Below, piece by piece: positions 1-50,925 of a stretch of DNA of 50,925 bases. The notes beneath the pieces are model-generated. The model was not told the DNA's origin and did not search any database. It saw only the letters and a program-made list of their open reading frames with translations. The first letter of the stretch is position 1. Each line of letters opens with the position of its first letter. The translations under genes and the position numbers were made by a program. Source of the stretch: Candidatus Gastranaerophilales bacterium (lineage in GTDB: Bacteria > Cyanobacteriota > Vampirovibrionia > Gastranaerophilales > Gastranaerophilaceae); the NCBI GenBank assembly GCA_944325555.1, contig CALVAN010000014.1:1-50925 (forward strand), given 5' to 3'.

Positions 1-20
1 ACGATTAAGTATCGTTTTTT
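1..20 (+). terminator. Rho-independent terminator of an upstream gene (partial)
   Basis: The first bases form ACGAT-TAAGT-ATCGT followed by five or more T. The stem may continue to the left of the window. It closes an unseen upstream plus-strand transcript, so the next genes start a new unit. Confidence 0.6.
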
Positions 21-27
21 AGAGGCA

Positions 28-81
28 GGCAAAGGAAAAATGTAATTTTTCCGTGCCGTATTCTGACCTTGTCGGGGTCAG
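28..81. other. Two consecutive hairpins, function unknown
   Basis: Positions 28-57 pair as GGCA/TGCC closing GGAAAAA/TTTTTCC around a TGTAA loop. Positions 63-81 pair as CTGACC/GGTCAG around seven bases. They lie between the terminator at 1-20 and the promoter at 104-132, so they are not part of the leader of the downstream gene as I read the promoter. They could be the end of a small RNA or a regulatory palindrome. Confidence 0.3.
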
Positions 82-103
82 TTGACTATATGAAAATAAA
101 TTT

Positions 104-132
104 TTGACAACGCTTTTTGTCTAAAATACAAT
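104..132 (+). promoter_or_regulatory. Sigma-70-type promoter for the DUF177-rpmF operon
   Basis: TTGACA at 104-109, a 17-base spacer, then TACAAT at 127-132. This is a near-perfect housekeeping promoter. Its -10 box ends nine bases before the ATG at 142, and no ribosome binding site lies between, so the mRNA should be leaderless or have about three leader bases. Confidence 0.75.
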
Positions 133-141
133 AAAAAAACT

Positions 142-651
142 ATGAATATTTCTATTGATGACATAAAAAATTCTAAAGACCATTCACTGAAAATTAACTT
201 TGAAAACACTGTAAAAGATCTTGCTACGGACGGATCAGTTGTTGCTGAATTGATTTTTAGTGCATTTGGTTCTTATATTCAAGTAACAGGAAAAATTGTT
301 GCAAATGTTAAGCTTGTTTGCGACAGATGTTTAAAAGATTTTATAAAAAAAATAGAAGTTGATGTGGACGAAACTTATATACTCGGAAGCGTAAAATCCG
401 CCAAAGAAGCGCATTCCGGGCAAGAAATTGAACTCAAGGACGGCGATTTTATCACTGAACTTCAAGGTCAGGATTACATAGATGTTGATGATTTAATTTA
501 TCAATCTGTAACATTAAACATTCCAAATCCGTCTGTTTGTGATATAAATTGTAATGGAAGCCCTGAAATGGAAAAATATTTAAAAAAGGAAATTTCAGAT
601 CCCCGTTTGGAAGTATTTAAAAATTTAAAGATAAAAAAAGAAGGAAAATAG
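142..651 (+). CDS. DUF177 / YceD family protein (23S rRNA accumulation protein)
   Basis: 169 residues, the usual size for the family. YceD-type proteins help 23S rRNA accumulation and are almost always encoded directly upstream of rpmF, as here (two-base gap). A CDRC pair near residue 60 (VCDRCLKDF) and a later C-x3-C pair (CDINC) are the cysteine positions typical of DUF177, followed by the family's acidic DDL segment and a C-terminal DPRLEVFKNL end. The start is chosen because a consensus promoter ends nine bases upstream and no other start is available. It is the first gene of the lipid/ribosome block. The function is known only from homologues. Confidence 0.85.
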   Translation: MNISIDDIKNSKDHSLKINFENTVKDLATDGSVVAELIFSAFGSYIQVTGKIVANVKLVCDRCLKDFIKKIEVDVDETYILGSVKSAKEAHSGQEIELKDGDFITELQGQDYIDVDDLIYQSVTLNIPNPSVCDINCNGSPEMEKYLKKEISDPRLEVFKNLKIKKEGK

Positions 652-653
652 AA

Positions 654-1064
654 ATGGCAGTACCAAAGAAAAGAACAGGTGCTTCGGCACAGGGACACAG
701 AAGATCAAACTGGAAAGCAACAGTACCCGAAACTACTACCTGCCCTAACTGCGGCGAATTAGTTTTGACTCACACTGTTTGCACAGCTTGCGGACAATAT
801 AAAGGCAAAGTTGTTTCAAGAAAAGCAGAAGGCTTTGTAGAAGATGCAGCTGTTGCTGCTCCTAAAAAGGCAACAAAAACAACTAAAAAAGCTCCTGCTA
901 AGAAAACTAAAAAAGCAGAGGCTGCTGAAGAAGTTAAAGCAGAAGAAACTAAAGTTGAAGAAGTAAAGGCTGAAGAAACAACTTCTACAGAATCTGAAGC
1001 TCAAGCTTCTCAAGAAGAAGCTAAAGCTGAAGAAAAATCAGAAGAAAAACCTTCTGAAGAATAG
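654..1064 (+). CDS. rpmF: 50S ribosomal protein L32 (bL32) with a long charged C-terminal tail
   Basis: Residues 1 to about 60 are a normal bL32: start MAVPKKRTGASAQGHRRSNW and a zinc ribbon with Cys30, Cys33, Cys43 and Cys46 (CPNC...CTAC). bL32 usually ends near residue 60. Here the frame continues to 136 residues with a low-complexity tail, first lysine/alanine/threonine-rich (KKATKTTKKAPAKK), then glutamate-rich with repeats of VKAEET/KVEE. GAAGGA upstream of the ATG, inside the end of DUF177, serves as ribosome binding site. The tail is in frame with no stop and lies before a strong hairpin, so it is not read-through into another gene. The identity is certain; the role of the tail is unknown. 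Confidence 0.96.
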   Translation: MAVPKKRTGASAQGHRRSNWKATVPETTTCPNCGELVLTHTVCTACGQYKGKVVSRKAEGFVEDAAVAAPKKATKTTKKAPAKKTKKAEAAEEVKAEETKVEEVKAEETTSTESEAQASQEEAKAEEKSEEKPSEE

Positions 1065-1071
1065 TTATTGA

Positions 1072-1102
1072 ACCTTAACCGCTGTATTACAGCGGTTAAG
1101 GT
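1072..1102 (+). terminator. Strong 13-bp hairpin after rpmF
   Basis: ACCTTAACCGCTG and its exact reverse complement enclose TATTA. It is followed by an A/T-rich stretch rather than a true T-run, so it may be a partial terminator, an mRNA-stabilising 3' end or a processing site between rpmF and plsX, which otherwise look like one unit. Confidence 0.55.
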
Positions 1103-1144
1103 ATTAATAAAAATGTCGGAAGTTTGTAGGGAGAAGAGTTTTAT

Positions 1145-2197
1145 ATGACAAGAATAGCTATTGATGCAATGGGCGGAGATAATGCACCTGATGAAATAGT
1201 CAAGGGCGCTTTGTGGGCTGCCTCTGATTATAATGTCGCAATTGAGCTTGTCGGCAAAGAAGACGAGATTCAAAGAGTTATCAATGACGTAAAACAAAAC
1301 GGCATCAAAACCAATAATATTAATGCTCCCAAACAAAAGATTGTAGTAGATGTTGACAAGCTGGATATAAAAATAACTCCCGCATCAGAAGTTATTGAAA
1401 TGGGAGAAGCTCCCGGTCAGGCTATAAGAAAGAAAAAAGATTCTTCAATCGTTCTTGCCGTAAAAGCTGTAGCCACAGGCAGTTCACAGGCTGTTGTTGC
1501 AGCAGGCTCAACAGGTGCGGCAATGGCATCCAGTTTATTCGGCTTAGGCCGTTTACCCGGGATTGAAAGACCTGCTATTGCTACAACTTTACCGACGATG
1601 AAAAAGCCTGTTGTACTTATTGACTCAGGTGCTAACAGCAATTGTACACCTGAGATGCTTTATCAGTTTGCTATTATGGGCTCTGCTTTTTCTAAAAATG
1701 TTCTCGGCAGCGAAAACCCCAGAATAGGTGTTTTGAATATCGGTGAAGAAGCAGGCAAGGGGAATGAACTTGCTCAGGCTGCTTACAAACTGCTTGAAGA
1801 AAACAAAGACGGATTGAATTTTATAGGCAATGTCGAGGGCAAAGAAATTTTCTTGGGCGATTGCGATGTTGTTGTTTGCGACGGTTTTGTAGGAAACGTT
1901 GCGTTAAAGAGCATCGAGGGTGCGTCTTCAATGCTGTTTAAAATGATAATGCAGGAATTTAAACGTGATCCGATATCAATGGTTATCGGGCTTCTTGCAA
2001 AATCGGCAATGAAAAGAATTTTTAAAAGAGTTAATTACGAAGAATTTGGCGGTGCTTTGCTTTTAGGCGTTAAGGGAATAACCGTTATATCTCACGGAAG
2101 AAGCATGGCTTATGCGATAAAAAATGCGGTAAGAGTAGCAAAAGAAGCCGTTGAATCGGAAGTAAACAAAAAAATATCAGAATTTTACGAGGGATAG
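1145..2197 (+). CDS. plsX: Phosphate acyltransferase PlsX
   Basis: PlsX makes acyl-phosphate from acyl-ACP and phosphate, the first step towards phosphatidic acid through PlsY. 350 residues, a little longer than the typical 320-345. It opens with the family signature IAIDAMGGDNAPDEIVKGA and contains AGSTGAAMASS and DSGANSNC. GGGAGAAG precedes the ATG. Its place between rpmF and fabH is the widely conserved bacterial order. A cytoplasmic, membrane-associated enzyme that links the fatty acid genes downstream to phospholipid synthesis. Confidence 0.96.
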   Translation: MTRIAIDAMGGDNAPDEIVKGALWAASDYNVAIELVGKEDEIQRVINDVKQNGIKTNNINAPKQKIVVDVDKLDIKITPASEVIEMGEAPGQAIRKKKDSSIVLAVKAVATGSSQAVVAAGSTGAAMASSLFGLGRLPGIERPAIATTLPTMKKPVVLIDSGANSNCTPEMLYQFAIMGSAFSKNVLGSENPRIGVLNIGEEAGKGNELAQAAYKLLEENKDGLNFIGNVEGKEIFLGDCDVVVCDGFVGNVALKSIEGASSMLFKMIMQEFKRDPISMVIGLLAKSAMKRIFKRVNYEEFGGALLLGVKGITVISHGRSMAYAIKNAVRVAKEAVESEVNKKISEFYEG

Positions 2198-2202
2198 TTT
2201 TT

Positions 2203-3210
2203 ATGTCATTAAATTTAATTCCTGTAATGATTGCAGGCGTAGGTTACGGTGTACCGGATACAGTAATAACAAACGACGACTTAACAAAACTTGTTGATAC
2301 AAGCGATGAGTGGATTACAACAAGAACTGGCATCAAAGAACGTCGTGTAGTTTCGGGGGAAGAAAATGCTGTGACCCTCGGCATAAAGGCTGCCAAAAAT
2401 GCATTGGAAAAGGCTAAAATGGATCCGATGGATATCGATATGATTATTGCGGCAGCTTCAGTTCCCGCTCATCCATATCCTTCCACGGCATGTGAAATTC
2501 AGGCTGCAATAGGTGCGGATAATGCTGCTGCTTATGACATTACCGCTGCTTGTACAGGCATGATTTATGCGATGAATATTGCAAAAGCCTTTATTTCTTC
2601 AGGAATTTATAAGAATGTTCTTCTTGTCGCAACGGATGCAAACTCTAAGTTTATTGACTGGTATGACAGAACAAGCTGCGTACTTTTCGGCGACGGAGCC
2701 GGTGCACTGGTTATGAAAGAATCCGTTGACGGCGTGGATGACATCATTGCGATGGATATGCATTCAAACGGAAAAGACGGTGATTTTATCAAAATGCCAA
2801 TGAATGGTGAAAACTGTCCTTTGGTTGAGCCGTGTGCACCTCAAAAACAAAAAATCGTTATGAACGGTCGTGAGGTATACAAATTTGTTGTCACAACCAT
2901 GCCGGAATCTATCAGCAATTGTTTGGAAAAAGCAGGCTTGACTCCTGATGATGTTGATTACTTGATTCCGCATCAGGCAAACTACAGAATTATTGAAGCA
3001 ATGGCTTCCAGATTGAACTACAGCGATGACAAAATTATCGTTAACCTTCAAAAATACGGCAACACTTCTGCTGCTTCTATCCCTATTGCTATGGCAGAGG
3101 GTATTGAAGAAGGCAAAATAAAACTGCCCTGCAAAGCTATCTTGAGTGGTTTCGGTGCAGGTCTAACCTGGGGAACAGTAATTGTAAGACTCAGAGAGGG
3201 CATTGCTTAG
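2203..3210 (+). CDS. fabH: Beta-ketoacyl-ACP synthase III (FabH)
   Basis: FabH condenses acetyl-CoA (or another short starter) with malonyl-ACP to begin fatty acid synthesis. 335 residues, normal length. The catalytic triad is visible: Cys117 in DITAACTGM, His in PHQANYRI and Asn in NTSAAS. The N-terminal RTGIKERR segment is the usual CoA-binding region. The start is five bases after plsX, in the same operon. I see no sign that it is specialised for the neighbouring aryl-polyene cluster, though a role in starter supply cannot be excluded. Confidence 0.96.
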   Translation: MSLNLIPVMIAGVGYGVPDTVITNDDLTKLVDTSDEWITTRTGIKERRVVSGEENAVTLGIKAAKNALEKAKMDPMDIDMIIAAASVPAHPYPSTACEIQAAIGADNAAAYDITAACTGMIYAMNIAKAFISSGIYKNVLLVATDANSKFIDWYDRTSCVLFGDGAGALVMKESVDGVDDIIAMDMHSNGKDGDFIKMPMNGENCPLVEPCAPQKQKIVMNGREVYKFVVTTMPESISNCLEKAGLTPDDVDYLIPHQANYRIIEAMASRLNYSDDKIIVNLQKYGNTSAASIPIAMAEGIEEGKIKLPCKAILSGFGAGLTWGTVIVRLREGIA

Positions 3211-3222
3211 TAAAGGCTCAAT

Positions 3223-3456
3223 ATGGATAAAAAAACAGAACTAAAAGTTAACAACCTTATTCAATTAAGAACAGTGCTTACAAATACATTAATTGTATTG
3301 ATAGGGGGGACAGTTGGGCTTCTTTTTGTTGAAGCAAGCGTTTTAAAATACATATTATTGATATTGGGTTGTTTCTATATTCTTTTGTTTATTGCTAATT
3401 TGAGTAATACAATAAGAGAGGTTAATGGTATTTTATATGGAGAGGAGGACAAATAA
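3223..3456 (+). CDS. Small membrane protein with two helices, unknown function
   Basis: 77 residues starting MDKKTELKVNN. Two hydrophobic stretches follow (roughly residues 20-40 and 43-60) with a short turn between, then a charged tail. The gene sits 12 bases after fabH and is followed after three bases by another tiny membrane protein, so it belongs to the lipid operon. I do not recognise a family. It may be a local membrane scaffold or a lineage-specific protein. Confidence 0.65.
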   Translation: MDKKTELKVNNLIQLRTVLTNTLIVLIGGTVGLLFVEASVLKYILLILGCFYILLFIANLSNTIREVNGILYGEEDK

Positions 3457-3459
3457 AAA

Positions 3460-3564
3460 ATGTTAGATATAATATTTGCAGTGATAATAGGACTGTTAGG
3501 TTTGTCCGCAGGGTTTATTTTTCTTAAAAATACCAATATGGATAAAAAAACAGCAAAAAAATAA
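3460..3564 (+). CDS. Very small single-helix membrane protein (34 residues)
   Basis: ATG at 3460 gives MLDIIFAVIIGLLGLSAGFI and then a basic tail ending in KKTAKK, with a stop at 3562-3564. One transmembrane helix is predicted by eye. The best Shine-Dalgarno sequence in the window, GGAGAGGAGG at 3439-3448, stands 11 bases before the start, which argues that this short frame is translated. It follows the 77-residue membrane protein by three bases. The function is unknown. Confidence 0.6.
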   Translation: MLDIIFAVIIGLLGLSAGFIFLKNTNMDKKTAKK

Positions 3565-3620
3565 ATATTTTATCAAAATGATTTAATACAATAAAAATTA
3601 ATTAAGGAGACATATATAAG

Positions 3621-4565
3621 ATGGGAAAAGTTGCATTCGTATTCCCCGGTCAGGGCTCACAGTCTGTAGGCATGGGAAAATCTTTGTATGATTGCAGTGC
3701 TGCTGCAAAAGAAATTTTTGAAAAAGCAGATGAGGTTCTTGGAAGAAACATTTCTAAAATGTGTTTTGAAGGACCGGAAGAAGATTTGAAACAAACAATT
3801 AACACCCAGCCGGCAATCCTTGTAACATCAATTGCCGCATTGGAAGCTTTAAGAGAAAAAACAGATATAAAACCTGACTATGTTGCAGGTCACTCATTGG
3901 GCGAATACGGCGCATACTACGCAGCAGGTGTGGTTGATTTTGCTACGGCAATGAAATTAATCGACAAACGTGCAACTGAAATGAATAATGCGGCTGAAGC
4001 AACCAAAGGTGCAATGACTGCCGTAATCGGTATGGATAAAGAAAAAATCGTTGATATTATAAGCAGAATCGACGGTATTGTGTCTGTTGCAAACTACAAC
4101 TCTCCTGCGCAAATCGTTATTACCGGTGAGGTACAGGCAGTAGAAAAAGCCAATGAAGCATTAAAAGAAGCCGGAGCAAAAAGAGTTATCCCTCTGCCTG
4201 TTTCCGGAGGTTTCCATTCTGCTTTAATGAATACGGCAAGCGTTAAGTTCTCTGAAATATTGGATGATTGCGATATCAAAGATGCTAAAATCCCCGTATT
4301 TACAAACGTTGACGCAGAACCGACAACAAGCGCAATAAGATTCAAATCAAAAATGACTGCTCAGATTTATTCTTCCGTAATGTGGACACAGACAGTTGAA
4401 AAAATGGTTCAAGACGGCGTGGATACTATTGTGGAAATCGGCCCCGGCAAGGTGCTTGCTGGCTTGTGCAAAAAAATTAATCCGTCATTGAATGTTCTAA
4501 ACGTGTATGATGAAGAATCTTTGAATGCGGCCGCACAGGCATTAAGCACGGTTGCAAGCGTTTAA
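3621..4565 (+). CDS. fabD: Malonyl-CoA:ACP transacylase (FabD)
   Basis: Transfers malonyl from CoA to acyl carrier protein, supplying extender units for fatty acids and probably for the polyene pathway next door. 314 residues, standard. Visible features: the N-terminal FPGQGSQSVGMG, nucleophile Ser92 in GHSLGEYG, and His199 in VSGGFHSALM. AAGGAGA stands about nine bases before the ATG. It is separated from the preceding tiny gene by 56 bases. The cluster at 5.9-19.7 kb carries no malonyltransferase of its own, so sharing FabD is likely. Confidence 0.96.
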   Translation: MGKVAFVFPGQGSQSVGMGKSLYDCSAAAKEIFEKADEVLGRNISKMCFEGPEEDLKQTINTQPAILVTSIAALEALREKTDIKPDYVAGHSLGEYGAYYAAGVVDFATAMKLIDKRATEMNNAAEATKGAMTAVIGMDKEKIVDIISRIDGIVSVANYNSPAQIVITGEVQAVEKANEALKEAGAKRVIPLPVSGGFHSALMNTASVKFSEILDDCDIKDAKIPVFTNVDAEPTTSAIRFKSKMTAQIYSSVMWTQTVEKMVQDGVDTIVEIGPGKVLAGLCKKINPSLNVLNVYDEESLNAAAQALSTVASV

Positions 4566-4581
4566 ACAGGGGAGAATTGTT

Positions 4582-5049
4582 TTGTACTCATATTCAATTA
4601 ACTGGTTCGCAAAAATAATCACATTCTTTGTTTTTATTGTCTTTTTGATCGTTCCTGCGGGATTGCTCTTTCAGACAATAAGCGAGCAAAATAGGATATT
4701 GCTGGTTTTGGATTTTATTCTCTTGGCTTTTCTTATATATTTGATAAGAACTTTTATTGTGCTTTGGCGTGAAAAATTTAAACGAATAACAGTGGACCAT
4801 GACAATAAATGCTTTTATCTTGTTGATAAGAAAAACATGATGCTAGAAATCCCCTTTGGTGCCGTATCCTGCGTGGAAGTGAGAAGAGGAGAAATAGTCA
4901 GAGGGATAGTTCTCGGGCAGATTAGCCTTCATACTGATAACGGAACTGTTTACAGATTGTCGGTTTCCGGGATTGATACCTTTGTTCACTCGATATCAAA
5001 AGATTTGACGCTTGATTTTAGGGAAAATATATTTTTCTTGCCAAAATAG
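4582..5049 (+). CDS. Membrane protein with two helices and a beta-rich C-terminal domain, unknown
   Basis: The protein begins with a short polar segment, then two transmembrane helices and a soluble C-terminal half of about 100 residues (FKRITVDHDNKCFYLVDKK...) that looks beta-rich, similar in outline to bacterial PH-like domains. The frame could start at a TTG at 4552 inside fabD, but GGGGAG at 4569-4574 stands seven bases before the TTG at 4582, which I prefer (155 residues). It lies between fabD and fabG in the lipid operon. No family recognised with confidence. Confidence 0.6.
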   Translation: MYSYSINWFAKIITFFVFIVFLIVPAGLLFQTISEQNRILLVLDFILLAFLIYLIRTFIVLWREKFKRITVDHDNKCFYLVDKKNMMLEIPFGAVSCVEVRRGEIVRGIVLGQISLHTDNGTVYRLSVSGIDTFVHSISKDLTLDFRENIFFLPK

Positions 5050-5072
5050 TATGTAATAAAATAGGAGAAAAT

Positions 5073-5801
5073 ATGATGGAAAAAAAAGTTGCACTTGTTA
5101 CAGGCGCCTCAAGAGGTATCGGCAAAGCCTGCGCTATAGAACTTGCTAAAGCCGGTTATGACGTTGCCGTAAGCTACGCTGGCAACGAAGAAGCAGCTAA
5201 CAAAACCGTTGCGGAATTAAAAGACCTCGGCGTAAATGCTAAAGCTTACAAGTTTGACGTTTCGGACAAAGAAGCCTGCGCAAAGGCAGTTGAAGAAGTT
5301 CTTGCTGATTTCGGCAAACTTGATGTACTTGTAAACAATGCAGGTATTACACGTGACGGCTTGTTTATGCGAATGAGTGCTGAAAACTGGGAAGCTGTTA
5401 TCAACACAAACCTCAGCAGTGCTTTTTATATGACAAGTCCCGCAATCAAAACAATGATTAAACAAAGAAGCGGCTGTATCATAAATATGTCAAGCATAGT
5501 AGGCGTTATGGGCAACGCAGGTCAGGCAAACTATTCAGCTGCAAAAGCCGGTCTTATCGGCTTTACAAAATCGCTTGCCAAAGAACTCGGTTCACGCAAC
5601 ATCAGGGTTAACGCAATAGCTCCCGGCTTTATCCAAACAGATATGACAAAGGATTTGGATACGGAAAAAATTGCTGAACACATTCCTTTAAAACGTCTTG
5701 GTCAGCCGGAAGATATAGCAAAGGCAGTAAGATTTCTTGCTGAAGATGCACCTTACATAACAGGTCAGGTTCTCGGTGTTGACGGCGGTCTGGTTGTATA
5801 G
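5073..5801 (+). CDS. fabG: 3-oxoacyl-ACP reductase FabG
   Basis: NADPH-dependent reduction of 3-ketoacyl-ACP in fatty acid synthesis. 242 residues. A short-chain dehydrogenase with TGASRGIGKA nucleotide-binding loop, NNAG, the catalytic Ser of NMSSIVG and the Tyr-x3-Lys pair in YSAAKAG. It ends in the typical GQVLGVDGGLVV. There are two adjacent ATG codons. AGGAGA at 5063-5068 is four bases from the first and seven from the second (5076), so the true start may be 5076. It is the last gene of the operon. The acpP and fabF genes that normally follow are absent here. Confidence 0.95.
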   Translation: MMEKKVALVTGASRGIGKACAIELAKAGYDVAVSYAGNEEAANKTVAELKDLGVNAKAYKFDVSDKEACAKAVEEVLADFGKLDVLVNNAGITRDGLFMRMSAENWEAVINTNLSSAFYMTSPAIKTMIKQRSGCIINMSSIVGVMGNAGQANYSAAKAGLIGFTKSLAKELGSRNIRVNAIAPGFIQTDMTKDLDTEKIAEHIPLKRLGQPEDIAKAVRFLAEDAPYITGQVLGVDGGLVV

Positions 5802-5822
5802 TTTCATATGAACATTTAAGCT

Positions 5823-5856
5823 AAAAAAGACTCCATAATTTTTGGGGTCTTTTTTT
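5823..5856. terminator. Bidirectional terminator between fabG and the polyene cluster
   Basis: AAAAAAGACTCC and GGGGTCTTTTTTT pair, with one G-T wobble, around a nine-base loop. A-runs and T-runs on both sides make it work for fabG on the plus strand and for the ketosynthase gene ending at 5867 on the minus strand. Confidence 0.85.
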
Positions 5857-5866
5857 ATAAATAATT

Positions 5867-7093
5867 TTAATCAATCTTTTTAAAAATCAAAGAGGTGTTG
5901 ATTCCGCCAAAGGCAAAGTTATTTGACATTACAATATTCGTACCGATTTCTCGTCCTTCTTTCATAATGTAATCAAGCTTCGCACAATCATCGTCAACAT
6001 TTTCAAGATTTAGTGTCGGACAGAACCAGCCTTTGTTCATCATTTCAATTGATAAAATAGCTTCTATTGCTCCGCAGGCACCTAAAGTGTGCCCTGTGTA
6101 ACTTTTTATTGAACTGATAGGTACTTTTCTGTTAAATACTTCATAAGTCGCAATACTTTCAGCAATATCTCCGTTGTGTGTTGCTGTGCCGTGGGCGTTT
6201 ATATAACCTATTTCCTCGGGGGAAATTTGTGCATCTTTAAGCGCTCTTTTTAGTGCACTGCCCATTGTTTCGTGGTTCGGATTTGTTATGTGCGTTCCGT
6301 CCGTTGTTGTTCCGAAACCTATAACCTCTGCGTAAATTTTTGCGCCTCGTTTTTTTGCGTGCTCATATTCTTCAAGAATCAGCGTGCCTGCACCTTCTCC
6401 TATAACCAAACCGTCACGGTCTTTGTCAAACGGTCGGGGGGTAAGTTCGGGGGAAGCATTTTGCTGGCTTGTTGCATATAATGTGTCAAAAACTGCAATT
6501 TGCGAGGGGTGTAGTTCTTCTGCTCCGCCCGCTATCATAACTGTTTCGTATCCGTTTTTTATTGTTTCATACGCAAAACCGATTCCCATTGAGCCTGAAG
6601 TGCAGGCAGTTGAGGACGGAATAAGCCTGCCTTTGGTTTTAAAATAAAGAGAGATGTTTACACTCGTTGTCTGGGGCATCATTTTTATGTAAGAGCCGGA
6701 GTTTATACCTTTGACCTTTTTTTCTGCTTCCATTGTGTAAAAATCAATGATAGACTCTAAAGACCCTGATGAAGATCCGTAACTTACTCCTGTGTTTTCC
6801 GAAGCAATAATTTCATTCCCGAGAAGCCCTGCATCTTCTAAGGCCTGTTCTGTTACAACAGTGCTCATAAGTGCAACACGCCCCATTGTTCTTGTTACTT
6901 TTCTGTTGAAATGCTCCGGAATGACAAATCCCTGTACTCTTGAACAAAGTTTTGCGTTAAGGTGCTGGTATATTTCATATGCCGGCTCATATTCAATGCA
7001 GTTGTGCAGATGCATAAGCCTTGAATAAGCCCCTTTAAGACTGCAACCAAGCGGGCTTGCCAGTGCCATACCCGTAACAACAACTCTTTTCAC
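5867..7093 (-). CDS. Beta-ketoacyl-ACP synthase of the aryl-polyene type (ApeR-like)
   Basis: 408 residues, an elongating ketosynthase of the FabF family. The active site is intact: Cys164 in STACTSGS, His301 in NAHGTATHNGD and His335 in SYTGHTLGA, plus the C-terminal NNFAFGG loop. In studied aryl-polyene clusters a homodimeric ketosynthase of this kind extends the polyene alongside an ApeO/ApeC pair. It overlaps the ketoreductase gene by four bases, and the two are translationally coupled. As no fabF lies after fabG, a role in ordinary fatty acid synthesis cannot be ruled out from sequence alone, but its position in this cluster favours the polyene role. Confidence 0.85.
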   Translation of the reverse strand: MKRVVVTGMALASPLGCSLKGAYSRLMHLHNCIEYEPAYEIYQHLNAKLCSRVQGFVIPEHFNRKVTRTMGRVALMSTVVTEQALEDAGLLGNEIIASENTGVSYGSSSGSLESIIDFYTMEAEKKVKGINSGSYIKMMPQTTSVNISLYFKTKGRLIPSSTACTSGSMGIGFAYETIKNGYETVMIAGGAEELHPSQIAVFDTLYATSQQNASPELTPRPFDKDRDGLVIGEGAGTLILEEYEHAKKRGAKIYAEVIGFGTTTDGTHITNPNHETMGSALKRALKDAQISPEEIGYINAHGTATHNGDIAESIATYEVFNRKVPISSIKSYTGHTLGACGAIEAILSIEMMNKGWFCPTLNLENVDDDCAKLDYIMKEGREIGTNIVMSNNFAFGGINTSLIFKKID

Positions 7094-7818
7094 GAGTAAA
7101 GTCCCCCGTTAACTGATATAACCTGCCCCGTTATGTAAGAAGCATCTTCGCTCATAAGATAGTTGATAAGACTTGCAACCTCTTTGCAGGTACCCATACG
7201 CCTCATGGGTATAAGCTTTTTAACTTCATCTTGCGGCAGGTCTTTTGTCATGTCGGATTCTATAACCCCCGGTGCAACACAGTTTACGGTAATACCTCGT
7301 TTTGCAAGCTCAAGGCTGAGCGCTTTTGTTGCTCCTATAATGCCGGCTTTAGATGCACTGTAGTTTACCTGACCTCTGTTTCCTCTAAGACCTGAGATAG
7401 ATGAAAGAGTAACAATGCGACCTTTTATCTTTTTTTCAATCATCGGCATGATTACCGGTTTTAAGACATTATAAAAACTGCCGAGGTTTGTGCCGATAAC
7501 ATCGTCCCACTCTGTTTCTGTCATAATCGGAAACACGTTATCTCTTGCAATACCGGCATTCAGTACTACTCCAAAATATACACCGTTTTGGTCAATATCA
7601 TTTTTTATTGTTTCAAAACATTTTTTACGGTCTTTTACGTCAAATTGAAGAATCCTTGCATTTTGTCCGAGGTCTTGAATCTGTGTTTGAAGTTCCTGTG
7701 CTTTTTCAATGTTGTTGCGGCAATGCAGTACAATATCATATCCGTTTTCGGCAAGGTATAGTGCTATTGCTTTGCCGATGCCTCTGGATGAGCCTGTTAC
7801 AAGTATTTCTTTACCCAT
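7090..7818 (-). CDS. 3-ketoacyl-ACP reductase of the polyene cluster (ApeQ-like)
   Basis: 242 residues, short-chain dehydrogenase. It has TGSSRGIGKA, NAGIARD, Ser in LSSISGLRG and the Tyr/Lys pair in YSASKAG, and ends with GQVISVNGGLYS. It is clearly a FabG paralogue of the housekeeping copy at 5073 but distinct in sequence. In an aryl-polyene pathway it would reduce each 3-keto intermediate before dehydration. The gene lies between two ketosynthase genes on the same strand, with a 16-base gap upstream and a four-base overlap downstream. Confidence 0.88.
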   Translation of the reverse strand: MGKEILVTGSSRGIGKAIALYLAENGYDIVLHCRNNIEKAQELQTQIQDLGQNARILQFDVKDRKKCFETIKNDIDQNGVYFGVVLNAGIARDNVFPIMTETEWDDVIGTNLGSFYNVLKPVIMPMIEKKIKGRIVTLSSISGLRGNRGQVNYSASKAGIIGATKALSLELAKRGITVNCVAPGVIESDMTKDLPQDEVKKLIPMRRMGTCKEVASLINYLMSEDASYITGQVISVNGGLYS

Positions 7819-7834
7819 TTATTTCTCCCGTAGT

Positions 7835-9448
7835 CTAAAGTTCAATTTTGGAATTGTTGAAATCTTCGGGCTGATATGCGTTAACCACCGCTTTAGCACA
7901 TTCTATACCATTATTATAGATAAAACACTCAAACGAAACAAGTTCGTTATCGCCAAACACTTCTCGTGCAATAACTTCATAGGTTTTTCCGTTTTCAAAT
8001 TTTTCTATAGAGCAATTGTAAGAACGGCTGCCCAGAAGAAAACCTACTTTGGGTTCACCATCCGCCCGTCTGAAATACGAATAACACCCTATTGTCTGAG
8101 CCATGAACTCTATGCCCGCAAGCGGAGAAACACCATTGATTGTTTCATCAAAAAACACTTTATTTTTGTCTATTTTAACAATTGATTTTACAAATTTTTC
8201 TTCAAAATTTACCTCTAAAATTCCGTCTATTAGTATCATTGGCTTGTCGTGAGGCAAAATATTCGATAAGTCGTTTATGGAGTATAACAGCTTGTTTTTT
8301 GGCTCTTCGTGCTTTCCAAAGATAATTACTGCGTTAGAACCGCCGAAACCAAAAGCGTTGCACATAACATAGCGATTGTTTTTTGCTTTTTCTCCTTTTT
8401 GGGCTAATTTTATTTTTGCAATAGAAGGATCGTAATCACCGTCAAAGTTGTGAGGAATCAGATATTTTTCGGAATTTATTTCGTCATCAAGAAATGCAAG
8501 ACACAATGCGCTTTCTACTCCAGATGAAGCCCCGAGACAATGACCTGTTAAAGATTTTGTAGAGCTTGCGGGTGTTTTGTCTTTAAAAATTTTATAGACC
8601 GCATTTGCTTCCATTAAGTCGTTTGTGATTGTACCTGTGCCATGAAGGTTTATGTAATCTATGTCTTCGGGTTCAAGACCAGCCTCTTGCAGTGCAAGTT
8701 TCATAGCTTTTGCCGCTTGAATGCCTTCCGGGTCAGGTGTTGCGCTGTGGTATGCATCTGAGGTTTCTCCGATACCGAGGATTTTTATGCCTTTGTTTAC
8801 ATCTTTTTCAAGTATAAAAAGCGCTGCACCTTCTCCAATATTAATTCCGTCCCTGTTTTTAGAAAACGGTCTGCACTTTGAGGCAGACATAACTTCAAGC
8901 GCACTGAATCCGAAAACAGGTGTCTTTGACAGTGAGTCTGCCGCTGCGCAAAGTACAGCATCGCAAATTCCGTTATCCAAAAGCTTTACACCTGTAGAAA
9001 ATGCTTTAATCCCCGAAGTACAGGCTGTGGAAACACCGGTACAATAATTTTTTAAACCGAGATGTTCTTTTAAAAATATTGCGGGGGAACCTATTTGAGA
9101 ATGAAATACATCTCCGCTCTGTTCATATTCGTTTACACCTGCATTTGTTGTGCCGACAACTACAGCTATTCTGTCTTTGCCATATTTTTCAATAAGTGTA
9201 TCAATGTCTTTTTTGATTCCATTAACACAGTGCAATAGCAGCGTATTGGTTCTTGTGTTGAATTTTGGGTTGCTGATTTGGGGTAAAGTTTTTTTTACAA
9301 TTCCGAAATACAAATTTGTCCCCTTAACAATACTGTCATCAGGTACAAAAAAATCCGCATCGGGCGAAAGCGAGTTTTCAAAAATTTCTTTAACTTCCGA
9401 ACCGAGGTCACAAATTGCGCTGTATGATGTGATAGAAATATTTGCCAT
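7835..9448 (-). CDS. Ketosynthase-dehydratase fusion (ApeO-like + ApeP-like)
   Basis: 537 residues. Residues 1-380 are a ketosynthase with Cys143 (STACTSG), His269 (NLHGTGT), His303 (SLTGHCLGA) and the NAFGFGGSN loop. After a short linker, residues from about 390 form a hot-dog-fold dehydratase of the ApeP type: ILPHDKPMILIDG with His400 and GIEFMAQ with Glu447. In the well-studied clusters these are two separate genes, apeO and apeP. Here the frame runs through without a stop and both active sites are present, so I read it as a real fusion rather than an error. It is divergent from the ApeC-like gene at 9467, its expected partner. Confidence 0.88.
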   Translation of the reverse strand: MANISITSYSAICDLGSEVKEIFENSLSPDADFFVPDDSIVKGTNLYFGIVKKTLPQISNPKFNTRTNTLLLHCVNGIKKDIDTLIEKYGKDRIAVVVGTTNAGVNEYEQSGDVFHSQIGSPAIFLKEHLGLKNYCTGVSTACTSGIKAFSTGVKLLDNGICDAVLCAAADSLSKTPVFGFSALEVMSASKCRPFSKNRDGINIGEGAALFILEKDVNKGIKILGIGETSDAYHSATPDPEGIQAAKAMKLALQEAGLEPEDIDYINLHGTGTITNDLMEANAVYKIFKDKTPASSTKSLTGHCLGASSGVESALCLAFLDDEINSEKYLIPHNFDGDYDPSIAKIKLAQKGEKAKNNRYVMCNAFGFGGSNAVIIFGKHEEPKNKLLYSINDLSNILPHDKPMILIDGILEVNFEEKFVKSIVKIDKNKVFFDETINGVSPLAGIEFMAQTIGCYSYFRRADGEPKVGFLLGSRSYNCSIEKFENGKTYEVIAREVFGDNELVSFECFIYNNGIECAKAVVNAYQPEDFNNSKIEL

Positions 9449-9451
9449 ATT

Positions 9452-9460
9452 TGATATAAT
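9452..9460 (+). promoter_or_regulatory. Extended -10 promoter giving a leaderless start
   Basis: TGATATAAT (TATAAT at 9455-9460 preceded by TG) ends six bases before the ATG at 9467, so transcription should begin on the A of the start codon. No -35 match is evident and there is no ribosome binding site. Confidence 0.6.
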
Positions 9461-9466
9461 ACTACC

Positions 9467-10096
9467 ATGAAACAGAAAAATGTATTTTATATTTCTAATA
9501 TAAATTTTGTTGATGGCGAAGATGCAATTGATAAACTTGATTTATCATTTATCCCCGCAATGTCACGCCGAAAGCTAAGCAAGGTTGATAAATTGGCACT
9601 TAGTGTTATGCAAAGCGCTTACAACGGTGGCGACATTGAAATTGTTTTTGCCTCGCAATACGGGGAACTTGACAGGTTAAATAAAATAATCAGCCAGTAT
9701 CAACAGGATAATGAGGTTTCACCTATTACTTTCGGCGGTTCCGTGCATAACAGTGTTGCAGGTCAATTTTCGCTTCTTAATAAAATCTATAAAGCTTATA
9801 ATGCTCTTGCGTCAGGAGAAAATACATTCAGTGCCGGACTGCTGGAAAGTTTTATGTGTGCAAAAAAAGGTGAAGTGCTTTTTTGTTTTGCAGATAGTTA
9901 TAAAGAAATAATTGCTTGTGCATTTCTTGTTTCAGAAGTCAACAGAGATGGTTCTTTAAAATTGTTTTTGAATACAGGCAATTCTGCTTTGCAGCCATCA
10001 AAAAATGAATTTTATGACTTTAAGAGACTTATTGAAGGATATTCTGATTCTTTTGTAAGTAATGATTCACTTTTTACCGTAACACGGAGTATTTAG
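9467..10096 (+). CDS. Ketosynthase-like chain-length partner (ApeC-like)
   Basis: 209 residues, matching the short N-terminal ketoacyl-synthase-like family (PF13723 type). Visible family parts: RRKLSKVDKLAL, FASQYGELDR, then a GGSVHNSVAGQFSLL stretch and SGENTFSAGLLES. There is no TACTS-type nucleophile, so it should be catalytically silent and work as a chain-length-factor-like subunit. In studied aryl-polyene systems ApeC pairs with ApeO. Here the ApeO homologue is the divergent fusion gene at 7835-9448, only 18 bases away. It is followed after four bases by an acyltransferase gene. Confidence 0.8.
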   Translation: MKQKNVFYISNINFVDGEDAIDKLDLSFIPAMSRRKLSKVDKLALSVMQSAYNGGDIEIVFASQYGELDRLNKIISQYQQDNEVSPITFGGSVHNSVAGQFSLLNKIYKAYNALASGENTFSAGLLESFMCAKKGEVLFCFADSYKEIIACAFLVSEVNRDGSLKLFLNTGNSALQPSKNEFYDFKRLIEGYSDSFVSNDSLFTVTRSI

Positions 10097-10100
10097 CAAA

Positions 10101-10844
10101 ATGAAAAAATATTTTCGTTCTTGTATCGTAATATTTTCATTTTTGTTTTTTGGAGCATGTTCTTTAATTTTAGGATTTATTGTAATACCTAGTATGGGAC
10201 TATTTATAAAAAAAACAAATAGACGAAAATCTTTTTGTGCTGTTATACATAATCTGTGGGCGTTTTTTATCGGCTTTATGGAAAAAACCGGTTCCATAAG
10301 ATTTAATCTTACTCAAGAGCAAAAACAAGTTTTAAGCAATCTTAAAGGGTCTGTGATAGTGGCAAATCATCCAAGTTATATAGATATCGTGCTGTTGATT
10401 GGGTCAATACCAAATACTCTTTGTATAGTAAAGAAAGAGATTAAAAACAATCCTGTTATGAGTAATATTGTTAAATCAACTTATCTTATTAATGATGAAG
10501 AAAATGAGACTTTACAGAATGAAGCCCAAGAGGCATTGAATGCCGGATATAATATTGTGATATTTCCTACCGGAACTCGAACCATAGAGGGAGAACCTTT
10601 GAATCTTCACAGTGGAGCAGCTTCTATTGCAATGTTTGCTGGTGCCCCAATAGTTCCTATTCACATATCTTGCGATTATCGGTTTCTTGCAAAACATCAA
10701 AAAATATATGATGCCGGAGAGAAACCTGTTAATTATTGCATAAAGATTAATGAGACAATCAATATCGAAAATTTCAAAACACCTGATATAACAGATACAA
10801 AACTTCGGAGACGTATAAATGCTGTTATAAAAGAAAGAATTTAA
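10101..10844 (+). CDS. 1-acyl-glycerol-3-phosphate-type acyltransferase (ApeD-like, PlsC family)
   Basis: 247 residues with an N-terminal membrane helix (about residues 7-32). The PlsC block I motif H-x4-D is present as NHPSYIDIVL, and block III as FPTGTRTIEGEP, followed by block IV IVPIHI. Such acyltransferases in aryl-polyene clusters are thought to transfer the polyene acyl chain onto a lipid at the cytoplasmic membrane. The gene starts four bases after the ApeC-like gene and is the last before a 550-base gap that interrupts the plus-strand cluster. Confidence 0.87.
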   Translation: MKKYFRSCIVIFSFLFFGACSLILGFIVIPSMGLFIKKTNRRKSFCAVIHNLWAFFIGFMEKTGSIRFNLTQEQKQVLSNLKGSVIVANHPSYIDIVLLIGSIPNTLCIVKKEIKNNPVMSNIVKSTYLINDEENETLQNEAQEALNAGYNIVIFPTGTRTIEGEPLNLHSGAASIAMFAGAPIVPIHISCDYRFLAKHQKIYDAGEKPVNYCIKINETINIENFKTPDITDTKLRRRINAVIKERI

Positions 10845-10894
10845 AACAAAAAATCAATGTGTTATACTTACTTTATTAAAAAAGTGAGGGCTGT

Positions 10895-10927
10895 ATGGAA
10901 AAATTAGTTTTTGCATTTGATTTATGA
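10895..10927 (+). other. Ten-codon mini-ORF, possible gene remnant or leader peptide
   Basis: GTGAGGG stands just before an ATG, and the frame reads MEKLVFAFDL then TGA. The start is well formed but the frame closes at once and is followed by a three-fold ATTTTAAC-type repeat. It may be the surviving head of a decayed gene or a leader peptide. I see no further coding frame that continues it. Confidence 0.25.
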
Positions 10928-10952
10928 TTTTAACAATTTTAACAATTTTAAC

Positions 10953-11096
10953 TTATAAATTATTTTTCTTTGTTTCTTTTATTCTTTTGTTGTAATCCTG
11001 TTCCGTTAAACAGTACCCTGCGCCGTCGCTTTCAATCCACAGTATTTCCGTCTTTTCCTTTTTATTTTCATTCTTTGTGTTAGGTTCTTTTTCCAT
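10953..11096 (-). CDS. Small hydrophilic protein (47 residues), unknown
   Basis: The minus-strand ATG at 11096 is preceded by AGAGGT at a good distance. The product starts MEKEPNTKNENKKEKTEI, then has a compact core WIESDGAGYCLTEQDYNKR and a basic tail. It is highly charged with no signal peptide or membrane segment. The gene lies antisense within the gap that splits the polyene cluster. I do not recognise it; the ordered core and good start suggest a genuine small gene. Confidence 0.45.
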   Translation of the reverse strand: MEKEPNTKNENKKEKTEILWIESDGAGYCLTEQDYNKRIKETKKNNL

Positions 11097-11360
11097 TTTT
11101 TACCTCTTTTATCGTGTTATACAAGTTAGATTGGTTTGATTCCTTTGCCTTAGGCTTAATTTTTGTACTTTTTTGTATATTGATATATGACAATATTGCC
11201 AAACAGCCAGAACATACAATATTTACTTATATCCAATCCGACATTGCGGCACAAAAGCAGCATGATTAAAGAACAGATATTAAAAAATATAAGCATTCCG
11301 TGTATTTTCATTTATCTTATTATATCACTTTATGACTTTTTATCTGTATTTTAAACGGAA
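11097..11360. other. Intergenic region upstream of the acyl carrier protein genes
   Basis: AT-rich. The only frame I can point to is a 30-codon plus-strand ORF at 11262-11354 (MIKEQILKNIS..., one hydrophobic segment), with no ribosome binding site, so I do not call it a gene. Upstream signals for the minus-strand small gene and the promoter at 11361-11389 flank it. Together with the mini-ORF at 10895 it looks like the scar of a lost gene. Confidence 0.3.
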
Positions 11361-11389
11361 TTGACTTTATATCAGGGTTAAGCAATAAT
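11361..11389 (+). promoter_or_regulatory. Promoter of the second polyene operon, leaderless start
   Basis: TTGACT at 11361-11366, 17 bases, AATAAT at 11384-11389. Six bases later comes the ATG of the first acyl carrier protein, with no ribosome binding site between. Confidence 0.65.
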
Positions 11390-11395
11390 ATTTAT

Positions 11396-11665
11396 ATGGA
11401 TAAAGATAACTTAACTCTGGAAGATGAATTAAAAGCTTTTATAATAGAGGCATTAGAACTTGAGGATATTACTCCTGATGATATAGAAACTGAGGCTCCG
11501 TTGTTTATTGACGGATTAGGGTTGGATTCTATTGACGCTCTCGAGCTTGGTATGGCGTTAAAGAAAAAATACAAGCTTGCTTTGGGAAGTGATAAAGAGG
11601 AAAACAAAAAACATTTTTATTCCGTTAAAACACTGGCTGATTTTATCAGGAATGCTCGGGCATAA
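11396..11665 (+). CDS. Acyl carrier protein 1 (ApeE-like)
   Basis: 89 residues. Ser45 in GLGLDSIDALE is the phosphopantetheine attachment site, within the usual helix-II D-S-hydrophobic signature. Highly acidic as expected. In aryl-polyene pathways one acyl carrier protein holds the aryl starter and the other the growing chain; which one this is cannot be told from sequence. First gene of a tightly packed operon running to 17112. The start has no Shine-Dalgarno sequence and is predicted leaderless. Confidence 0.92.
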   Translation: MDKDNLTLEDELKAFIIEALELEDITPDDIETEAPLFIDGLGLDSIDALELGMALKKKYKLALGSDKEENKKHFYSVKTLADFIRNARA

Positions 11666-11676
11666 GGTAGCGTAAT

Positions 11677-11928
11677 ATGGCTGAATACACTAGAGATGAA
11701 ATTTTTAATGTATTGAGAGATATTCTTGTCAATGATTTTGAAATAGAAGAAGACAAGATTGTTGCTGATGCTAATTTGTTTGAAGATTTAGAGTTTGACA
11801 GCATTGATGCTGTAGACCTCGCTGTAAGACTACAGGAATACACCAACCAAAAAATTTCTCCCGATAACTTTAAAGAAATCAGAACCGTCAGCGATGTTGT
11901 TGATGCGGTAGAAAAACTCATTGCGTAA
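11677..11928 (+). CDS. Acyl carrier protein 2 (ApeF-like)
   Basis: 83 residues. Ser42 in LEFDSIDAVDL is the phosphopantetheine site. It starts 11 bases after the first acyl carrier protein. Its stop overlaps the start of the next gene (TAATG), a translational coupling. Two tandem carrier proteins are a hallmark of aryl-polyene clusters. No housekeeping acpP is visible in the window, so these are dedicated or shared carriers. Confidence 0.92.
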   Translation: MAEYTRDEIFNVLRDILVNDFEIEEDKIVADANLFEDLEFDSIDAVDLAVRLQEYTNQKISPDNFKEIRTVSDVVDAVEKLIA

Positions 11929-12368
11929 TGAAATATTTTAAACTCCTGATGAATTTTATAAAAAGGTTTGCTTTCGTTTTTTCTACATTGTTCACTTTGG
12001 GTATAATTGCTTTGTTCTGCTTTACGGGGCTGAGAGAACTTAAGTTGTATCCTGTCGTTATGAATTTTTGTATTTTTTGTGTGTTTTTCTCTTCTCTTTT
12101 TGATAAAGAAACGATTATACAAAAATTTGCCCGCATGTCGGAGGGTGGTGGCGAACTTCACCCGAAAATAAAAACTTATACCAAAAATCTGACATATATA
12201 TGGTGTGTGTATTTGTTTTTTCAGTTTTTGTTTTCTTTTGCAACCCTTTTTATGAGTGACAGAGTCTGGGTGATTTTTAACGGCTGTGTTTCTTATATTT
12301 TACTGGGGACGTTTTTTGCGATAGAATATGTTTTTAGAATCCGTTTTAAAAAGAAACATAATCTGTAA
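11928..12368 (+). CDS. Polytopic membrane protein of the polyene cluster (ApeG-like, COG4648 type)
   Basis: 146 residues with about four transmembrane helices, two before and two after a polar loop that carries KFARMSEGGGELHPKIKTYT. A membrane protein of this size and layout always lies between the acyl carrier proteins and the ligase gene in aryl-polyene clusters. Its exact role is not established. It overlaps the preceding stop by one base and is followed after three bases by the ligase-dehydratase gene. Confidence 0.75.
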   Translation: MKYFKLLMNFIKRFAFVFSTLFTLGIIALFCFTGLRELKLYPVVMNFCIFCVFFSSLFDKETIIQKFARMSEGGGELHPKIKTYTKNLTYIWCVYLFFQFLFSFATLFMSDRVWVIFNGCVSYILLGTFFAIEYVFRIRFKKKHNL

Positions 12369-12371
12369 AAA

Positions 12372-13997
12372 ATGAATCTGTTTGAAATATTTCATACAAA
12401 CGAATATGATTCCCAAACTTTGCTAATGCATGAAGGCAAAGATATATCTTTGCAACTTTTTAAAAATTATGTTGTCTCAGGTGTTGAATTTTTGAAAAAA
12501 CAAAATACTGATAATGTTGTAATTTTAAGCAACAGTATATTTGATTTTGCTGTGTGGTTTTTTGCTTGTATTGCAACTAAAAAAAAGATTTTTTTGCTTA
12601 CAGAGGCTTCAAAATTAAGATATTTAAATTTTGATTACTTGGTTGTTGAGAAAAATCCTCCATTAATTGAAACGAAATTTTCTTTTTCTCAAATTGTACC
12701 GGAAAATGTTTTAATCAATTTTTATACCTCAGGTTCAACATCTACACCCAAACATGTTGTCAAAACTTTAAGCAATGTCCTCTCTGAAGCCAAGGAGTTG
12801 TACAATACGTTTTTTAAAGATAATCACAAAGAACTTAGATTTTTGACATCTACTCGTTTGCAGCACATGTATGCTTTTTCTTTTTGTTTTATATTGCCTT
12901 TATTTTCTTTTGATAAATTTATTTTGGATACAACAGAGGTTTGTTATCCTGATGATGTGAATTTTAAAGATAGTGTTTTTGTTTCAACTCCTTCCTTTTT
13001 AGAAATTTTTTCAAAATATTCTGTTGAAAATCATTATTCTCCGGAACTTATTTTTAGTGCAGGGGCTAAACTAGATGCGGCTGTATTTCAATATTTGCAA
13101 AAATACAGTACCGTGATTGATATATATGGGTGTACTGAATCAGGTACAATTGCATATAAACAAAATTCAACGGACGAATTTTTAACTGTTTTAAATAATG
13201 TAGAGGTTACTGTTGGTGCTAATTCTCAAATTGTTGTGAAATCTCCCTACTTTATGGAAACAAGTCTTTTATTGGGGGATATGCTAAAAATTCTTGATGA
13301 CAAGCATTTTATACTGACAGGAAGAGCCGACAGAGTTTTTAAAATTCAGGAAAAAAGAGTGTCCGCACCTGAGATTGAAGAAGCTTTACTTAATTACGCA
13401 AATGGTTTTGTAAAGGATTGTTATTGTCTGAAAGTCGGTGAAAAACTCGGATGTGCCGTAGTCTTGACGAATAAAGGCGTGGCTGCTTTTGATGCAGATA
13501 ATAATTCGCTGACAAAATTGACTGCTAAATTAAAGAGTTTTTTAAAAGGGAAAACAGAGATTATTCCTCAAAAATGGAAATTTCTGCATGAAATGCCTAA
13601 AACAAAAGAGGGCAAAATCGATAAATTAAAACTGGAAAAATTATTTAAAACAAATCTTTCTCTGCCTTTTGTGACCGATTATGCCAAAGACAAAAACGCT
13701 GCACAATATTCTTTGATTTTTGCTGACGGCTGTAACTTTTTTGAAGGACATTTTAACGGTTTTCATGTATTGCCGGGGGTTGTGCAGCTTTATTATGCAC
13801 ACCGTTATGCAGAAGATGCATTTGGTATTGAGGTGTCTGATAATTGTGTGAAAAAAATTAAGTTTTCGAAAATAATAAAGCCAAACCAGAAAATTAAATT
13901 GGTATTTGAAAGAAAAGATAATTTGATAAATTATATGTATATGCACGATGATAAAATTTGTTCAAGCGGAGTGTTAACAATAAATGAAAAAGATTGA
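12372..13997 (+). CDS. Acyl/aryl ligase fused to a dehydratase domain (ApeH-like + ApeI-like)
   Basis: 541 residues. The N-terminal part is an AMP-forming ligase: TSGSTSTPK at 119-127 (phosphate-binding loop), YGCTESGT, LTGRADRVFKIQEKRV and the late lysine motif TKEGKIDK near residue 413. From about residue 436 there is a hot-dog dehydratase domain with His460 in FEGHFNGFHVLPGVVQL, the ApeI signature. The ligase should activate the aryl starter and load it on a carrier protein, and the dehydratase should form the double bonds together with the ApeP domain. Some other genomes carry this fusion. The thioesterase gene overlaps its 3' end by 14 bases. Confidence 0.87.
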   Translation: MNLFEIFHTNEYDSQTLLMHEGKDISLQLFKNYVVSGVEFLKKQNTDNVVILSNSIFDFAVWFFACIATKKKIFLLTEASKLRYLNFDYLVVEKNPPLIETKFSFSQIVPENVLINFYTSGSTSTPKHVVKTLSNVLSEAKELYNTFFKDNHKELRFLTSTRLQHMYAFSFCFILPLFSFDKFILDTTEVCYPDDVNFKDSVFVSTPSFLEIFSKYSVENHYSPELIFSAGAKLDAAVFQYLQKYSTVIDIYGCTESGTIAYKQNSTDEFLTVLNNVEVTVGANSQIVVKSPYFMETSLLLGDMLKILDDKHFILTGRADRVFKIQEKRVSAPEIEEALLNYANGFVKDCYCLKVGEKLGCAVVLTNKGVAAFDADNNSLTKLTAKLKSFLKGKTEIIPQKWKFLHEMPKTKEGKIDKLKLEKLFKTNLSLPFVTDYAKDKNAAQYSLIFADGCNFFEGHFNGFHVLPGVVQLYYAHRYAEDAFGIEVSDNCVKKIKFSKIIKPNQKIKLVFERKDNLINYMYMHDDKICSSGVLTINEKD

Positions 13998-14400
13998 AAC
14001 CCTGTATAAAACAAAGGTTGAATTTTACGACCTTGATCCAATGAATGTTGTTTGGCATGGAAATTATGTAAAATATCTTGAGGCAGCAAGGTGTGATTTT
14101 CTTGAAAAAATCGGCTGCACATACGACGATATAAAAAATGCGGGATATGCTTATCCTGTAGCAAAAATGGAGATGAAGTTTATTACTCCGTGCATATTTA
14201 TGCAAAAACTGGTTATAAAAACAGAATTAGAATCATTGGAGCCGTCTTTAAATTTTAAATATACAATTTTGGATGAACAAACAGGTGCAAAACTTTTTAG
14301 CGCCAAGACTATGCAAATATGTTTGGAGATAAAAACAAGAAAAACTGTTTACAGTGTGCCTGATGTATTGAAAAATAAGGTAGAAAACTATGAAAGTTAA
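13984..14400 (+). CDS. Hot-dog thioesterase (ApeK-like, 4-hydroxybenzoyl-CoA thioesterase family)
   Basis: 138 residues. The family's N-terminal signature is clear: VEFYDLDPMNVVWHGNYVK with the catalytic Asp, then YLEAARCDFLEKIG. Enzymes of this kind hydrolyse acyl-ACP or acyl-CoA thioesters, possibly releasing stalled chains or the finished polyene acid. It overlaps the ligase gene by 14 bases and the LolA-like gene by 11 bases, consistent with translational coupling. Confidence 0.88.
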   Translation: MKKIETLYKTKVEFYDLDPMNVVWHGNYVKYLEAARCDFLEKIGCTYDDIKNAGYAYPVAKMEMKFITPCIFMQKLVIKTELESLEPSLNFKYTILDEQTGAKLFSAKTMQICLEIKTRKTVYSVPDVLKNKVENYES

Positions 14401-14932
14401 ATATATTTGTTTTATGTGTATCTGTTTTTGTACGCTGCTTGCTCAGGTTGCAATTGCGGATAGTGTATTAAATCACAAAATTACTGCTAAGCAGGTTGCT
14501 GATAAACTTCCTGAATTTTCTGATACTGTATGTAAATTTACACAGGAAAAGTCTGTAAAAAATAGTACAAACGGTGAGATTATTCTAAAATCAGGAGGTA
14601 ACTTCAAGTTTGAAAAAAATAAAGGTGTTACTTTTGAAACAACATATCCTGTAAAAACGGTTGCGTCATATACTACTGAACAAAATAAGCATGTAAACTC
14701 AATAGTCAAAGCCATTGCTAACAAAAATTACTCATACCTTGAAAAGAATTTCGATATTTACTATCTCCCATATTCAAAAAACAAATGGGAGCTGGCATTA
14801 AAACCTAAAAAACAAAGTAAAGCAGCTACAGCTTTGAAACTTATAAATATTAAAGGTGAAAAATCCATTGATAATATGGTTATAGATACCCAGAATAGTA
14901 AAACTATAATAAACTATACAAATTGCAAATGA
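14390..14932 (+). CDS. LolA-like periplasmic lipid carrier (ApeL-like)
   Basis: 180 residues with a clear signal peptide (about residues 1-23, ending IADS). The mature part reads like LolA: a FTQEKSVKN segment, GGNFKFEKNKGVTFETTYPVKT and later LKLINIKGEKSID. LolA-family carriers bind lipid acyl chains in the periplasm. In aryl-polyene clusters this one is thought to move the product towards the outer membrane. It overlaps the exporter gene as ATGA. Confidence 0.82.
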   Translation: MKVKYICFMCICFCTLLAQVAIADSVLNHKITAKQVADKLPEFSDTVCKFTQEKSVKNSTNGEIILKSGGNFKFEKNKGVTFETTYPVKTVASYTTEQNKHVNSIVKAIANKNYSYLEKNFDIYYLPYSKNKWELALKPKKQSKAATALKLINIKGEKSIDNMVIDTQNSKTIINYTNCK

Positions 14933-17112
14933 AAATAACTCTGCTTAATATATCAAGAATACTATTTGTCGCAGTTATTGTACTGTTGAGTGTCTTTGTT
15001 TTCTTTAATACTAAGCCTACGGAAACAAATATTCTCAAGGCTGTTTTGACTAACAGCAAAACCGATACGATTCTTGTTGACTTGAGCAAACGCCAGTCTA
15101 ATAAAATTAATGTTGTTTTTGAAAGCGAAGACTATGAAAAACTCAACGACGCTTTTAAAAACTTTTTTGAAAAACTTGATAAAAATGCTTTTTATACTGA
15201 CAACACCGATGTTGTGCCTATGCTCGAAGCGTATAAAAAATACCGGAGCGGACTTTTGTCGCAGCACAGTGCAAGTCTTATAAAAACAAATCAGTATGAA
15301 ACCCTGAAGCAGGAGGCTTATGAAAGACTTTACAATCCTATGGGGCTGACGCTTCTCCCTCTTGATAAAGACCCGTATCTTTTACTTACGGACTATGTGA
15401 TGAGCTTTGGCTCTGCGTCAGGTATTCAAGAAACTGAAAAAGACGACAAATACTACAGGCTGGCGCAGTTTAACATAAAAAAAGAACTTGCGCTGTCACC
15501 TACTCTGCTTAATGAGCGGATGAAGGAGCTTGCTGCATTAAAAGACGCTGTGTCGGGCGAAGATGTAAAAATCTATATAGCGGGTGCTCCGGTGCATACT
15601 TATTATGCAAGCTCAAAATCAATGACGGAGATTAACCTGATATGTGTGCTTTCGTCGTTGTTTATTATTTTTCTTTGCAAATTTTATTTTAATTCGTTTA
15701 AAATTCTTATCCCGATAGGCGCAAGCCTTGCTCTGGCAATGTATGCGGGATATCTTACAACGTCGGTGTTTTTTGACTCCATACACATTTTGACTTTCGT
15801 TTTTGCCTCGACTTTAATCGGAATATGCGTGGATTATTGCCTGCATTATTTTGCGCACAACAGGGATTTAAAGCTCATTATGCCGAGCCTTACCCAGAGC
15901 CTTTTGACCACTGTTTGCGCATTTTTTGTGCTGCTTTTATCCAATATTGAACTTTTAAAGCAGATTTCGACTTACACAATTACCGGGCTTGTTACTGTGT
16001 ATTTGACGGTTGTGCTGTTTTATCCGCTGTTGTGTAAAAATATTAATCTTTCATACCTGAGAGAGCTTAAATTCCGTGCATTGGATATAAAATACAGATA
16101 TTTGATTGTTTCGGCTATGGTTGTGATTGCAGCAGCAGGCATGTTTAACCTGAAATTCAACGACGATATCAAGGATATGTATGTTCCGCCAAAATCTCTT
16201 GCTATGGCTGAAAAACTTTATGCACAGCTTTCTCAGACTGATTTTAACCTGAATTTTATAATAACAACTGCGCCTGATAAACAAAAACTTCTTGAAAAAG
16301 AAGAGAATACCGGCGCACTATTGCGGGAGAAGAATATTGAATACTATGCGCTGAGCCGTTTTGTTCCGTCAATAAAACAGCAAACTGAAAACAGAAAACT
16401 TGTCAAAAAACTGTATAAAAACTCTTTAAAGCCCTATGCATCGGCGTTTTTGCCGCAAAAAAGCATAGAGGCACTGTTAAAAGAGCAGCCGCCAAGGGAG
16501 TTTTTAACGCTCGAAAACTCTAACTTTAAAATGCTCAAAGACTTTTTATATAACGACAATACGTCCGTGATGGTTGTTAACGGAGAGGTGAAGGCTATAA
16601 AACAGGCGCTGGAGCCGGAAAATGACTCAATAACCGTGATTAACCTCAAAAATGACATCTCGCAAAAAGTCGGCAGCTGCAGAAAGGTCTGTTTGATTCT
16701 GTTTGCTCCTGCGATTTTGCTTTTGTATGTGATTCTTGCTTTTATCTACAGGCCTGTTAATGCGTTTAAAATAATTTTGCCTTCATTTCTCGGCGCAATG
16801 TTTTCAATAGGGCTAATAGGACTGTCAGGCAAAGGGCTGAACCTGTTTCATGTGCTGGCTTTGTTTTTGATAATAGGGTTTACAATGGATTATTCTATAT
16901 TCAGGTTCAACGGCTCTAACTCTTCGAATTCAAAAGCAGCAGTGCTCATCTCCTGCGCCACAAGCGTGTTTTCGTTCTTTTTACTTTCTATGACGAGCTT
17001 TAAATTGATAAGCTCGCTCGGATTTATACTGTGGGTAGGGCTTTTGAGTTCATATATTTTGAGCCTTTTGCTTATATCAAAGGATTCAGCCGAACAAACA
17101 CAAAGACAGTAG
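14929..17112 (+). CDS. MMPL/RND-type exporter (ApeM-like)
   Basis: 727 residues from the ATG at 14929, which forms an ATGA overlap with the LolA-like stop (a TTG at 14923 is possible). One N-terminal helix, a large periplasmic domain, a helix bundle near residues 235-370 with GICVDYCLHYF, a second periplasmic domain, then a second bundle with GFTMDYSIFRF. The two paired Asp-Tyr motifs in the helices are those of MMPL proton-driven lipid exporters. It should flip or extract the polyene lipid for hand-over to the LolA-like carrier. Its last 223 bases overlap the convergent phosphopantetheinyl transferase gene. Confidence 0.88.
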   Translation: MKITLLNISRILFVAVIVLLSVFVFFNTKPTETNILKAVLTNSKTDTILVDLSKRQSNKINVVFESEDYEKLNDAFKNFFEKLDKNAFYTDNTDVVPMLEAYKKYRSGLLSQHSASLIKTNQYETLKQEAYERLYNPMGLTLLPLDKDPYLLLTDYVMSFGSASGIQETEKDDKYYRLAQFNIKKELALSPTLLNERMKELAALKDAVSGEDVKIYIAGAPVHTYYASSKSMTEINLICVLSSLFIIFLCKFYFNSFKILIPIGASLALAMYAGYLTTSVFFDSIHILTFVFASTLIGICVDYCLHYFAHNRDLKLIMPSLTQSLLTTVCAFFVLLLSNIELLKQISTYTITGLVTVYLTVVLFYPLLCKNINLSYLRELKFRALDIKYRYLIVSAMVVIAAAGMFNLKFNDDIKDMYVPPKSLAMAEKLYAQLSQTDFNLNFIITTAPDKQKLLEKEENTGALLREKNIEYYALSRFVPSIKQQTENRKLVKKLYKNSLKPYASAFLPQKSIEALLKEQPPREFLTLENSNFKMLKDFLYNDNTSVMVVNGEVKAIKQALEPENDSITVINLKNDISQKVGSCRKVCLILFAPAILLLYVILAFIYRPVNAFKIILPSFLGAMFSIGLIGLSGKGLNLFHVLALFLIIGFTMDYSIFRFNGSNSSNSKAAVLISCATSVFSFFLLSMTSFKLISSLGFILWVGLLSSYILSLLLISKDSAEQTQRQ

Positions 17113-17567
17113 TCTTGTCTAAATTTTGCGCTTAACTGTGAAAGCGGCTGCTGCTGTAGCTTTATGCGTGCTTCGTAAGCTGTCCACAGCTGATAAAATG
17201 TGGTTTTGTCTTTGTTTTCAGGGTTAAGCCTGTAGTGCTCAAAGAGTTTTTCAAAATCCCGTTTTTTCATAAGTTCTAAATCTATTCCTGCTTCCGCTCT
17301 GTCAAACACCGCCATAACGTAATTGTGGGAGTGCGTGAGGCTGAACTTTATTCCGTCAGAAATGCAGGGCTTTTTGTTTTTAACCAGAATTTTTGGGTTG
17401 TCGATTTTAAAACGGTTTTTTAAAACATATTTAATCAAAAATCGCCCGAGCGCATATTCAAGCCTGCGTTTTGGCGAGGAAAAATCTTTGCCGTCCAAAA
17501 AAGTTTTGAGCGAGGTTTTGTCCGTGTTTTTTAAGAATTCATCAATTTTTATGAAATAAATTTCCAT
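16890..17567 (-). CDS. 4'-phosphopantetheinyl transferase, Sfp-like
   Basis: 225 residues. Activates carrier proteins by attaching phosphopantetheine from CoA. Visible: FSLTHSHNYVMAVF, the Mg-binding GIDLELMKKRDFEKLFEHY and WTAYEARIK, which corresponds to the family's W-T-x-K-E-A with Tyr in place of Lys. The last 74 or so codons are read from the opposite strand of the exporter gene, an unusually long 223-base convergent overlap. The length is still normal for the family. Divergent from the methyltransferase gene and surely serves the two carrier proteins at 11.4-11.9 kb. Confidence 0.85.
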   Translation of the reverse strand: MEIYFIKIDEFLKNTDKTSLKTFLDGKDFSSPKRRLEYALGRFLIKYVLKNRFKIDNPKILVKNKKPCISDGIKFSLTHSHNYVMAVFDRAEAGIDLELMKKRDFEKLFEHYRLNPENKDKTTFYQLWTAYEARIKLQQQPLSQLSAKFRQDYCLCVCSAESFDISKRLKIYELKSPTHSINPSELINLKLVIESKKNENTLVAQEMSTAAFEFEELEPLNLNIE

Positions 17568-17569
17568 GG

Positions 17570-17575
17570 TATAAT
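17570..17575 (+). promoter_or_regulatory. -10 box of the methyltransferase gene
   Basis: TATAAT ends 11 bases before the ATG at 17587, so the leader would be about five bases long. No ribosome binding site is present. A -35 match is not obvious. Confidence 0.45.
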
Positions 17576-17586
17576 CTTAAGCAATT

Positions 17587-18711
17587 ATGGAGCAAAAAGC
17601 AATGCAAACAAAGCGTGAAACCTACAGAAGGGAAAGAAAAAATAAAACCTCAAAAGTCGAAGTTTTAACCGAGGCTCAAAAAATAGCGTTTGCGCCGATG
17701 ACGTTTCAGACTCTTGCGGCCTTGATTGATTTTAATATACTGCAAGCTGTAAGCGAAACTCCGATGACACGAGAACAGGTTATGGAGAAATGTAATCTTC
17801 CTAAATATACGGTGTTTACGCTTTTTGATGCGGCACTTTGCGCCGGTATATTGCAAAAGGATGAATACGGGTTGTATAGCGCAACTCCTCTGGGCGAAGC
17901 GTTTTTGCTTGATCCGATGACAAAAGCTAACTTTAATTTTGTAAAAGATGTATGTTATCTGGGCGCACACGAGCTTAAAGAATCGTTTGAAAAAAATGCT
18001 CCTGTCGGACTTCAAAAACATCATATAAACTCAAAAACCATATATGAGGTATTGCCGCAGCTGCCCGAACAGATGTTAAAAAGCTGGTATGAGTTCGACC
18101 ATTACTATTCGGATGACTGTTTCGGCGAGGTTTTGAAAATCATGTTCAACCCTAAACCGGCAAAGGTTTTTGACATAGGCGGAAATACGGGAAAATTTGA
18201 GCGTGCGTGTCTTGCTTTTGACTGCGAATGCGAAGTTAACATGATTGATTTGCCGCCCAATATTGAGGTTGCAAAGGCAAAATTTGAACAGGAAAAAGCT
18301 GATTTTAACAGACTTAAATTTTTTGCACTGGATATCTTAAAACAGGAAAACAATCTGCCTGACATGACGGCTCAGTCTGACAGCCCTGCAATAGTTTTAA
18401 TGAGCCAGTTTCTGGATTGTTTTTCTGAAGAGCAGATTCTTCATATATTAAATAAGGTTAGTGAAAGAATTAACGAACACACAAGGGTCTATATTCTTGA
18501 ACCTTTTATTGACAATCAGTTTTTTGCAGGTGCTGCCTATGCGCTGTCTCATATATCTTTGTATTTTACCTGTATGGCCAACGGCTGCAGCAAAATGTAC
18601 AACGAAGCCGACATGAAAGATATTATTAGAAAATCCAATCTGAAGGTTAATAAAGCGTACTACAACATCGGAAAATACGATTATACTTTGCTTGAATGTG
18701 TGAAAGCATAG
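17587..18711 (+). CDS. SAM-dependent methyltransferase with N-terminal winged-helix domain
   Basis: 374 residues. Residues 35-105 resemble the dimerisation/winged-helix domain of O-methyltransferases (AALIDFNILQAV, then YGLYSATPLGEAFL). The SAM-binding loop is VFDIGGNTGKF near residues 194-204, followed by MIDLPPNIEVAK. Late residues KSNLKVNKAYYN are typical of the family end. Many aryl-polyene clusters carry a methyltransferase that modifies the aryl head group; this is the likely role. It is followed after 16 bases by an acyltransferase gene. Confidence 0.82.
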   Translation: MEQKAMQTKRETYRRERKNKTSKVEVLTEAQKIAFAPMTFQTLAALIDFNILQAVSETPMTREQVMEKCNLPKYTVFTLFDAALCAGILQKDEYGLYSATPLGEAFLLDPMTKANFNFVKDVCYLGAHELKESFEKNAPVGLQKHHINSKTIYEVLPQLPEQMLKSWYEFDHYYSDDCFGEVLKIMFNPKPAKVFDIGGNTGKFERACLAFDCECEVNMIDLPPNIEVAKAKFEQEKADFNRLKFFALDILKQENNLPDMTAQSDSPAIVLMSQFLDCFSEEQILHILNKVSERINEHTRVYILEPFIDNQFFAGAAYALSHISLYFTCMANGCSKMYNEADMKDIIRKSNLKVNKAYYNIGKYDYTLLECVKA

Positions 18712-18727
18712 ATATCAGAGGCTTTTT

Positions 18728-19684
18728 ATGACAGAAAAAAGAAAATGGTATCAGATGAAAGAGCGTGCAGCAGGCACAAAACGTCTTATGTTTATGCTCT
18801 ATGTTTACAGACTTTTTGGCAAAAAGACCGTCAGATTTTTAACTTTCTGGGTTTCTTTGTGCGCTTTTCTTGCGTCAAAACAGGTAAGAGATTACGCCAA
18901 AATTAATCTTTCTGTTATATCTTCTTATTGCAAAGAAAACGGAATTTCTTGCCCTGAGCCGACGATGATTAATTGTTTTAAGAACGTATTCAATTTTTCA
19001 AATGCTTTGCTCGATAATATGGAAATTTTTGCAGGCGAGTACGATGTGAACAAAATATTTTTCGACAAAGAAGAGGACAAAAAAATATTTTATGATGATA
19101 TAAAAGCCAGAAAAGGGATATTTTTTATCTGTTCTCACACGGGCAATATTAATGTTTTGCGGATGTTTTTTAAAAACAAAGACCCGCTCCAGCGCTCGGA
19201 TGTTAATATTCTCTTAAGTCAGGAGCAGTGCAAGGTTTTTAATTCCTTTTTAAAAAAGGTTTATGAAACCGGTAAGAAAAAGATGCACAATACTGTTTCG
19301 CTTTTTCCTGTTGAAGAAATTAATATTGATACATCAATCGAGCTGAAAGAGCGGCTGGATAACGGAGAAATAGCTTTTATGGCAGGGGACAGATTATCCT
19401 CCGGAACTTCTAATTTGACATTTTTACATAAATTTTTCGCTAAAGATGTCGAGTTTCCCGTAGGAACCTTTAAGATGGCGCAGCTTATGGAGACTCCCGT
19501 GTATTTTATCGGGGCGCTTAAGGGGAAAAATGATACATACAAAATTTATCTCAAGAAGTTTTCTCCGCTTCAATCCAAAAAAGATACGCTCACAAAAATG
19601 GAAAACGAGTATGTGGAGTTTATTGAACAGCTGACGATTATTGACCCGCTGCAGTTCTATCACTTTTACGGCCTATTTGCATAA
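18728..19684 (+). CDS. LpxL/HtrB-like lipid acyltransferase (acyltransferase half of ApeJ type)
   Basis: 318 residues. The start RKWYQMKERAAGTKRLM with a following helix matches the acyltransferase part of the ApeJ/COG4261 group. SHTGNINVLRMFF is the place of the family's catalytic histidine segment, and FMAGDRLSSG aligns with the later GDR block. In reference clusters ApeJ is often a fusion with a glycosyltransferase. Here only the acyltransferase part exists and no glycosyltransferase lies in the cluster. A role in attaching a fatty acid or the polyene to a membrane anchor is inferred. Confidence 0.75.
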   Translation: MTEKRKWYQMKERAAGTKRLMFMLYVYRLFGKKTVRFLTFWVSLCAFLASKQVRDYAKINLSVISSYCKENGISCPEPTMINCFKNVFNFSNALLDNMEIFAGEYDVNKIFFDKEEDKKIFYDDIKARKGIFFICSHTGNINVLRMFFKNKDPLQRSDVNILLSQEQCKVFNSFLKKVYETGKKKMHNTVSLFPVEEINIDTSIELKERLDNGEIAFMAGDRLSSGTSNLTFLHKFFAKDVEFPVGTFKMAQLMETPVYFIGALKGKNDTYKIYLKKFSPLQSKKDTLTKMENEYVEFIEQLTIIDPLQFYHFYGLFA

Positions 19685-19796
19685 AGTGCTTTGTATGTAT
19701 AAGTGTAAAATAAACCCGATAAATAATATAAAAAGCAGGATGTTTTGGGTATGATAATTTAGTATATTACGGTGTCTGTCAGGTAATTTTGTTTTA

Positions 19797-21131
19797 ATGA
19801 AACTTTTTCTTACAACATTTGTATTTATATGTTTAGTAATATTGGGCGGACTTCCTTCGTTTGCTTTTCAGGACATAATTGCCCTTGAAACGGATACTAA
19901 ACCCTCTTTCAGCGAAACAATGCTTGATTCAGTAGAATCAGATGACAATCCGGTTTCAACCGTTGATGAAAAAACAATCTATAAAGAAAAAGAATCTGAA
20001 ATATTTGTTCCTTCTCAGGAACAAAATAACTTGCAGTTAAGAAGCGGTATTGTTGACTACAATCCGGAAACAGCAAGTGCGTATCCCGGCATGTTCCTGT
20101 TGAATATACTAAAAGATACGGCAAAAGATGTATATGAACTTGAGGTTGAAAGAACAGATGTACCATCTCAGCTTTTGAAAGATAAATTGACATTTAATTT
20201 TAAAAAAGGTCCTTTAGACAGTCTTCATTTTTGGTCAGCTTATCAGATGGATTTTTCAACCAATATTGCTGAATCCGACGGCACTGATTCAAACTTTAAT
20301 GTCGGATTGATTAATATTCTCTTTGACGGGAAATTTAAAGGCGGTAAAGAAAATTTTAGGATTATGCTTGATCCGACTCACAGAAGCTCTCATCCTGATT
20401 TTATGCAAACATTTTTTCAGGATTTTTATGTAGAATCAACAAGAATACCTCATCATAAGATACTACTTGGAAACTCACGGCCGGGAGTAGGTATCGAGGG
20501 TGCACAATCTCCATATACTTTATCGTTTATAAACCGTTCTCAAATTTCACGAAATTATTCTAATATACGTAAATTCGGTGTCAGGGTAAGAGGAGATTAT
20601 CCGCTTGTTGATTATGATTTAGGTCTGTATAGCTCTTCAACAAATTTTAGCGCATTTTTTCCGGGGCATGAATTTGATGCGTGGTTGAATTTGAAGCCTC
20701 TTGGAAAAACAGATGGAAAATTTGGAAAACTTGTTACCGGAGCGGGTATTCAATCAGGTGAAAAACACGGAACCGACTATTATTTGACAGGGGCTTATGC
20801 CGGTTACAGGTATAAAAGATTTTGGACAAAGTTTGAATATGCCAGAGCAAACGGTTCTAATGGCGGTGCGGGGTTAACAAATGCACGTTCTCAGGGGATG
20901 TTTGTGACTGCGGGCTATTTTTTAACCAAAAAATTGGAACTCTTAGCCAGATATGACCATTTTGATCCTGATAGAGAAATTAGTAATAACAATAGAAAAG
21001 AAATTACGTTTGGCACAAACTATTACTTAAAGGGACAGGCGTTAAAACTTATTTTTAATTATATTTTTTGTAAAAACGATAATACAGATGACTCACACAG
21101 GCTTATGGTCGGTACTCAAATTGTATTGTAG
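19797..21131 (+). CDS. Outer-membrane porin (OprO/OprP-like beta-barrel)
   Basis: 444 residues with signal peptide (about 1-22, SFAF). After an acidic spacer the sequence becomes a series of alternating beta strands: FRIMLDPTHRSSH, FYVESTRIPHHKILLGNSRPG, FWTKFEYARAN, LELLARYDHFDPD, EITFGTNYYL, ending RLMVGTQIVL. The closing part resembles the phosphate-selective porin family. Its presence shows an outer membrane. It directly follows the polyene cluster and ends back to back with the next minus-strand gene (stops at 21131 and 21132). Whether it is linked to the cluster is unknown. Confidence 0.75.
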   Translation: MKLFLTTFVFICLVILGGLPSFAFQDIIALETDTKPSFSETMLDSVESDDNPVSTVDEKTIYKEKESEIFVPSQEQNNLQLRSGIVDYNPETASAYPGMFLLNILKDTAKDVYELEVERTDVPSQLLKDKLTFNFKKGPLDSLHFWSAYQMDFSTNIAESDGTDSNFNVGLINILFDGKFKGGKENFRIMLDPTHRSSHPDFMQTFFQDFYVESTRIPHHKILLGNSRPGVGIEGAQSPYTLSFINRSQISRNYSNIRKFGVRVRGDYPLVDYDLGLYSSSTNFSAFFPGHEFDAWLNLKPLGKTDGKFGKLVTGAGIQSGEKHGTDYYLTGAYAGYRYKRFWTKFEYARANGSNGGAGLTNARSQGMFVTAGYFLTKKLELLARYDHFDPDREISNNNRKEITFGTNYYLKGQALKLIFNYIFCKNDNTDDSHRLMVGTQIVL

Positions 21132-21722
21132 TTACCAGTTTGGATGATAATAAACCTCGATTGTTTCATTGTCTTTTAGTTTTGCATGTCCGCCTTTTAT
21201 AAAATTAGTTAAAGAACCGGTAGGGGGCAAAAACGTCAAAGCCCATTTTAAAGGAAAAACCCATAAGCTTCTGTCCTGACCGTAAACTTCATAAGTGTCT
21301 GTCACTTTTGCGGAATCTATATTTTCAAATTGAAAATCGCTAAAAATAATACTTGCCGGAATACCGTTCATACCGCTATTGATGATAGTTTCTACTTTTG
21401 CATATACTTTATCGTTTTTTTGGAGAATTTTATGCCCGTGCTCATAAACATTGTGACAGGCTAAAAAAACTATACGCTCACCCTCTTCTATATCTTTTTC
21501 TGATTTTATGCTTACCATAACCCTGAGTTCTATCGGTATGCGTTTTAAATCTTCATAGTTGTATTTGTATGGTTGATAAGGGTTTTTCAGTTCTTTGTTT
21601 TTCAGTGTTGTTTCAACAAGCTCGTCTTGTACAACCGCATGCGCTGTTTGGGCAAATGAAGTGCAGCCCCAAATACCCAGAACCGTTATTATTAATGTTA
21701 TAAGAGGTAGTTTTTTAATCAT
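21132..21722 (-). CDS. Secreted protein of unknown function, partner of the M48-like protein
   Basis: 196 residues. The N-terminal hydrophobic segment has IWGC, so it could be a signal peptide or a weak lipobox. The mature part is polar with strands such as IELRVMVSIKSEKD and ends in GGHAKLKDNETIEVYYHPNW. I do not recognise a family. The gene overlaps the M48-like gene by eight bases, and the two proteins even start with the same MIKKL, so they form an operon and probably work together in the periplasm. Confidence 0.65.
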   Translation of the reverse strand: MIKKLPLITLIITVLGIWGCTSFAQTAHAVVQDELVETTLKNKELKNPYQPYKYNYEDLKRIPIELRVMVSIKSEKDIEEGERIVFLACHNVYEHGHKILQKNDKVYAKVETIINSGMNGIPASIIFSDFQFENIDSAKVTDTYEVYGQDRSLWVFPLKWALTFLPPTGSLTNFIKGGHAKLKDNETIEVYYHPNW

Positions 21723-22434
21723 ATTTTAAATTTTCTTTTGAATTTGTTTTAATTTTTTCCTGAAGCAGCCTTCTGTTTTCCTGAGAAGTAAGAAGGAAAT
21801 TTTGGTAGTGTTCATTTTCTATATAAGTATTATTTTTTAAATAGTACGGATATTTTGTATAAATATATTCATAAATTATTGCAAGCCTTCTTGATGCAAG
21901 ATTTTTGGTGGATATGGTGTCAAATCTTTTTTGCGGACAGCTTTTTTGTATAAATGTTATCAGCCCGAGAGGGTTGTATCCTGCGTTAACCATAAAATCT
22001 ACCGCTCTTTTATCTGCAACAATTTCAAATTTTTTTGGTGCGGCTTTTATCTGTAAAGCTGTTAAATATCCGTTAAAAAATCCGTGGTATGACTTCATAG
22101 CTGTTAAAATCCCTCGAGCAAGATAAGCAGCAAGTTCATCGTCATTTTGTGTAAATTGATAGTATCCGTCATATAAAACGACCTCTCTGCTCATAACTGA
22201 AGGATCTATTGTTAATAGGGATTCTTTTTCTTTTTCGTTATAAACAAACACAATCCTTTGTTCAATTTTATTCGCATTCAAAAGTTTTGAACCGATATCG
22301 TTAACCCGTGATTGGATAGTTTGTGTTCTTATAATTTCCTGTTCGTTGTCGGTTGTTTGTGTTTCTGCCATAGCTGTGCAAACAAACACATGTACAGACA
22401 GTATCATAATAACCGTAACCAGTTTCTTTATCAT
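21715..22434 (-). CDS. Secreted M48-type peptidase homologue lacking the HExxH motif (pseudoenzyme)
   Basis: 239 residues with a signal peptide (1-23). The layout follows M48 peptidases: an RVNDIGSKLL helix, strands with IVFVYNEKE, then NDDELAAYLARGILTA (residues 97-112) where M48 has the zinc-binding helix, then KFEIVADKRAVDFMVNAGYNP (residues 135-155) matching the third-ligand helix, and a late SRRLAIIYEYI. The HExxH histidines are replaced (ARGIL), so no zinc protease activity is expected, while the fold appears kept. It may act as a chaperone or regulator in the envelope. Coupled to the gene at 21132. Confidence 0.7.
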   Translation of the reverse strand: MIKKLVTVIMILSVHVFVCTAMAETQTTDNEQEIIRTQTIQSRVNDIGSKLLNANKIEQRIVFVYNEKEKESLLTIDPSVMSREVVLYDGYYQFTQNDDELAAYLARGILTAMKSYHGFFNGYLTALQIKAAPKKFEIVADKRAVDFMVNAGYNPLGLITFIQKSCPQKRFDTISTKNLASRRLAIIYEYIYTKYPYYLKNNTYIENEHYQNFLLTSQENRRLLQEKIKTNSKENLKYD

Positions 22435-22577
22435 TATTCCAGCCTCATTGATTTACAAATTTGTTTCTTAAACAGCAATATATTGCGGAAAAGAAATGAC
22501 TTGTCTAAAAGCCTCTGGTTTTATGATAACATAAGTTTTTCTCAAACTTTATAAGCCTTATATTTTTTTAATATCGG

Positions 22578-23594
22578 CTAAAATGCATTTAAAAGCCCGC
22601 CGTATAATCTGTTCCAGAAGGTAATGGCTATATATGCTACCATTATTCCGACAATAACAATTGTCGCAGGCTGCAGCCAAGCAATAAAAATATTTAAAAA
22701 GTTTTGCAGCTGATTTTCATAATCCTTAGCAATATCATTAAAAGCTTGTCCCAATCGCCCCGTTTTTTCTCCGGTTGCAATCTGCGACAGTGCAAAAGGG
22801 CTGAATAGCTGTGCGGATATGAAAGCGGATGTAACATCCCCGCCGTTTTTTAAGATGCTGGTGGTTTTTATCATTCCTAATGTTGATTTTTTTGTCTTAA
22901 ATAAAGTGGATGCCAGCTCTACAGACTCCATAATAGGAATCCCCGCATCATAAGAGGCTGCAAGCACATAGAAAAAGTTTATAAAATAAATGTTGTTGAC
23001 TAAAGGTGCCAGCGGCGTTTTTTCTACTATAAAATCCAATATTTGGTGTAATACTTTTTTGTTGGTCACAATCAAATATATTCCCAAAAAGATAAGTGCA
23101 TACACAACCATAATTTTAACAATTGTTGTTATAAATAACGTTATTTTTGCAGTAGGGCAGATACCCGTTGTGTACATAACTCCGAATATTTTAAAGAAGA
23201 AGGATTGACAGAAGATAAAAACACCTATGCAGCCCAGCAGTAAAATGGCAGGGTATGTAAGTGCTCCTATTAAAGAACTTTTAAGGTTTTCTGATCTTTT
23301 TATGTCGTTTCGTATTCTTGATACTGCTTCTTCAACCTGACCGCTTTTGTCACCGGCACAAAAGAGCATTGCGTATTGTTTGCCGACAATATCCTGATAT
23401 TTCATCATCAGATCTGTTATTGGAATACCGTCTTCTATTCCGCTTTGAAAAATGCGGGCAAGTTGTTTTATATTGATATTTACTGAAGAAGATTCAATGG
23501 TTTTGAATATTTCCGTATAAGAAATGCCAGCGCTGTACAGGCTTTCAATAGAGTTAAAAAATTGTTTTTTTTCTGATAAATTTAATTCTTTCAT
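22578..23594 (-). CDS. Type II secretion / type IV pilus inner-membrane protein (GspF/PilC family)
   Basis: 338 residues with the duplicated GspF layout: a cytoplasmic helical domain (FFNSIESLYSAGISYTEIF), a membrane helix pair around residues 105-135, further helices around 160-185, a second cytoplasmic domain (VLAASYDAGIPIMESVELA) and a last helix. The GEKTGRLGQAF segment is the conserved mark of the family. Usually GspF lies beside an ATPase and pseudopilins; none is present here, so it is an orphan copy. A TATAAT nine bases before the ATG and no ribosome binding site suggest a leaderless start. Confidence 0.85.
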   Translation of the reverse strand: MKELNLSEKKQFFNSIESLYSAGISYTEIFKTIESSSVNINIKQLARIFQSGIEDGIPITDLMMKYQDIVGKQYAMLFCAGDKSGQVEEAVSRIRNDIKRSENLKSSLIGALTYPAILLLGCIGVFIFCQSFFFKIFGVMYTTGICPTAKITLFITTIVKIMVVYALIFLGIYLIVTNKKVLHQILDFIVEKTPLAPLVNNIYFINFFYVLAASYDAGIPIMESVELASTLFKTKKSTLGMIKTTSILKNGGDVTSAFISAQLFSPFALSQIATGEKTGRLGQAFNDIAKDYENQLQNFLNIFIAWLQPATIVIVGIMVAYIAITFWNRLYGGLLNAF

Positions 23595-23603
23595 AATAAA
23601 ATT

Positions 23604-23609
23604 ATTATA
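23604..23609 (-). promoter_or_regulatory. -10 box of the gspF-like gene, near-leaderless
   Basis: On the minus strand TATAAT lies nine bases before the ATG (23594), with only A/T between and no ribosome binding site. Confidence 0.5.
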
Positions 23610-23681
23610 CGATTTTATGTTTGTTTTTCATTGTATAACTTTTTTATTATATGTTTTATTTTGATACGTGAAATACTCTTT

Positions 23682-25259
23682 TTAATGTAATCCGCCGTTT
23701 TTGTTTTGTTTCTTTTCTTCATGTGATTTATGAAAATGTCCCCACCTGAAAGACGGATAGGTTTCTTTCATCTGTTCCCAAGCAACATGAACATCATAGT
23801 TTAACCCACGTGCTTTTATTTCTTCCTGACGTTCGTGTTCCCATTCTTTAATAAAATCGATACAAGCATGGTCAATATAGTGGAGTCTTTCTGCACATAA
23901 TACAATGTTTTTATTTTTTGGCAGACTCTCTAAAGCTTCAATAAGTGTAGGCAGTTGTATAAAGGTAATATTGCCATGGATTTTTGCCGTTATTGTATTT
24001 GTTGTTTCATCAGTTTCCGTATCTATATCTACTTTTAATACTTTGTAGGCACTTTTAATGAGAGCGCATATAAAACCTGCAACAATACCTTCAAACAGGT
24101 TTGTGAATAGTATTGCAACAAGAGTGATAACATATATGGCAAATTCTCCCTTGCTGAGTTTAAGAATATGTTTCGCAGCATCAATATCAACAAGTTTATA
24201 CCCTGTATAAACAAGAATAGCGGCGAGCGAGGATATCGGGATGTAGTTCAATATTGAAGGGAAAAAACTGACAAACAGTAAAATCCATACCCCGTGCAAG
24301 ATAGCAGACATTCTTGTCTGCGCCTGAGCGTTAATGTTTGCTGCACTTCTTACGATTACTCCGGTAATGGGTAATCCGCCAATAAGCCCTGAGAGTGAGT
24401 TTCCCACACCCTGGGCGATAATTTCTTTATTGTAATCTGTTTTTGATTTATCGCTCATTTTGTCTATTGCCGTCGACGTTAAAAGAGTTTCGGCACTTGC
24501 TATAAAGGTTATTACAAGTGCGCTTATCAAAACTTTTGCATCAAACAGGTGCTTGAATAAGTCAGGCTTAATGAAGGTTGCACTGCTCCAGAAATTTCCG
24601 TCTACCTGAATGTAGTTAATATCAAAATTTAAAAGGTTTGCAACAAGAGAAGCCGCAATTACTGCAACAAGTGCAGCCGGTATGGCTTTTATTTTTTTTG
24701 ACGGTATTAAATCCCATATAATTATTATTGCAATGGTTAAAACGCCAATAATGCAAGCAAGGTGGTGGCTTGAACCGTCCATTGGCAGAACCGAGTGAAC
24801 AATTACATTCCACAGATCAAAAATGTTTTCTACAAAAGAGTTGTTTGGCTTGCTGTCAAGCATTATATGAAATTGTGAAAGAAAAATTGATATACCTATC
24901 CCTGCAAGCATCCCTTGAATAATTGCAGGTGAAATTGCTCTAAACCATTTGCCCAGTGCTAGAAATCCAAACAGTATCTGCATAAGTCCGACTACAAAAA
25001 TAATAAGGAAAAGTTTATCCGCACCGAGATTGTTGAGTATATCAACTACAATGAGAATCAATCCCGCAGCAGGACCGGACACCTGCAAAGAGTTGCCGGA
25101 TAGTGCACCTACAATGATACCACCTATTATACCTGATATAATACCGCAGTATATCGGCAGGCCGCAGGCTATTGAAATGCCTATGGCAAGCGGCATTGCA
25201 ACCAAAAATACAATAATAGAGGCAAGAAAATCCTTCTTTAAAGCATCAATTTTTATCAT
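23682..25259 (-). CDS. SulP family anion transporter with C-terminal STAS domain
   Basis: 525 residues. The N-terminal DFLASIIVFLVAMPLAIGIS and the LQVSGPAAGLILIVVDIL segment are SulP signatures. About 12-14 membrane helices are followed by a cytoplasmic STAS domain from about residue 410 (GNITFIQLPTLIEALESL...). SulP proteins carry sulfate, bicarbonate or dicarboxylates. The substrate cannot be decided here, as no carbonic anhydrase or sulfate gene is adjacent. It stands alone on the minus strand. Confidence 0.88.
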   Translation of the reverse strand: MIKIDALKKDFLASIIVFLVAMPLAIGISIACGLPIYCGIISGIIGGIIVGALSGNSLQVSGPAAGLILIVVDILNNLGADKLFLIIFVVGLMQILFGFLALGKWFRAISPAIIQGMLAGIGISIFLSQFHIMLDSKPNNSFVENIFDLWNVIVHSVLPMDGSSHHLACIIGVLTIAIIIIWDLIPSKKIKAIPAALVAVIAASLVANLLNFDINYIQVDGNFWSSATFIKPDLFKHLFDAKVLISALVITFIASAETLLTSTAIDKMSDKSKTDYNKEIIAQGVGNSLSGLIGGLPITGVIVRSAANINAQAQTRMSAILHGVWILLFVSFFPSILNYIPISSLAAILVYTGYKLVDIDAAKHILKLSKGEFAIYVITLVAILFTNLFEGIVAGFICALIKSAYKVLKVDIDTETDETTNTITAKIHGNITFIQLPTLIEALESLPKNKNIVLCAERLHYIDHACIDFIKEWEHERQEEIKARGLNYDVHVAWEQMKETYPSFRWGHFHKSHEEKKQNKNGGLH

Positions 25260-25357
25260 TATTATGTTTCACCCGTGTTATAACCGACTTTTATAATAAC
25301 TGACACTTTAGGGATTTTCAATACACGGAGAAGATATTTTTACAATAATTTGGGTTA

Positions 25358-25840
25358 CTAAGCCAAACAACTTACCGCATTTTTCGCAAGAGAGGTAAGA
25401 GTATCATTTGCATAATAATTTTTGCACATGTTCATTGTGAAATTTTGTGCAGCAAGACCAAAATCTTTTGTTGTTTGAATTTCTCTTAAGGCGGATTTTA
25501 AAATATTGGGAACATTGGAATTCGGATCTGTTTCATCCTTTGTGATTTTCCCGTCCTGATTTTTGTCAATGTTATTAGTAAGCTCATTTACATCTTTGTT
25601 TTCAAGAATTTTTTTCAATTCTTCGTTTTTCTGGTCACGCACTGTGGCTGCTGCAATTTCGTTTTGAGAAAGAGTATTGTCTTTGTCTTGATCTATTGAC
25701 TCGTAATTTTTGTCTAAATATTGAGCAAAATCAAGTTCATCAGAACTCAGAAGCTTTGATGCATAATCCTGAGCCTTGTTATATAAAGTATTTATTAAAC
25801 CTGTTTCCGGTGTAACACCGCTATTAACCTGAAGTCCCAT
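25358..25840 (-). CDS. EF-hand calcium-binding protein, unknown function
   Basis: 160 residues. Two canonical 12-residue EF-hand loops: residues 50-61 (DQDKDNTLSQNE) and 92-103 (DKNQDGKITKDE), with the acidic residues at positions 1, 3, 5 and 12. There is no signal peptide or membrane segment. The first 40 residues (MGLQVNSGVTPETGLINTLY...) are helical and polar. It is not a known enzyme; the pair of loops suggests calcium binding, as sensor or buffer. It stands alone between SulP and a divergent secreted protein. Confidence 0.75.
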   Translation of the reverse strand: MGLQVNSGVTPETGLINTLYNKAQDYASKLLSSDELDFAQYLDKNYESIDQDKDNTLSQNEIAAATVRDQKNEELKKILENKDVNELTNNIDKNQDGKITKDETDPNSNVPNILKSALREIQTTKDFGLAAQNFTMNMCKNYYANDTLTSLAKNAVSCLA

Positions 25841-25987
25841 AGTTAAACTCTCCCCGTAGTTTAATTTTATTATACAAAGTTTAGTGCTCCTTTGTATCCG
25901 TCATTTGATGGAAAATCACGGACAGTCGGGTAATTGTGTATTATTTTACTCTTTATTATTTTCATAAGTAAAATATAAGGAGTAATT

Positions 25988-26308
25988 ATGAAAAAATTTG
26001 TGTTATTGCTAATTGTGGCAGTTTTGATGGGATCTGCAGCCAATGCTGATTGTGGCTGTACCTACAGACAGCAAAAAAAAATGCTGCATAATAAAAAAAT
26101 GATAAAAAACAAAGTGATAAATGCACAGGTTAAGGGGAAAATGCTCGCTATACAAGAATTGGCTGCAGATGACTATTGCAATGACCCGACGGTTAAAGCC
26201 CAAATTCTTGCTTATCAAAAACAAATTGTTGATTTGACAAACCAGAAAATGTGTTTAAAACAAGAGTATAAGCAATCTCTTAGGGAATTGAAAGCTAAAA
26301 AGAAATAA
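25988..26308 (+). CDS. Small secreted cysteine-containing helical protein, unknown
   Basis: 106 residues. A clear signal peptide ends at ANAD; the mature protein begins CGCTYRQQKKML and is otherwise basic, helical and rich in Lys and Gln, with further cysteines in DDYCNDP and KMCLKQEY. AAGGAG stands before the ATG. Two to four cysteines could form disulfides in the periplasm. No family recognised. Confidence 0.65.
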   Translation: MKKFVLLLIVAVLMGSAANADCGCTYRQQKKMLHNKKMIKNKVINAQVKGKMLAIQELAADDYCNDPTVKAQILAYQKQIVDLTNQKMCLKQEYKQSLRELKAKKK

Positions 26309-26327
26309 AAAAGCCTTAATTAATATT

Positions 26328-27419
26328 TTACCCTTTATTAAGAATTTTTTTACCAAAAAGTGTTATCGTAATGCGTGAGCTGTTAATTTTTACGGAAAAT
26401 AAGTTTCGTCTTATTTTTTTCCATTTTTCCAGTTTGGCTTCTTTTTCTATTTTTGTTAAAAATTTGTCAGGATCGTTTATCAGCAAACTGATATTTTTTT
26501 CTTTTACTTTTTTTAAAAATTCTTGGCTAAATTCATCCTTATCCCTATAAGAGGCAAAGTCTTTTGAAATTTTTTCAATAAACTCTTTTCTGTATTCCGG
26601 CGCCAATCTTTTCCACGCCCAGCGGCAGGCTTTGTATTGAGCAATGAGTTTTTGAGTGTTAACAATTGCTTTTATCTCTTTGTGTAATTCTAAAAACTTG
26701 TCGATTTCCTCATATTCCCTGCTTACAAAAAGTGCTTTTGTCGGGTTGTTTATGGAAGAGCTTGCGTTGTCCTGCCGGTAATATACATATGCTTTTGTTG
26801 TGAAAAACACCTTTTGGGCAAGTGCATATAACTTAAACGATACGGAGGTGTCCTGATAACTTGCGCCGGGGGTTGTTAAAAATTTTATATTATTATTGAG
26901 GAAGAGGCTTTTTTTATATATTGCGCTCCAAAGTGTAGGCTGCAGTGTAACAATTTCAGGGTGTTCAAAGAGGTTTGTCACTTTGCCGTTGTAGTCATTT
27001 ACCCGCCCGTTTTTTTCTTTAATATTACCTTTTGTCCAATAGTTATACCAGTCGCTTTTTACAATGTCGCAGTCTTTTTCTTTCGCAAGCCGGTATAAGC
27101 TTTCAAACATATCAGGCTCAATAAAGTCATCGGATTCTACAATGCCTATATACTCGCCAGTTGCTGCTTCAATACCCCTGTTCATTGTGTCCCCGTATCC
27201 GGAGTTAGGCTTGTCAATTATTTTTATGCGGGAATCTTTTTGGGCAAAATTTTTTAATATATCTAAAGAGCTGTCTTTTGAACCGTCGTTTATGCAGATA
27301 ATCTCAATCTCTTTTAAAGTCTGTTTTACAATACTTTCAAGGCATTCGCTCAGGTATTGTTCTACATTGCAAACAGGAACTATAACGGAAATTTTGTATT
27401 CTTTTTCAGGCGTATTCAA
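26328..27419 (-). CDS. Family 2 glycosyltransferase
   Basis: 363 residues. GT-A fold with SVIVPVCNVEQYLSECLESI, CINDGSKDSS (nucleotide-sugar binding) and VESDDFIEPDMFE (metal-binding DxD-type). The C-terminal third is basic and of the type seen in capsule and cell-wall glycosyltransferases. Last gene of the galactofuranose operon. The acceptor is unknown; the linkage to glf-galE suggests a role in building a galactofuranose-containing glycan. Confidence 0.87.
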   Translation of the reverse strand: MNTPEKEYKISVIVPVCNVEQYLSECLESIVKQTLKEIEIICINDGSKDSSLDILKNFAQKDSRIKIIDKPNSGYGDTMNRGIEAATGEYIGIVESDDFIEPDMFESLYRLAKEKDCDIVKSDWYNYWTKGNIKEKNGRVNDYNGKVTNLFEHPEIVTLQPTLWSAIYKKSLFLNNNIKFLTTPGASYQDTSVSFKLYALAQKVFFTTKAYVYYRQDNASSSINNPTKALFVSREYEEIDKFLELHKEIKAIVNTQKLIAQYKACRWAWKRLAPEYRKEFIEKISKDFASYRDKDEFSQEFLKKVKEKNISLLINDPDKFLTKIEKEAKLEKWKKIRRNLFSVKINSSRITITLFGKKILNKG

Positions 27420-27423
27420 TTTA

Positions 27424-28515
27424 TTACTCCCACTGCTTTCTTGCTTTTCTGTATAATTTTAGAGGGATTTTTATTTCCAATCCAAGTATTGTATAAATTT
27501 TGTGCCCTCCCCAGTTCTTTACAGAAAAGATTCTTTGCAATTTTGTTAGTTTAGGTTTTCGAGTAAACAGATATTTTTTCAATTTTTCAATATTTTTGTT
27601 TTTTAAAATTTGTGTAAATTCATCACTTCTTAGTTTTTCAATGTCGTCAAGATATTTGCAAGAATATAAAATATCAAATGCGGTATTTGCGAAATAATCA
27701 AAATTATCAAAACCAATCCCTTGAATGACACATAATAAAGCCCATTGCAGACTTCCTATTACTTTATTGTTGCAAAATTTAAGATATTTTTCTTTTGATG
27801 AATCAGTCTTGTTTAAAAAGTCCATAATATCTTTGTAGCTGTTAAAAAAATGTTCATAAGTTTTTATTGTGAATTTTTTGTTTGTTAATGAGCTTTTACG
27901 TTTAAAATAATGATAAAATGAATCATTCACTAGTTTAAAAGAACCTGCAACGTATAAAATTTTGGATAAAAAAGCAACATCCTCAAGATATTGTGTGTTA
28001 GGAAAATTAACGGAATATTTGTCGATTAATTCTTTTTTGTATATAGCGGAAAACCAGGCTCCGCCAAAAGATGTAAACGGAAAAGAATCTTTTTCGATTT
28101 CTTGTTTTATATTTTCTTGTTCGGGCGTGTGTTCTATTTTTCCGTTAAATTTTATTATGTCTGCATTGCCCTTAACAATATCAATGTTGCCGTTGTCAGT
28201 GGCATTGTATAGTTTTTCAAAAAAATCCAAATCAACCCAGTCATCCGGATCTACAAAACCAGCATATTGTCCTGTCGCAATCTTTAGCCCGACTGTTCTT
28301 GCTGCACCAACACCTTGATTTTTCTGATTTATTATTTTTGCACGTGAATCTTCAGCTGCAAAATTTTCAAGAATTTTTAGTGAATTATCGGTTGAGCCGT
28401 CATTTATAAAGATAAATTCCAAATCTGTTAATGTTTGATTTTTTAACGCATTAATGCATTTATTCAAATAATCTTCCACATTATAAACAGGTACTATGAC
28501 GGAAATTTTGGTCAC
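27424..28515 (-). CDS. Family 2 glycosyltransferase
   Basis: 363 residues, the same length and layout as its downstream neighbour, suggesting an old tandem duplication. SVIVPVYNVEDYLNKCINAL, FINDGSTDNS and FVDPDDWVDLDFFE are the GT2 donor and metal sites. It overlaps the preceding glycosyltransferase gene by four bases and is four bases from the next one. Confidence 0.87.
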   Translation of the reverse strand: MTKISVIVPVYNVEDYLNKCINALKNQTLTDLEFIFINDGSTDNSLKILENFAAEDSRAKIINQKNQGVGAARTVGLKIATGQYAGFVDPDDWVDLDFFEKLYNATDNGNIDIVKGNADIIKFNGKIEHTPEQENIKQEIEKDSFPFTSFGGAWFSAIYKKELIDKYSVNFPNTQYLEDVAFLSKILYVAGSFKLVNDSFYHYFKRKSSLTNKKFTIKTYEHFFNSYKDIMDFLNKTDSSKEKYLKFCNNKVIGSLQWALLCVIQGIGFDNFDYFANTAFDILYSCKYLDDIEKLRSDEFTQILKNKNIEKLKKYLFTRKPKLTKLQRIFSVKNWGGHKIYTILGLEIKIPLKLYRKARKQWE

Positions 28516-29495
28516 TTGTTAATACCCCCGTTAAGGTGTTCATAATAGTTTAGTGGCTGTAATTTTATAAGCCCCGTTAGTTTCCCTATATTTTTGCAGG
28601 ATAATCCAAGCATATTAAAGAATACCGTTCGTCCGCAAATAATTGAAAAAGGTATTATTAATAAATTAAGCACACAAATTATAGACATTTTTATTAAATA
28701 TAAGTATCTTTTTATTTTTTTAGGTCTTGTTTTGTATTGTAAATAAGATCCTGAATATCCATTGTAGTAATTTCTGCTCAAAATCCATTTTAAGTTAACT
28801 CTGTCTTTTCCGTTGATTTCTCTCACAATTGCATCAGGATTAAATACTATTGTATAACCTGCTTTACCTGCTCTGTAAAAGAAGTCGCCGTCTTCCCCGC
28901 CCATAAAAACAAATGAAGAATCAAACCAGATGCCCTCTTCTTTAACAATAGTTAAAGGGAAAAATGCATTGTGCGTAGAGCAGACTTTGCGTATTTCTCC
29001 TTTTTTCTTGCTTGTCTTTTTGACAAAAATATTATTGTTTGTAAGATAATCCGGAAATTCGCCGTCAAAACAACAATACTCCGGACCTGAAATAATAAAG
29101 GCATTTTCTTGGGTATTGTATAAATCGACCATGTTTGCTATCCAGTCAACATCAGCAATATCATCATCGTCTAAAATAGCAATATGGGTAACATTAAGGT
29201 TAATTGCTTCTTTTAAGAGTCTGTTTCTTGCATTTGCAAGTCCTCTTTTTTCTTCTACAAAGTATGAAATTTCAAACGGGAAACCTTCTTTAAGCTTTTT
29301 TATAACATGCTGAGCCGAGGCGTTGGCATCGTTGTCAACAACAAGAACTTTTATCTCAATGCCTTCCGGTATCTTCAATTCGGCAATACTTTTCAATGTT
29401 TTTTCTAAAATTTCCGGTCTTAAAAATGTATTGCAAGATATAGCAATACTTTTTATTTCCGGTTTTATAAGTTTTTGCGTCTGTGTATTTTCCAT
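28512..29495 (-). CDS. Family 2 glycosyltransferase with C-terminal membrane segment
   Basis: 327 residues. The donor-binding IAISCNTFLRPEILEKTLKS and AILDDDDIADVDWI are GT2 motifs; FMGGEDGDFFYRAGKAGY is the typical acceptor-side loop with the catalytic E-D-x-D. A hydrophobic stretch near residues 265-290 probably anchors it. It lies between galE and two further GT2 genes. Confidence 0.85.
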   Translation of the reverse strand: MENTQTQKLIKPEIKSIAISCNTFLRPEILEKTLKSIAELKIPEGIEIKVLVVDNDANASAQHVIKKLKEGFPFEISYFVEEKRGLANARNRLLKEAINLNVTHIAILDDDDIADVDWIANMVDLYNTQENAFIISGPEYCCFDGEFPDYLTNNNIFVKKTSKKKGEIRKVCSTHNAFFPLTIVKEEGIWFDSSFVFMGGEDGDFFYRAGKAGYTIVFNPDAIVREINGKDRVNLKWILSRNYYNGYSGSYLQYKTRPKKIKRYLYLIKMSIICVLNLLIIPFSIICGRTVFFNMLGLSCKNIGKLTGLIKLQPLNYYEHLNGGINK

Positions 29496-29496
29496 A

Positions 29497-30492
29497 TTAC
29501 TTTTTCAGGCTTTGCAGTTTTTGTTCAAATTTGTAAGCTGTTTGAATACTGTGTTCCAGTGAATTTTCCGGTTTCCATTTTAGCACTGTTTTTGCCTTGT
29601 TTGCATTTGCAAAAAGTGTTGCGGGATCACCGGGGCGTCTTGTTGTTATTTCAACATTAATTTTTTGATGCAAAACTTTTTCGCAGGTATCAAAAACTTC
29701 CTTTACGCTGTTGCCTGCTTCAGTCCCCAGATTAAAAACTTCGGAACGATTTTCTCTTTCCAGCCACAGATAAGCCAGTTTGTGTGCCTGTGCCAAATCT
29801 TCAACATTAACGTAATCCCTTATACAGGTACCGTCAGGGGTAGGGTAATCGTCACCAAAAATTTTAAAAGTTTTTCCCGGCTCAAATACTGATTTTAAAA
29901 TATTGGGTATTAAGTGAGTTTCTATCTCATGCCATTCCCCCACACGCCCTTGTGTATCGCAGCCGGCAACGTTGAAGTATCTTAATTTTACTGATTTTAA
30001 TCCGTATGCGGCATCATAATCAGCCATGATTCTTTCTACCATCAATTTTGAGGCTCCGTACGGATTAATCGGATTTTGCGGGTGTTTTTCATCTATAGGT
30101 GTGTACTTTGGTTCTCCGTATGTTGCACAGGTGGAAGAAAAAATTATTTTTTTTACATTATGCTTAACCATTGTATCCAAAAGATTAAGAGTTCCCAATG
30201 TATTGTTTCTGTAGTATTTTGCAGGATTTTCAACACTCTCTCCCACAAGAGAAAATGCAGCAAAGTGTATAACCGCATCAATTTTGTATTTTGAAAATAC
30301 CTTGTCGATATCTTCAATATTTCTTAAATCACCTTTTGCGAAGGTAACTTTTCCTGCTTTTTTTAATTCTTCAATTGTTTCTATGTGTCCTGTTTCAAGA
30401 TTGTCAAAAACAAGCACATCGTAATTGTCTTTTAAGAAGTTTAAAACCGTGTGGCTGCCAATATAGCCTGCTCCGCCGGTTATTAAAATCAT
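29497..30492 (-). CDS. galE: UDP-glucose 4-epimerase GalE
   Basis: 331 residues. Interconverts UDP-glucose and UDP-galactose using bound NAD. GGAGYIGSH at the N-terminus, SSTCATYGEP, and Tyr-x3-Lys in NPYGASKLMVE, then FNVAGCD and the late GDPATLFAN block are all family marks. It overlaps glf by four bases and so supplies UDP-galactose to the mutase. Confidence 0.95.
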   Translation of the reverse strand: MILITGGAGYIGSHTVLNFLKDNYDVLVFDNLETGHIETIEELKKAGKVTFAKGDLRNIEDIDKVFSKYKIDAVIHFAAFSLVGESVENPAKYYRNNTLGTLNLLDTMVKHNVKKIIFSSTCATYGEPKYTPIDEKHPQNPINPYGASKLMVERIMADYDAAYGLKSVKLRYFNVAGCDTQGRVGEWHEIETHLIPNILKSVFEPGKTFKIFGDDYPTPDGTCIRDYVNVEDLAQAHKLAYLWLERENRSEVFNLGTEAGNSVKEVFDTCEKVLHQKINVEITTRRPGDPATLFANANKAKTVLKWKPENSLEHSIQTAYKFEQKLQSLKK

Positions 30493-31595
30493 TTGTCAAT
30501 CTCCTCAAATAGTTCTATTGCTCTTGCTATAGCCTGATCCATATTGTAGTATTTGTAATCTCCGAGTCTGCCTAAGAAATATACATTTGCCAATTTTTGG
30601 GCATCTTCAAGATATTTGTTGTACAATTCTGTGTTTTCGGGTTTTGGTATCGGGTAGTATCTTTCGTTTTTGCCGTTTTCAAAGGGTTCCGAGTATTCTT
30701 TTGCTATGACTGTTTTGGAAGAAATATCGTTTAAATAATATTTATATTCGTGAATCCTTGTAAAATCGTAATTGCAGGGATAATTTACAACCGCATTTGA
30801 CTGATAGTGTTCATGGTTGTGTGTTTCAAGTTTAAAATTAACGCTTCTGTAAGGGAGTTCTCCGTATTTGTAGTCAAAAAATTCGTCTATAGGACCGGTG
30901 TATAGGATTCTGTCAAAATGTCCGGAAATATCTTTGTAGTCAATATTTAATTTTACTGATATGTTGGGATGTTTTAATATTCTTTCAACTGTTTTTGTGT
31001 AACCGCCTGTTGGGATACCCTGATATTTGTCTTGAAAATATCTGTCATCACAGCTTATATAAACAGGCACTCTTGCTGTTACAGCGCTGTCAACTTCGTC
31101 GGGGGAATTGCCCCATTGTTTGTTTGTATAGTGTAAAAATACTTTTTCATATACATAATTTGCAAGGAATTTCAAATCATTGTCAGCCTGTTTTTGAAAC
31201 TCGAGTATTGGAACCTTTTTGTTGTATTCAAAAGATTTTAAAAGCTTTTCCTCAAGCCTTGCAGCCAGTGACTTTGGAAATACATCATAAAGCGTGTTGA
31301 TATTGAAGGGAATGGTTGTTTCTATTCCGTCAATAACGGCAACAACTTTGTGCATGTATGTATTAAAATCTGTAAATCTTTTTATAAAATTCCAAACTTT
31401 TTCATCATTTGTATGGAAAATATGAGAGCCGTATTTATGTATTTTTATACCGTTTTCATCGGTATAATCGTAACTGTTGCCTGCAATATGTTCTTTTTTA
31501 TCTATTACAAGCACCTGTTCATCCAATTGCTCCGCAATTAGCCTTGCTATTACCGCTCCTGAAAATCCTGCTCCTACAACCAAATTTCGTTTCAT
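30489..31595 (-). CDS. glf: UDP-galactopyranose mutase
   Basis: 368 residues. A flavoprotein that converts UDP-galactopyranose to UDP-galactofuranose. GAGFSGAVIARLIAEQ is the FAD-binding loop, followed by DKKEHIAGNSYDY, KYGSHIFHTND and PTGGYTKTVERIL, and a late GRLGDYKYYNMDQAI. First gene of an operon of five with galE and three glycosyltransferases, so the cell surface very likely carries galactofuranose. Confidence 0.95.
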   Translation of the reverse strand: MKRNLVVGAGFSGAVIARLIAEQLDEQVLVIDKKEHIAGNSYDYTDENGIKIHKYGSHIFHTNDEKVWNFIKRFTDFNTYMHKVVAVIDGIETTIPFNINTLYDVFPKSLAARLEEKLLKSFEYNKKVPILEFQKQADNDLKFLANYVYEKVFLHYTNKQWGNSPDEVDSAVTARVPVYISCDDRYFQDKYQGIPTGGYTKTVERILKHPNISVKLNIDYKDISGHFDRILYTGPIDEFFDYKYGELPYRSVNFKLETHNHEHYQSNAVVNYPCNYDFTRIHEYKYYLNDISSKTVIAKEYSEPFENGKNERYYPIPKPENTELYNKYLEDAQKLANVYFLGRLGDYKYYNMDQAIARAIELFEEIDK

Positions 31596-31776
31596 AATAA
31601 CCCTGTAACTTTATTATTGTTCCAACTAAAATTATAATACAAAAAATATTTTAATCTATTATATATGTATAATTATAACAATTCGTTTGTATCGTTTATT
31701 TTATACCCTTTTGGTATGCAAAAGAACATAAGCGTAAAATCAATATAAATGAATGATGTCTATGCTGTGTGTCTGA

Positions 31777-31782
31777 TATAAT
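31777..31782 (+). promoter_or_regulatory. Extended -10 promoter, near-leaderless
   Basis: TGATATAAT with TATAAT at 31777-31782, nine bases before the ATG at 31792. No -35 match and no ribosome binding site. Confidence 0.5.
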
Positions 31783-31791
31783 CTTAGCTTA

Positions 31792-32163
31792 ATGACAAAA
31801 AGAATATTTGTTAAGACAGTTTGTGTGGTTTTAGCTGTCTTGTGCCATTTTTTTAATTTTACATGTGCACAAGAATTGGTTGTGCCTGAAATTCAATGCT
31901 GCAGTGAAGTAAAAAATGTCTATGATGCGGATTGTACGTATATGCAAAGCAGCATAGAAAAAGCAGTTATACAGAAAGAAAAAGACGAGTCAGAGGATTT
32001 GATTTCAATTACTGTGGAACAGAGTATTACAACAACATCGAATTTTGTTTACTTTTGTATGTTGCCATTGTCAATTATTACCGCACCAATTGCATTAATA
32101 GCCGTTTGGGTCACGATGTATTATGCTATTTATACAAATGACAGGCTAACCGTATTCAGGTAA
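31792..32163 (+). CDS. Small exported or membrane protein, unknown
   Basis: 123 residues. N-terminal signal sequence (about 1-26, ending CAQE), a polar segment with three cysteines (QCCSEVKNVYDADC) and a second hydrophobic stretch from about residue 88 to 112. It could be anchored at its C-terminal end with the cysteine-bearing part in the periplasm. No family recognised. Confidence 0.55.
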   Translation: MTKRIFVKTVCVVLAVLCHFFNFTCAQELVVPEIQCCSEVKNVYDADCTYMQSSIEKAVIQKEKDESEDLISITVEQSITTTSNFVYFCMLPLSIITAPIALIAVWVTMYYAIYTNDRLTVFR

Positions 32164-32164
32164 A

Positions 32165-32193
32165 TTGTTTATACGTCCATAAACTGATATAAT
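32165..32193 (+). promoter_or_regulatory. Promoter of the yjbQ-vWA pair
   Basis: TTGTTT at 32165-32170, 17 bases, TATAAT at 32188-32193 preceded by TG. The start at 32220 has an AGGAG, so this mRNA has a normal leader, in contrast to the leaderless genes of the window. Confidence 0.7.
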
Positions 32194-32219
32194 ACAAATG
32201 AAGAACAAAAGGAGTTTTT

Positions 32220-32633
32220 ATGAAATTTGCTACCGAGTATTTGTGGTTTAATACCCAAAATCACAGAGAATACATAAACATCACGGACGAAGTTGAAGAA
32301 ATTGTGAAAAAAAGCGGGATAAAAGAGGGTATGGTGCTTGTTTCCGCAATGCACATAACAGCAGGTGTGTACGTTAATGATGCGGAAAACGGTCTTATTG
32401 CAGATATCGACAAATGGCTGGAAGAGCTTGCTCCGTTTGATATAAACTATAACCACCACAGAACAGGGGAAACAAACGGTGACAGCCATTTAAAAAGTCT
32501 TTTAATCGGGCATGAAGTAATTGTTCCGATTACGGACGGCAGGCTTGATTTTGGGCCGTGGCAGCAGATTTATTATGCTGAATTTGACGGTCAAAGAAGA
32601 AAACGTGTTATTGTAAAAGTAATGGGAGAATAA
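32220..32633 (+). CDS. YjbQ/UPF0047 family protein
   Basis: 137 residues, the usual length. The conserved histidines are present: [35 protein letters not shown], then the family end with [19 protein letters not shown]. Members have been linked to weak thiamine-phosphate synthase activity, but the physiological role is unsettled. AGGAG before the ATG. It is followed after two bases by the secreted vWA gene, so they may share an mRNA. Confidence 0.9.
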
Positions 32634-32635
32634 TT

Positions 32636-33586
32636 TTGAACACAAAAGACTGCTTAAAAAAAGTTGTAATATCTCTTATGCTTATGTCAGGATTTGCTCT
32701 TGCTGCTACAGCAGCAAAGTACAAAGTCAACACTCACGGTAAAGTCACAAGCCCGGCCGGTACAACTCAAAACAGCAGTGTATTAAATAATTCCTCTGAT
32801 TTTTACAATAATTACTCTTCCCAAAGCTATGTAAACACACAGCAGGTGCTCAAATCGTATGTTCCCACAATAGATATAGTAATGGATTACTCGGGCAGTA
32901 TGTCGTACTGGATTGCGGAAGCCAAAAGATCAATGTCTGCAATTATATCTCAGCTCCCAGCGGGAACTGCTGTCGGTTTCAGGGTGTTCGGGCATAGCAG
33001 CAACGGTTTCAACAAGTATTCGCCGATTATGGCAAAAGTTACAAGTATAACTAAAAAAGGTAATGGCGGGTACAAAATTAATGCCTCTACGCCTGATTAT
33101 CTCGGTAATATATCAGGAAGCTGTCAGGCAACCCGACAGCTTGTAAAAGTTGCGGTTAATGATTCTTCCGCTTTGTTAAACGGTATGAATTCTGTTAACA
33201 TAGGAGGATCTACGCCTTTGACTCTTGCTTTAAAACAGGCCGTTGATGACGACTTTGCAGGCATGGGGACAAGTTCTCCCAAGAAAATTATATTAATAAC
33301 CGACGGTGGTGAAAATTGCGGCGGGGATCCGTGTGCATATGCAAAAAGTCTGGTGAAACAGAGAAGAGATATAACAGTAGATGTTGTTCTTGTGTCTTCA
33401 TACTCCAATGAATTAAAATGCCTTGCAGATACAACAGGCGGAAGATTATACACCCCGAGTGATTTAAGCAGTTTTACAACATCAATTTATAATTCAATGA
33501 CAAATACAAACAATACAACTCTGCCGCAGCCTCAGCAAACGCAGCAGGAACCCGAACAGCAATATGAATATGTGCCGCATAATTAA
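32636..33586 (+). CDS. Secreted von Willebrand A (vWA) domain protein
   Basis: 316 residues from a TTG start preceded by GGGAGA. Signal peptide (about 1-27). The vWA domain covers about residues 78-290, with the metal site D84-x-S86-x-S88 (VMDYSGSMS), Thr in GGSTPLTLAL and Asp in ITDGGENCGGD. The tail after the domain is short and Gln/Pro-rich (TLPQPQQTQQEPEQQ). The gene converges on the TonB/vWA operon with overlapping stops at 33583-33586. It is probably a periplasmic or surface partner of that operon. Confidence 0.8.
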   Translation: MNTKDCLKKVVISLMLMSGFALAATAAKYKVNTHGKVTSPAGTTQNSSVLNNSSDFYNNYSSQSYVNTQQVLKSYVPTIDIVMDYSGSMSYWIAEAKRSMSAIISQLPAGTAVGFRVFGHSSNGFNKYSPIMAKVTSITKKGNGGYKINASTPDYLGNISGSCQATRQLVKVAVNDSSALLNGMNSVNIGGSTPLTLALKQAVDDDFAGMGTSSPKKIILITDGGENCGGDPCAYAKSLVKQRRDITVDVVLVSSYSNELKCLADTTGGRLYTPSDLSSFTTSIYNSMTNTNNTTLPQPQQTQQEPEQQYEYVPHN

Positions 33587-34641
33587 TTTAAATCAACTTC
33601 AAAGTTACCGCCATACATAGTAACAGACAGTTTAAGCGTTTCATTCTTGTAACCTGACGGCGGCGGGTTGTATGCAGGAGTTTGCATTACTGCGTTGTAC
33701 ACGGCATCATTCAGGCTGTCATTTGTCGATTGTTTGCTAAAGGCTCTGTTTGTGAGTTTCCCTGATTGAGAAATTTTGAAGGTAATAGCACAGGAGCCGT
33801 CGCCTACAACTGCTGCAAAGTTTATATTAGAAGCAATTTTGTTTCTTAATGCTATTTTATAATTTAAAAGCTCTCTTTTTTGTGCTGCGGCATTAACTTT
33901 AGGACTGATTGTACTCATTGTTGTTTTTTTAGAGCCTTTTGACGTTGTTTTGGACGCAGATGTCTGCGTGGTTGGCGCCTTTTGGGGCTGCTGCTTTTTA
34001 ACTGTCGTTGCAGCCGGTTTGGAAACAGTTTTTGTAGTTTTTGTCGTAGTTTTTGTTGAAACCTTTTTTGCAGCCGGTGTTGTTTTTGCCGGCGTATAGG
34101 TTTTTACGGGTTGTGTTGAAACAGATGTCTTTGCCGGCTGTTGTGCAGGTTTAAACAGATCGCTTATTGTCTTTTGAATATTATTTTGTACGGTCTGTGT
34201 TTGTGAAGGCTGCTGTTGAGCCGGTTCTTCTTTTTGTACAGATACGGGCGCTGCGGCTTTTTTAGGATTTTCAATCCACAATTCATCTATCGAAGGAATG
34301 TTTTGAGCTGCTTTTTTGTTTTCAGCCTGCTGTTGTTTTTCTTTTTGAGTTTGGGCATTCTTTTGTTTGTCTGAATCAGAAGACGGATTACCTACAAAAA
34401 ACAAAATAACAAAGGACAGAATTAAGCAAACGACAAGAAATGCAACGGACGGTAAATCAAACCTGCGGTTCTGGTTGCTATATTGGCTATATGTTGGCGT
34501 GTGGTTATATTGATTTTGTACGGTATATGGTTGCTGATTTTCTTCTTGTTCAATAACGTCAAAGGAGTCATTGCCGCAGTCGCAGTATTCCTGCAATTCA
34601 TCATATAACTGGCCGCATTCCGTACATTTGTACTTATACAT
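33583..34641 (-). CDS. TonB-like protein with N-terminal zinc ribbon
   Basis: 352 residues. Residues 6-22 are a small zinc ribbon (Cys6, Cys9, Cys20, Cys22), followed by a Gln/Asn-rich stretch, one transmembrane helix at about 64-84, a long low-complexity Lys/Thr/Pro/Gln linker (KTTTKTTKTV, QQPQKAP), and a C-terminal domain from about 250 that resembles TonB/TolA C-terminal domains (FKISQSGKLTNRAFSKQS, then TPAYNPPPSGYKN). The layout is that of an envelope-spanning force transducer with an unusual cytosolic zinc ribbon. Last gene of the five-gene operon. Confidence 0.7.
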   Translation of the reverse strand: MYKYKCTECGQLYDELQEYCDCGNDSFDVIEQEENQQPYTVQNQYNHTPTYSQYSNQNRRFDLPSVAFLVVCLILSFVILFFVGNPSSDSDKQKNAQTQKEKQQQAENKKAAQNIPSIDELWIENPKKAAAPVSVQKEEPAQQQPSQTQTVQNNIQKTISDLFKPAQQPAKTSVSTQPVKTYTPAKTTPAAKKVSTKTTTKTTKTVSKPAATTVKKQQPQKAPTTQTSASKTTSKGSKKTTMSTISPKVNAAAQKRELLNYKIALRNKIASNINFAAVVGDGSCAITFKISQSGKLTNRAFSKQSTNDSLNDAVYNAVMQTPAYNPPPSGYKNETLKLSVTMYGGNFEVDLN

Positions 34642-34643
34642 TG

Positions 34644-35489
34644 TTAATTCCTTATTCTTTCTACGTCTTTATAGTCTGCAGGTGTACTGTAAGTTGTTTT
34701 ATCCGAAATTTTCCAAGCACCGGAAACCGTTGTTGTTACACGGTTAGATCCGGCGGGAAAATTCATAAAATCACGTCCCTGATAGCTTCTTATAACCGGT
34801 GCAATATACTGTATTGCATAAGGGGTGTAATTCGGATCATCGGAGCTTGTGCTGACATTTGTTATTTTTCCGAACTTGTCAACATCAAATGAAAATCTAA
34901 ACACTGTACCCTGTTTAACAATAGGCAGCTTTACATCGGTCATAATTCTGTTTTGCAGGTCAGAACGCCATTTGTTCCACTTGATTAATTCTTCCTGCTC
35001 TTTTTGAGCGGCAGTTTTAACCGGTTTTGTCACAGCAGGTTTTGTAACAGGTTGAGATTTTGGCTGCTGTTGTGTTTTTTGTATCGGCTTTGCTGTCGAT
35101 TTTGACGGCTGAGGGGTGCTTTTTTGTTGCTGTTTTGGCTGTGCGGTAACGGTTTTTACTGCCTTTTGCGGCTGAACTTTAACAGGCTGCTGCACAACAT
35201 TGACCTTTGTTTTTTCAACATTAACCGGCTTTTGTACCACATTGACAGCTTTATCAACAATTGTATCTTTAACAGCAACAATTGATTTTTGTGGAGTCGT
35301 CTGCTGTTGTACTGTATTTATTTTTGTCGGAACAACCTCTGTTTTTACATTATCGTTTTGCTGTAAAACAACGTTTAGCCCTGAATCAAACAAGAAAATG
35401 TTTTTATGCATTTTAGGGCTGATTATCGCCATAAAGACAGTCGAAACAAGAAGTAAAATTGTTAATATCGTAAAAAATATTTTATACAA
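34644..35489 (-). CDS. TonB-like protein with Pro/Gln/Lys linker
   Basis: 281 residues. One N-terminal membrane helix (about 5-25), a linker of roughly 140 residues made of Val/Lys/Pro/Gln repeats (VVQKPVNVEKTKVNVVQ), and a C-terminal domain with FRFSFDVDKFGKITNVST and MNFPAGSNRVTTTVSG, similar in pattern to TonB/TolA ends. It sits two bases from the zinc-ribbon TonB-like gene; the two look like a diverged pair. Confidence 0.68.
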   Translation of the reverse strand: MYKIFFTILTILLLVSTVFMAIISPKMHKNIFLFDSGLNVVLQQNDNVKTEVVPTKINTVQQQTTPQKSIVAVKDTIVDKAVNVVQKPVNVEKTKVNVVQQPVKVQPQKAVKTVTAQPKQQQKSTPQPSKSTAKPIQKTQQQPKSQPVTKPAVTKPVKTAAQKEQEELIKWNKWRSDLQNRIMTDVKLPIVKQGTVFRFSFDVDKFGKITNVSTSSDDPNYTPYAIQYIAPVIRSYQGRDFMNFPAGSNRVTTTVSGAWKISDKTTYSTPADYKDVERIRN

Positions 35490-35512
35490 AATAATATCAC
35501 CTATTCTTTGTT

Positions 35513-37105
35513 TTATTTGTCATATTTTGCAAGAATTTCTTCACAGGCATGAGTTTCAAACTTTGTCTGGCTGAGCATAAACGTCTCCGCAATTAAAAGC
35601 GCTGTCGGAACAAGTGCAGCAACGGCGCTTAAAAGAATACCTCCGAGGTCGCCGCCGATTTCCTGCATAAAGTAAGAAATATTCATTGAAAACTCAATAA
35701 ATATGATACATAGTCCGATTATAAAAGAACGCCTCATATCGGTATCGATTTTTTTGACGCCTTGCAGTCCGTAAATTTCCGTACCATGCTGCATATAGTT
35801 GCTGAAACCGTCATTTTTTAATACATTTGAAGCCTGAATTTTTTTGTTTGCCAAAAATCCGTTAACAAAAGCAAAAAATGCAAATATAATCAAAAATGTT
35901 GCCAGCACAAGAAATACGGGACTGAATCTCAAGCCCGAAACTCTTACCCAACCTGCTGCATCAGGAAAACAAGCTGCCAGAGTGTTGGAAACACCGTAAG
36001 CAAGAAAAGGAGCGGTTAAAATTCCGAGAATTATTTCACCTACTGATTTAATTTGCAGGTTAAATAGCCTGTCTTTGATGCTGCCTATTTTGTTTTCGCT
36101 CAAGCTGTTTACAAAACTTTCTATCCAGCTTCTGTAAGCTTGTATTACCTGTTCAAAATCTTCTCGGTACTCGTATTTGTTCAGCTCTTTTGAAAGTTCA
36201 ACACTGTCGCTTTTAAAATATCCGCACGCAAGTGCCAGTATAACGCACATTGCCGTAAAAAACAGCGACATACATATTGCAAAAAACGGCATTGATCCCG
36301 GAGCCATATAATACAATACATTTATCACATAAACACCGGCATAAAACAGTGAAGCCGTAATAATCAGTGTTTTTTCGGAAATATTATTTGCTGCAGCTGC
36401 TCCGTGTTGACGGTTTTGCAAAAGCAAATACATACCCTGTTTCATAACAAGTCCAATACTGTATAAAATAACTGTAAACAAAAGCAGAAACTTCATATTA
36501 ACAGGCATTTGTATTATTGTACCGGCATCTTTTAGCGGAAAACCGCAAAAGTAATTAGATACCCCGAAAGCAAGAACCAACGTAGCAACAAAAAGTCCAA
36601 TGTGAAGAAAAATACCCGCTTTGGAATTCATTGATAATTTGTGTCTGAGGTCATTTATTGAATATGCAATATGCTTTATTATCGCAACACGAACCTTTTC
36701 TATCTCCGCTTTCCTTCTTTCAAGTGCTGTTTTTGCAGATGTATTTATTGGAGATATTGTTTGAAGGTTTGTCTGTTGAATTGTTGTTGTATTTTGTGTG
36801 TCTGCAGGTGTATTTGCAGGGTTAATTTTTATTGTAATAAATTCGTCGGAGCCTTTTATCATAATTTTGCAAAGTTTCTCAACAACAAGTTTTTGAGGCA
36901 GCGGCTGACCTTTAAAAAGGAGTTCGGGGGTGTTAGTTTTGTTTACGACAATGCATTTTTGCGTTTTTTCGTCGTACTGGACAAGCATCAAAAAATTAAC
37001 GCCGACGTTAACCACGCAATCACTGCCGTTTTGAGAAGAAATACTCACCGGATTTTTATCTGTAAAAGTTTGTTCGGAATTTTTTGTTATTATCGAAAAT
37101 GACAT
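35513..37105 (-). CDS. Eight-helix membrane protein with FHA-like head and internal duplication
   Basis: 530 residues. Residues 1-95 form a soluble beta-rich domain resembling a degenerate FHA domain (PVSISSQNGSDCVVNVG, FKGQPLPQKLVVEKLCKI) without the usual GR and SxxH residues. After a linker the rest is two copies of a four-helix unit: GVSN at 181-184 and 371-374, QHG at 233-235 and 439-441, and YYM at 265-267 with YFM at 478-480 in register. I find no known family. It is not an ExbB or TolQ by motif. Centre of the five-gene operon. Confidence 0.65.
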   Translation of the reverse strand: MSFSIITKNSEQTFTDKNPVSISSQNGSDCVVNVGVNFLMLVQYDEKTQKCIVVNKTNTPELLFKGQPLPQKLVVEKLCKIMIKGSDEFITIKINPANTPADTQNTTTIQQTNLQTISPINTSAKTALERRKAEIEKVRVAIIKHIAYSINDLRHKLSMNSKAGIFLHIGLFVATLVLAFGVSNYFCGFPLKDAGTIIQMPVNMKFLLLFTVILYSIGLVMKQGMYLLLQNRQHGAAAANNISEKTLIITASLFYAGVYVINVLYYMAPGSMPFFAICMSLFFTAMCVILALACGYFKSDSVELSKELNKYEYREDFEQVIQAYRSWIESFVNSLSENKIGSIKDRLFNLQIKSVGEIILGILTAPFLAYGVSNTLAACFPDAAGWVRVSGLRFSPVFLVLATFLIIFAFFAFVNGFLANKKIQASNVLKNDGFSNYMQHGTEIYGLQGVKKIDTDMRRSFIIGLCIIFIEFSMNISYFMQEIGGDLGGILLSAVAALVPTALLIAETFMLSQTKFETHACEEILAKYDK

Positions 37106-37114
37106 ATTTTTCTC

Positions 37115-37783
37115 CTATCTTCCGATTGCGTCTAACAGTTTTCTTTGAGAATTAGATACTGTCTGCTCATTTGCAACAATCAGTTTGTTTTCACCCAGTA
37201 TCGGGGTTAATTTTGTTTTTACAAGATCAAGTTTTTGTGGATGTGCATATACAAACATCATAGAGATTTCAGGTATATATTTTTTTATCTTTTTTACATT
37301 CTCTGGTAATGTATCCCAATCAAGCTGTTTAGCCGCATCACCTTCGTTTTCAAGGTCGCCGATAATAACTATTGAAGGAATATATCCCTCTTTTTTCATA
37401 TTTAATGCGTGTTCAAAAGCTTTTTTTATTGCTTCACCGTAAGCAGTACCGTACTCACTGCTGTCCAGTTGTGTGAACTCTTTCAGCGTTTTGTTTATAG
37501 TTGAATTATTCATTGGAGAGCCTTCATATATCAGATAAGAGTCTTGCGAAACCTTTAATATCTTTATGCTGTCTTCTGGGTCAAGTATAGAGCATACAGA
37601 TTTTAAATAATCAATTTCTTCTTCGAGTTTAGCTTGATTTGAAGCAGAAGAATCCACCACAAAAATAACTGCTGCGGGATGAAACTCATCAATTTTAATA
37701 TTGCTTATTCCTATAAACAAAAGTTTGCAGACTATGGAACAAGCAAGTATTAAAATTCCCGTAACTATTAATCTTTTATTCAT
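37115..37783 (-). CDS. Membrane-anchored vWA domain protein
   Basis: 222 residues. One N-terminal membrane helix (about 6-26), then a vWA-like domain with the metal-site start VDSSASNQ (D-x-S-x-S), a central YGTAYGEAIKKAFEH segment in place of the Thr loop, and VIIGDLENEGDAAK as the Asp loop. The order of genes (TrbI-like, vWA, FHA-like membrane protein, two TonB-like) has nine- to 24-base gaps. The anchored vWA could dock the secreted vWA protein or the TonB-like ends. Confidence 0.72.
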   Translation of the reverse strand: MNKRLIVTGILILACSIVCKLLFIGISNIKIDEFHPAAVIFVVDSSASNQAKLEEEIDYLKSVCSILDPEDSIKILKVSQDSYLIYEGSPMNNSTINKTLKEFTQLDSSEYGTAYGEAIKKAFEHALNMKKEGYIPSIVIIGDLENEGDAAKQLDWDTLPENVKKIKKYIPEISMMFVYAHPQKLDLVKTKLTPILGENKLIVANEQTVSNSQRKLLDAIGR

Positions 37784-37799
37784 TAAAATATCCTGTTTT

Positions 37800-38840
37800 T
37801 TAATAGCTTAAAACAACACTGGTCGGTTTATCAAGCACAACTTCAATGTCTGTATAAGCCGGGATTTCAGCATCTATACCTTTTTGTGCAACATTTGTAA
37901 CAAGAGCGCCGCCGCCGCCGATACTTGCGCCTATAATGGCACCTTTTGCTAAATCCGAAGTGTCGCCCGTCATTGCTGCTATTCCCAAACCGAGTAATGC
38001 ACCCAGGGCCGCCATTGCAACCGTAGAACCGAGTACCTGTTTAACTTTACCGTCGTTTGAAACATCAAACTCTACTTTTTCTGTAGATATGTTAATTGTT
38101 TTTCCGTCAGGCGTAAAAATTTTGTTAAATACAATATCGACAGATCCGTTGCGAGATGCCAGTTTTGCGGGACTTGCTTTTGTAATTGTTCCTGTTAAAA
38201 CGCTCCCCTGCGGGGCCACTGTGTATTCTTTGTAGTTCCAGTTTTCTTTTAATACTGCATTAACAGTATCACCCTGAGAAGCGGTTGCGGTATTTATTGC
38301 ATTTTGTAAGTAAACATTGAGCTTTACGCCTTTGTCTATTTTTCCTGCAAAGCCTTTGAGTGTAGTTGGCTGAGCCGGTTTTTGTTGTTTAGCAGCAGAT
38401 GTTGTCTGTTGTTGTTTTGGTTCTTCAAATGAATATACTTTTTTGGTTCCTGTATTGTATCTGTAAACAATATCTGAAAAATTTTGCAGCAGCATCGGAT
38501 CTTCCGATTGTTCATATACTATGTCATTTTTTTTGAAGGCTTTTATTATATTTTTGTTTAGCTTTTTATTTTTGTCATTAGATTCGTAATAATAAAAAAG
38601 ATTTTTTCCGCTTTGCTGTAATACAATTATTGCAAAGTTTGAGGAATTTTTTTGTGATACTGCGTGAATAGGATTTTGATTTTTTATATCAAACTCTTTA
38701 TCTGTCAATACTTCCTTTATTTGAGTGGTAATGGTATTTTTATCAGTATTTTTAAGGTAATATAATTCTTCAAACGCATAGCATACATTTGTCGAAAGAA
38801 AATATAAAACACAGAGAAACAATGCCACAAACTTTTTCAT
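37800..38840 (-). CDS. Secreted TrbI-like protein with glycine-zipper segment
   Basis: 346 residues. Signal peptide (about 1-22, CYAFEE). The middle part (KGVKLNVYLQNAINTATASQ, then GDTVNAVLKENWN and APQGSVLTGTITKA) resembles the TrbI-type beta-domain of conjugation and other envelope proteins. It is followed by a Gly/Ala-rich hydrophobic segment (GALLGLGIAAMTGD, then GAIIGASIGGGGAL) of the glycine-zipper type. A first domain of 130 residues is unknown. First gene of the operon. Its ATG has GGAG about 14 bases upstream. Confidence 0.65.
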   Translation of the reverse strand: MKKFVALFLCVLYFLSTNVCYAFEELYYLKNTDKNTITTQIKEVLTDKEFDIKNQNPIHAVSQKNSSNFAIIVLQQSGKNLFYYYESNDKNKKLNKNIIKAFKKNDIVYEQSEDPMLLQNFSDIVYRYNTGTKKVYSFEEPKQQQTTSAAKQQKPAQPTTLKGFAGKIDKGVKLNVYLQNAINTATASQGDTVNAVLKENWNYKEYTVAPQGSVLTGTITKASPAKLASRNGSVDIVFNKIFTPDGKTINISTEKVEFDVSNDGKVKQVLGSTVAMAALGALLGLGIAAMTGDTSDLAKGAIIGASIGGGGALVTNVAQKGIDAEIPAYTDIEVVLDKPTSVVLSY

Positions 38841-39059
38841 ATTCTAACTATTCTCCATCTAACATCAGATGTAAGAATTATACTATAAAACGAATATTGC
38901 ACTCAATACGATATTAAATATATTTTGAGACACTTTAAATGCGGATTGATTTTTGCAAAAAGATGCTTTTGTAACAAAATTTAAATATAATGTAAAATTA
39001 TATATCATTTTTTACTACAAAGGTGATACTATACTCTTAGTAAAAAGGGAAAAAGATTT

Positions 39060-39611
39060 ATGAAAGTTACTGCTGTATCTGCGAATTTACAAAATCGCAT
39101 TAATTCTGCTGAAAAAAATCAGCAAGAAAATATCCCTTCTTTTAAAGGGGTATATGTTAAAGGTCTAAAACAACAAGATATTTTGGATTTGTATGAAGAT
39201 GGTCCCGGAATTTGGAGAATGATAAAAAATGTTACTCCTGTTTTAAAAGAAAAGTTTCCGATGTTTCATACCGTTATTCAGGTAGGAAGAGATTATTTCC
39301 GTGATATTCGTGTTTCATTTATCCGTAACAAATCAATGGACCAACAGTTGAAAAACTATATTGTTAATAAAAATACTTCGTCATTTCAACTGCCTGGATA
39401 TATTATTGATTCTTTTAGATACGGAAGCGATGATTTTGCCGGATTTTTAGACGGGAAGAACTATACTCCTATGTTAAGAATGCAATACGGTAAACTTGGA
39501 GAAGAAAATGCAACAAATCGTTTTATGCAATTTATTCGCTCAAATAATCAGGACTCGGTTATAAGATATATGTATGAAAATGAAGGGTCTGCCATAGCAA
39601 ATAATATATAA
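39060..39611 (+). CDS. Unknown protein with N-terminal F-K-G motif (1 of 2)
   Basis: 183 residues. N-terminal MKVTAVSANLQNRINSAEK followed by PSFKG near residues 27-31. It has no signal peptide and no membrane helix. The body is mixed helix and strand with no recognised domain. The same N-terminal pattern occurs in the next gene. I know this style from Gastranaerophilales proteins, but no function for it. AAGGGA precedes the ATG. Confidence 0.65.
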   Translation: MKVTAVSANLQNRINSAEKNQQENIPSFKGVYVKGLKQQDILDLYEDGPGIWRMIKNVTPVLKEKFPMFHTVIQVGRDYFRDIRVSFIRNKSMDQQLKNYIVNKNTSSFQLPGYIIDSFRYGSDDFAGFLDGKNYTPMLRMQYGKLGEENATNRFMQFIRSNNQDSVIRYMYENEGSAIANNI

Positions 39612-39632
39612 GTGCTCTGAGGTAAAATAACA

Positions 39633-40331
39633 ATGAAGGTAAATGCAATTCACAACAATTTATATACTGCAAAAAATTCACAAAAAGTAAAAAAGAATCC
39701 GGCTTTTGCGGCAAGAGTTCAATACTATGCTGTGCTTAAAGATGTTATCTCTGATGAAGTTATTGATATAACCAAAGGACCTTTAAAAAACTTGATGGAT
39801 AGGATTATACCTTATCTGGAAAGACTTGATGATAACAACCTTATTGTTACAATTAGCGGTGCACAAAAAAAACCGAGTTTTATGGATATTTTTAAAAGCC
39901 AGCCTGATCAAGGGCTTAAGTTTGATTTGAATTATTTTGATGCAAAAAAATTCTATAATAAATTTATGGCAGACAGGGAATTATCAAAGTTTTTAGATCC
40001 TGAAGTTCTAAAAGGATTAAGAAGAAAAGACGATGCTTTGATGAATACGCTAACGGAAACTGTCGGTGTTGGAAAGTTGTATCGTCCTGATAAGGGAGAA
40101 ACACCGGAACAATATATTGCGGAAGTAATTCCCAAGATAAGAGAACACTTACGTATTATGCCTAAACTTATTACGGAAAGAAAAGATATAAAATTTAATC
40201 CTCAGCTTAATAAATTTATAGAAGATCCGAGTGCGCTTGATCCCACAAAACGCAAACCTTGGAACTTGTATAGAGGTATTGAGTTTGATTATCCTGAAAT
40301 AGGCTTTAGTGATATAAAACAGGTTGTTTAA
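39633..40331 (+). CDS. Unknown protein with N-terminal F-A-A motif (2 of 2)
   Basis: 232 residues. MKVNAIHNNLYTAKNSQKVK and then NPAFAARVQYY give the same opening layout as the upstream gene (MKV-x-A, then Pro-x-Phe). No signal peptide, no membrane helix, no recognised domain; the body is largely helical and charged. It is 21 bases after its partner and is closed by a strong terminator. The shared head and different bodies suggest that the first 30 residues are a targeting or interaction tag. Confidence 0.65.
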   Translation: MKVNAIHNNLYTAKNSQKVKKNPAFAARVQYYAVLKDVISDEVIDITKGPLKNLMDRIIPYLERLDDNNLIVTISGAQKKPSFMDIFKSQPDQGLKFDLNYFDAKKFYNKFMADRELSKFLDPEVLKGLRRKDDALMNTLTETVGVGKLYRPDKGETPEQYIAEVIPKIREHLRIMPKLITERKDIKFNPQLNKFIEDPSALDPTKRKPWNLYRGIEFDYPEIGFSDIKQVV

Positions 40332-40342
40332 ATAATTAATGT

Positions 40343-40375
40343 AAGAGCCGTTGTTAAGTTTAAACAACGGCTCTT
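40343..40375. terminator. Bidirectional terminator
   Basis: AAGAGCCGTTGTT and AACAACGGCTCTT pair perfectly over 13 bases around AAGTTTA. A short T-run follows on the plus strand, and the minus-strand gene ending at 40379 also converges on it. Confidence 0.8.
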
Positions 40376-40378
40376 ATT

Positions 40379-41035
40379 TTAAAAATGAAATTTTGTTGAA
40401 AAATTTAACTGAGAGCGTTCCGGTATTGTAGTTTCTGAATATACTCTACCTGCACCTATGTCAAAGTTCATACGATTGTCTTTAAACGGTTTTATGCTAA
40501 AAATAATTTCATTCTTTTTGCTTCTATCCAAAAAACTGTTGGATAATCTGTTTTGTAAAGAAAAGTGTTCGTTTAATTTGTATTCAGGAGAGAACATTAA
40601 GGTTCCTCTTTTTTGCTGTTCAAAAGAAGCAGCTGCATTATTTTGATAAGATGTATTAAGTGAAAAATTATCTTTTTTATATTTAGTAAACAGAGTGCTT
40701 GTGTGTGTATAATTATCAGGAGAAAATGTATAATCCTGACGGGAGCCGAAAGAAAAATTACCACTTGCCTTTTCTTTAGTTATAGAGGTGGACTTTTTGT
40801 TGTATGGATTAAAGTCGTTGTAACTGTGTATGTTTTGTGGCGTTATTCTGTAATCTTTTTCAATTTTTAAGCGATAATCAGGAGTGTTTATATCATCTTG
40901 TTTTTTGTAAAATTCTATTTCTTTATCGGGCTTGTTTTTTAAATAAACCTCATCTAAGACGCTTTCCTCTATAGCAAAAGCTGATATGCCCGAAAATAAA
41001 ATATTTATAAATAATATTGATAACAATTTCTTCAT
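40379..41035 (-). CDS. Beta-barrel-like outer-membrane protein, unknown
   Basis: 218 residues from the ATG at 41035, where a signal peptide starts (MKKLLSILFINILFSG, cleavage near AFAI). A further 18 codons exist upstream, but TATAAT at 41042-41047 lies inside them, so they cannot be translated from that promoter. The mature protein has alternating strands with aromatic residues (GNFSFGSRQDYTFSP, SLNTSYQNNAAASFEQ, FSLQNRLSNSFL) and ends in Phe (NFSTKFHF), the usual outer-membrane barrel end. No family recognised. Confidence 0.65.
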   Translation of the reverse strand: MKKLLSILFINILFSGISAFAIEESVLDEVYLKNKPDKEIEFYKKQDDINTPDYRLKIEKDYRITPQNIHSYNDFNPYNKKSTSITKEKASGNFSFGSRQDYTFSPDNYTHTSTLFTKYKKDNFSLNTSYQNNAAASFEQQKRGTLMFSPEYKLNEHFSLQNRLSNSFLDRSKKNEIIFSIKPFKDNRMNFDIGAGRVYSETTIPERSQLNFSTKFHF

Positions 41036-41041
41036 TTTTAT

Positions 41042-41047
41042 ATTATA
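41042..41047 (-). promoter_or_regulatory. -10 box of the barrel gene, leaderless
   Basis: TATAAT on the minus strand ends six bases before the ATG at 41035. This decides the start codon and predicts an mRNA that begins with ATG. There is no ribosome binding site. Confidence 0.6.
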
Positions 41048-41103
41048 CAGATATTTTTTTGTTTGATAATATATTTTTGTAATAAACATAAGGGATTTTC
41101 AGT

Positions 41104-41901
41104 TTGGATAATAATATATTAATTGATTTTGAAAATATTTATGTAAATTACGGAATGACTACCGTATTGAAAGAAATTAATTTACAAATAAAAAAGAATG
41201 AAAATTGGGTTATACTTGGTGCAAACGGAAGCGGCAAATCTACATTATTAAAACTTTTTTCCCACGATTTGTATCCGAATACAGAATATCACTTTAAAAA
41301 AGAAATATTTGGCAAAGACAGATGGGATATTTTTGAATTAAAAAAAAATCTGGGAATTATATCTAATGCATTGCAAAGCCGTTTTTCAGACTTTAGTCCT
41401 TCAGCAACGGCATATGATATAGTCTTGAGCGGATATTACAGCTCTCTTGGGGTATATAGACATCACAGTTTTTCATCTGAGCAATTAAAAAAAGTTGATC
41501 AAGTTATGGAGTTTTTGGAAATTTTAAGACTTAAAGATAAAAAATTTTCTCAAATGAGTTCAGGAGAACAAAGACGATGTTTAATCGGCAGGTCTTTAAT
41601 CCATAGCCCGGAACTTTTTATATTGGATGAGCCTACTACAGGATTGGATATAAAGGCTCAGTGCTGTTTTATTAAAACTTTGCGAAAAATGGTAAAGACA
41701 TCAGGTATTATATTGGTAACTCATGATGTAGGTGAAATATTTCCGGAAATAACACACGCTGCATTAATATATAATAAAACAATATACAAACAGGGTAAAA
41801 AAGAAACCATACTGACATCTGCAAATTTATCCGAAATTTTTGAAGCAGATATAAATTTAGCATACGAAAACGAACGTTACTATATAAAAAGCATAAAATA
41901 A
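41104..41901 (+). CDS. ABC transporter ATPase subunit without partner
   Basis: 265 residues from a TTG start with AAGGGA upstream. Walker A is GANGSGKST at 39-47, the ABC signature is MSSGEQRR, and Walker B is ELFILDEPTTGLD with a later His-loop VTHDV. The sequence type (NLGIISNALQSRFSDF before the signature) is like YlmA/ModF-type ATPases. No permease or binding protein lies nearby, so it may serve a transporter elsewhere or act as a stand-alone ATPase. It is followed by a TPR lipoprotein gene. Confidence 0.88.
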   Translation: MDNNILIDFENIYVNYGMTTVLKEINLQIKKNENWVILGANGSGKSTLLKLFSHDLYPNTEYHFKKEIFGKDRWDIFELKKNLGIISNALQSRFSDFSPSATAYDIVLSGYYSSLGVYRHHSFSSEQLKKVDQVMEFLEILRLKDKKFSQMSSGEQRRCLIGRSLIHSPELFILDEPTTGLDIKAQCCFIKTLRKMVKTSGIILVTHDVGEIFPEITHAALIYNKTIYKQGKKETILTSANLSEIFEADINLAYENERYYIKSIK

Positions 41902-41948
41902 TTGCCTATTAATGTGTGTATCCTTATAATCTTAATTAGGAGCAGATT

Positions 41949-42959
41949 ATGAGTTTATTAAAATATTTTAAAAGAATAATAACCTGCAGTATTCTAATGT
42001 TCGTGATTGTTTTACAAAGCGGATGCGCCGCTTTAAATTTTAGATATGAATACGACAAAGGAATGCGGGCATATAAAGAAAAAAATTATGAAGAAGCAAT
42101 AATAAGTTTAAATAATGCTCTTAATTACAAACCGGATTCTTATAGTGCTTTGTGTCTTTTAGGGGCAAGCTATGCTTATAAAAATGACAGAAAAATGGCA
42201 GAAAAAACTTTTCAAGATGCAATAAGACTTTTTCCGAATATGTGGAATGCTTATATTTTTCTTGCTGATTTGAAAAGAAGCCAGCATGATTATGATGTTG
42301 CAATAGAATACTATGAAACGGCAGTGACGTTAGAATCCATGGGCGGCAAAGAAAAATTGTATTATAGAAATCTTCTTAAACAAATTAAAGAAGAAGAAGC
42401 TGCCTATATGATGGATGATCCTATGGCAAAACAACAATCCAAAGAAAAGTTTAAAAATGAAATAGTAAATTCATATACAGGAGAAAAGGCAACAAAAGAT
42501 ACTACATTTAATCAAACAGGCGAGGTTATTCTTAATCTGGATAAAAAACAGTGGGTAAAAGCGCTCGAACATAAAGATGATAAATCTAAAGTTATTGAAT
42601 ACGGACTAAAGGGCGAAGATGTTAAAAACTTTAAATGGACACAGCTTGTTACAATACAATATTTTACTTTGAGCGATAATTTTAAGACTACATTGGATGA
42701 ATATTACAGAAATCACATAGGAGCAATAGATGCTATTGCCAAAAATTCAAGCAAACAATTTGATAAAAAAATTATTTATCAAAAACAAAATGAAATTTTG
42801 TATGAATGGAAATTTGATAATTCTAAAGAAACAGAAATAGCAAGAATCGTCTATACACCAAAGGGAATTTATCATATACACTTTGCTAAAAAAGGTGCAT
42901 TTACAAATCAGGAAAAAGCAAAGTATATAGATATGCTTAAAACTGCAACATTAAGATAA
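41949..42959 (+). CDS. TPR-repeat lipoprotein-like protein
   Basis: 336 residues. Hydrophobic N-terminus followed by LQSGCAAL, a lipobox-like end. Three TPR-like units cover residues 35-145 (YDKGMRAYKEKNYEEAIISL, LLGASYAYKNDRKMAEKTF, YDVAIEYYETAVTL). The C-terminal 150 residues form an unknown domain with a strand-rich pattern (QWVKALEHKDDKS, FKWTQLVTIQYFTL). AATTAGGAG precedes the ATG. Probably an envelope scaffold protein. Confidence 0.75.
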   Translation: MSLLKYFKRIITCSILMFVIVLQSGCAALNFRYEYDKGMRAYKEKNYEEAIISLNNALNYKPDSYSALCLLGASYAYKNDRKMAEKTFQDAIRLFPNMWNAYIFLADLKRSQHDYDVAIEYYETAVTLESMGGKEKLYYRNLLKQIKEEEAAYMMDDPMAKQQSKEKFKNEIVNSYTGEKATKDTTFNQTGEVILNLDKKQWVKALEHKDDKSKVIEYGLKGEDVKNFKWTQLVTIQYFTLSDNFKTTLDEYYRNHIGAIDAIAKNSSKQFDKKIIYQKQNEILYEWKFDNSKETEIARIVYTPKGIYHIHFAKKGAFTNQEKAKYIDMLKTATLR

Positions 42960-42997
42960 GATTTTTTGTTAAATGTATTAGACGTTAAAAAATAAGC

Positions 42998-43024
42998 AAA
43001 AAAAAACCTGAGTTAAATCTCAGG
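42998..43024 (-). terminator. Terminator of the 54-residue minus-strand gene
   Basis: CCTGAG-TTAAAT-CTCAGG at 43007-43024 with a run of nine A on its left side, hence nine T on the minus strand. It closes a transcript that reads the small gene at 43098-43262. Confidence 0.8.
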
Positions 43025-43097
43025 CAAAACTAGACTAATAGGGAAAACTCCATAAATCTCCAATATTTGTACACATAAGGTACGTTGTAGATTAATT

Positions 43098-43262
43098 TTA
43101 TTTTATATGCATCATAGCTTTATTGGTTACTGCTATCATCTGCATTGTCTTCCAGAAATCTTCCGGATCAAGTGTGGAACGATTTTCCAGATTCACTGTC
43201 ATCTTTTCCGCATACATTTTTGCAAGCTTTTTATCTATTGCATTGTTAGGACACAAAGCCAT
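43098..43262 (-). CDS. Small protein (54 residues), unknown
   Basis: ATG on the minus strand at 43262, with a GAGG about ten bases upstream. The product starts MALCPNNAIDKKLAKMYAEK and continues with DPEDFWKTMQ and a helical end. It is Met-rich (nine Met), helical and without signal peptide. It ends 74 bases before a strong minus-strand terminator, which supports expression. No family recognised. Confidence 0.55.
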   Translation of the reverse strand: MALCPNNAIDKKLAKMYAEKMTVNLENRSTLDPEDFWKTMQMIAVTNKAMMHIK

Positions 43263-43560
43263 ATATTGTTAACCTCGTTTTAGTTTACTTACTGTATTAA
43301 CGTTTTACTTCTTTTGGTTTCTTTATTTCACTTACATATATATAAAGTATATAAAAAGTATTGAATTTCAGTTTTCTGTTTTTTCGTTACATTTGTTAAC
43401 AAAGTGTATTTGAGTAAATTTTTTTTTATTCGCCTCTTTTGTAAGTTTCCATATAAATAAAACTATAGTTGGCTTTTAAGCGTTTTGATATTTGTTTTTT
43501 TAACATAAGTATTAAGTTATGTAAACCAAATAGATGATATTATTAAAGTTTTCAAATACT
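43263..43560. other. Intergenic region upstream of the small RNA candidate
   Basis: AT-rich with no coding frame longer than a few codons on either strand that has a start signal. It holds upstream signals for the minus-strand small gene and possibly the promoter of the RNA at 43583. I see no other structure in it. Confidence 0.4.
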
Positions 43561-43582
43561 AATGCCGATTAATATATTGTTA

Positions 43583-43648
43583 GACCGAAAGGTCAAACAA
43601 ACCTCCTCCCCAAGTCTAGTAGCCGGCCTAAATGGACGGCTTTTTTTT
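43583..43648 (+). ncRNA. Candidate Yfr1-like small RNA
   Basis: About 66 bases. A 5' hairpin GACC-GAAA-GGTC (43583-43594, a GNRA tetraloop), then 26 unpaired bases with CCTCCTCCCC at 43602-43611, then the terminator hairpin AGCCGGCC-TAAAT-GGACGGCT with eight T. Cyanobacterial Yfr1 has the same plan: two hairpins around an unpaired C-rich core containing CUCCUC, which pairs with Shine-Dalgarno sequences of porin and other mRNAs. Weak -35/-10 (TTTTCA, TATATT) precede it. The resemblance is one of layout and a six-base core, not proven homology. Confidence 0.6.
43621..43648 (+). terminator. Terminator of the small RNA candidate
   Basis: AGCCGGCC and GGACGGCT pair (one G-A mismatch) around TAAAT and are followed by eight T. 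No plus-strand coding gene ends within 600 bases upstream, so it must belong to a noncoding transcript. Confidence 0.85.
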
Positions 43649-43669
43649 ATGTTAAAACCTGATTATTTA

Positions 43670-43704
43670 TAAAACAACGCCGCAGTTATATAAACCACGG
43701 CGTT
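43670..43704 (-). terminator. Terminator of the mtnA transcript
   Basis: AACGCCG and CGGCGTT pair around 15 bases. On the minus strand the hairpin is followed by GTTTTATAAAT. It lies 17 bases after the mtnA stop. Confidence 0.65.
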
Positions 43705-43721
43705 TGTATTACCTTTAACAT

Positions 43722-44795
43722 TTATGCTTCGATAAGGTTGAATGCCTGTTTAATGGATTCTTTATAAGGCGGATAAAGTACGCCTTTTTCCGTAATAATA
43801 CCTTTAATTAAAGAAGCCGGCGTGACATCGAACCCTGGATTTATTACATTTATACCTTCTGCGCAGACTGGTTTTCCGTTGATATGTGTAACTTCTTCGT
43901 GGCTGCGTTCTTCTATTGGTATTTCTTTTCCTGTTTCAATCGAAATATCTATTGTTGACAGAGGTGCTGCAATGTAAAACGGTATATTATGATAATTAGC
44001 AACGATAGCAAGATTGTAGGTGCCTATTTTATTTGCTGTGTCACCGTTTGCGGCAATACGATCCGCACCGACAACTACCATATCTATCATTCCTTTATTC
44101 ATAAAGTAACCGCTCATACCGTCTGTTATGAGTGTTACAGGAATACCATCCATGGCAAGTTCAAATGTGGTAATTCTTGCACCCTGTTGTCTTGGACGTG
44201 TTTCGTCAGCAAATACCTGAATAGTGTTGTCGTTAGCAAAAGCAGAACGCACAACACCTAAAGCTGTACCGTAACCAACGGTAGCAAGTGCACCTGCATT
44301 GCAATGGGTAAGGATTGTTGCACCCTTTTTAGGTACAAGCTGTGCTCCGTTGTCGCCTATTTTTTTATTGATTTCGATATCTTCATTTTCCAGTTGAATG
44401 CCGTGGTCAATAAGCATTTGCACCATTTCGTTAACGGATTTGCCGCTGTTTTTTATATAATCATATTGTTTGTCTACCGCCCACATCAGGTTTACTGCAG
44501 TCGGACGAGAACTTTTCAGGTACTGAGCTTTTGCTTTTAATTTTTGCAGAAACTCTTGAGGATTTTGTGTTTCTTTTGCAATTTCCAACGCAGCCAGCGC
44601 CATACCATGCGCCCCTGCTATACCGATTGCCGGTGCTCCTCGTACAATCATGGTTTTAATTGCATCGAACATATCATCAGATGTTGTTATATCAACGAGT
44701 TTGTACTCATAAGGTATCAAAAGCTGGTCAACCATTCTTGAGACATTTTTGGCTTTAACCCATTCTATAGTTTTTATTTTTGATTTAAAATCCAT
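43722..44795 (-). CDS. mtnA: S-methyl-5-thioribose-1-phosphate isomerase MtnA
   Basis: 357 residues. Isomerises methylthioribose-1-phosphate to the ribulose form in methionine salvage. VRGAPAIGIAGA (ligand loop), Cys165 in THCNAGAL and Asp245 in GADRIAANGD are the family's active-site elements. No other methionine-salvage gene is adjacent, as in organisms that use it for 5'-deoxyadenosine or methylthioadenosine disposal. AAAAGG precedes the ATG. Confidence 0.94.
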   Translation of the reverse strand: MDFKSKIKTIEWVKAKNVSRMVDQLLIPYEYKLVDITTSDDMFDAIKTMIVRGAPAIGIAGAHGMALAALEIAKETQNPQEFLQKLKAKAQYLKSSRPTAVNLMWAVDKQYDYIKNSGKSVNEMVQMLIDHGIQLENEDIEINKKIGDNGAQLVPKKGATILTHCNAGALATVGYGTALGVVRSAFANDNTIQVFADETRPRQQGARITTFELAMDGIPVTLITDGMSGYFMNKGMIDMVVVGADRIAANGDTANKIGTYNLAIVANYHNIPFYIAAPLSTIDISIETGKEIPIEERSHEEVTHINGKPVCAEGINVINPGFDVTPASLIKGIITEKGVLYPPYKESIKQAFNLIEA

Positions 44796-44823
44796 TCCTT
44801 TTCCCTTATTTAGTTATTTATTA

Positions 44824-45300
44824 CTATTCTTGAATTTCTATATCGGTTTGCGATTCTTCCGGTTGAGGTTCAATTTGATTATAAATATACATTGTAACAA
44901 GACCGGAAACGGAATTCATCATTGCAGAGAGTAATGCAACAAAAAATACCAGTGTTATGAGGACAAAAAATCCGGAACGCAATAAAAGACTTACACCAAG
45001 ATAAAATGAACCTTTGTAAATAAGTCCTATAATTGCAGCAAGCGGAATAAATGAAATCGAAAATCCTAAAAAAGATATAAAACCGATAATAGCACCATAC
45101 ATAGCGCCTTGTTTTATATCAAGAATTCCCATCATCTGCATTTTTTTCATATAAACCATAATTATCGGTGCGGCCAGTATAAACAAAGCAAAAAATGAAA
45201 GGTTGCAAATGAAAGGTATTACGGTTAACACACCTAACACAAGTCCAAGCAAGCCTGAAAGTATAGACATCTGTTTAAATAAAAGTTCTTTTATCAGCAT
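44824..45300 (-). CDS. Membrane protein with four or five helices, unknown
   Basis: 158 residues. Hydrophobic segments at about 12-32, 33-51, 70-95, 105-130 with small polar links, then an acidic tail (EPQPEESQTDIEIQE). It resembles the DUF4199-type small membrane proteins in outline only. AAGGAA before the ATG. It lies between ruvC and mtnA on the same strand. Confidence 0.6.
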   Translation of the reverse strand: MLIKELLFKQMSILSGLLGLVLGVLTVIPFICNLSFFALFILAAPIIMVYMKKMQMMGILDIKQGAMYGAIIGFISFLGFSISFIPLAAIIGLIYKGSFYLGVSLLLRSGFFVLITLVFFVALLSAMMNSVSGLVTMYIYNQIEPQPEESQTDIEIQE

Positions 45301-45347
45301 TTCAATTCCTTTGTTTGGTTATCCTTTGTAATTTTATAATAAAATCA

Positions 45348-45845
45348 TTACGAAATACATCTCAGTTCAATTTCCGCATTTCTTGCATGACATACGGCTA
45401 TAGCAATGGAGTCAACTGTATCATCAAGTTTTGGCCATACATTTCCGTTTGTTTCCACCATGCGTTTTACACCTTCTGCCACTTCTGTTTTAGAAGCTCG
45501 ACCGTATCCCGTTATAGTCTGTTTTACAACAATAGGTGTGTATTCGTATGCGTCTATCGAGTATTTTTCAAGCAGCATTAAAATAACACCTCTTGCCTGG
45601 GCAACAGGAATAATTGTTTTTTGGTTTTTGAAAAAATACAACTTTTCTACACCGGCACAATCCGGCTTGTATTCATTAATTATCTGTTCCAAATCCAGAG
45701 AAATTTCCAAAAGTCTTTGGGCGTCGTTTTTATTTTTATTGGTTTGAATGGAACCTGATGCAGCAAGAGTATAAACACCGTCTACAGCATCAATAATGCT
45801 GTAGCCTACAATTGCTATTCCCGGATCAAGCCCCAATATTCTCAT
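45348..45845 (-). CDS. ruvC: Crossover junction endonuclease RuvC
   Basis: 165 residues. Resolves Holliday junctions. The acidic catalytic residues are in place: Asp7 (LGLDPGI), Glu67 (AGVEKLYFF), Asp142 and Asp145 (LDDTVDSIAIAVCHA). Standard length. TATAAT at 45852-45857 on the minus strand ends exactly six bases before the ATG and there is no ribosome binding site, so the mRNA should begin at ATG. No ruvA or ruvB nearby. Confidence 0.94.
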   Translation of the reverse strand: MRILGLDPGIAIVGYSIIDAVDGVYTLAASGSIQTNKNKNDAQRLLEISLDLEQIINEYKPDCAGVEKLYFFKNQKTIIPVAQARGVILMLLEKYSIDAYEYTPIVVKQTITGYGRASKTEVAEGVKRMVETNGNVWPKLDDTVDSIAIAVCHARNAEIELRCIS

Positions 45846-45851
45846 ATGTTA

Positions 45852-45857
45852 ATTATA
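45852..45857 (-). promoter_or_regulatory. -10 box of ruvC, leaderless
   Basis: TATAAT six bases before the ATG on the minus strand. A TTTGTT 17 bases further upstream can serve as -35. Confidence 0.6.
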
Positions 45858-45983
45858 ATGTAGTGTTGAAGAAAAACAAACTTTTATTATTTTGCAATAT
45901 ATAAATAAAGACTAAATGCTGATAGATTAATTATTTTGAGTTATATTATTTATAAGTAAAACAATTGAGAGTTAGAGAGAAAT

Positions 45984-46805
45984 ATGAACCAGTTGGAAAA
46001 AAAGATGCTCAATACCCTGCTTGATTTGAAAGAAAATCATCATGTTATCGGGGTAAAAGCGGAATTTGAAGCTGAAGGCACAAGGATGGAGGAGGCGCTT
46101 CGACTGAAAGAAGTTGTCACAAAAGCCGGACTTGAGATGACAATAAAAATAGGCGGCTGCGAGGCAATTAAAGACATGTTCGACGCAAAAACAATCGGCG
46201 TTAATACGATTGTTGCCCCGATGATTGAAACCGATTATGCCATGCAAAAATATGTTCAGGCGACACATTTTGTGTTCCCTGATGATGAGCACAAAACAGT
46301 GAAATTTCTCTGCAACATAGAAACTATTACAGGGTTTAACAACCTTGATAAAATTATTGCAAATCCGAGCTTTAAAAGTATTTCGGGAATTGTGTTCGGA
46401 AGAACTGATATGACTGGTTCTTTAGGGATGAGTAAAGACGACATAAACCACGATATTATTCTCAAATATGCTACTCAAATCGCTCAAAAAATGCAGGATA
46501 ATAACAAAGAAATGGTCATAGGCGGCGGGGTTTCTGCTATGTCGCTTCCGTTTTTCAAAAAACTTCCACAAGGTGCTCTGACAAGGTTTGAAACCAGAAA
46601 GGTTATCTTTGACGCACAAAAAGCTATACACGATGACAATACCGACAAAGGTATATTAAAGGCTGTCGGATTCGAGCTTATGTGGATTAAAAACAAACAG
46701 AATTTTTACAGTGCAATATCAAGAGAAGATATAAAAAGAATAGAAGTGTTGGAATCACGTTACAAAGATTCAATTAGAGAAGCCGGAGGCTCTGTTGGCT
46801 TATAA
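45984..46805 (+). CDS. HpcH/HpaI-type aldolase/citrate-lyase family protein
   Basis: 273 residues. A TIM-barrel of the HpcH/HpaI type: IKAEFEAEGT-like start (VIGVKAEFEAEGTRMEE), VNTIVAPMIETDYAM, CNIETITGF (metal-binding Glu) and GIVFGRTDMTGSLG (Asp). Members cleave or form oxo-acid aldols; some lie in surface-sugar loci. It is the first gene of an operon with a HAD phosphatase and a ThDP enzyme, overlapping the next gene by 11 bases. The substrate cannot be named. Confidence 0.8.
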   Translation: MNQLEKKMLNTLLDLKENHHVIGVKAEFEAEGTRMEEALRLKEVVTKAGLEMTIKIGGCEAIKDMFDAKTIGVNTIVAPMIETDYAMQKYVQATHFVFPDDEHKTVKFLCNIETITGFNNLDKIIANPSFKSISGIVFGRTDMTGSLGMSKDDINHDIILKYATQIAQKMQDNNKEMVIGGGVSAMSLPFFKKLPQGALTRFETRKVIFDAQKAIHDDNTDKGILKAVGFELMWIKNKQNFYSAISREDIKRIEVLESRYKDSIREAGGSVGL

Positions 46806-47538
46806 GTGTATAGTTTTTGATCTGGACGGGACAATATATTTCGGCTCAAAACCGGCTTTTATGGCACAGGAAATTATCGCAAAAGCCAGACAACATGCTC
46901 AATACGTGTTTTTTGTAACGAATAATTCGGCAAAAACAAGGCAGCAGCTTTTTGAAAAATTGACTTCCATGAATATTGACGTAAAGCTTGATGAAATAAT
47001 TAACTCGGGCTATGCGGTTGCAAAATATCTTTCGGACAATAATTATAAAAATGTCTATTGCATATCCGCACCGTCAATGAAACAGGAAATAAGCTCTTTC
47101 GGGATTGACCCTGTGTCTAAAAATCCTGAGGCTGTTGTAGTGGGATATACACCTGATTTCAGGCTCGGGGATTTAACAGAACTTTTGAATATTGAAAAAA
47201 AACAGGGCTATAAACTTATCATCGCAAACAGGGAACGCTCTTATCCCGGAAACGACGGGCTTATTATGCCGGGAGCGGGGCCTGTTGTCAGTGCAGTTGA
47301 AAACGCCCTGAACAAAAATACGGATTTTGTTATCGGCAAGCCCAACCCGCTGATGCTGGAAACGATGACAAAAGGACTGGATATAAAACCGGAAGAAATC
47401 TGCGTGATAGGCGACAGCTTCGAAAGCGATGTAAAAATGGCACATGACTATGGAGCAGATTCGTTTTTGATTACCACGGCTCCAGTAGAAGGCTGCCGCT
47501 GCGTGGAAAAACTGGCTGATTTAGCGGAGTTGTTATAA
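46795..47538 (+). CDS. HAD-superfamily sugar/nucleotide phosphatase (NagD-like)
   Basis: 247 residues from a TTG start inside the end of the aldolase gene. VFDLDGTIYFG (nucleophile Asp), FVTNNSAKT, GKPNPLMLETM and VIGDSFESDVKMA are HAD motifs I-IV. The cap placement is NagD-like (type IIA). It overlaps the next gene by one base (TAATG). In context it would remove phosphate from a sugar or aldol intermediate. Confidence 0.88.
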   Translation: MAYKCIVFDLDGTIYFGSKPAFMAQEIIAKARQHAQYVFFVTNNSAKTRQQLFEKLTSMNIDVKLDEIINSGYAVAKYLSDNNYKNVYCISAPSMKQEISSFGIDPVSKNPEAVVVGYTPDFRLGDLTELLNIEKKQGYKLIIANRERSYPGNDGLIMPGAGPVVSAVENALNKNTDFVIGKPNPLMLETMTKGLDIKPEEICVIGDSFESDVKMAHDYGADSFLITTAPVEGCRCVEKLADLAELL

Positions 47539-49319
47539 TGATTAAACTGTCTGATTATATAGCGAAAAGATTAAAAGAAGTTTATAACGTAAAAAACGTT
47601 TTTATGGTGTCGGGCGGGGGCGCAATGCACCTCAATGACAGCTTCGGCAGATATATCCCCTATACCTGCAACCACCACGAACAGGCATGTGCAATAGCTG
47701 CAGAAGGCTACGCAAGGGTGAATCAGGAGCTTGCTGTTGTTAACGTTACTACAGGCCCTGGCGGACTTAACTGCCTTAACGGTGTTTTCGGCCAGTGGAC
47801 GGATTCTGTGCCGGTTTTGTACATATCCGGTCAGGTAAAATTCTCAACAACTCTGGCTTCATGTCCTGACATACCGCTCAGGCAGCTGGGAGATCAGGAG
47901 GTTAACATAATAGAATGCGTTAAACCTGTTACAAAATATGCTGTTATGGTTACAGACCCCTACGATATAGAGTATGTTCTGGATAAGGCTGTTTATTTGG
48001 CTACTCACGGACGCAAGGGGCCTGTGTGGATAGATGTTCCGATGAATGTTCAGGCGGCTATGATTGATGAAACAAAGCTCAAAAAATACGACACGGGAGA
48101 GGATGAGCTTGTTTTGCCGTCAATAGATGATGAAATTTCAAAGTTATCGGCTCTGCTCAATTCCGCAAAAAGACCTTTGATAATTGCGGGTCACGGCATA
48201 AGACTTTCAGGCGCAATCGACGATTTTATAAAGCTCGTGCAAAAGCTCAATGTGCCTGTTGTTACAACGATGAACGGGTTTGATGTGATTCCTGAGGATA
48301 ATCCCTGTTTTTGCGCAAGAATCGGCACTGTTGCGAACAGAGCCGGCAATTTTATACTCCAGAATGCGGATCTGGTCATATCAATAGGGTCGAGAAACAA
48401 CATCCGTCAGGTTAGTTATAACTGGGAAAATTTTGCCAAGAAGGCAAAGCTTGTTTGCGTTGACATAGACAAGGCAGAGCTGGACAAACCTACTGTAACT
48501 CCTTTTCTTAAAATACATGCCGATGCAAAAGATTTTATAAACAAAATTTATAACGCTGTTGAAAAAAGGGAATGCACACAGTGGAATGAATGGTGCAAAA
48601 AGATAAAGAAGAAATATCCGCCTGTGGAAGAAGCTCAAAGAGTAGCGCCGAATCCGATAGAACCGTATCATTTTATCGATGAGTTAATACAGTGTTTTAA
48701 AGAAGATGAAATCGTTGTTTGTGCGAACGGCTCAGCGTTTTTGATACCTTTTCAGGTAGGAAAAGTTAAAAAGAATCAGCGCTATATATGGAACTCCGGA
48801 GATGCGTCAATGGGATATGACCTTCCCGCAGCAATAGGAGCGTGCATAGCAAACAACAAACAGCGTGTGGTCTGTATTGCAGGCGATGGGTCTATCATGA
48901 TGAATCTTCAGGAGCTGCAGACCATTGTGCACTACAATTTGCCAGTAAAAATAATTGTTTTAAACAACGACGGCTATATATCCATTCAGCAGACGCAAAA
49001 CAACTTCTTTAACGGAAGAATGACAGCCTGCACAACGGACAGTGGTGTTTCGATACCTGATTTTATCAAGGTGGCCAAAGCCTTCAATCTTCCAACCCTA
49101 ACCATAGACAACCCGTCAGAAATACTGGAGAAGGTTAACGCTGTGTTAAATATGCAGGGCCCTGTGCTGTGCGAGGTTATGCTTTCTCCGGGATATATTT
49201 TTGCACCTAAACTCTCGGCGAGAAAACTCGACGATGGCACAATGGTTTCGCCTTCTCTCGAGGATCTGTATCCGTTTTTACCTCGTGAGGAGCTTGAGGC
49301 AAACTATATAGTTGACTAA
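47538..49319 (+). CDS. Thiamine-diphosphate enzyme, acetolactate-synthase-like
   Basis: 593 residues with three domains: N-terminal with catalytic Glu in NHHEQACAIAAEGYAR, central FAD/NAD-fold-like domain (LIIAGHGIRLSGA), and C-terminal ThDP-binding domain GDGSIMMNLQ with WNSGDASMGYDLPAAIGA. It is not the normal acetolactate synthase by context: no small subunit and no ilv genes are near. Related enzymes in surface loci attach a two-carbon unit to a sugar (YerE) or decarboxylate oxo acids. Operon with the aldolase and the HAD enzyme. Confidence 0.85.
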   Translation: MIKLSDYIAKRLKEVYNVKNVFMVSGGGAMHLNDSFGRYIPYTCNHHEQACAIAAEGYARVNQELAVVNVTTGPGGLNCLNGVFGQWTDSVPVLYISGQVKFSTTLASCPDIPLRQLGDQEVNIIECVKPVTKYAVMVTDPYDIEYVLDKAVYLATHGRKGPVWIDVPMNVQAAMIDETKLKKYDTGEDELVLPSIDDEISKLSALLNSAKRPLIIAGHGIRLSGAIDDFIKLVQKLNVPVVTTMNGFDVIPEDNPCFCARIGTVANRAGNFILQNADLVISIGSRNNIRQVSYNWENFAKKAKLVCVDIDKAELDKPTVTPFLKIHADAKDFINKIYNAVEKRECTQWNEWCKKIKKKYPPVEEAQRVAPNPIEPYHFIDELIQCFKEDEIVVCANGSAFLIPFQVGKVKKNQRYIWNSGDASMGYDLPAAIGACIANNKQRVVCIAGDGSIMMNLQELQTIVHYNLPVKIIVLNNDGYISIQQTQNNFFNGRMTACTTDSGVSIPDFIKVAKAFNLPTLTIDNPSEILEKVNAVLNMQGPVLCEVMLSPGYIFAPKLSARKLDDGTMVSPSLEDLYPFLPREELEANYIVD

Positions 49320-49406
49320 CACCGTGCGTGCTCGCAATGACAAGGCTAGTGCTAAAAATTACGTAACATATACAAGAATGACGACAGGACTGGGTATCCT
49401 GAGACT
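49320..49406. repeat. REP-like fragments in a short intergenic region
   Basis: The stretch has TGCTCGCAATGACAAGG and a later GAATGACGAC, like the CGTCATTGCGAG-type repeats scattered between genes in many bacteria. The copies are incomplete. There is no gene here. Confidence 0.3.
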
Positions 49407-50033
49407 TTACACCCTTTCAAAAAAGGTCTTGTCCTTTTTGCATATCGGACAAACATAGGTATCAGGTTCTTTTGTTATGTCGCCTTCGTATATGTAACCA
49501 CAGATTTTGCACCTGTATGCGACTTTGTCTGTTTCTAACTTTTCTTCTATATAAGTAGGGGCGGCTTTCGGGCTTTTGCCTTTTTTTACCTTGTGGTAGT
49601 AGTCATAGGTCATCGGTACATCTTTGTTGAGCATATCAGCATCAATCATTTTTCCTATAAACACAGTGTGGGTTTCTGTTTCGAATTTGTCTGTGAGTTC
49701 ACAGATTATGTACCCTACAGAATCTTCAAGCACCTCGAGTCCGTCTATGTTTACAGTTTTGATGTTTTCGAATTTGTCCACCTCTCTGCATGAGCTGAAA
49801 CCAAAAGTAGGGATAATATTATCGTTTACGTGTTCGCCGAGTATTGATACTGCGAATTTTTTGCTTTTATCAATACAAAGGTTTGTGTAGTTCTGGTGGT
49901 TAACGCTTATGCAAATCGTATCGTAGGTGATTTGCATAACACAGTTCACAACGCAGCCCACGGGTTTTGTTTCGCAATTTGTTGTTACAACATAAACACC
50001 GTATGACAGTTTTGTCAAAACTTCATTATTCAT
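49407..50033 (-). CDS. High-molecular-weight rubredoxin (flavin reductase-rubredoxin fusion)
   Basis: 208 residues. Residues 1-155 are a flavin-reductase-like FMN-binding split barrel (LSYGVYVVTTNCETKPVG, ISVNHQNYTNLCID). The last 40 residues are a rubredoxin with both iron knuckles, CKICGYIYEG and CPICKKDKT. In clostridia this fusion (Hrb) passes electrons to flavodiiron proteins that remove oxygen or NO. GGAG-like signal upstream of the ATG (aaaggagttttat). It stands alone, so its partner lies elsewhere. Confidence 0.9.
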   Translation of the reverse strand: MNNEVLTKLSYGVYVVTTNCETKPVGCVVNCVMQITYDTICISVNHQNYTNLCIDKSKKFAVSILGEHVNDNIIPTFGFSSCREVDKFENIKTVNIDGLEVLEDSVGYIICELTDKFETETHTVFIGKMIDADMLNKDVPMTYDYYHKVKKGKSPKAAPTYIEEKLETDKVAYRCKICGYIYEGDITKEPDTYVCPICKKDKTFFERV

Positions 50034-50054
50034 ATAAAACTCCTTTATATTTAA

Positions 50055-50618
50055 TTACTTTTGACCACAGGAAATCTGCATCAGCATGTGGCACAGTACA
50101 AGATGTATGTCTTCTGCAATTTGTTTGTCATCTATATTCGCATTGACGCTGTATTTTGCAAGCTGCTTTAGCTTTCCGCCGTCGCAGCCTGTCAGGGCGA
50201 TTGTAGTTATGTTGTTTTCGTTTGCGTATTTTATTGCTCTTAGAACGTTTTCAGAGTTGCCGCTGCTTGAGATGCCTATCACAATATCCTGCGGCTGAAC
50301 AAAATTCTTCAGCTGTTCGACAAAAATATCTTCATAGCAGACATCATTTGAATAAGACATCACCGTGCCAATATTATCGCTCAGACAAATGAATTTGAAA
50401 CGTTTTTTGTGGTCGTAGCCATAGCTTGCAACTTTGTTAAAATCACAGCAAAAATGACTTGCGGTTGTCGCAGAGCCACCGTTGCCCATAATAAAAATAT
50501 TTGAGCCTTTATCCCTTGCTTCACTTAAAATAAGAGCAAATTGTTCAATTTCTTTTCTGTTCAGATTGTCCAATGCATTTTTTAATCTGTCTATATAATT
50601 ATTAATTTGCTCTATCAT
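50055..50618 (-). CDS. SIS-domain sugar isomerase (GmhA/DiaA-like)
   Basis: 187 residues from the ATG at 50618, which has GGAG eight bases upstream. A longer frame would start at 50705, inside the tRNA gene, so I reject it. MGNGGSATTASHFCCDFNKV is the sugar-phosphate site, and IGISSSGNSENVLRAI and ALTGCDGGKLKQLA follow. GmhA converts sedoheptulose-7-phosphate to heptose-7-phosphate; DiaA acts in replication initiation. The nearby aldolase-HAD-ThDP operon suggests a sugar role. Confidence 0.85.
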   Translation of the reverse strand: MIEQINNYIDRLKNALDNLNRKEIEQFALILSEARDKGSNIFIMGNGGSATTASHFCCDFNKVASYGYDHKKRFKFICLSDNIGTVMSYSNDVCYEDIFVEQLKNFVQPQDIVIGISSSGNSENVLRAIKYANENNITTIALTGCDGGKLKQLAKYSVNANIDDKQIAEDIHLVLCHMLMQISCGQK

Positions 50619-50678
50619 TAAAACTCCGTTTTTACTAAAAAAGCTTTTAGAATTTTTTCTAAAAGCTTTGTCTGTAAA

Positions 50679-50925
<247 letters not shown>

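Follow-up and report, generated by a model that had tools for sequence, protein, structure and literature searches.

Described envelope systems and the Gastranaerophilales operon

To our knowledge, all known force systems of the TonB/Tol/Mot type run on one stator family, MotA/ExbB/TolQ. Here we describe a five-gene operon from a member of the Gastranaerophilales (Vampirovibrionia), found in a window of 50,925 nucleotides (the whole stretch of DNA analysed), that resembles TonB-ExbB-ExbD and TolA-TolQ-TolR in its single-TM proteins with Pro/Lys-rich linkers, its TonB_C domain, the several inner-membrane helices encoded alongside and an apparent trans-envelope design. Unlike those systems, the operon has neither a MotA_ExbB or ExbD homologue nor an SxxxH motif, and no TonB-dependent receptor accompanies it; it encodes instead an eight-helix protein with an FHA head (FHA8TM) and a periplasmic vWA protein (vWAmem).

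Partial likenesses extend to several other systems. VirB10/TrbI/TraF, from the outer-membrane core of type IV secretion systems, share with the operon's TrbI-like protein (hereafter TrbI) a C-terminal TrbI-like domain into which a hydrophobic hairpin is inserted and whose last strand region reads 'IP.tdiev.Ld'; the operon protein differs in being secreted by a signal peptide, in lacking within its own chain an N-terminal TM and a Pro-rich arm (both sit in TonB1 and TonB2 here), in missing the Pfam cut-off and in having no other type IV secretion part in its operon. A degenerate FHA domain on the cytosolic side of a membrane protein is also seen in SctD/YscD, EssC/EccC and CT664, whereas FHA8TM joins it to an eight-TM domain of no assigned family and the operon encodes no secretion ATPase. 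The Bat (Bacteroides aerotolerance) operons likewise combine membrane-anchored vWA proteins with membrane partners; here those partners are TonB-like, FHA and TrbI-like proteins rather than a MoxR ATPase, DUF58 or TPR Bat proteins (MoxR and DUF58 as covered by Pfam/NCBIfam scans of the operon proteins). Finally, Anabaena SjdR, TonB2 and TonB4 are TonB-like proteins whose roles go beyond TonB-dependent uptake (PMC8597729); by description they resemble ours as TonB-like proteins of the cyanobacterial lineage, but no vWA/FHA8TM operon was found described in that paper. Among the papers searched, none was found that describes this gene set.

Table 1. Operon genes, their domains and adjoining genes, in window positions.
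Feature	Position	Strand	Description and basis
TrbI	37800..38840	-	Secreted; a signal peptide, then an N-terminal domain and a VirB10/TrbI-like C-terminal domain that bears a glycine-zipper helical hairpin
TrbI match within the TrbI gene	37884-38318		Pfam
vWAmem	37115..37783	-	One N-terminal TM helix and a periplasmic vWA domain with intact MIDAS
FHA8TM	35513..37105	-	N-terminal FHA domain, cytosolic helix, eight TM helices; AlphaFold2 model, hydropathy profile
FHA domain of FHA8TM (residues 1-97)	36815-37105	-	AlphaFold2, Foldseek, VIA
Membrane domain of FHA8TM (4+4 helices)	35516..36730	-	Six residues unchanged in 35 of 35 sequences; no clear fold match
TonB1	34644..35489	-	N-terminal TM, Pro/Lys/Gln-rich linker, putative TonB-like C-terminal domain
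TonB2	33583..34641	-	N-terminal zinc ribbon, TM, linker, TonB_C domain
Zinc ribbon of TonB2	34552-34641	-	CxxC...CxC
TonB_C domain of TonB2	33628-33861	-	
vWAsec	32636..33586	+	Secreted protein; vWA domain with intact MIDAS, and four invariant Cys; convergent to the operon
Presumed YjbQ-like gene	32220..32633	+	Co-directional with vWAsec in several genomes

Linkage and co-loss of the gene set

The initial annotation had proposed five close-set genes on the minus strand, and the ORFs lie where it placed them (33583-38840), separated by 16, 9, 23 and 2 bases; the convergence of vWAsec on the operon is also as described, its stop overlapping that of the TonB2 gene by 4 bases. The gene beside vWAsec, which we take to be YjbQ-like, is probably a bystander. 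A promoter/terminator consensus scan stayed near the shuffle level for promoters and was uninformative, and a search for an N-terminal motif that recurs among the orphan genes nearby gave a signal too weak to claim.

In other genomes, the gene-neighbourhood check recommended at the outset found no independent scattering of the set. The vWAmem-FHA8TM-TonB core keeps its order in 38 of 42 loci (30 genomes) amid differing flanks, and vWAmem and FHA8TM are present in an identical 30 of 58 relatives, counts that are not independent of phylogeny. The zinc-ribbon protein TonB2 occurs in 28 of the 30 genomes with both genes and in 0 of the 28 remaining relatives; furthermore, in same-genus genomes estimated as 95-99% complete (G009, G021 and G022), where one gene is missing all are missing. 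Among 80 loci from named genomes, 58 show the longer order TrbI-vWAmem-FHA8TM-TonB-TonB, and a second copy of the core, a paralogous module, lies on another contig of the same genome. The five-gene set is confined to a single family of gut bacteria, non-photosynthetic relatives of the cyanobacteria, in which it is kept and lost together.

Two variant arrangements indicate which parts can be dispensed with. At type C loci (3 of 57 in one count, 9 of 80 in another) TrbI adjoins FHA8TM without vWAmem, which makes vWAmem dispensable at some loci; type B modules have no adjacent TrbI gene and mostly no TonB2, so that the outer part can be missing as well. We dropped the glycan genes (26-31.6 kb) as members of the system because their adjacency is not kept in relatives. 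Plasmid-borne spread was likewise set aside, FHA8TM having no match in PLSDB.

Domains of the encoded proteins

The FHA-like head first read from the letters of FHA8TM proves to be a real FHA fold in the AlphaFold2 model (pLDDT 83): Foldseek returns the FHA fold with prob 1.00, and VIA superposes the beta-sandwich on Rv1747 FHA-1 with a Z of 12.9 and an rmsd of 2.2 over 93 residues, CT664 of Chlamydia being among the further fold matches. The canonical pThr Arg after the Gly is absent, the position being S, N, T or A in 35 of 35 FHA8TM sequences; beyond Gly+1, Arg appears at each of the next two positions in only 1 of 35, and the second motif with its conserved Ser is lacking too, no SRxH-like sequence being found in the FHA domain of the homologues (n=35). 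Because these canonical pThr residues are lacking, the domain more probably serves as a scaffold than as a phospho-sensor. One genus also has a separate protein of 99 residues that consists of an FHA-like domain alone.

The membrane domain holds six residues, E357, E471, N475, P500, T501 and E507, that are unchanged in 35 of 35 sequences. Its suggested origin by internal duplication of four helices is moderately supported by a log-odds profile alignment (z=3.2, with 0 of 200 local shuffles equal), although plain hhalign gave nothing significant. We sought to place FHA8TM among known transporters, PDB entries or defence families and obtained no placement from Pfam, NCBIfam, PADLOC or a PDB sequence profile, so that the match to a transporter family named at the outset as a refutation did not occur; nor did a clear fold match emerge, the membrane domain alone reaching at best E 0.05 and TMq 0.23 in Foldseek and a Z of 7.7 with an rmsd of 35 in VIA, where the next matches, ABC exporters at Z ~7 over 123 residues, fall within the tool's stated noise. 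No Pfam match to MotA_ExbB appeared among the 35 homologues. A tetraspanin match (E=0.004 for the window protein; 6 of 35 homologues) lies far under the cut-off and is read as helix composition.

Both vWA proteins of the initial description carry a vWA domain above the Pfam cut-off (VWA_2 at E=2e-7 in vWAmem, VWA at E=3e-7 in vWAsec). The vWAmem MIDAS residues D44, S46, S48, T113 and D143 are each kept in 30-31 of 31 sequences, and in vWAsec each MIDAS residue and the four Cys are kept in 22 of 22; flanking charges suggest an N-in orientation for vWAmem. Two proteins with intact MIDAS, a cytosolic FHA domain, a zinc ribbon and the stand-alone FHA-like protein might together point to a signalling or adhesion-sensing complex, in which vWAmem and vWAsec would bind an extracellular ligand via MIDAS and pass the signal on through FHA8TM to partners in the cytosol, with the TonB-like proteins as periplasmic tethers. 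We regard such a complex as improbable, given an FHA domain without canonical pThr residues and a neighbourhood comparison (kinase families not specifically covered) that revealed no further constant neighbour as a possible regulator.

Of the two TonB-like proteins originally named, TonB2 stands directly, with a Pfam TonB_2 match at E=7e-6 (26.5 bits against a cut-off of 22), 21 of 23 homologues matching and all four zinc-ribbon Cys invariant; in a PDB sequence profile search it reached TonB at E=0.01 only. TonB1, which itself has no Pfam match and whose family profile found no significant structure in the PDB, is supported indirectly: its C-terminus is related to that of TonB2 at the profile level (prob 96% at full length; P=1.6e-4 and prob 50% when trimmed), and 1 of 36 TonB1 homologues matches TonB_2 (E 8e-9). 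A TonB-like C-terminal fold in TonB1 is weakly supported by these matches.

The SxxxH (SHLS) motif of the TM helix, by which TonB/TolA engage ExbB/TolQ and which is essential for ExbB coupling (PMC8928145), occurs in 0 of 40 TonB1 and 0 of 26 TonB2 sequences, and in 16 of 20 ExbBD-linked TonB3 sequences within the stretch covered by the same scan. The absence of ExbB/ExbD that had been noted holds for the operon, with no Pfam match in its five proteins, but not for the genome, which has one TonB-ExbB-ExbD-ExbD cluster (contig C18); a genome search for PF01618 (MotA_ExbB) found three loci only, none of them FHA8TM. The absence of a TonB receptor extends to the whole genome, where no Plug (PF07715) match was found in an assembly estimated at 99.95% complete, the E. 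coli control being positive. The single cluster, the genuine TonB_C domain of TonB2 and the existence in some bacteria of several TonB proteins beyond receptors (PMC8597729) would suit a TonB-family accessory system, with TonB1 and TonB2 energised in trans by the genome's only ExbB/ExbD and modulated by vWA/FHA8TM; the coupling motif, found in 0 of 66 TonB1 and TonB2 proteins, and the missing receptor make this unlikely.

TrbI, initially called a secreted TrbI-like/glycine-zipper protein, has the signal-peptide-like N-terminus, with no second TM ahead of the TrbI domain, and matches Pfam TrbI at E=8e-6, but at 26.2 bits falls under the cut-off of 35. Twelve of 23 homologues match at E<0.01 (best 1.6e-7), and the family profile found no significant structure in the PDB. 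The TonB-ExbB-ExbD-ExbD cluster, too, has a TrbI-like gene as its immediate upstream neighbour, in 20 of 20 loci with upstream sequence to examine, and the operon TrbI is homologous to the product of that gene (best E 4.5e-36). TonB in Gastranaerophilales is paired with a TrbI/VirB10-like protein, usually in genomes with no TonB-dependent receptor.

FHA domains are common in inner-membrane parts of secretion systems, and this, CT664 among the fold matches, a VirB10-like protein with a glycine-zipper hairpin, the linkage of vWAsec to the module in 33 to 41 of 80 loci and the glycan genes nearby in the window could speak for a machine that exports or assembles a surface component (vWAsec or a polysaccharide, for example), with FHA8TM as inner-membrane channel and TrbI as a VirB10-like outer gate. 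To such a machine we assign a low probability, since the operon has no ATPase, no transporter fold clearly matches the membrane domain, vWAsec is missing from many loci and relatives do not retain the glycan genes beside the module.

A candidate trans-envelope complex

The reading we favour, tentatively, is a single complex across the envelope, built on the general plan of TonB/Tol, in which FHA8TM and vWAmem would stand in place of ExbB/ExbD. Its basis is gene linkage, co-loss, domain identities, the FHA fold, the missing SxxxH and the TrbI-like/TonB pairing, from which we infer a physical association with FHA8TM as its inner-membrane platform. The FHA domain may dock a cytosolic or neighbouring subunit without need of phosphothreonine, and the TM helices of vWAmem, TonB1 and TonB2 would pack against FHA8TM. 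In the presumed membrane orientation, vWAmem would present a periplasmic site for metal-dependent (MIDAS) binding, while TonB1 and TonB2 would cross the peptidoglycan via their Pro/Lys-rich linkers and bind, through their C-terminal domains, TrbI as putative partner at the outer membrane; vWAsec may serve as ligand or cargo, in the periplasm or at the surface. FHA8TM and vWAmem would thereby fill the place that ExbB/ExbD take in the TrbI-like/TonB/ExbB/ExbD cluster of the same genomes. The spanning arrangement fits the anatomy and the recurrent TrbI-like/TonB pairing, and overall the envelope machine first suggested for this locus is partly supported, with force transmission and cytosolic sensing as its hypothetical functions.

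How such a complex might be energised is a further step: ion-driven force via the invariant membrane glutamates E471 and E507 is speculative, and it is rather doubtful that FHA8TM and vWAmem form an independently evolved inner-membrane motor, outside the MotA/ExbB/TolQ family, in which ion flow past these glutamates would drive the TonB-like proteins against an outer-membrane ring of VirB10 type. Counting against the complex, the ExbBD system kept by the host family could in principle serve TonB1 and TonB2 in trans; the TrbI match stays under the Pfam cut-off and the TonB1 C-terminal fold is weakly supported; and vWAmem is missing in type C loci, as are TrbI and mostly TonB2 in type B modules.

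This conserved module encodes TonB-like transducers without the stator-coupling motif, nearly always beside an unrelated, highly conserved membrane protein. It would be a promising place to seek another way of conveying force or signal over two membranes, and it is an uncharacterised element of the envelope, widespread among the Gastranaerophilales of animal guts.

Conservation of the gene set

Comparison of open reading frames and loci bears out the initial annotation: the five open reading frames, their order and spacing, and the secreted vWA gene that converges on them are all as it gave them. The window corresponds to contig C14 in a 60-contig genome of 2.32 Mb, estimated at 99.95% complete. 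Independent scattering of the genes among relatives, which that annotation had named as one outcome against its reading, was not seen: across 42 loci from 30 genomes, the core triplet vWAmem-FHA8TM-TonB is complete in 38, with vWAmem directly upstream and a TonB-like gene directly downstream of FHA8TM in 40 loci each, and the flanks vary between genomes. Furthermore, TrbI-vWAmem-FHA8TM-TonB-TonB is present in 58 of another 80 loci, taken from named genomes that are for the most part Candidatus Gastranaerophilales MAGs of animal-gut origin (some of the same species as in the 42-locus set).

Features of the source genome discussed here
Feature	Position	Strand	Description
Operon	window:33583-38840	minus	TrbI (secreted, TrbI/VirB10-like), vWAmem (membrane-anchored vWA), FHA8TM (FHA head, eight TM helices), TonB1 and TonB2 (TonB-like; TonB2 zinc-ribbon)
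vWAsec	window:32636-33586	plus	secreted vWA protein
Orphan gene 1	window:39060-39611		no Pfam match; N-terminus MKVTAVSANLQNR...PSFKG
Orphan gene 2	window:39633-40331		adjacent, no Pfam match; similar N-terminus MKVNAIHNNLY...PAFAA
Second core copy	L005:4214-7410 (C41)		vWAmem-FHA8TM-TonB; adjoins NADH-dehydrogenase-like genes
ExbB/ExbD cluster	L211:1038-6701 (C18)		TrbI-like, TonB, ExbB, ExbD, ExbD
Zinc-ribbon protein	L213:783-4118 (C27)		apparent ATPase region
Acidic protein	L213:4848-8240 (C27)		1130 residues; overlaps a TonB_2 match; near the zinc-ribbon gene

The presence of vWAmem, FHA8TM and TonB2 is concerted. The first two occur in the identical 30 of 58 relatives, TonB2 in 28 of these and in none of the rest, and all three are missing from three near-complete genomes of the same genus. 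An FHA8TM profile matched 138 of 289 genomes in a class sample and 128 of 386 in a phylum sample, all in the source genome's family among the matches listed (several in genus g31 being a stand-alone FHA-like ORF only); a further match lies in a 66%-complete genome placed in another family of the order.

The tree splits the loci into three types with only four label changes: type A, the window's, has TrbI, TonB2 and often vWAsec besides the core; type B is the core only; and the small type C has TrbI, FHA8TM, two TonB and vWAsec without vWAmem, which suggests that vWAsec can replace vWAmem. In type C loci L056, L063 and L195, one to four vWAsec genes stand divergent from TrbI. The C41 paralogues of vWAmem, FHA8TM and TonB share 56%, 50% and 24% identity with the window's, and the linker of the C41 TonB-like protein is Asn/Gln-rich, not Lys/Pro-rich.

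Domains of the operon proteins

In an AlphaFold2 model of FHA8TM built on 81 sequences (mean pLDDT 83, pTM 0.59), an FHA beta-sandwich at the N-terminus is followed by a long helix in the cytosol and then by eight TM helices. The modelled head, annotated initially as FHA-like, is firmly assigned to the FHA fold (Foldseek probability 1.00; VIA Z 12.9 against Rv1747 FHA-1); it does not conserve the Arg and Ser that canonically bind phosphothreonine. Because a homologous 99-residue protein also occurs alone in one genus of the family (L179-L184), the FHA-like domain is a separable module; the rest of the gene set is missing in most members of that genus examined. Modelled alone (pLDDT 79), the membrane part found no clear relative in fold searches, and a 4+4 helix duplication within it is moderately supported. 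It is much more conserved than the linkers and TonB-like proteins, with E357, E471, N475, S477, P500, T501, E507 and T508 identical in 35/35 aligned sequences, both paralogues included.

Both vWAmem and vWAsec have a vWA domain above the Pfam cut-off and retain a full MIDAS. A sensing or adhesion complex, which could employ such vWA and FHA domains, is nonetheless improbable as an account of the operon. TrbI resembles TrbI/VirB10 C-terminal domains (E=8e-6, below the Pfam gathering score) and has at its end a glycine-zipper hairpin of two helices, after which comes a 'IPAYTDIEVVLDKP' strand; by eye, we take this arrangement to follow the antenna-and-last-strand layout of VirB10. The TrbI-like protein is the operon's sole type IV secretion part. 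An export machine seems an unlikely reading of the operon.

TonB2 scores above the Pfam cut-off for TonB_2, and 25 of 26 family members have an N-terminal CxxC...CxC zinc ribbon, the exception being an unrelated-looking neighbour in L068. TonB1, itself with no Pfam match, shares the layout of TM helix, low-complexity linker and C-terminal domain; profile comparison, weakest after trimming, supports a putative kinship of the two C-termini.

A second TonB/TrbI-like pairing

On a trans-envelope reading the operon would work like a TonB/Tol system. It is not a member of that group, since both the coupling motif and an ExbB/ExbD partner were sought and are absent; nor is it a Bat operon, and no paper describing the gene set was found in the literature searched. 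The SxxxH motif, essential for ExbB coupling (PMC8928145), occurs in none of 66 TonB1/TonB2 sequences and in 16 of 20 ExbB-linked TonB (TonB3) within the scanned stretch, which was cut at the motif in at least some of the remainder. The reported lack of ExbB/ExbD holds for the operon, not for the genome, whose only ExbD genes and one ExbB form the C18 cluster beside an Omp85-like gene (named from sequence). Energisation of TonB1/TonB2 in trans by this ExbBD is thus conceivable but doubtful given the missing motif. The lack of a TonB receptor extends to the whole assembly, where no receptor plug was found; one was found in only a few relatives.

A TrbI-like gene, homologous to the operon's, lies directly upstream of the ExbB/ExbD-linked TonB in 20/20 loci across the order (L211, L214-L232) whose upstream stretch was included; this glycine-zipper secreted protein is sometimes present in two copies or follows an Omp85-like gene. 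The lineage therefore pairs TonB with TrbI-like proteins. The operon proteins would together make up a single complex that reaches from the cytosol to the outer membrane and has FHA8TM as its platform; a role for FHA8TM as an ion-driven motor working through E471/E507 is speculative. We read the operon as a second TonB/TrbI-like pairing in which FHA8TM and vWAmem occupy the place of ExbB/ExbD, with which the presence of SxxxH in TonB3 and its absence from TonB1/TonB2 agree.
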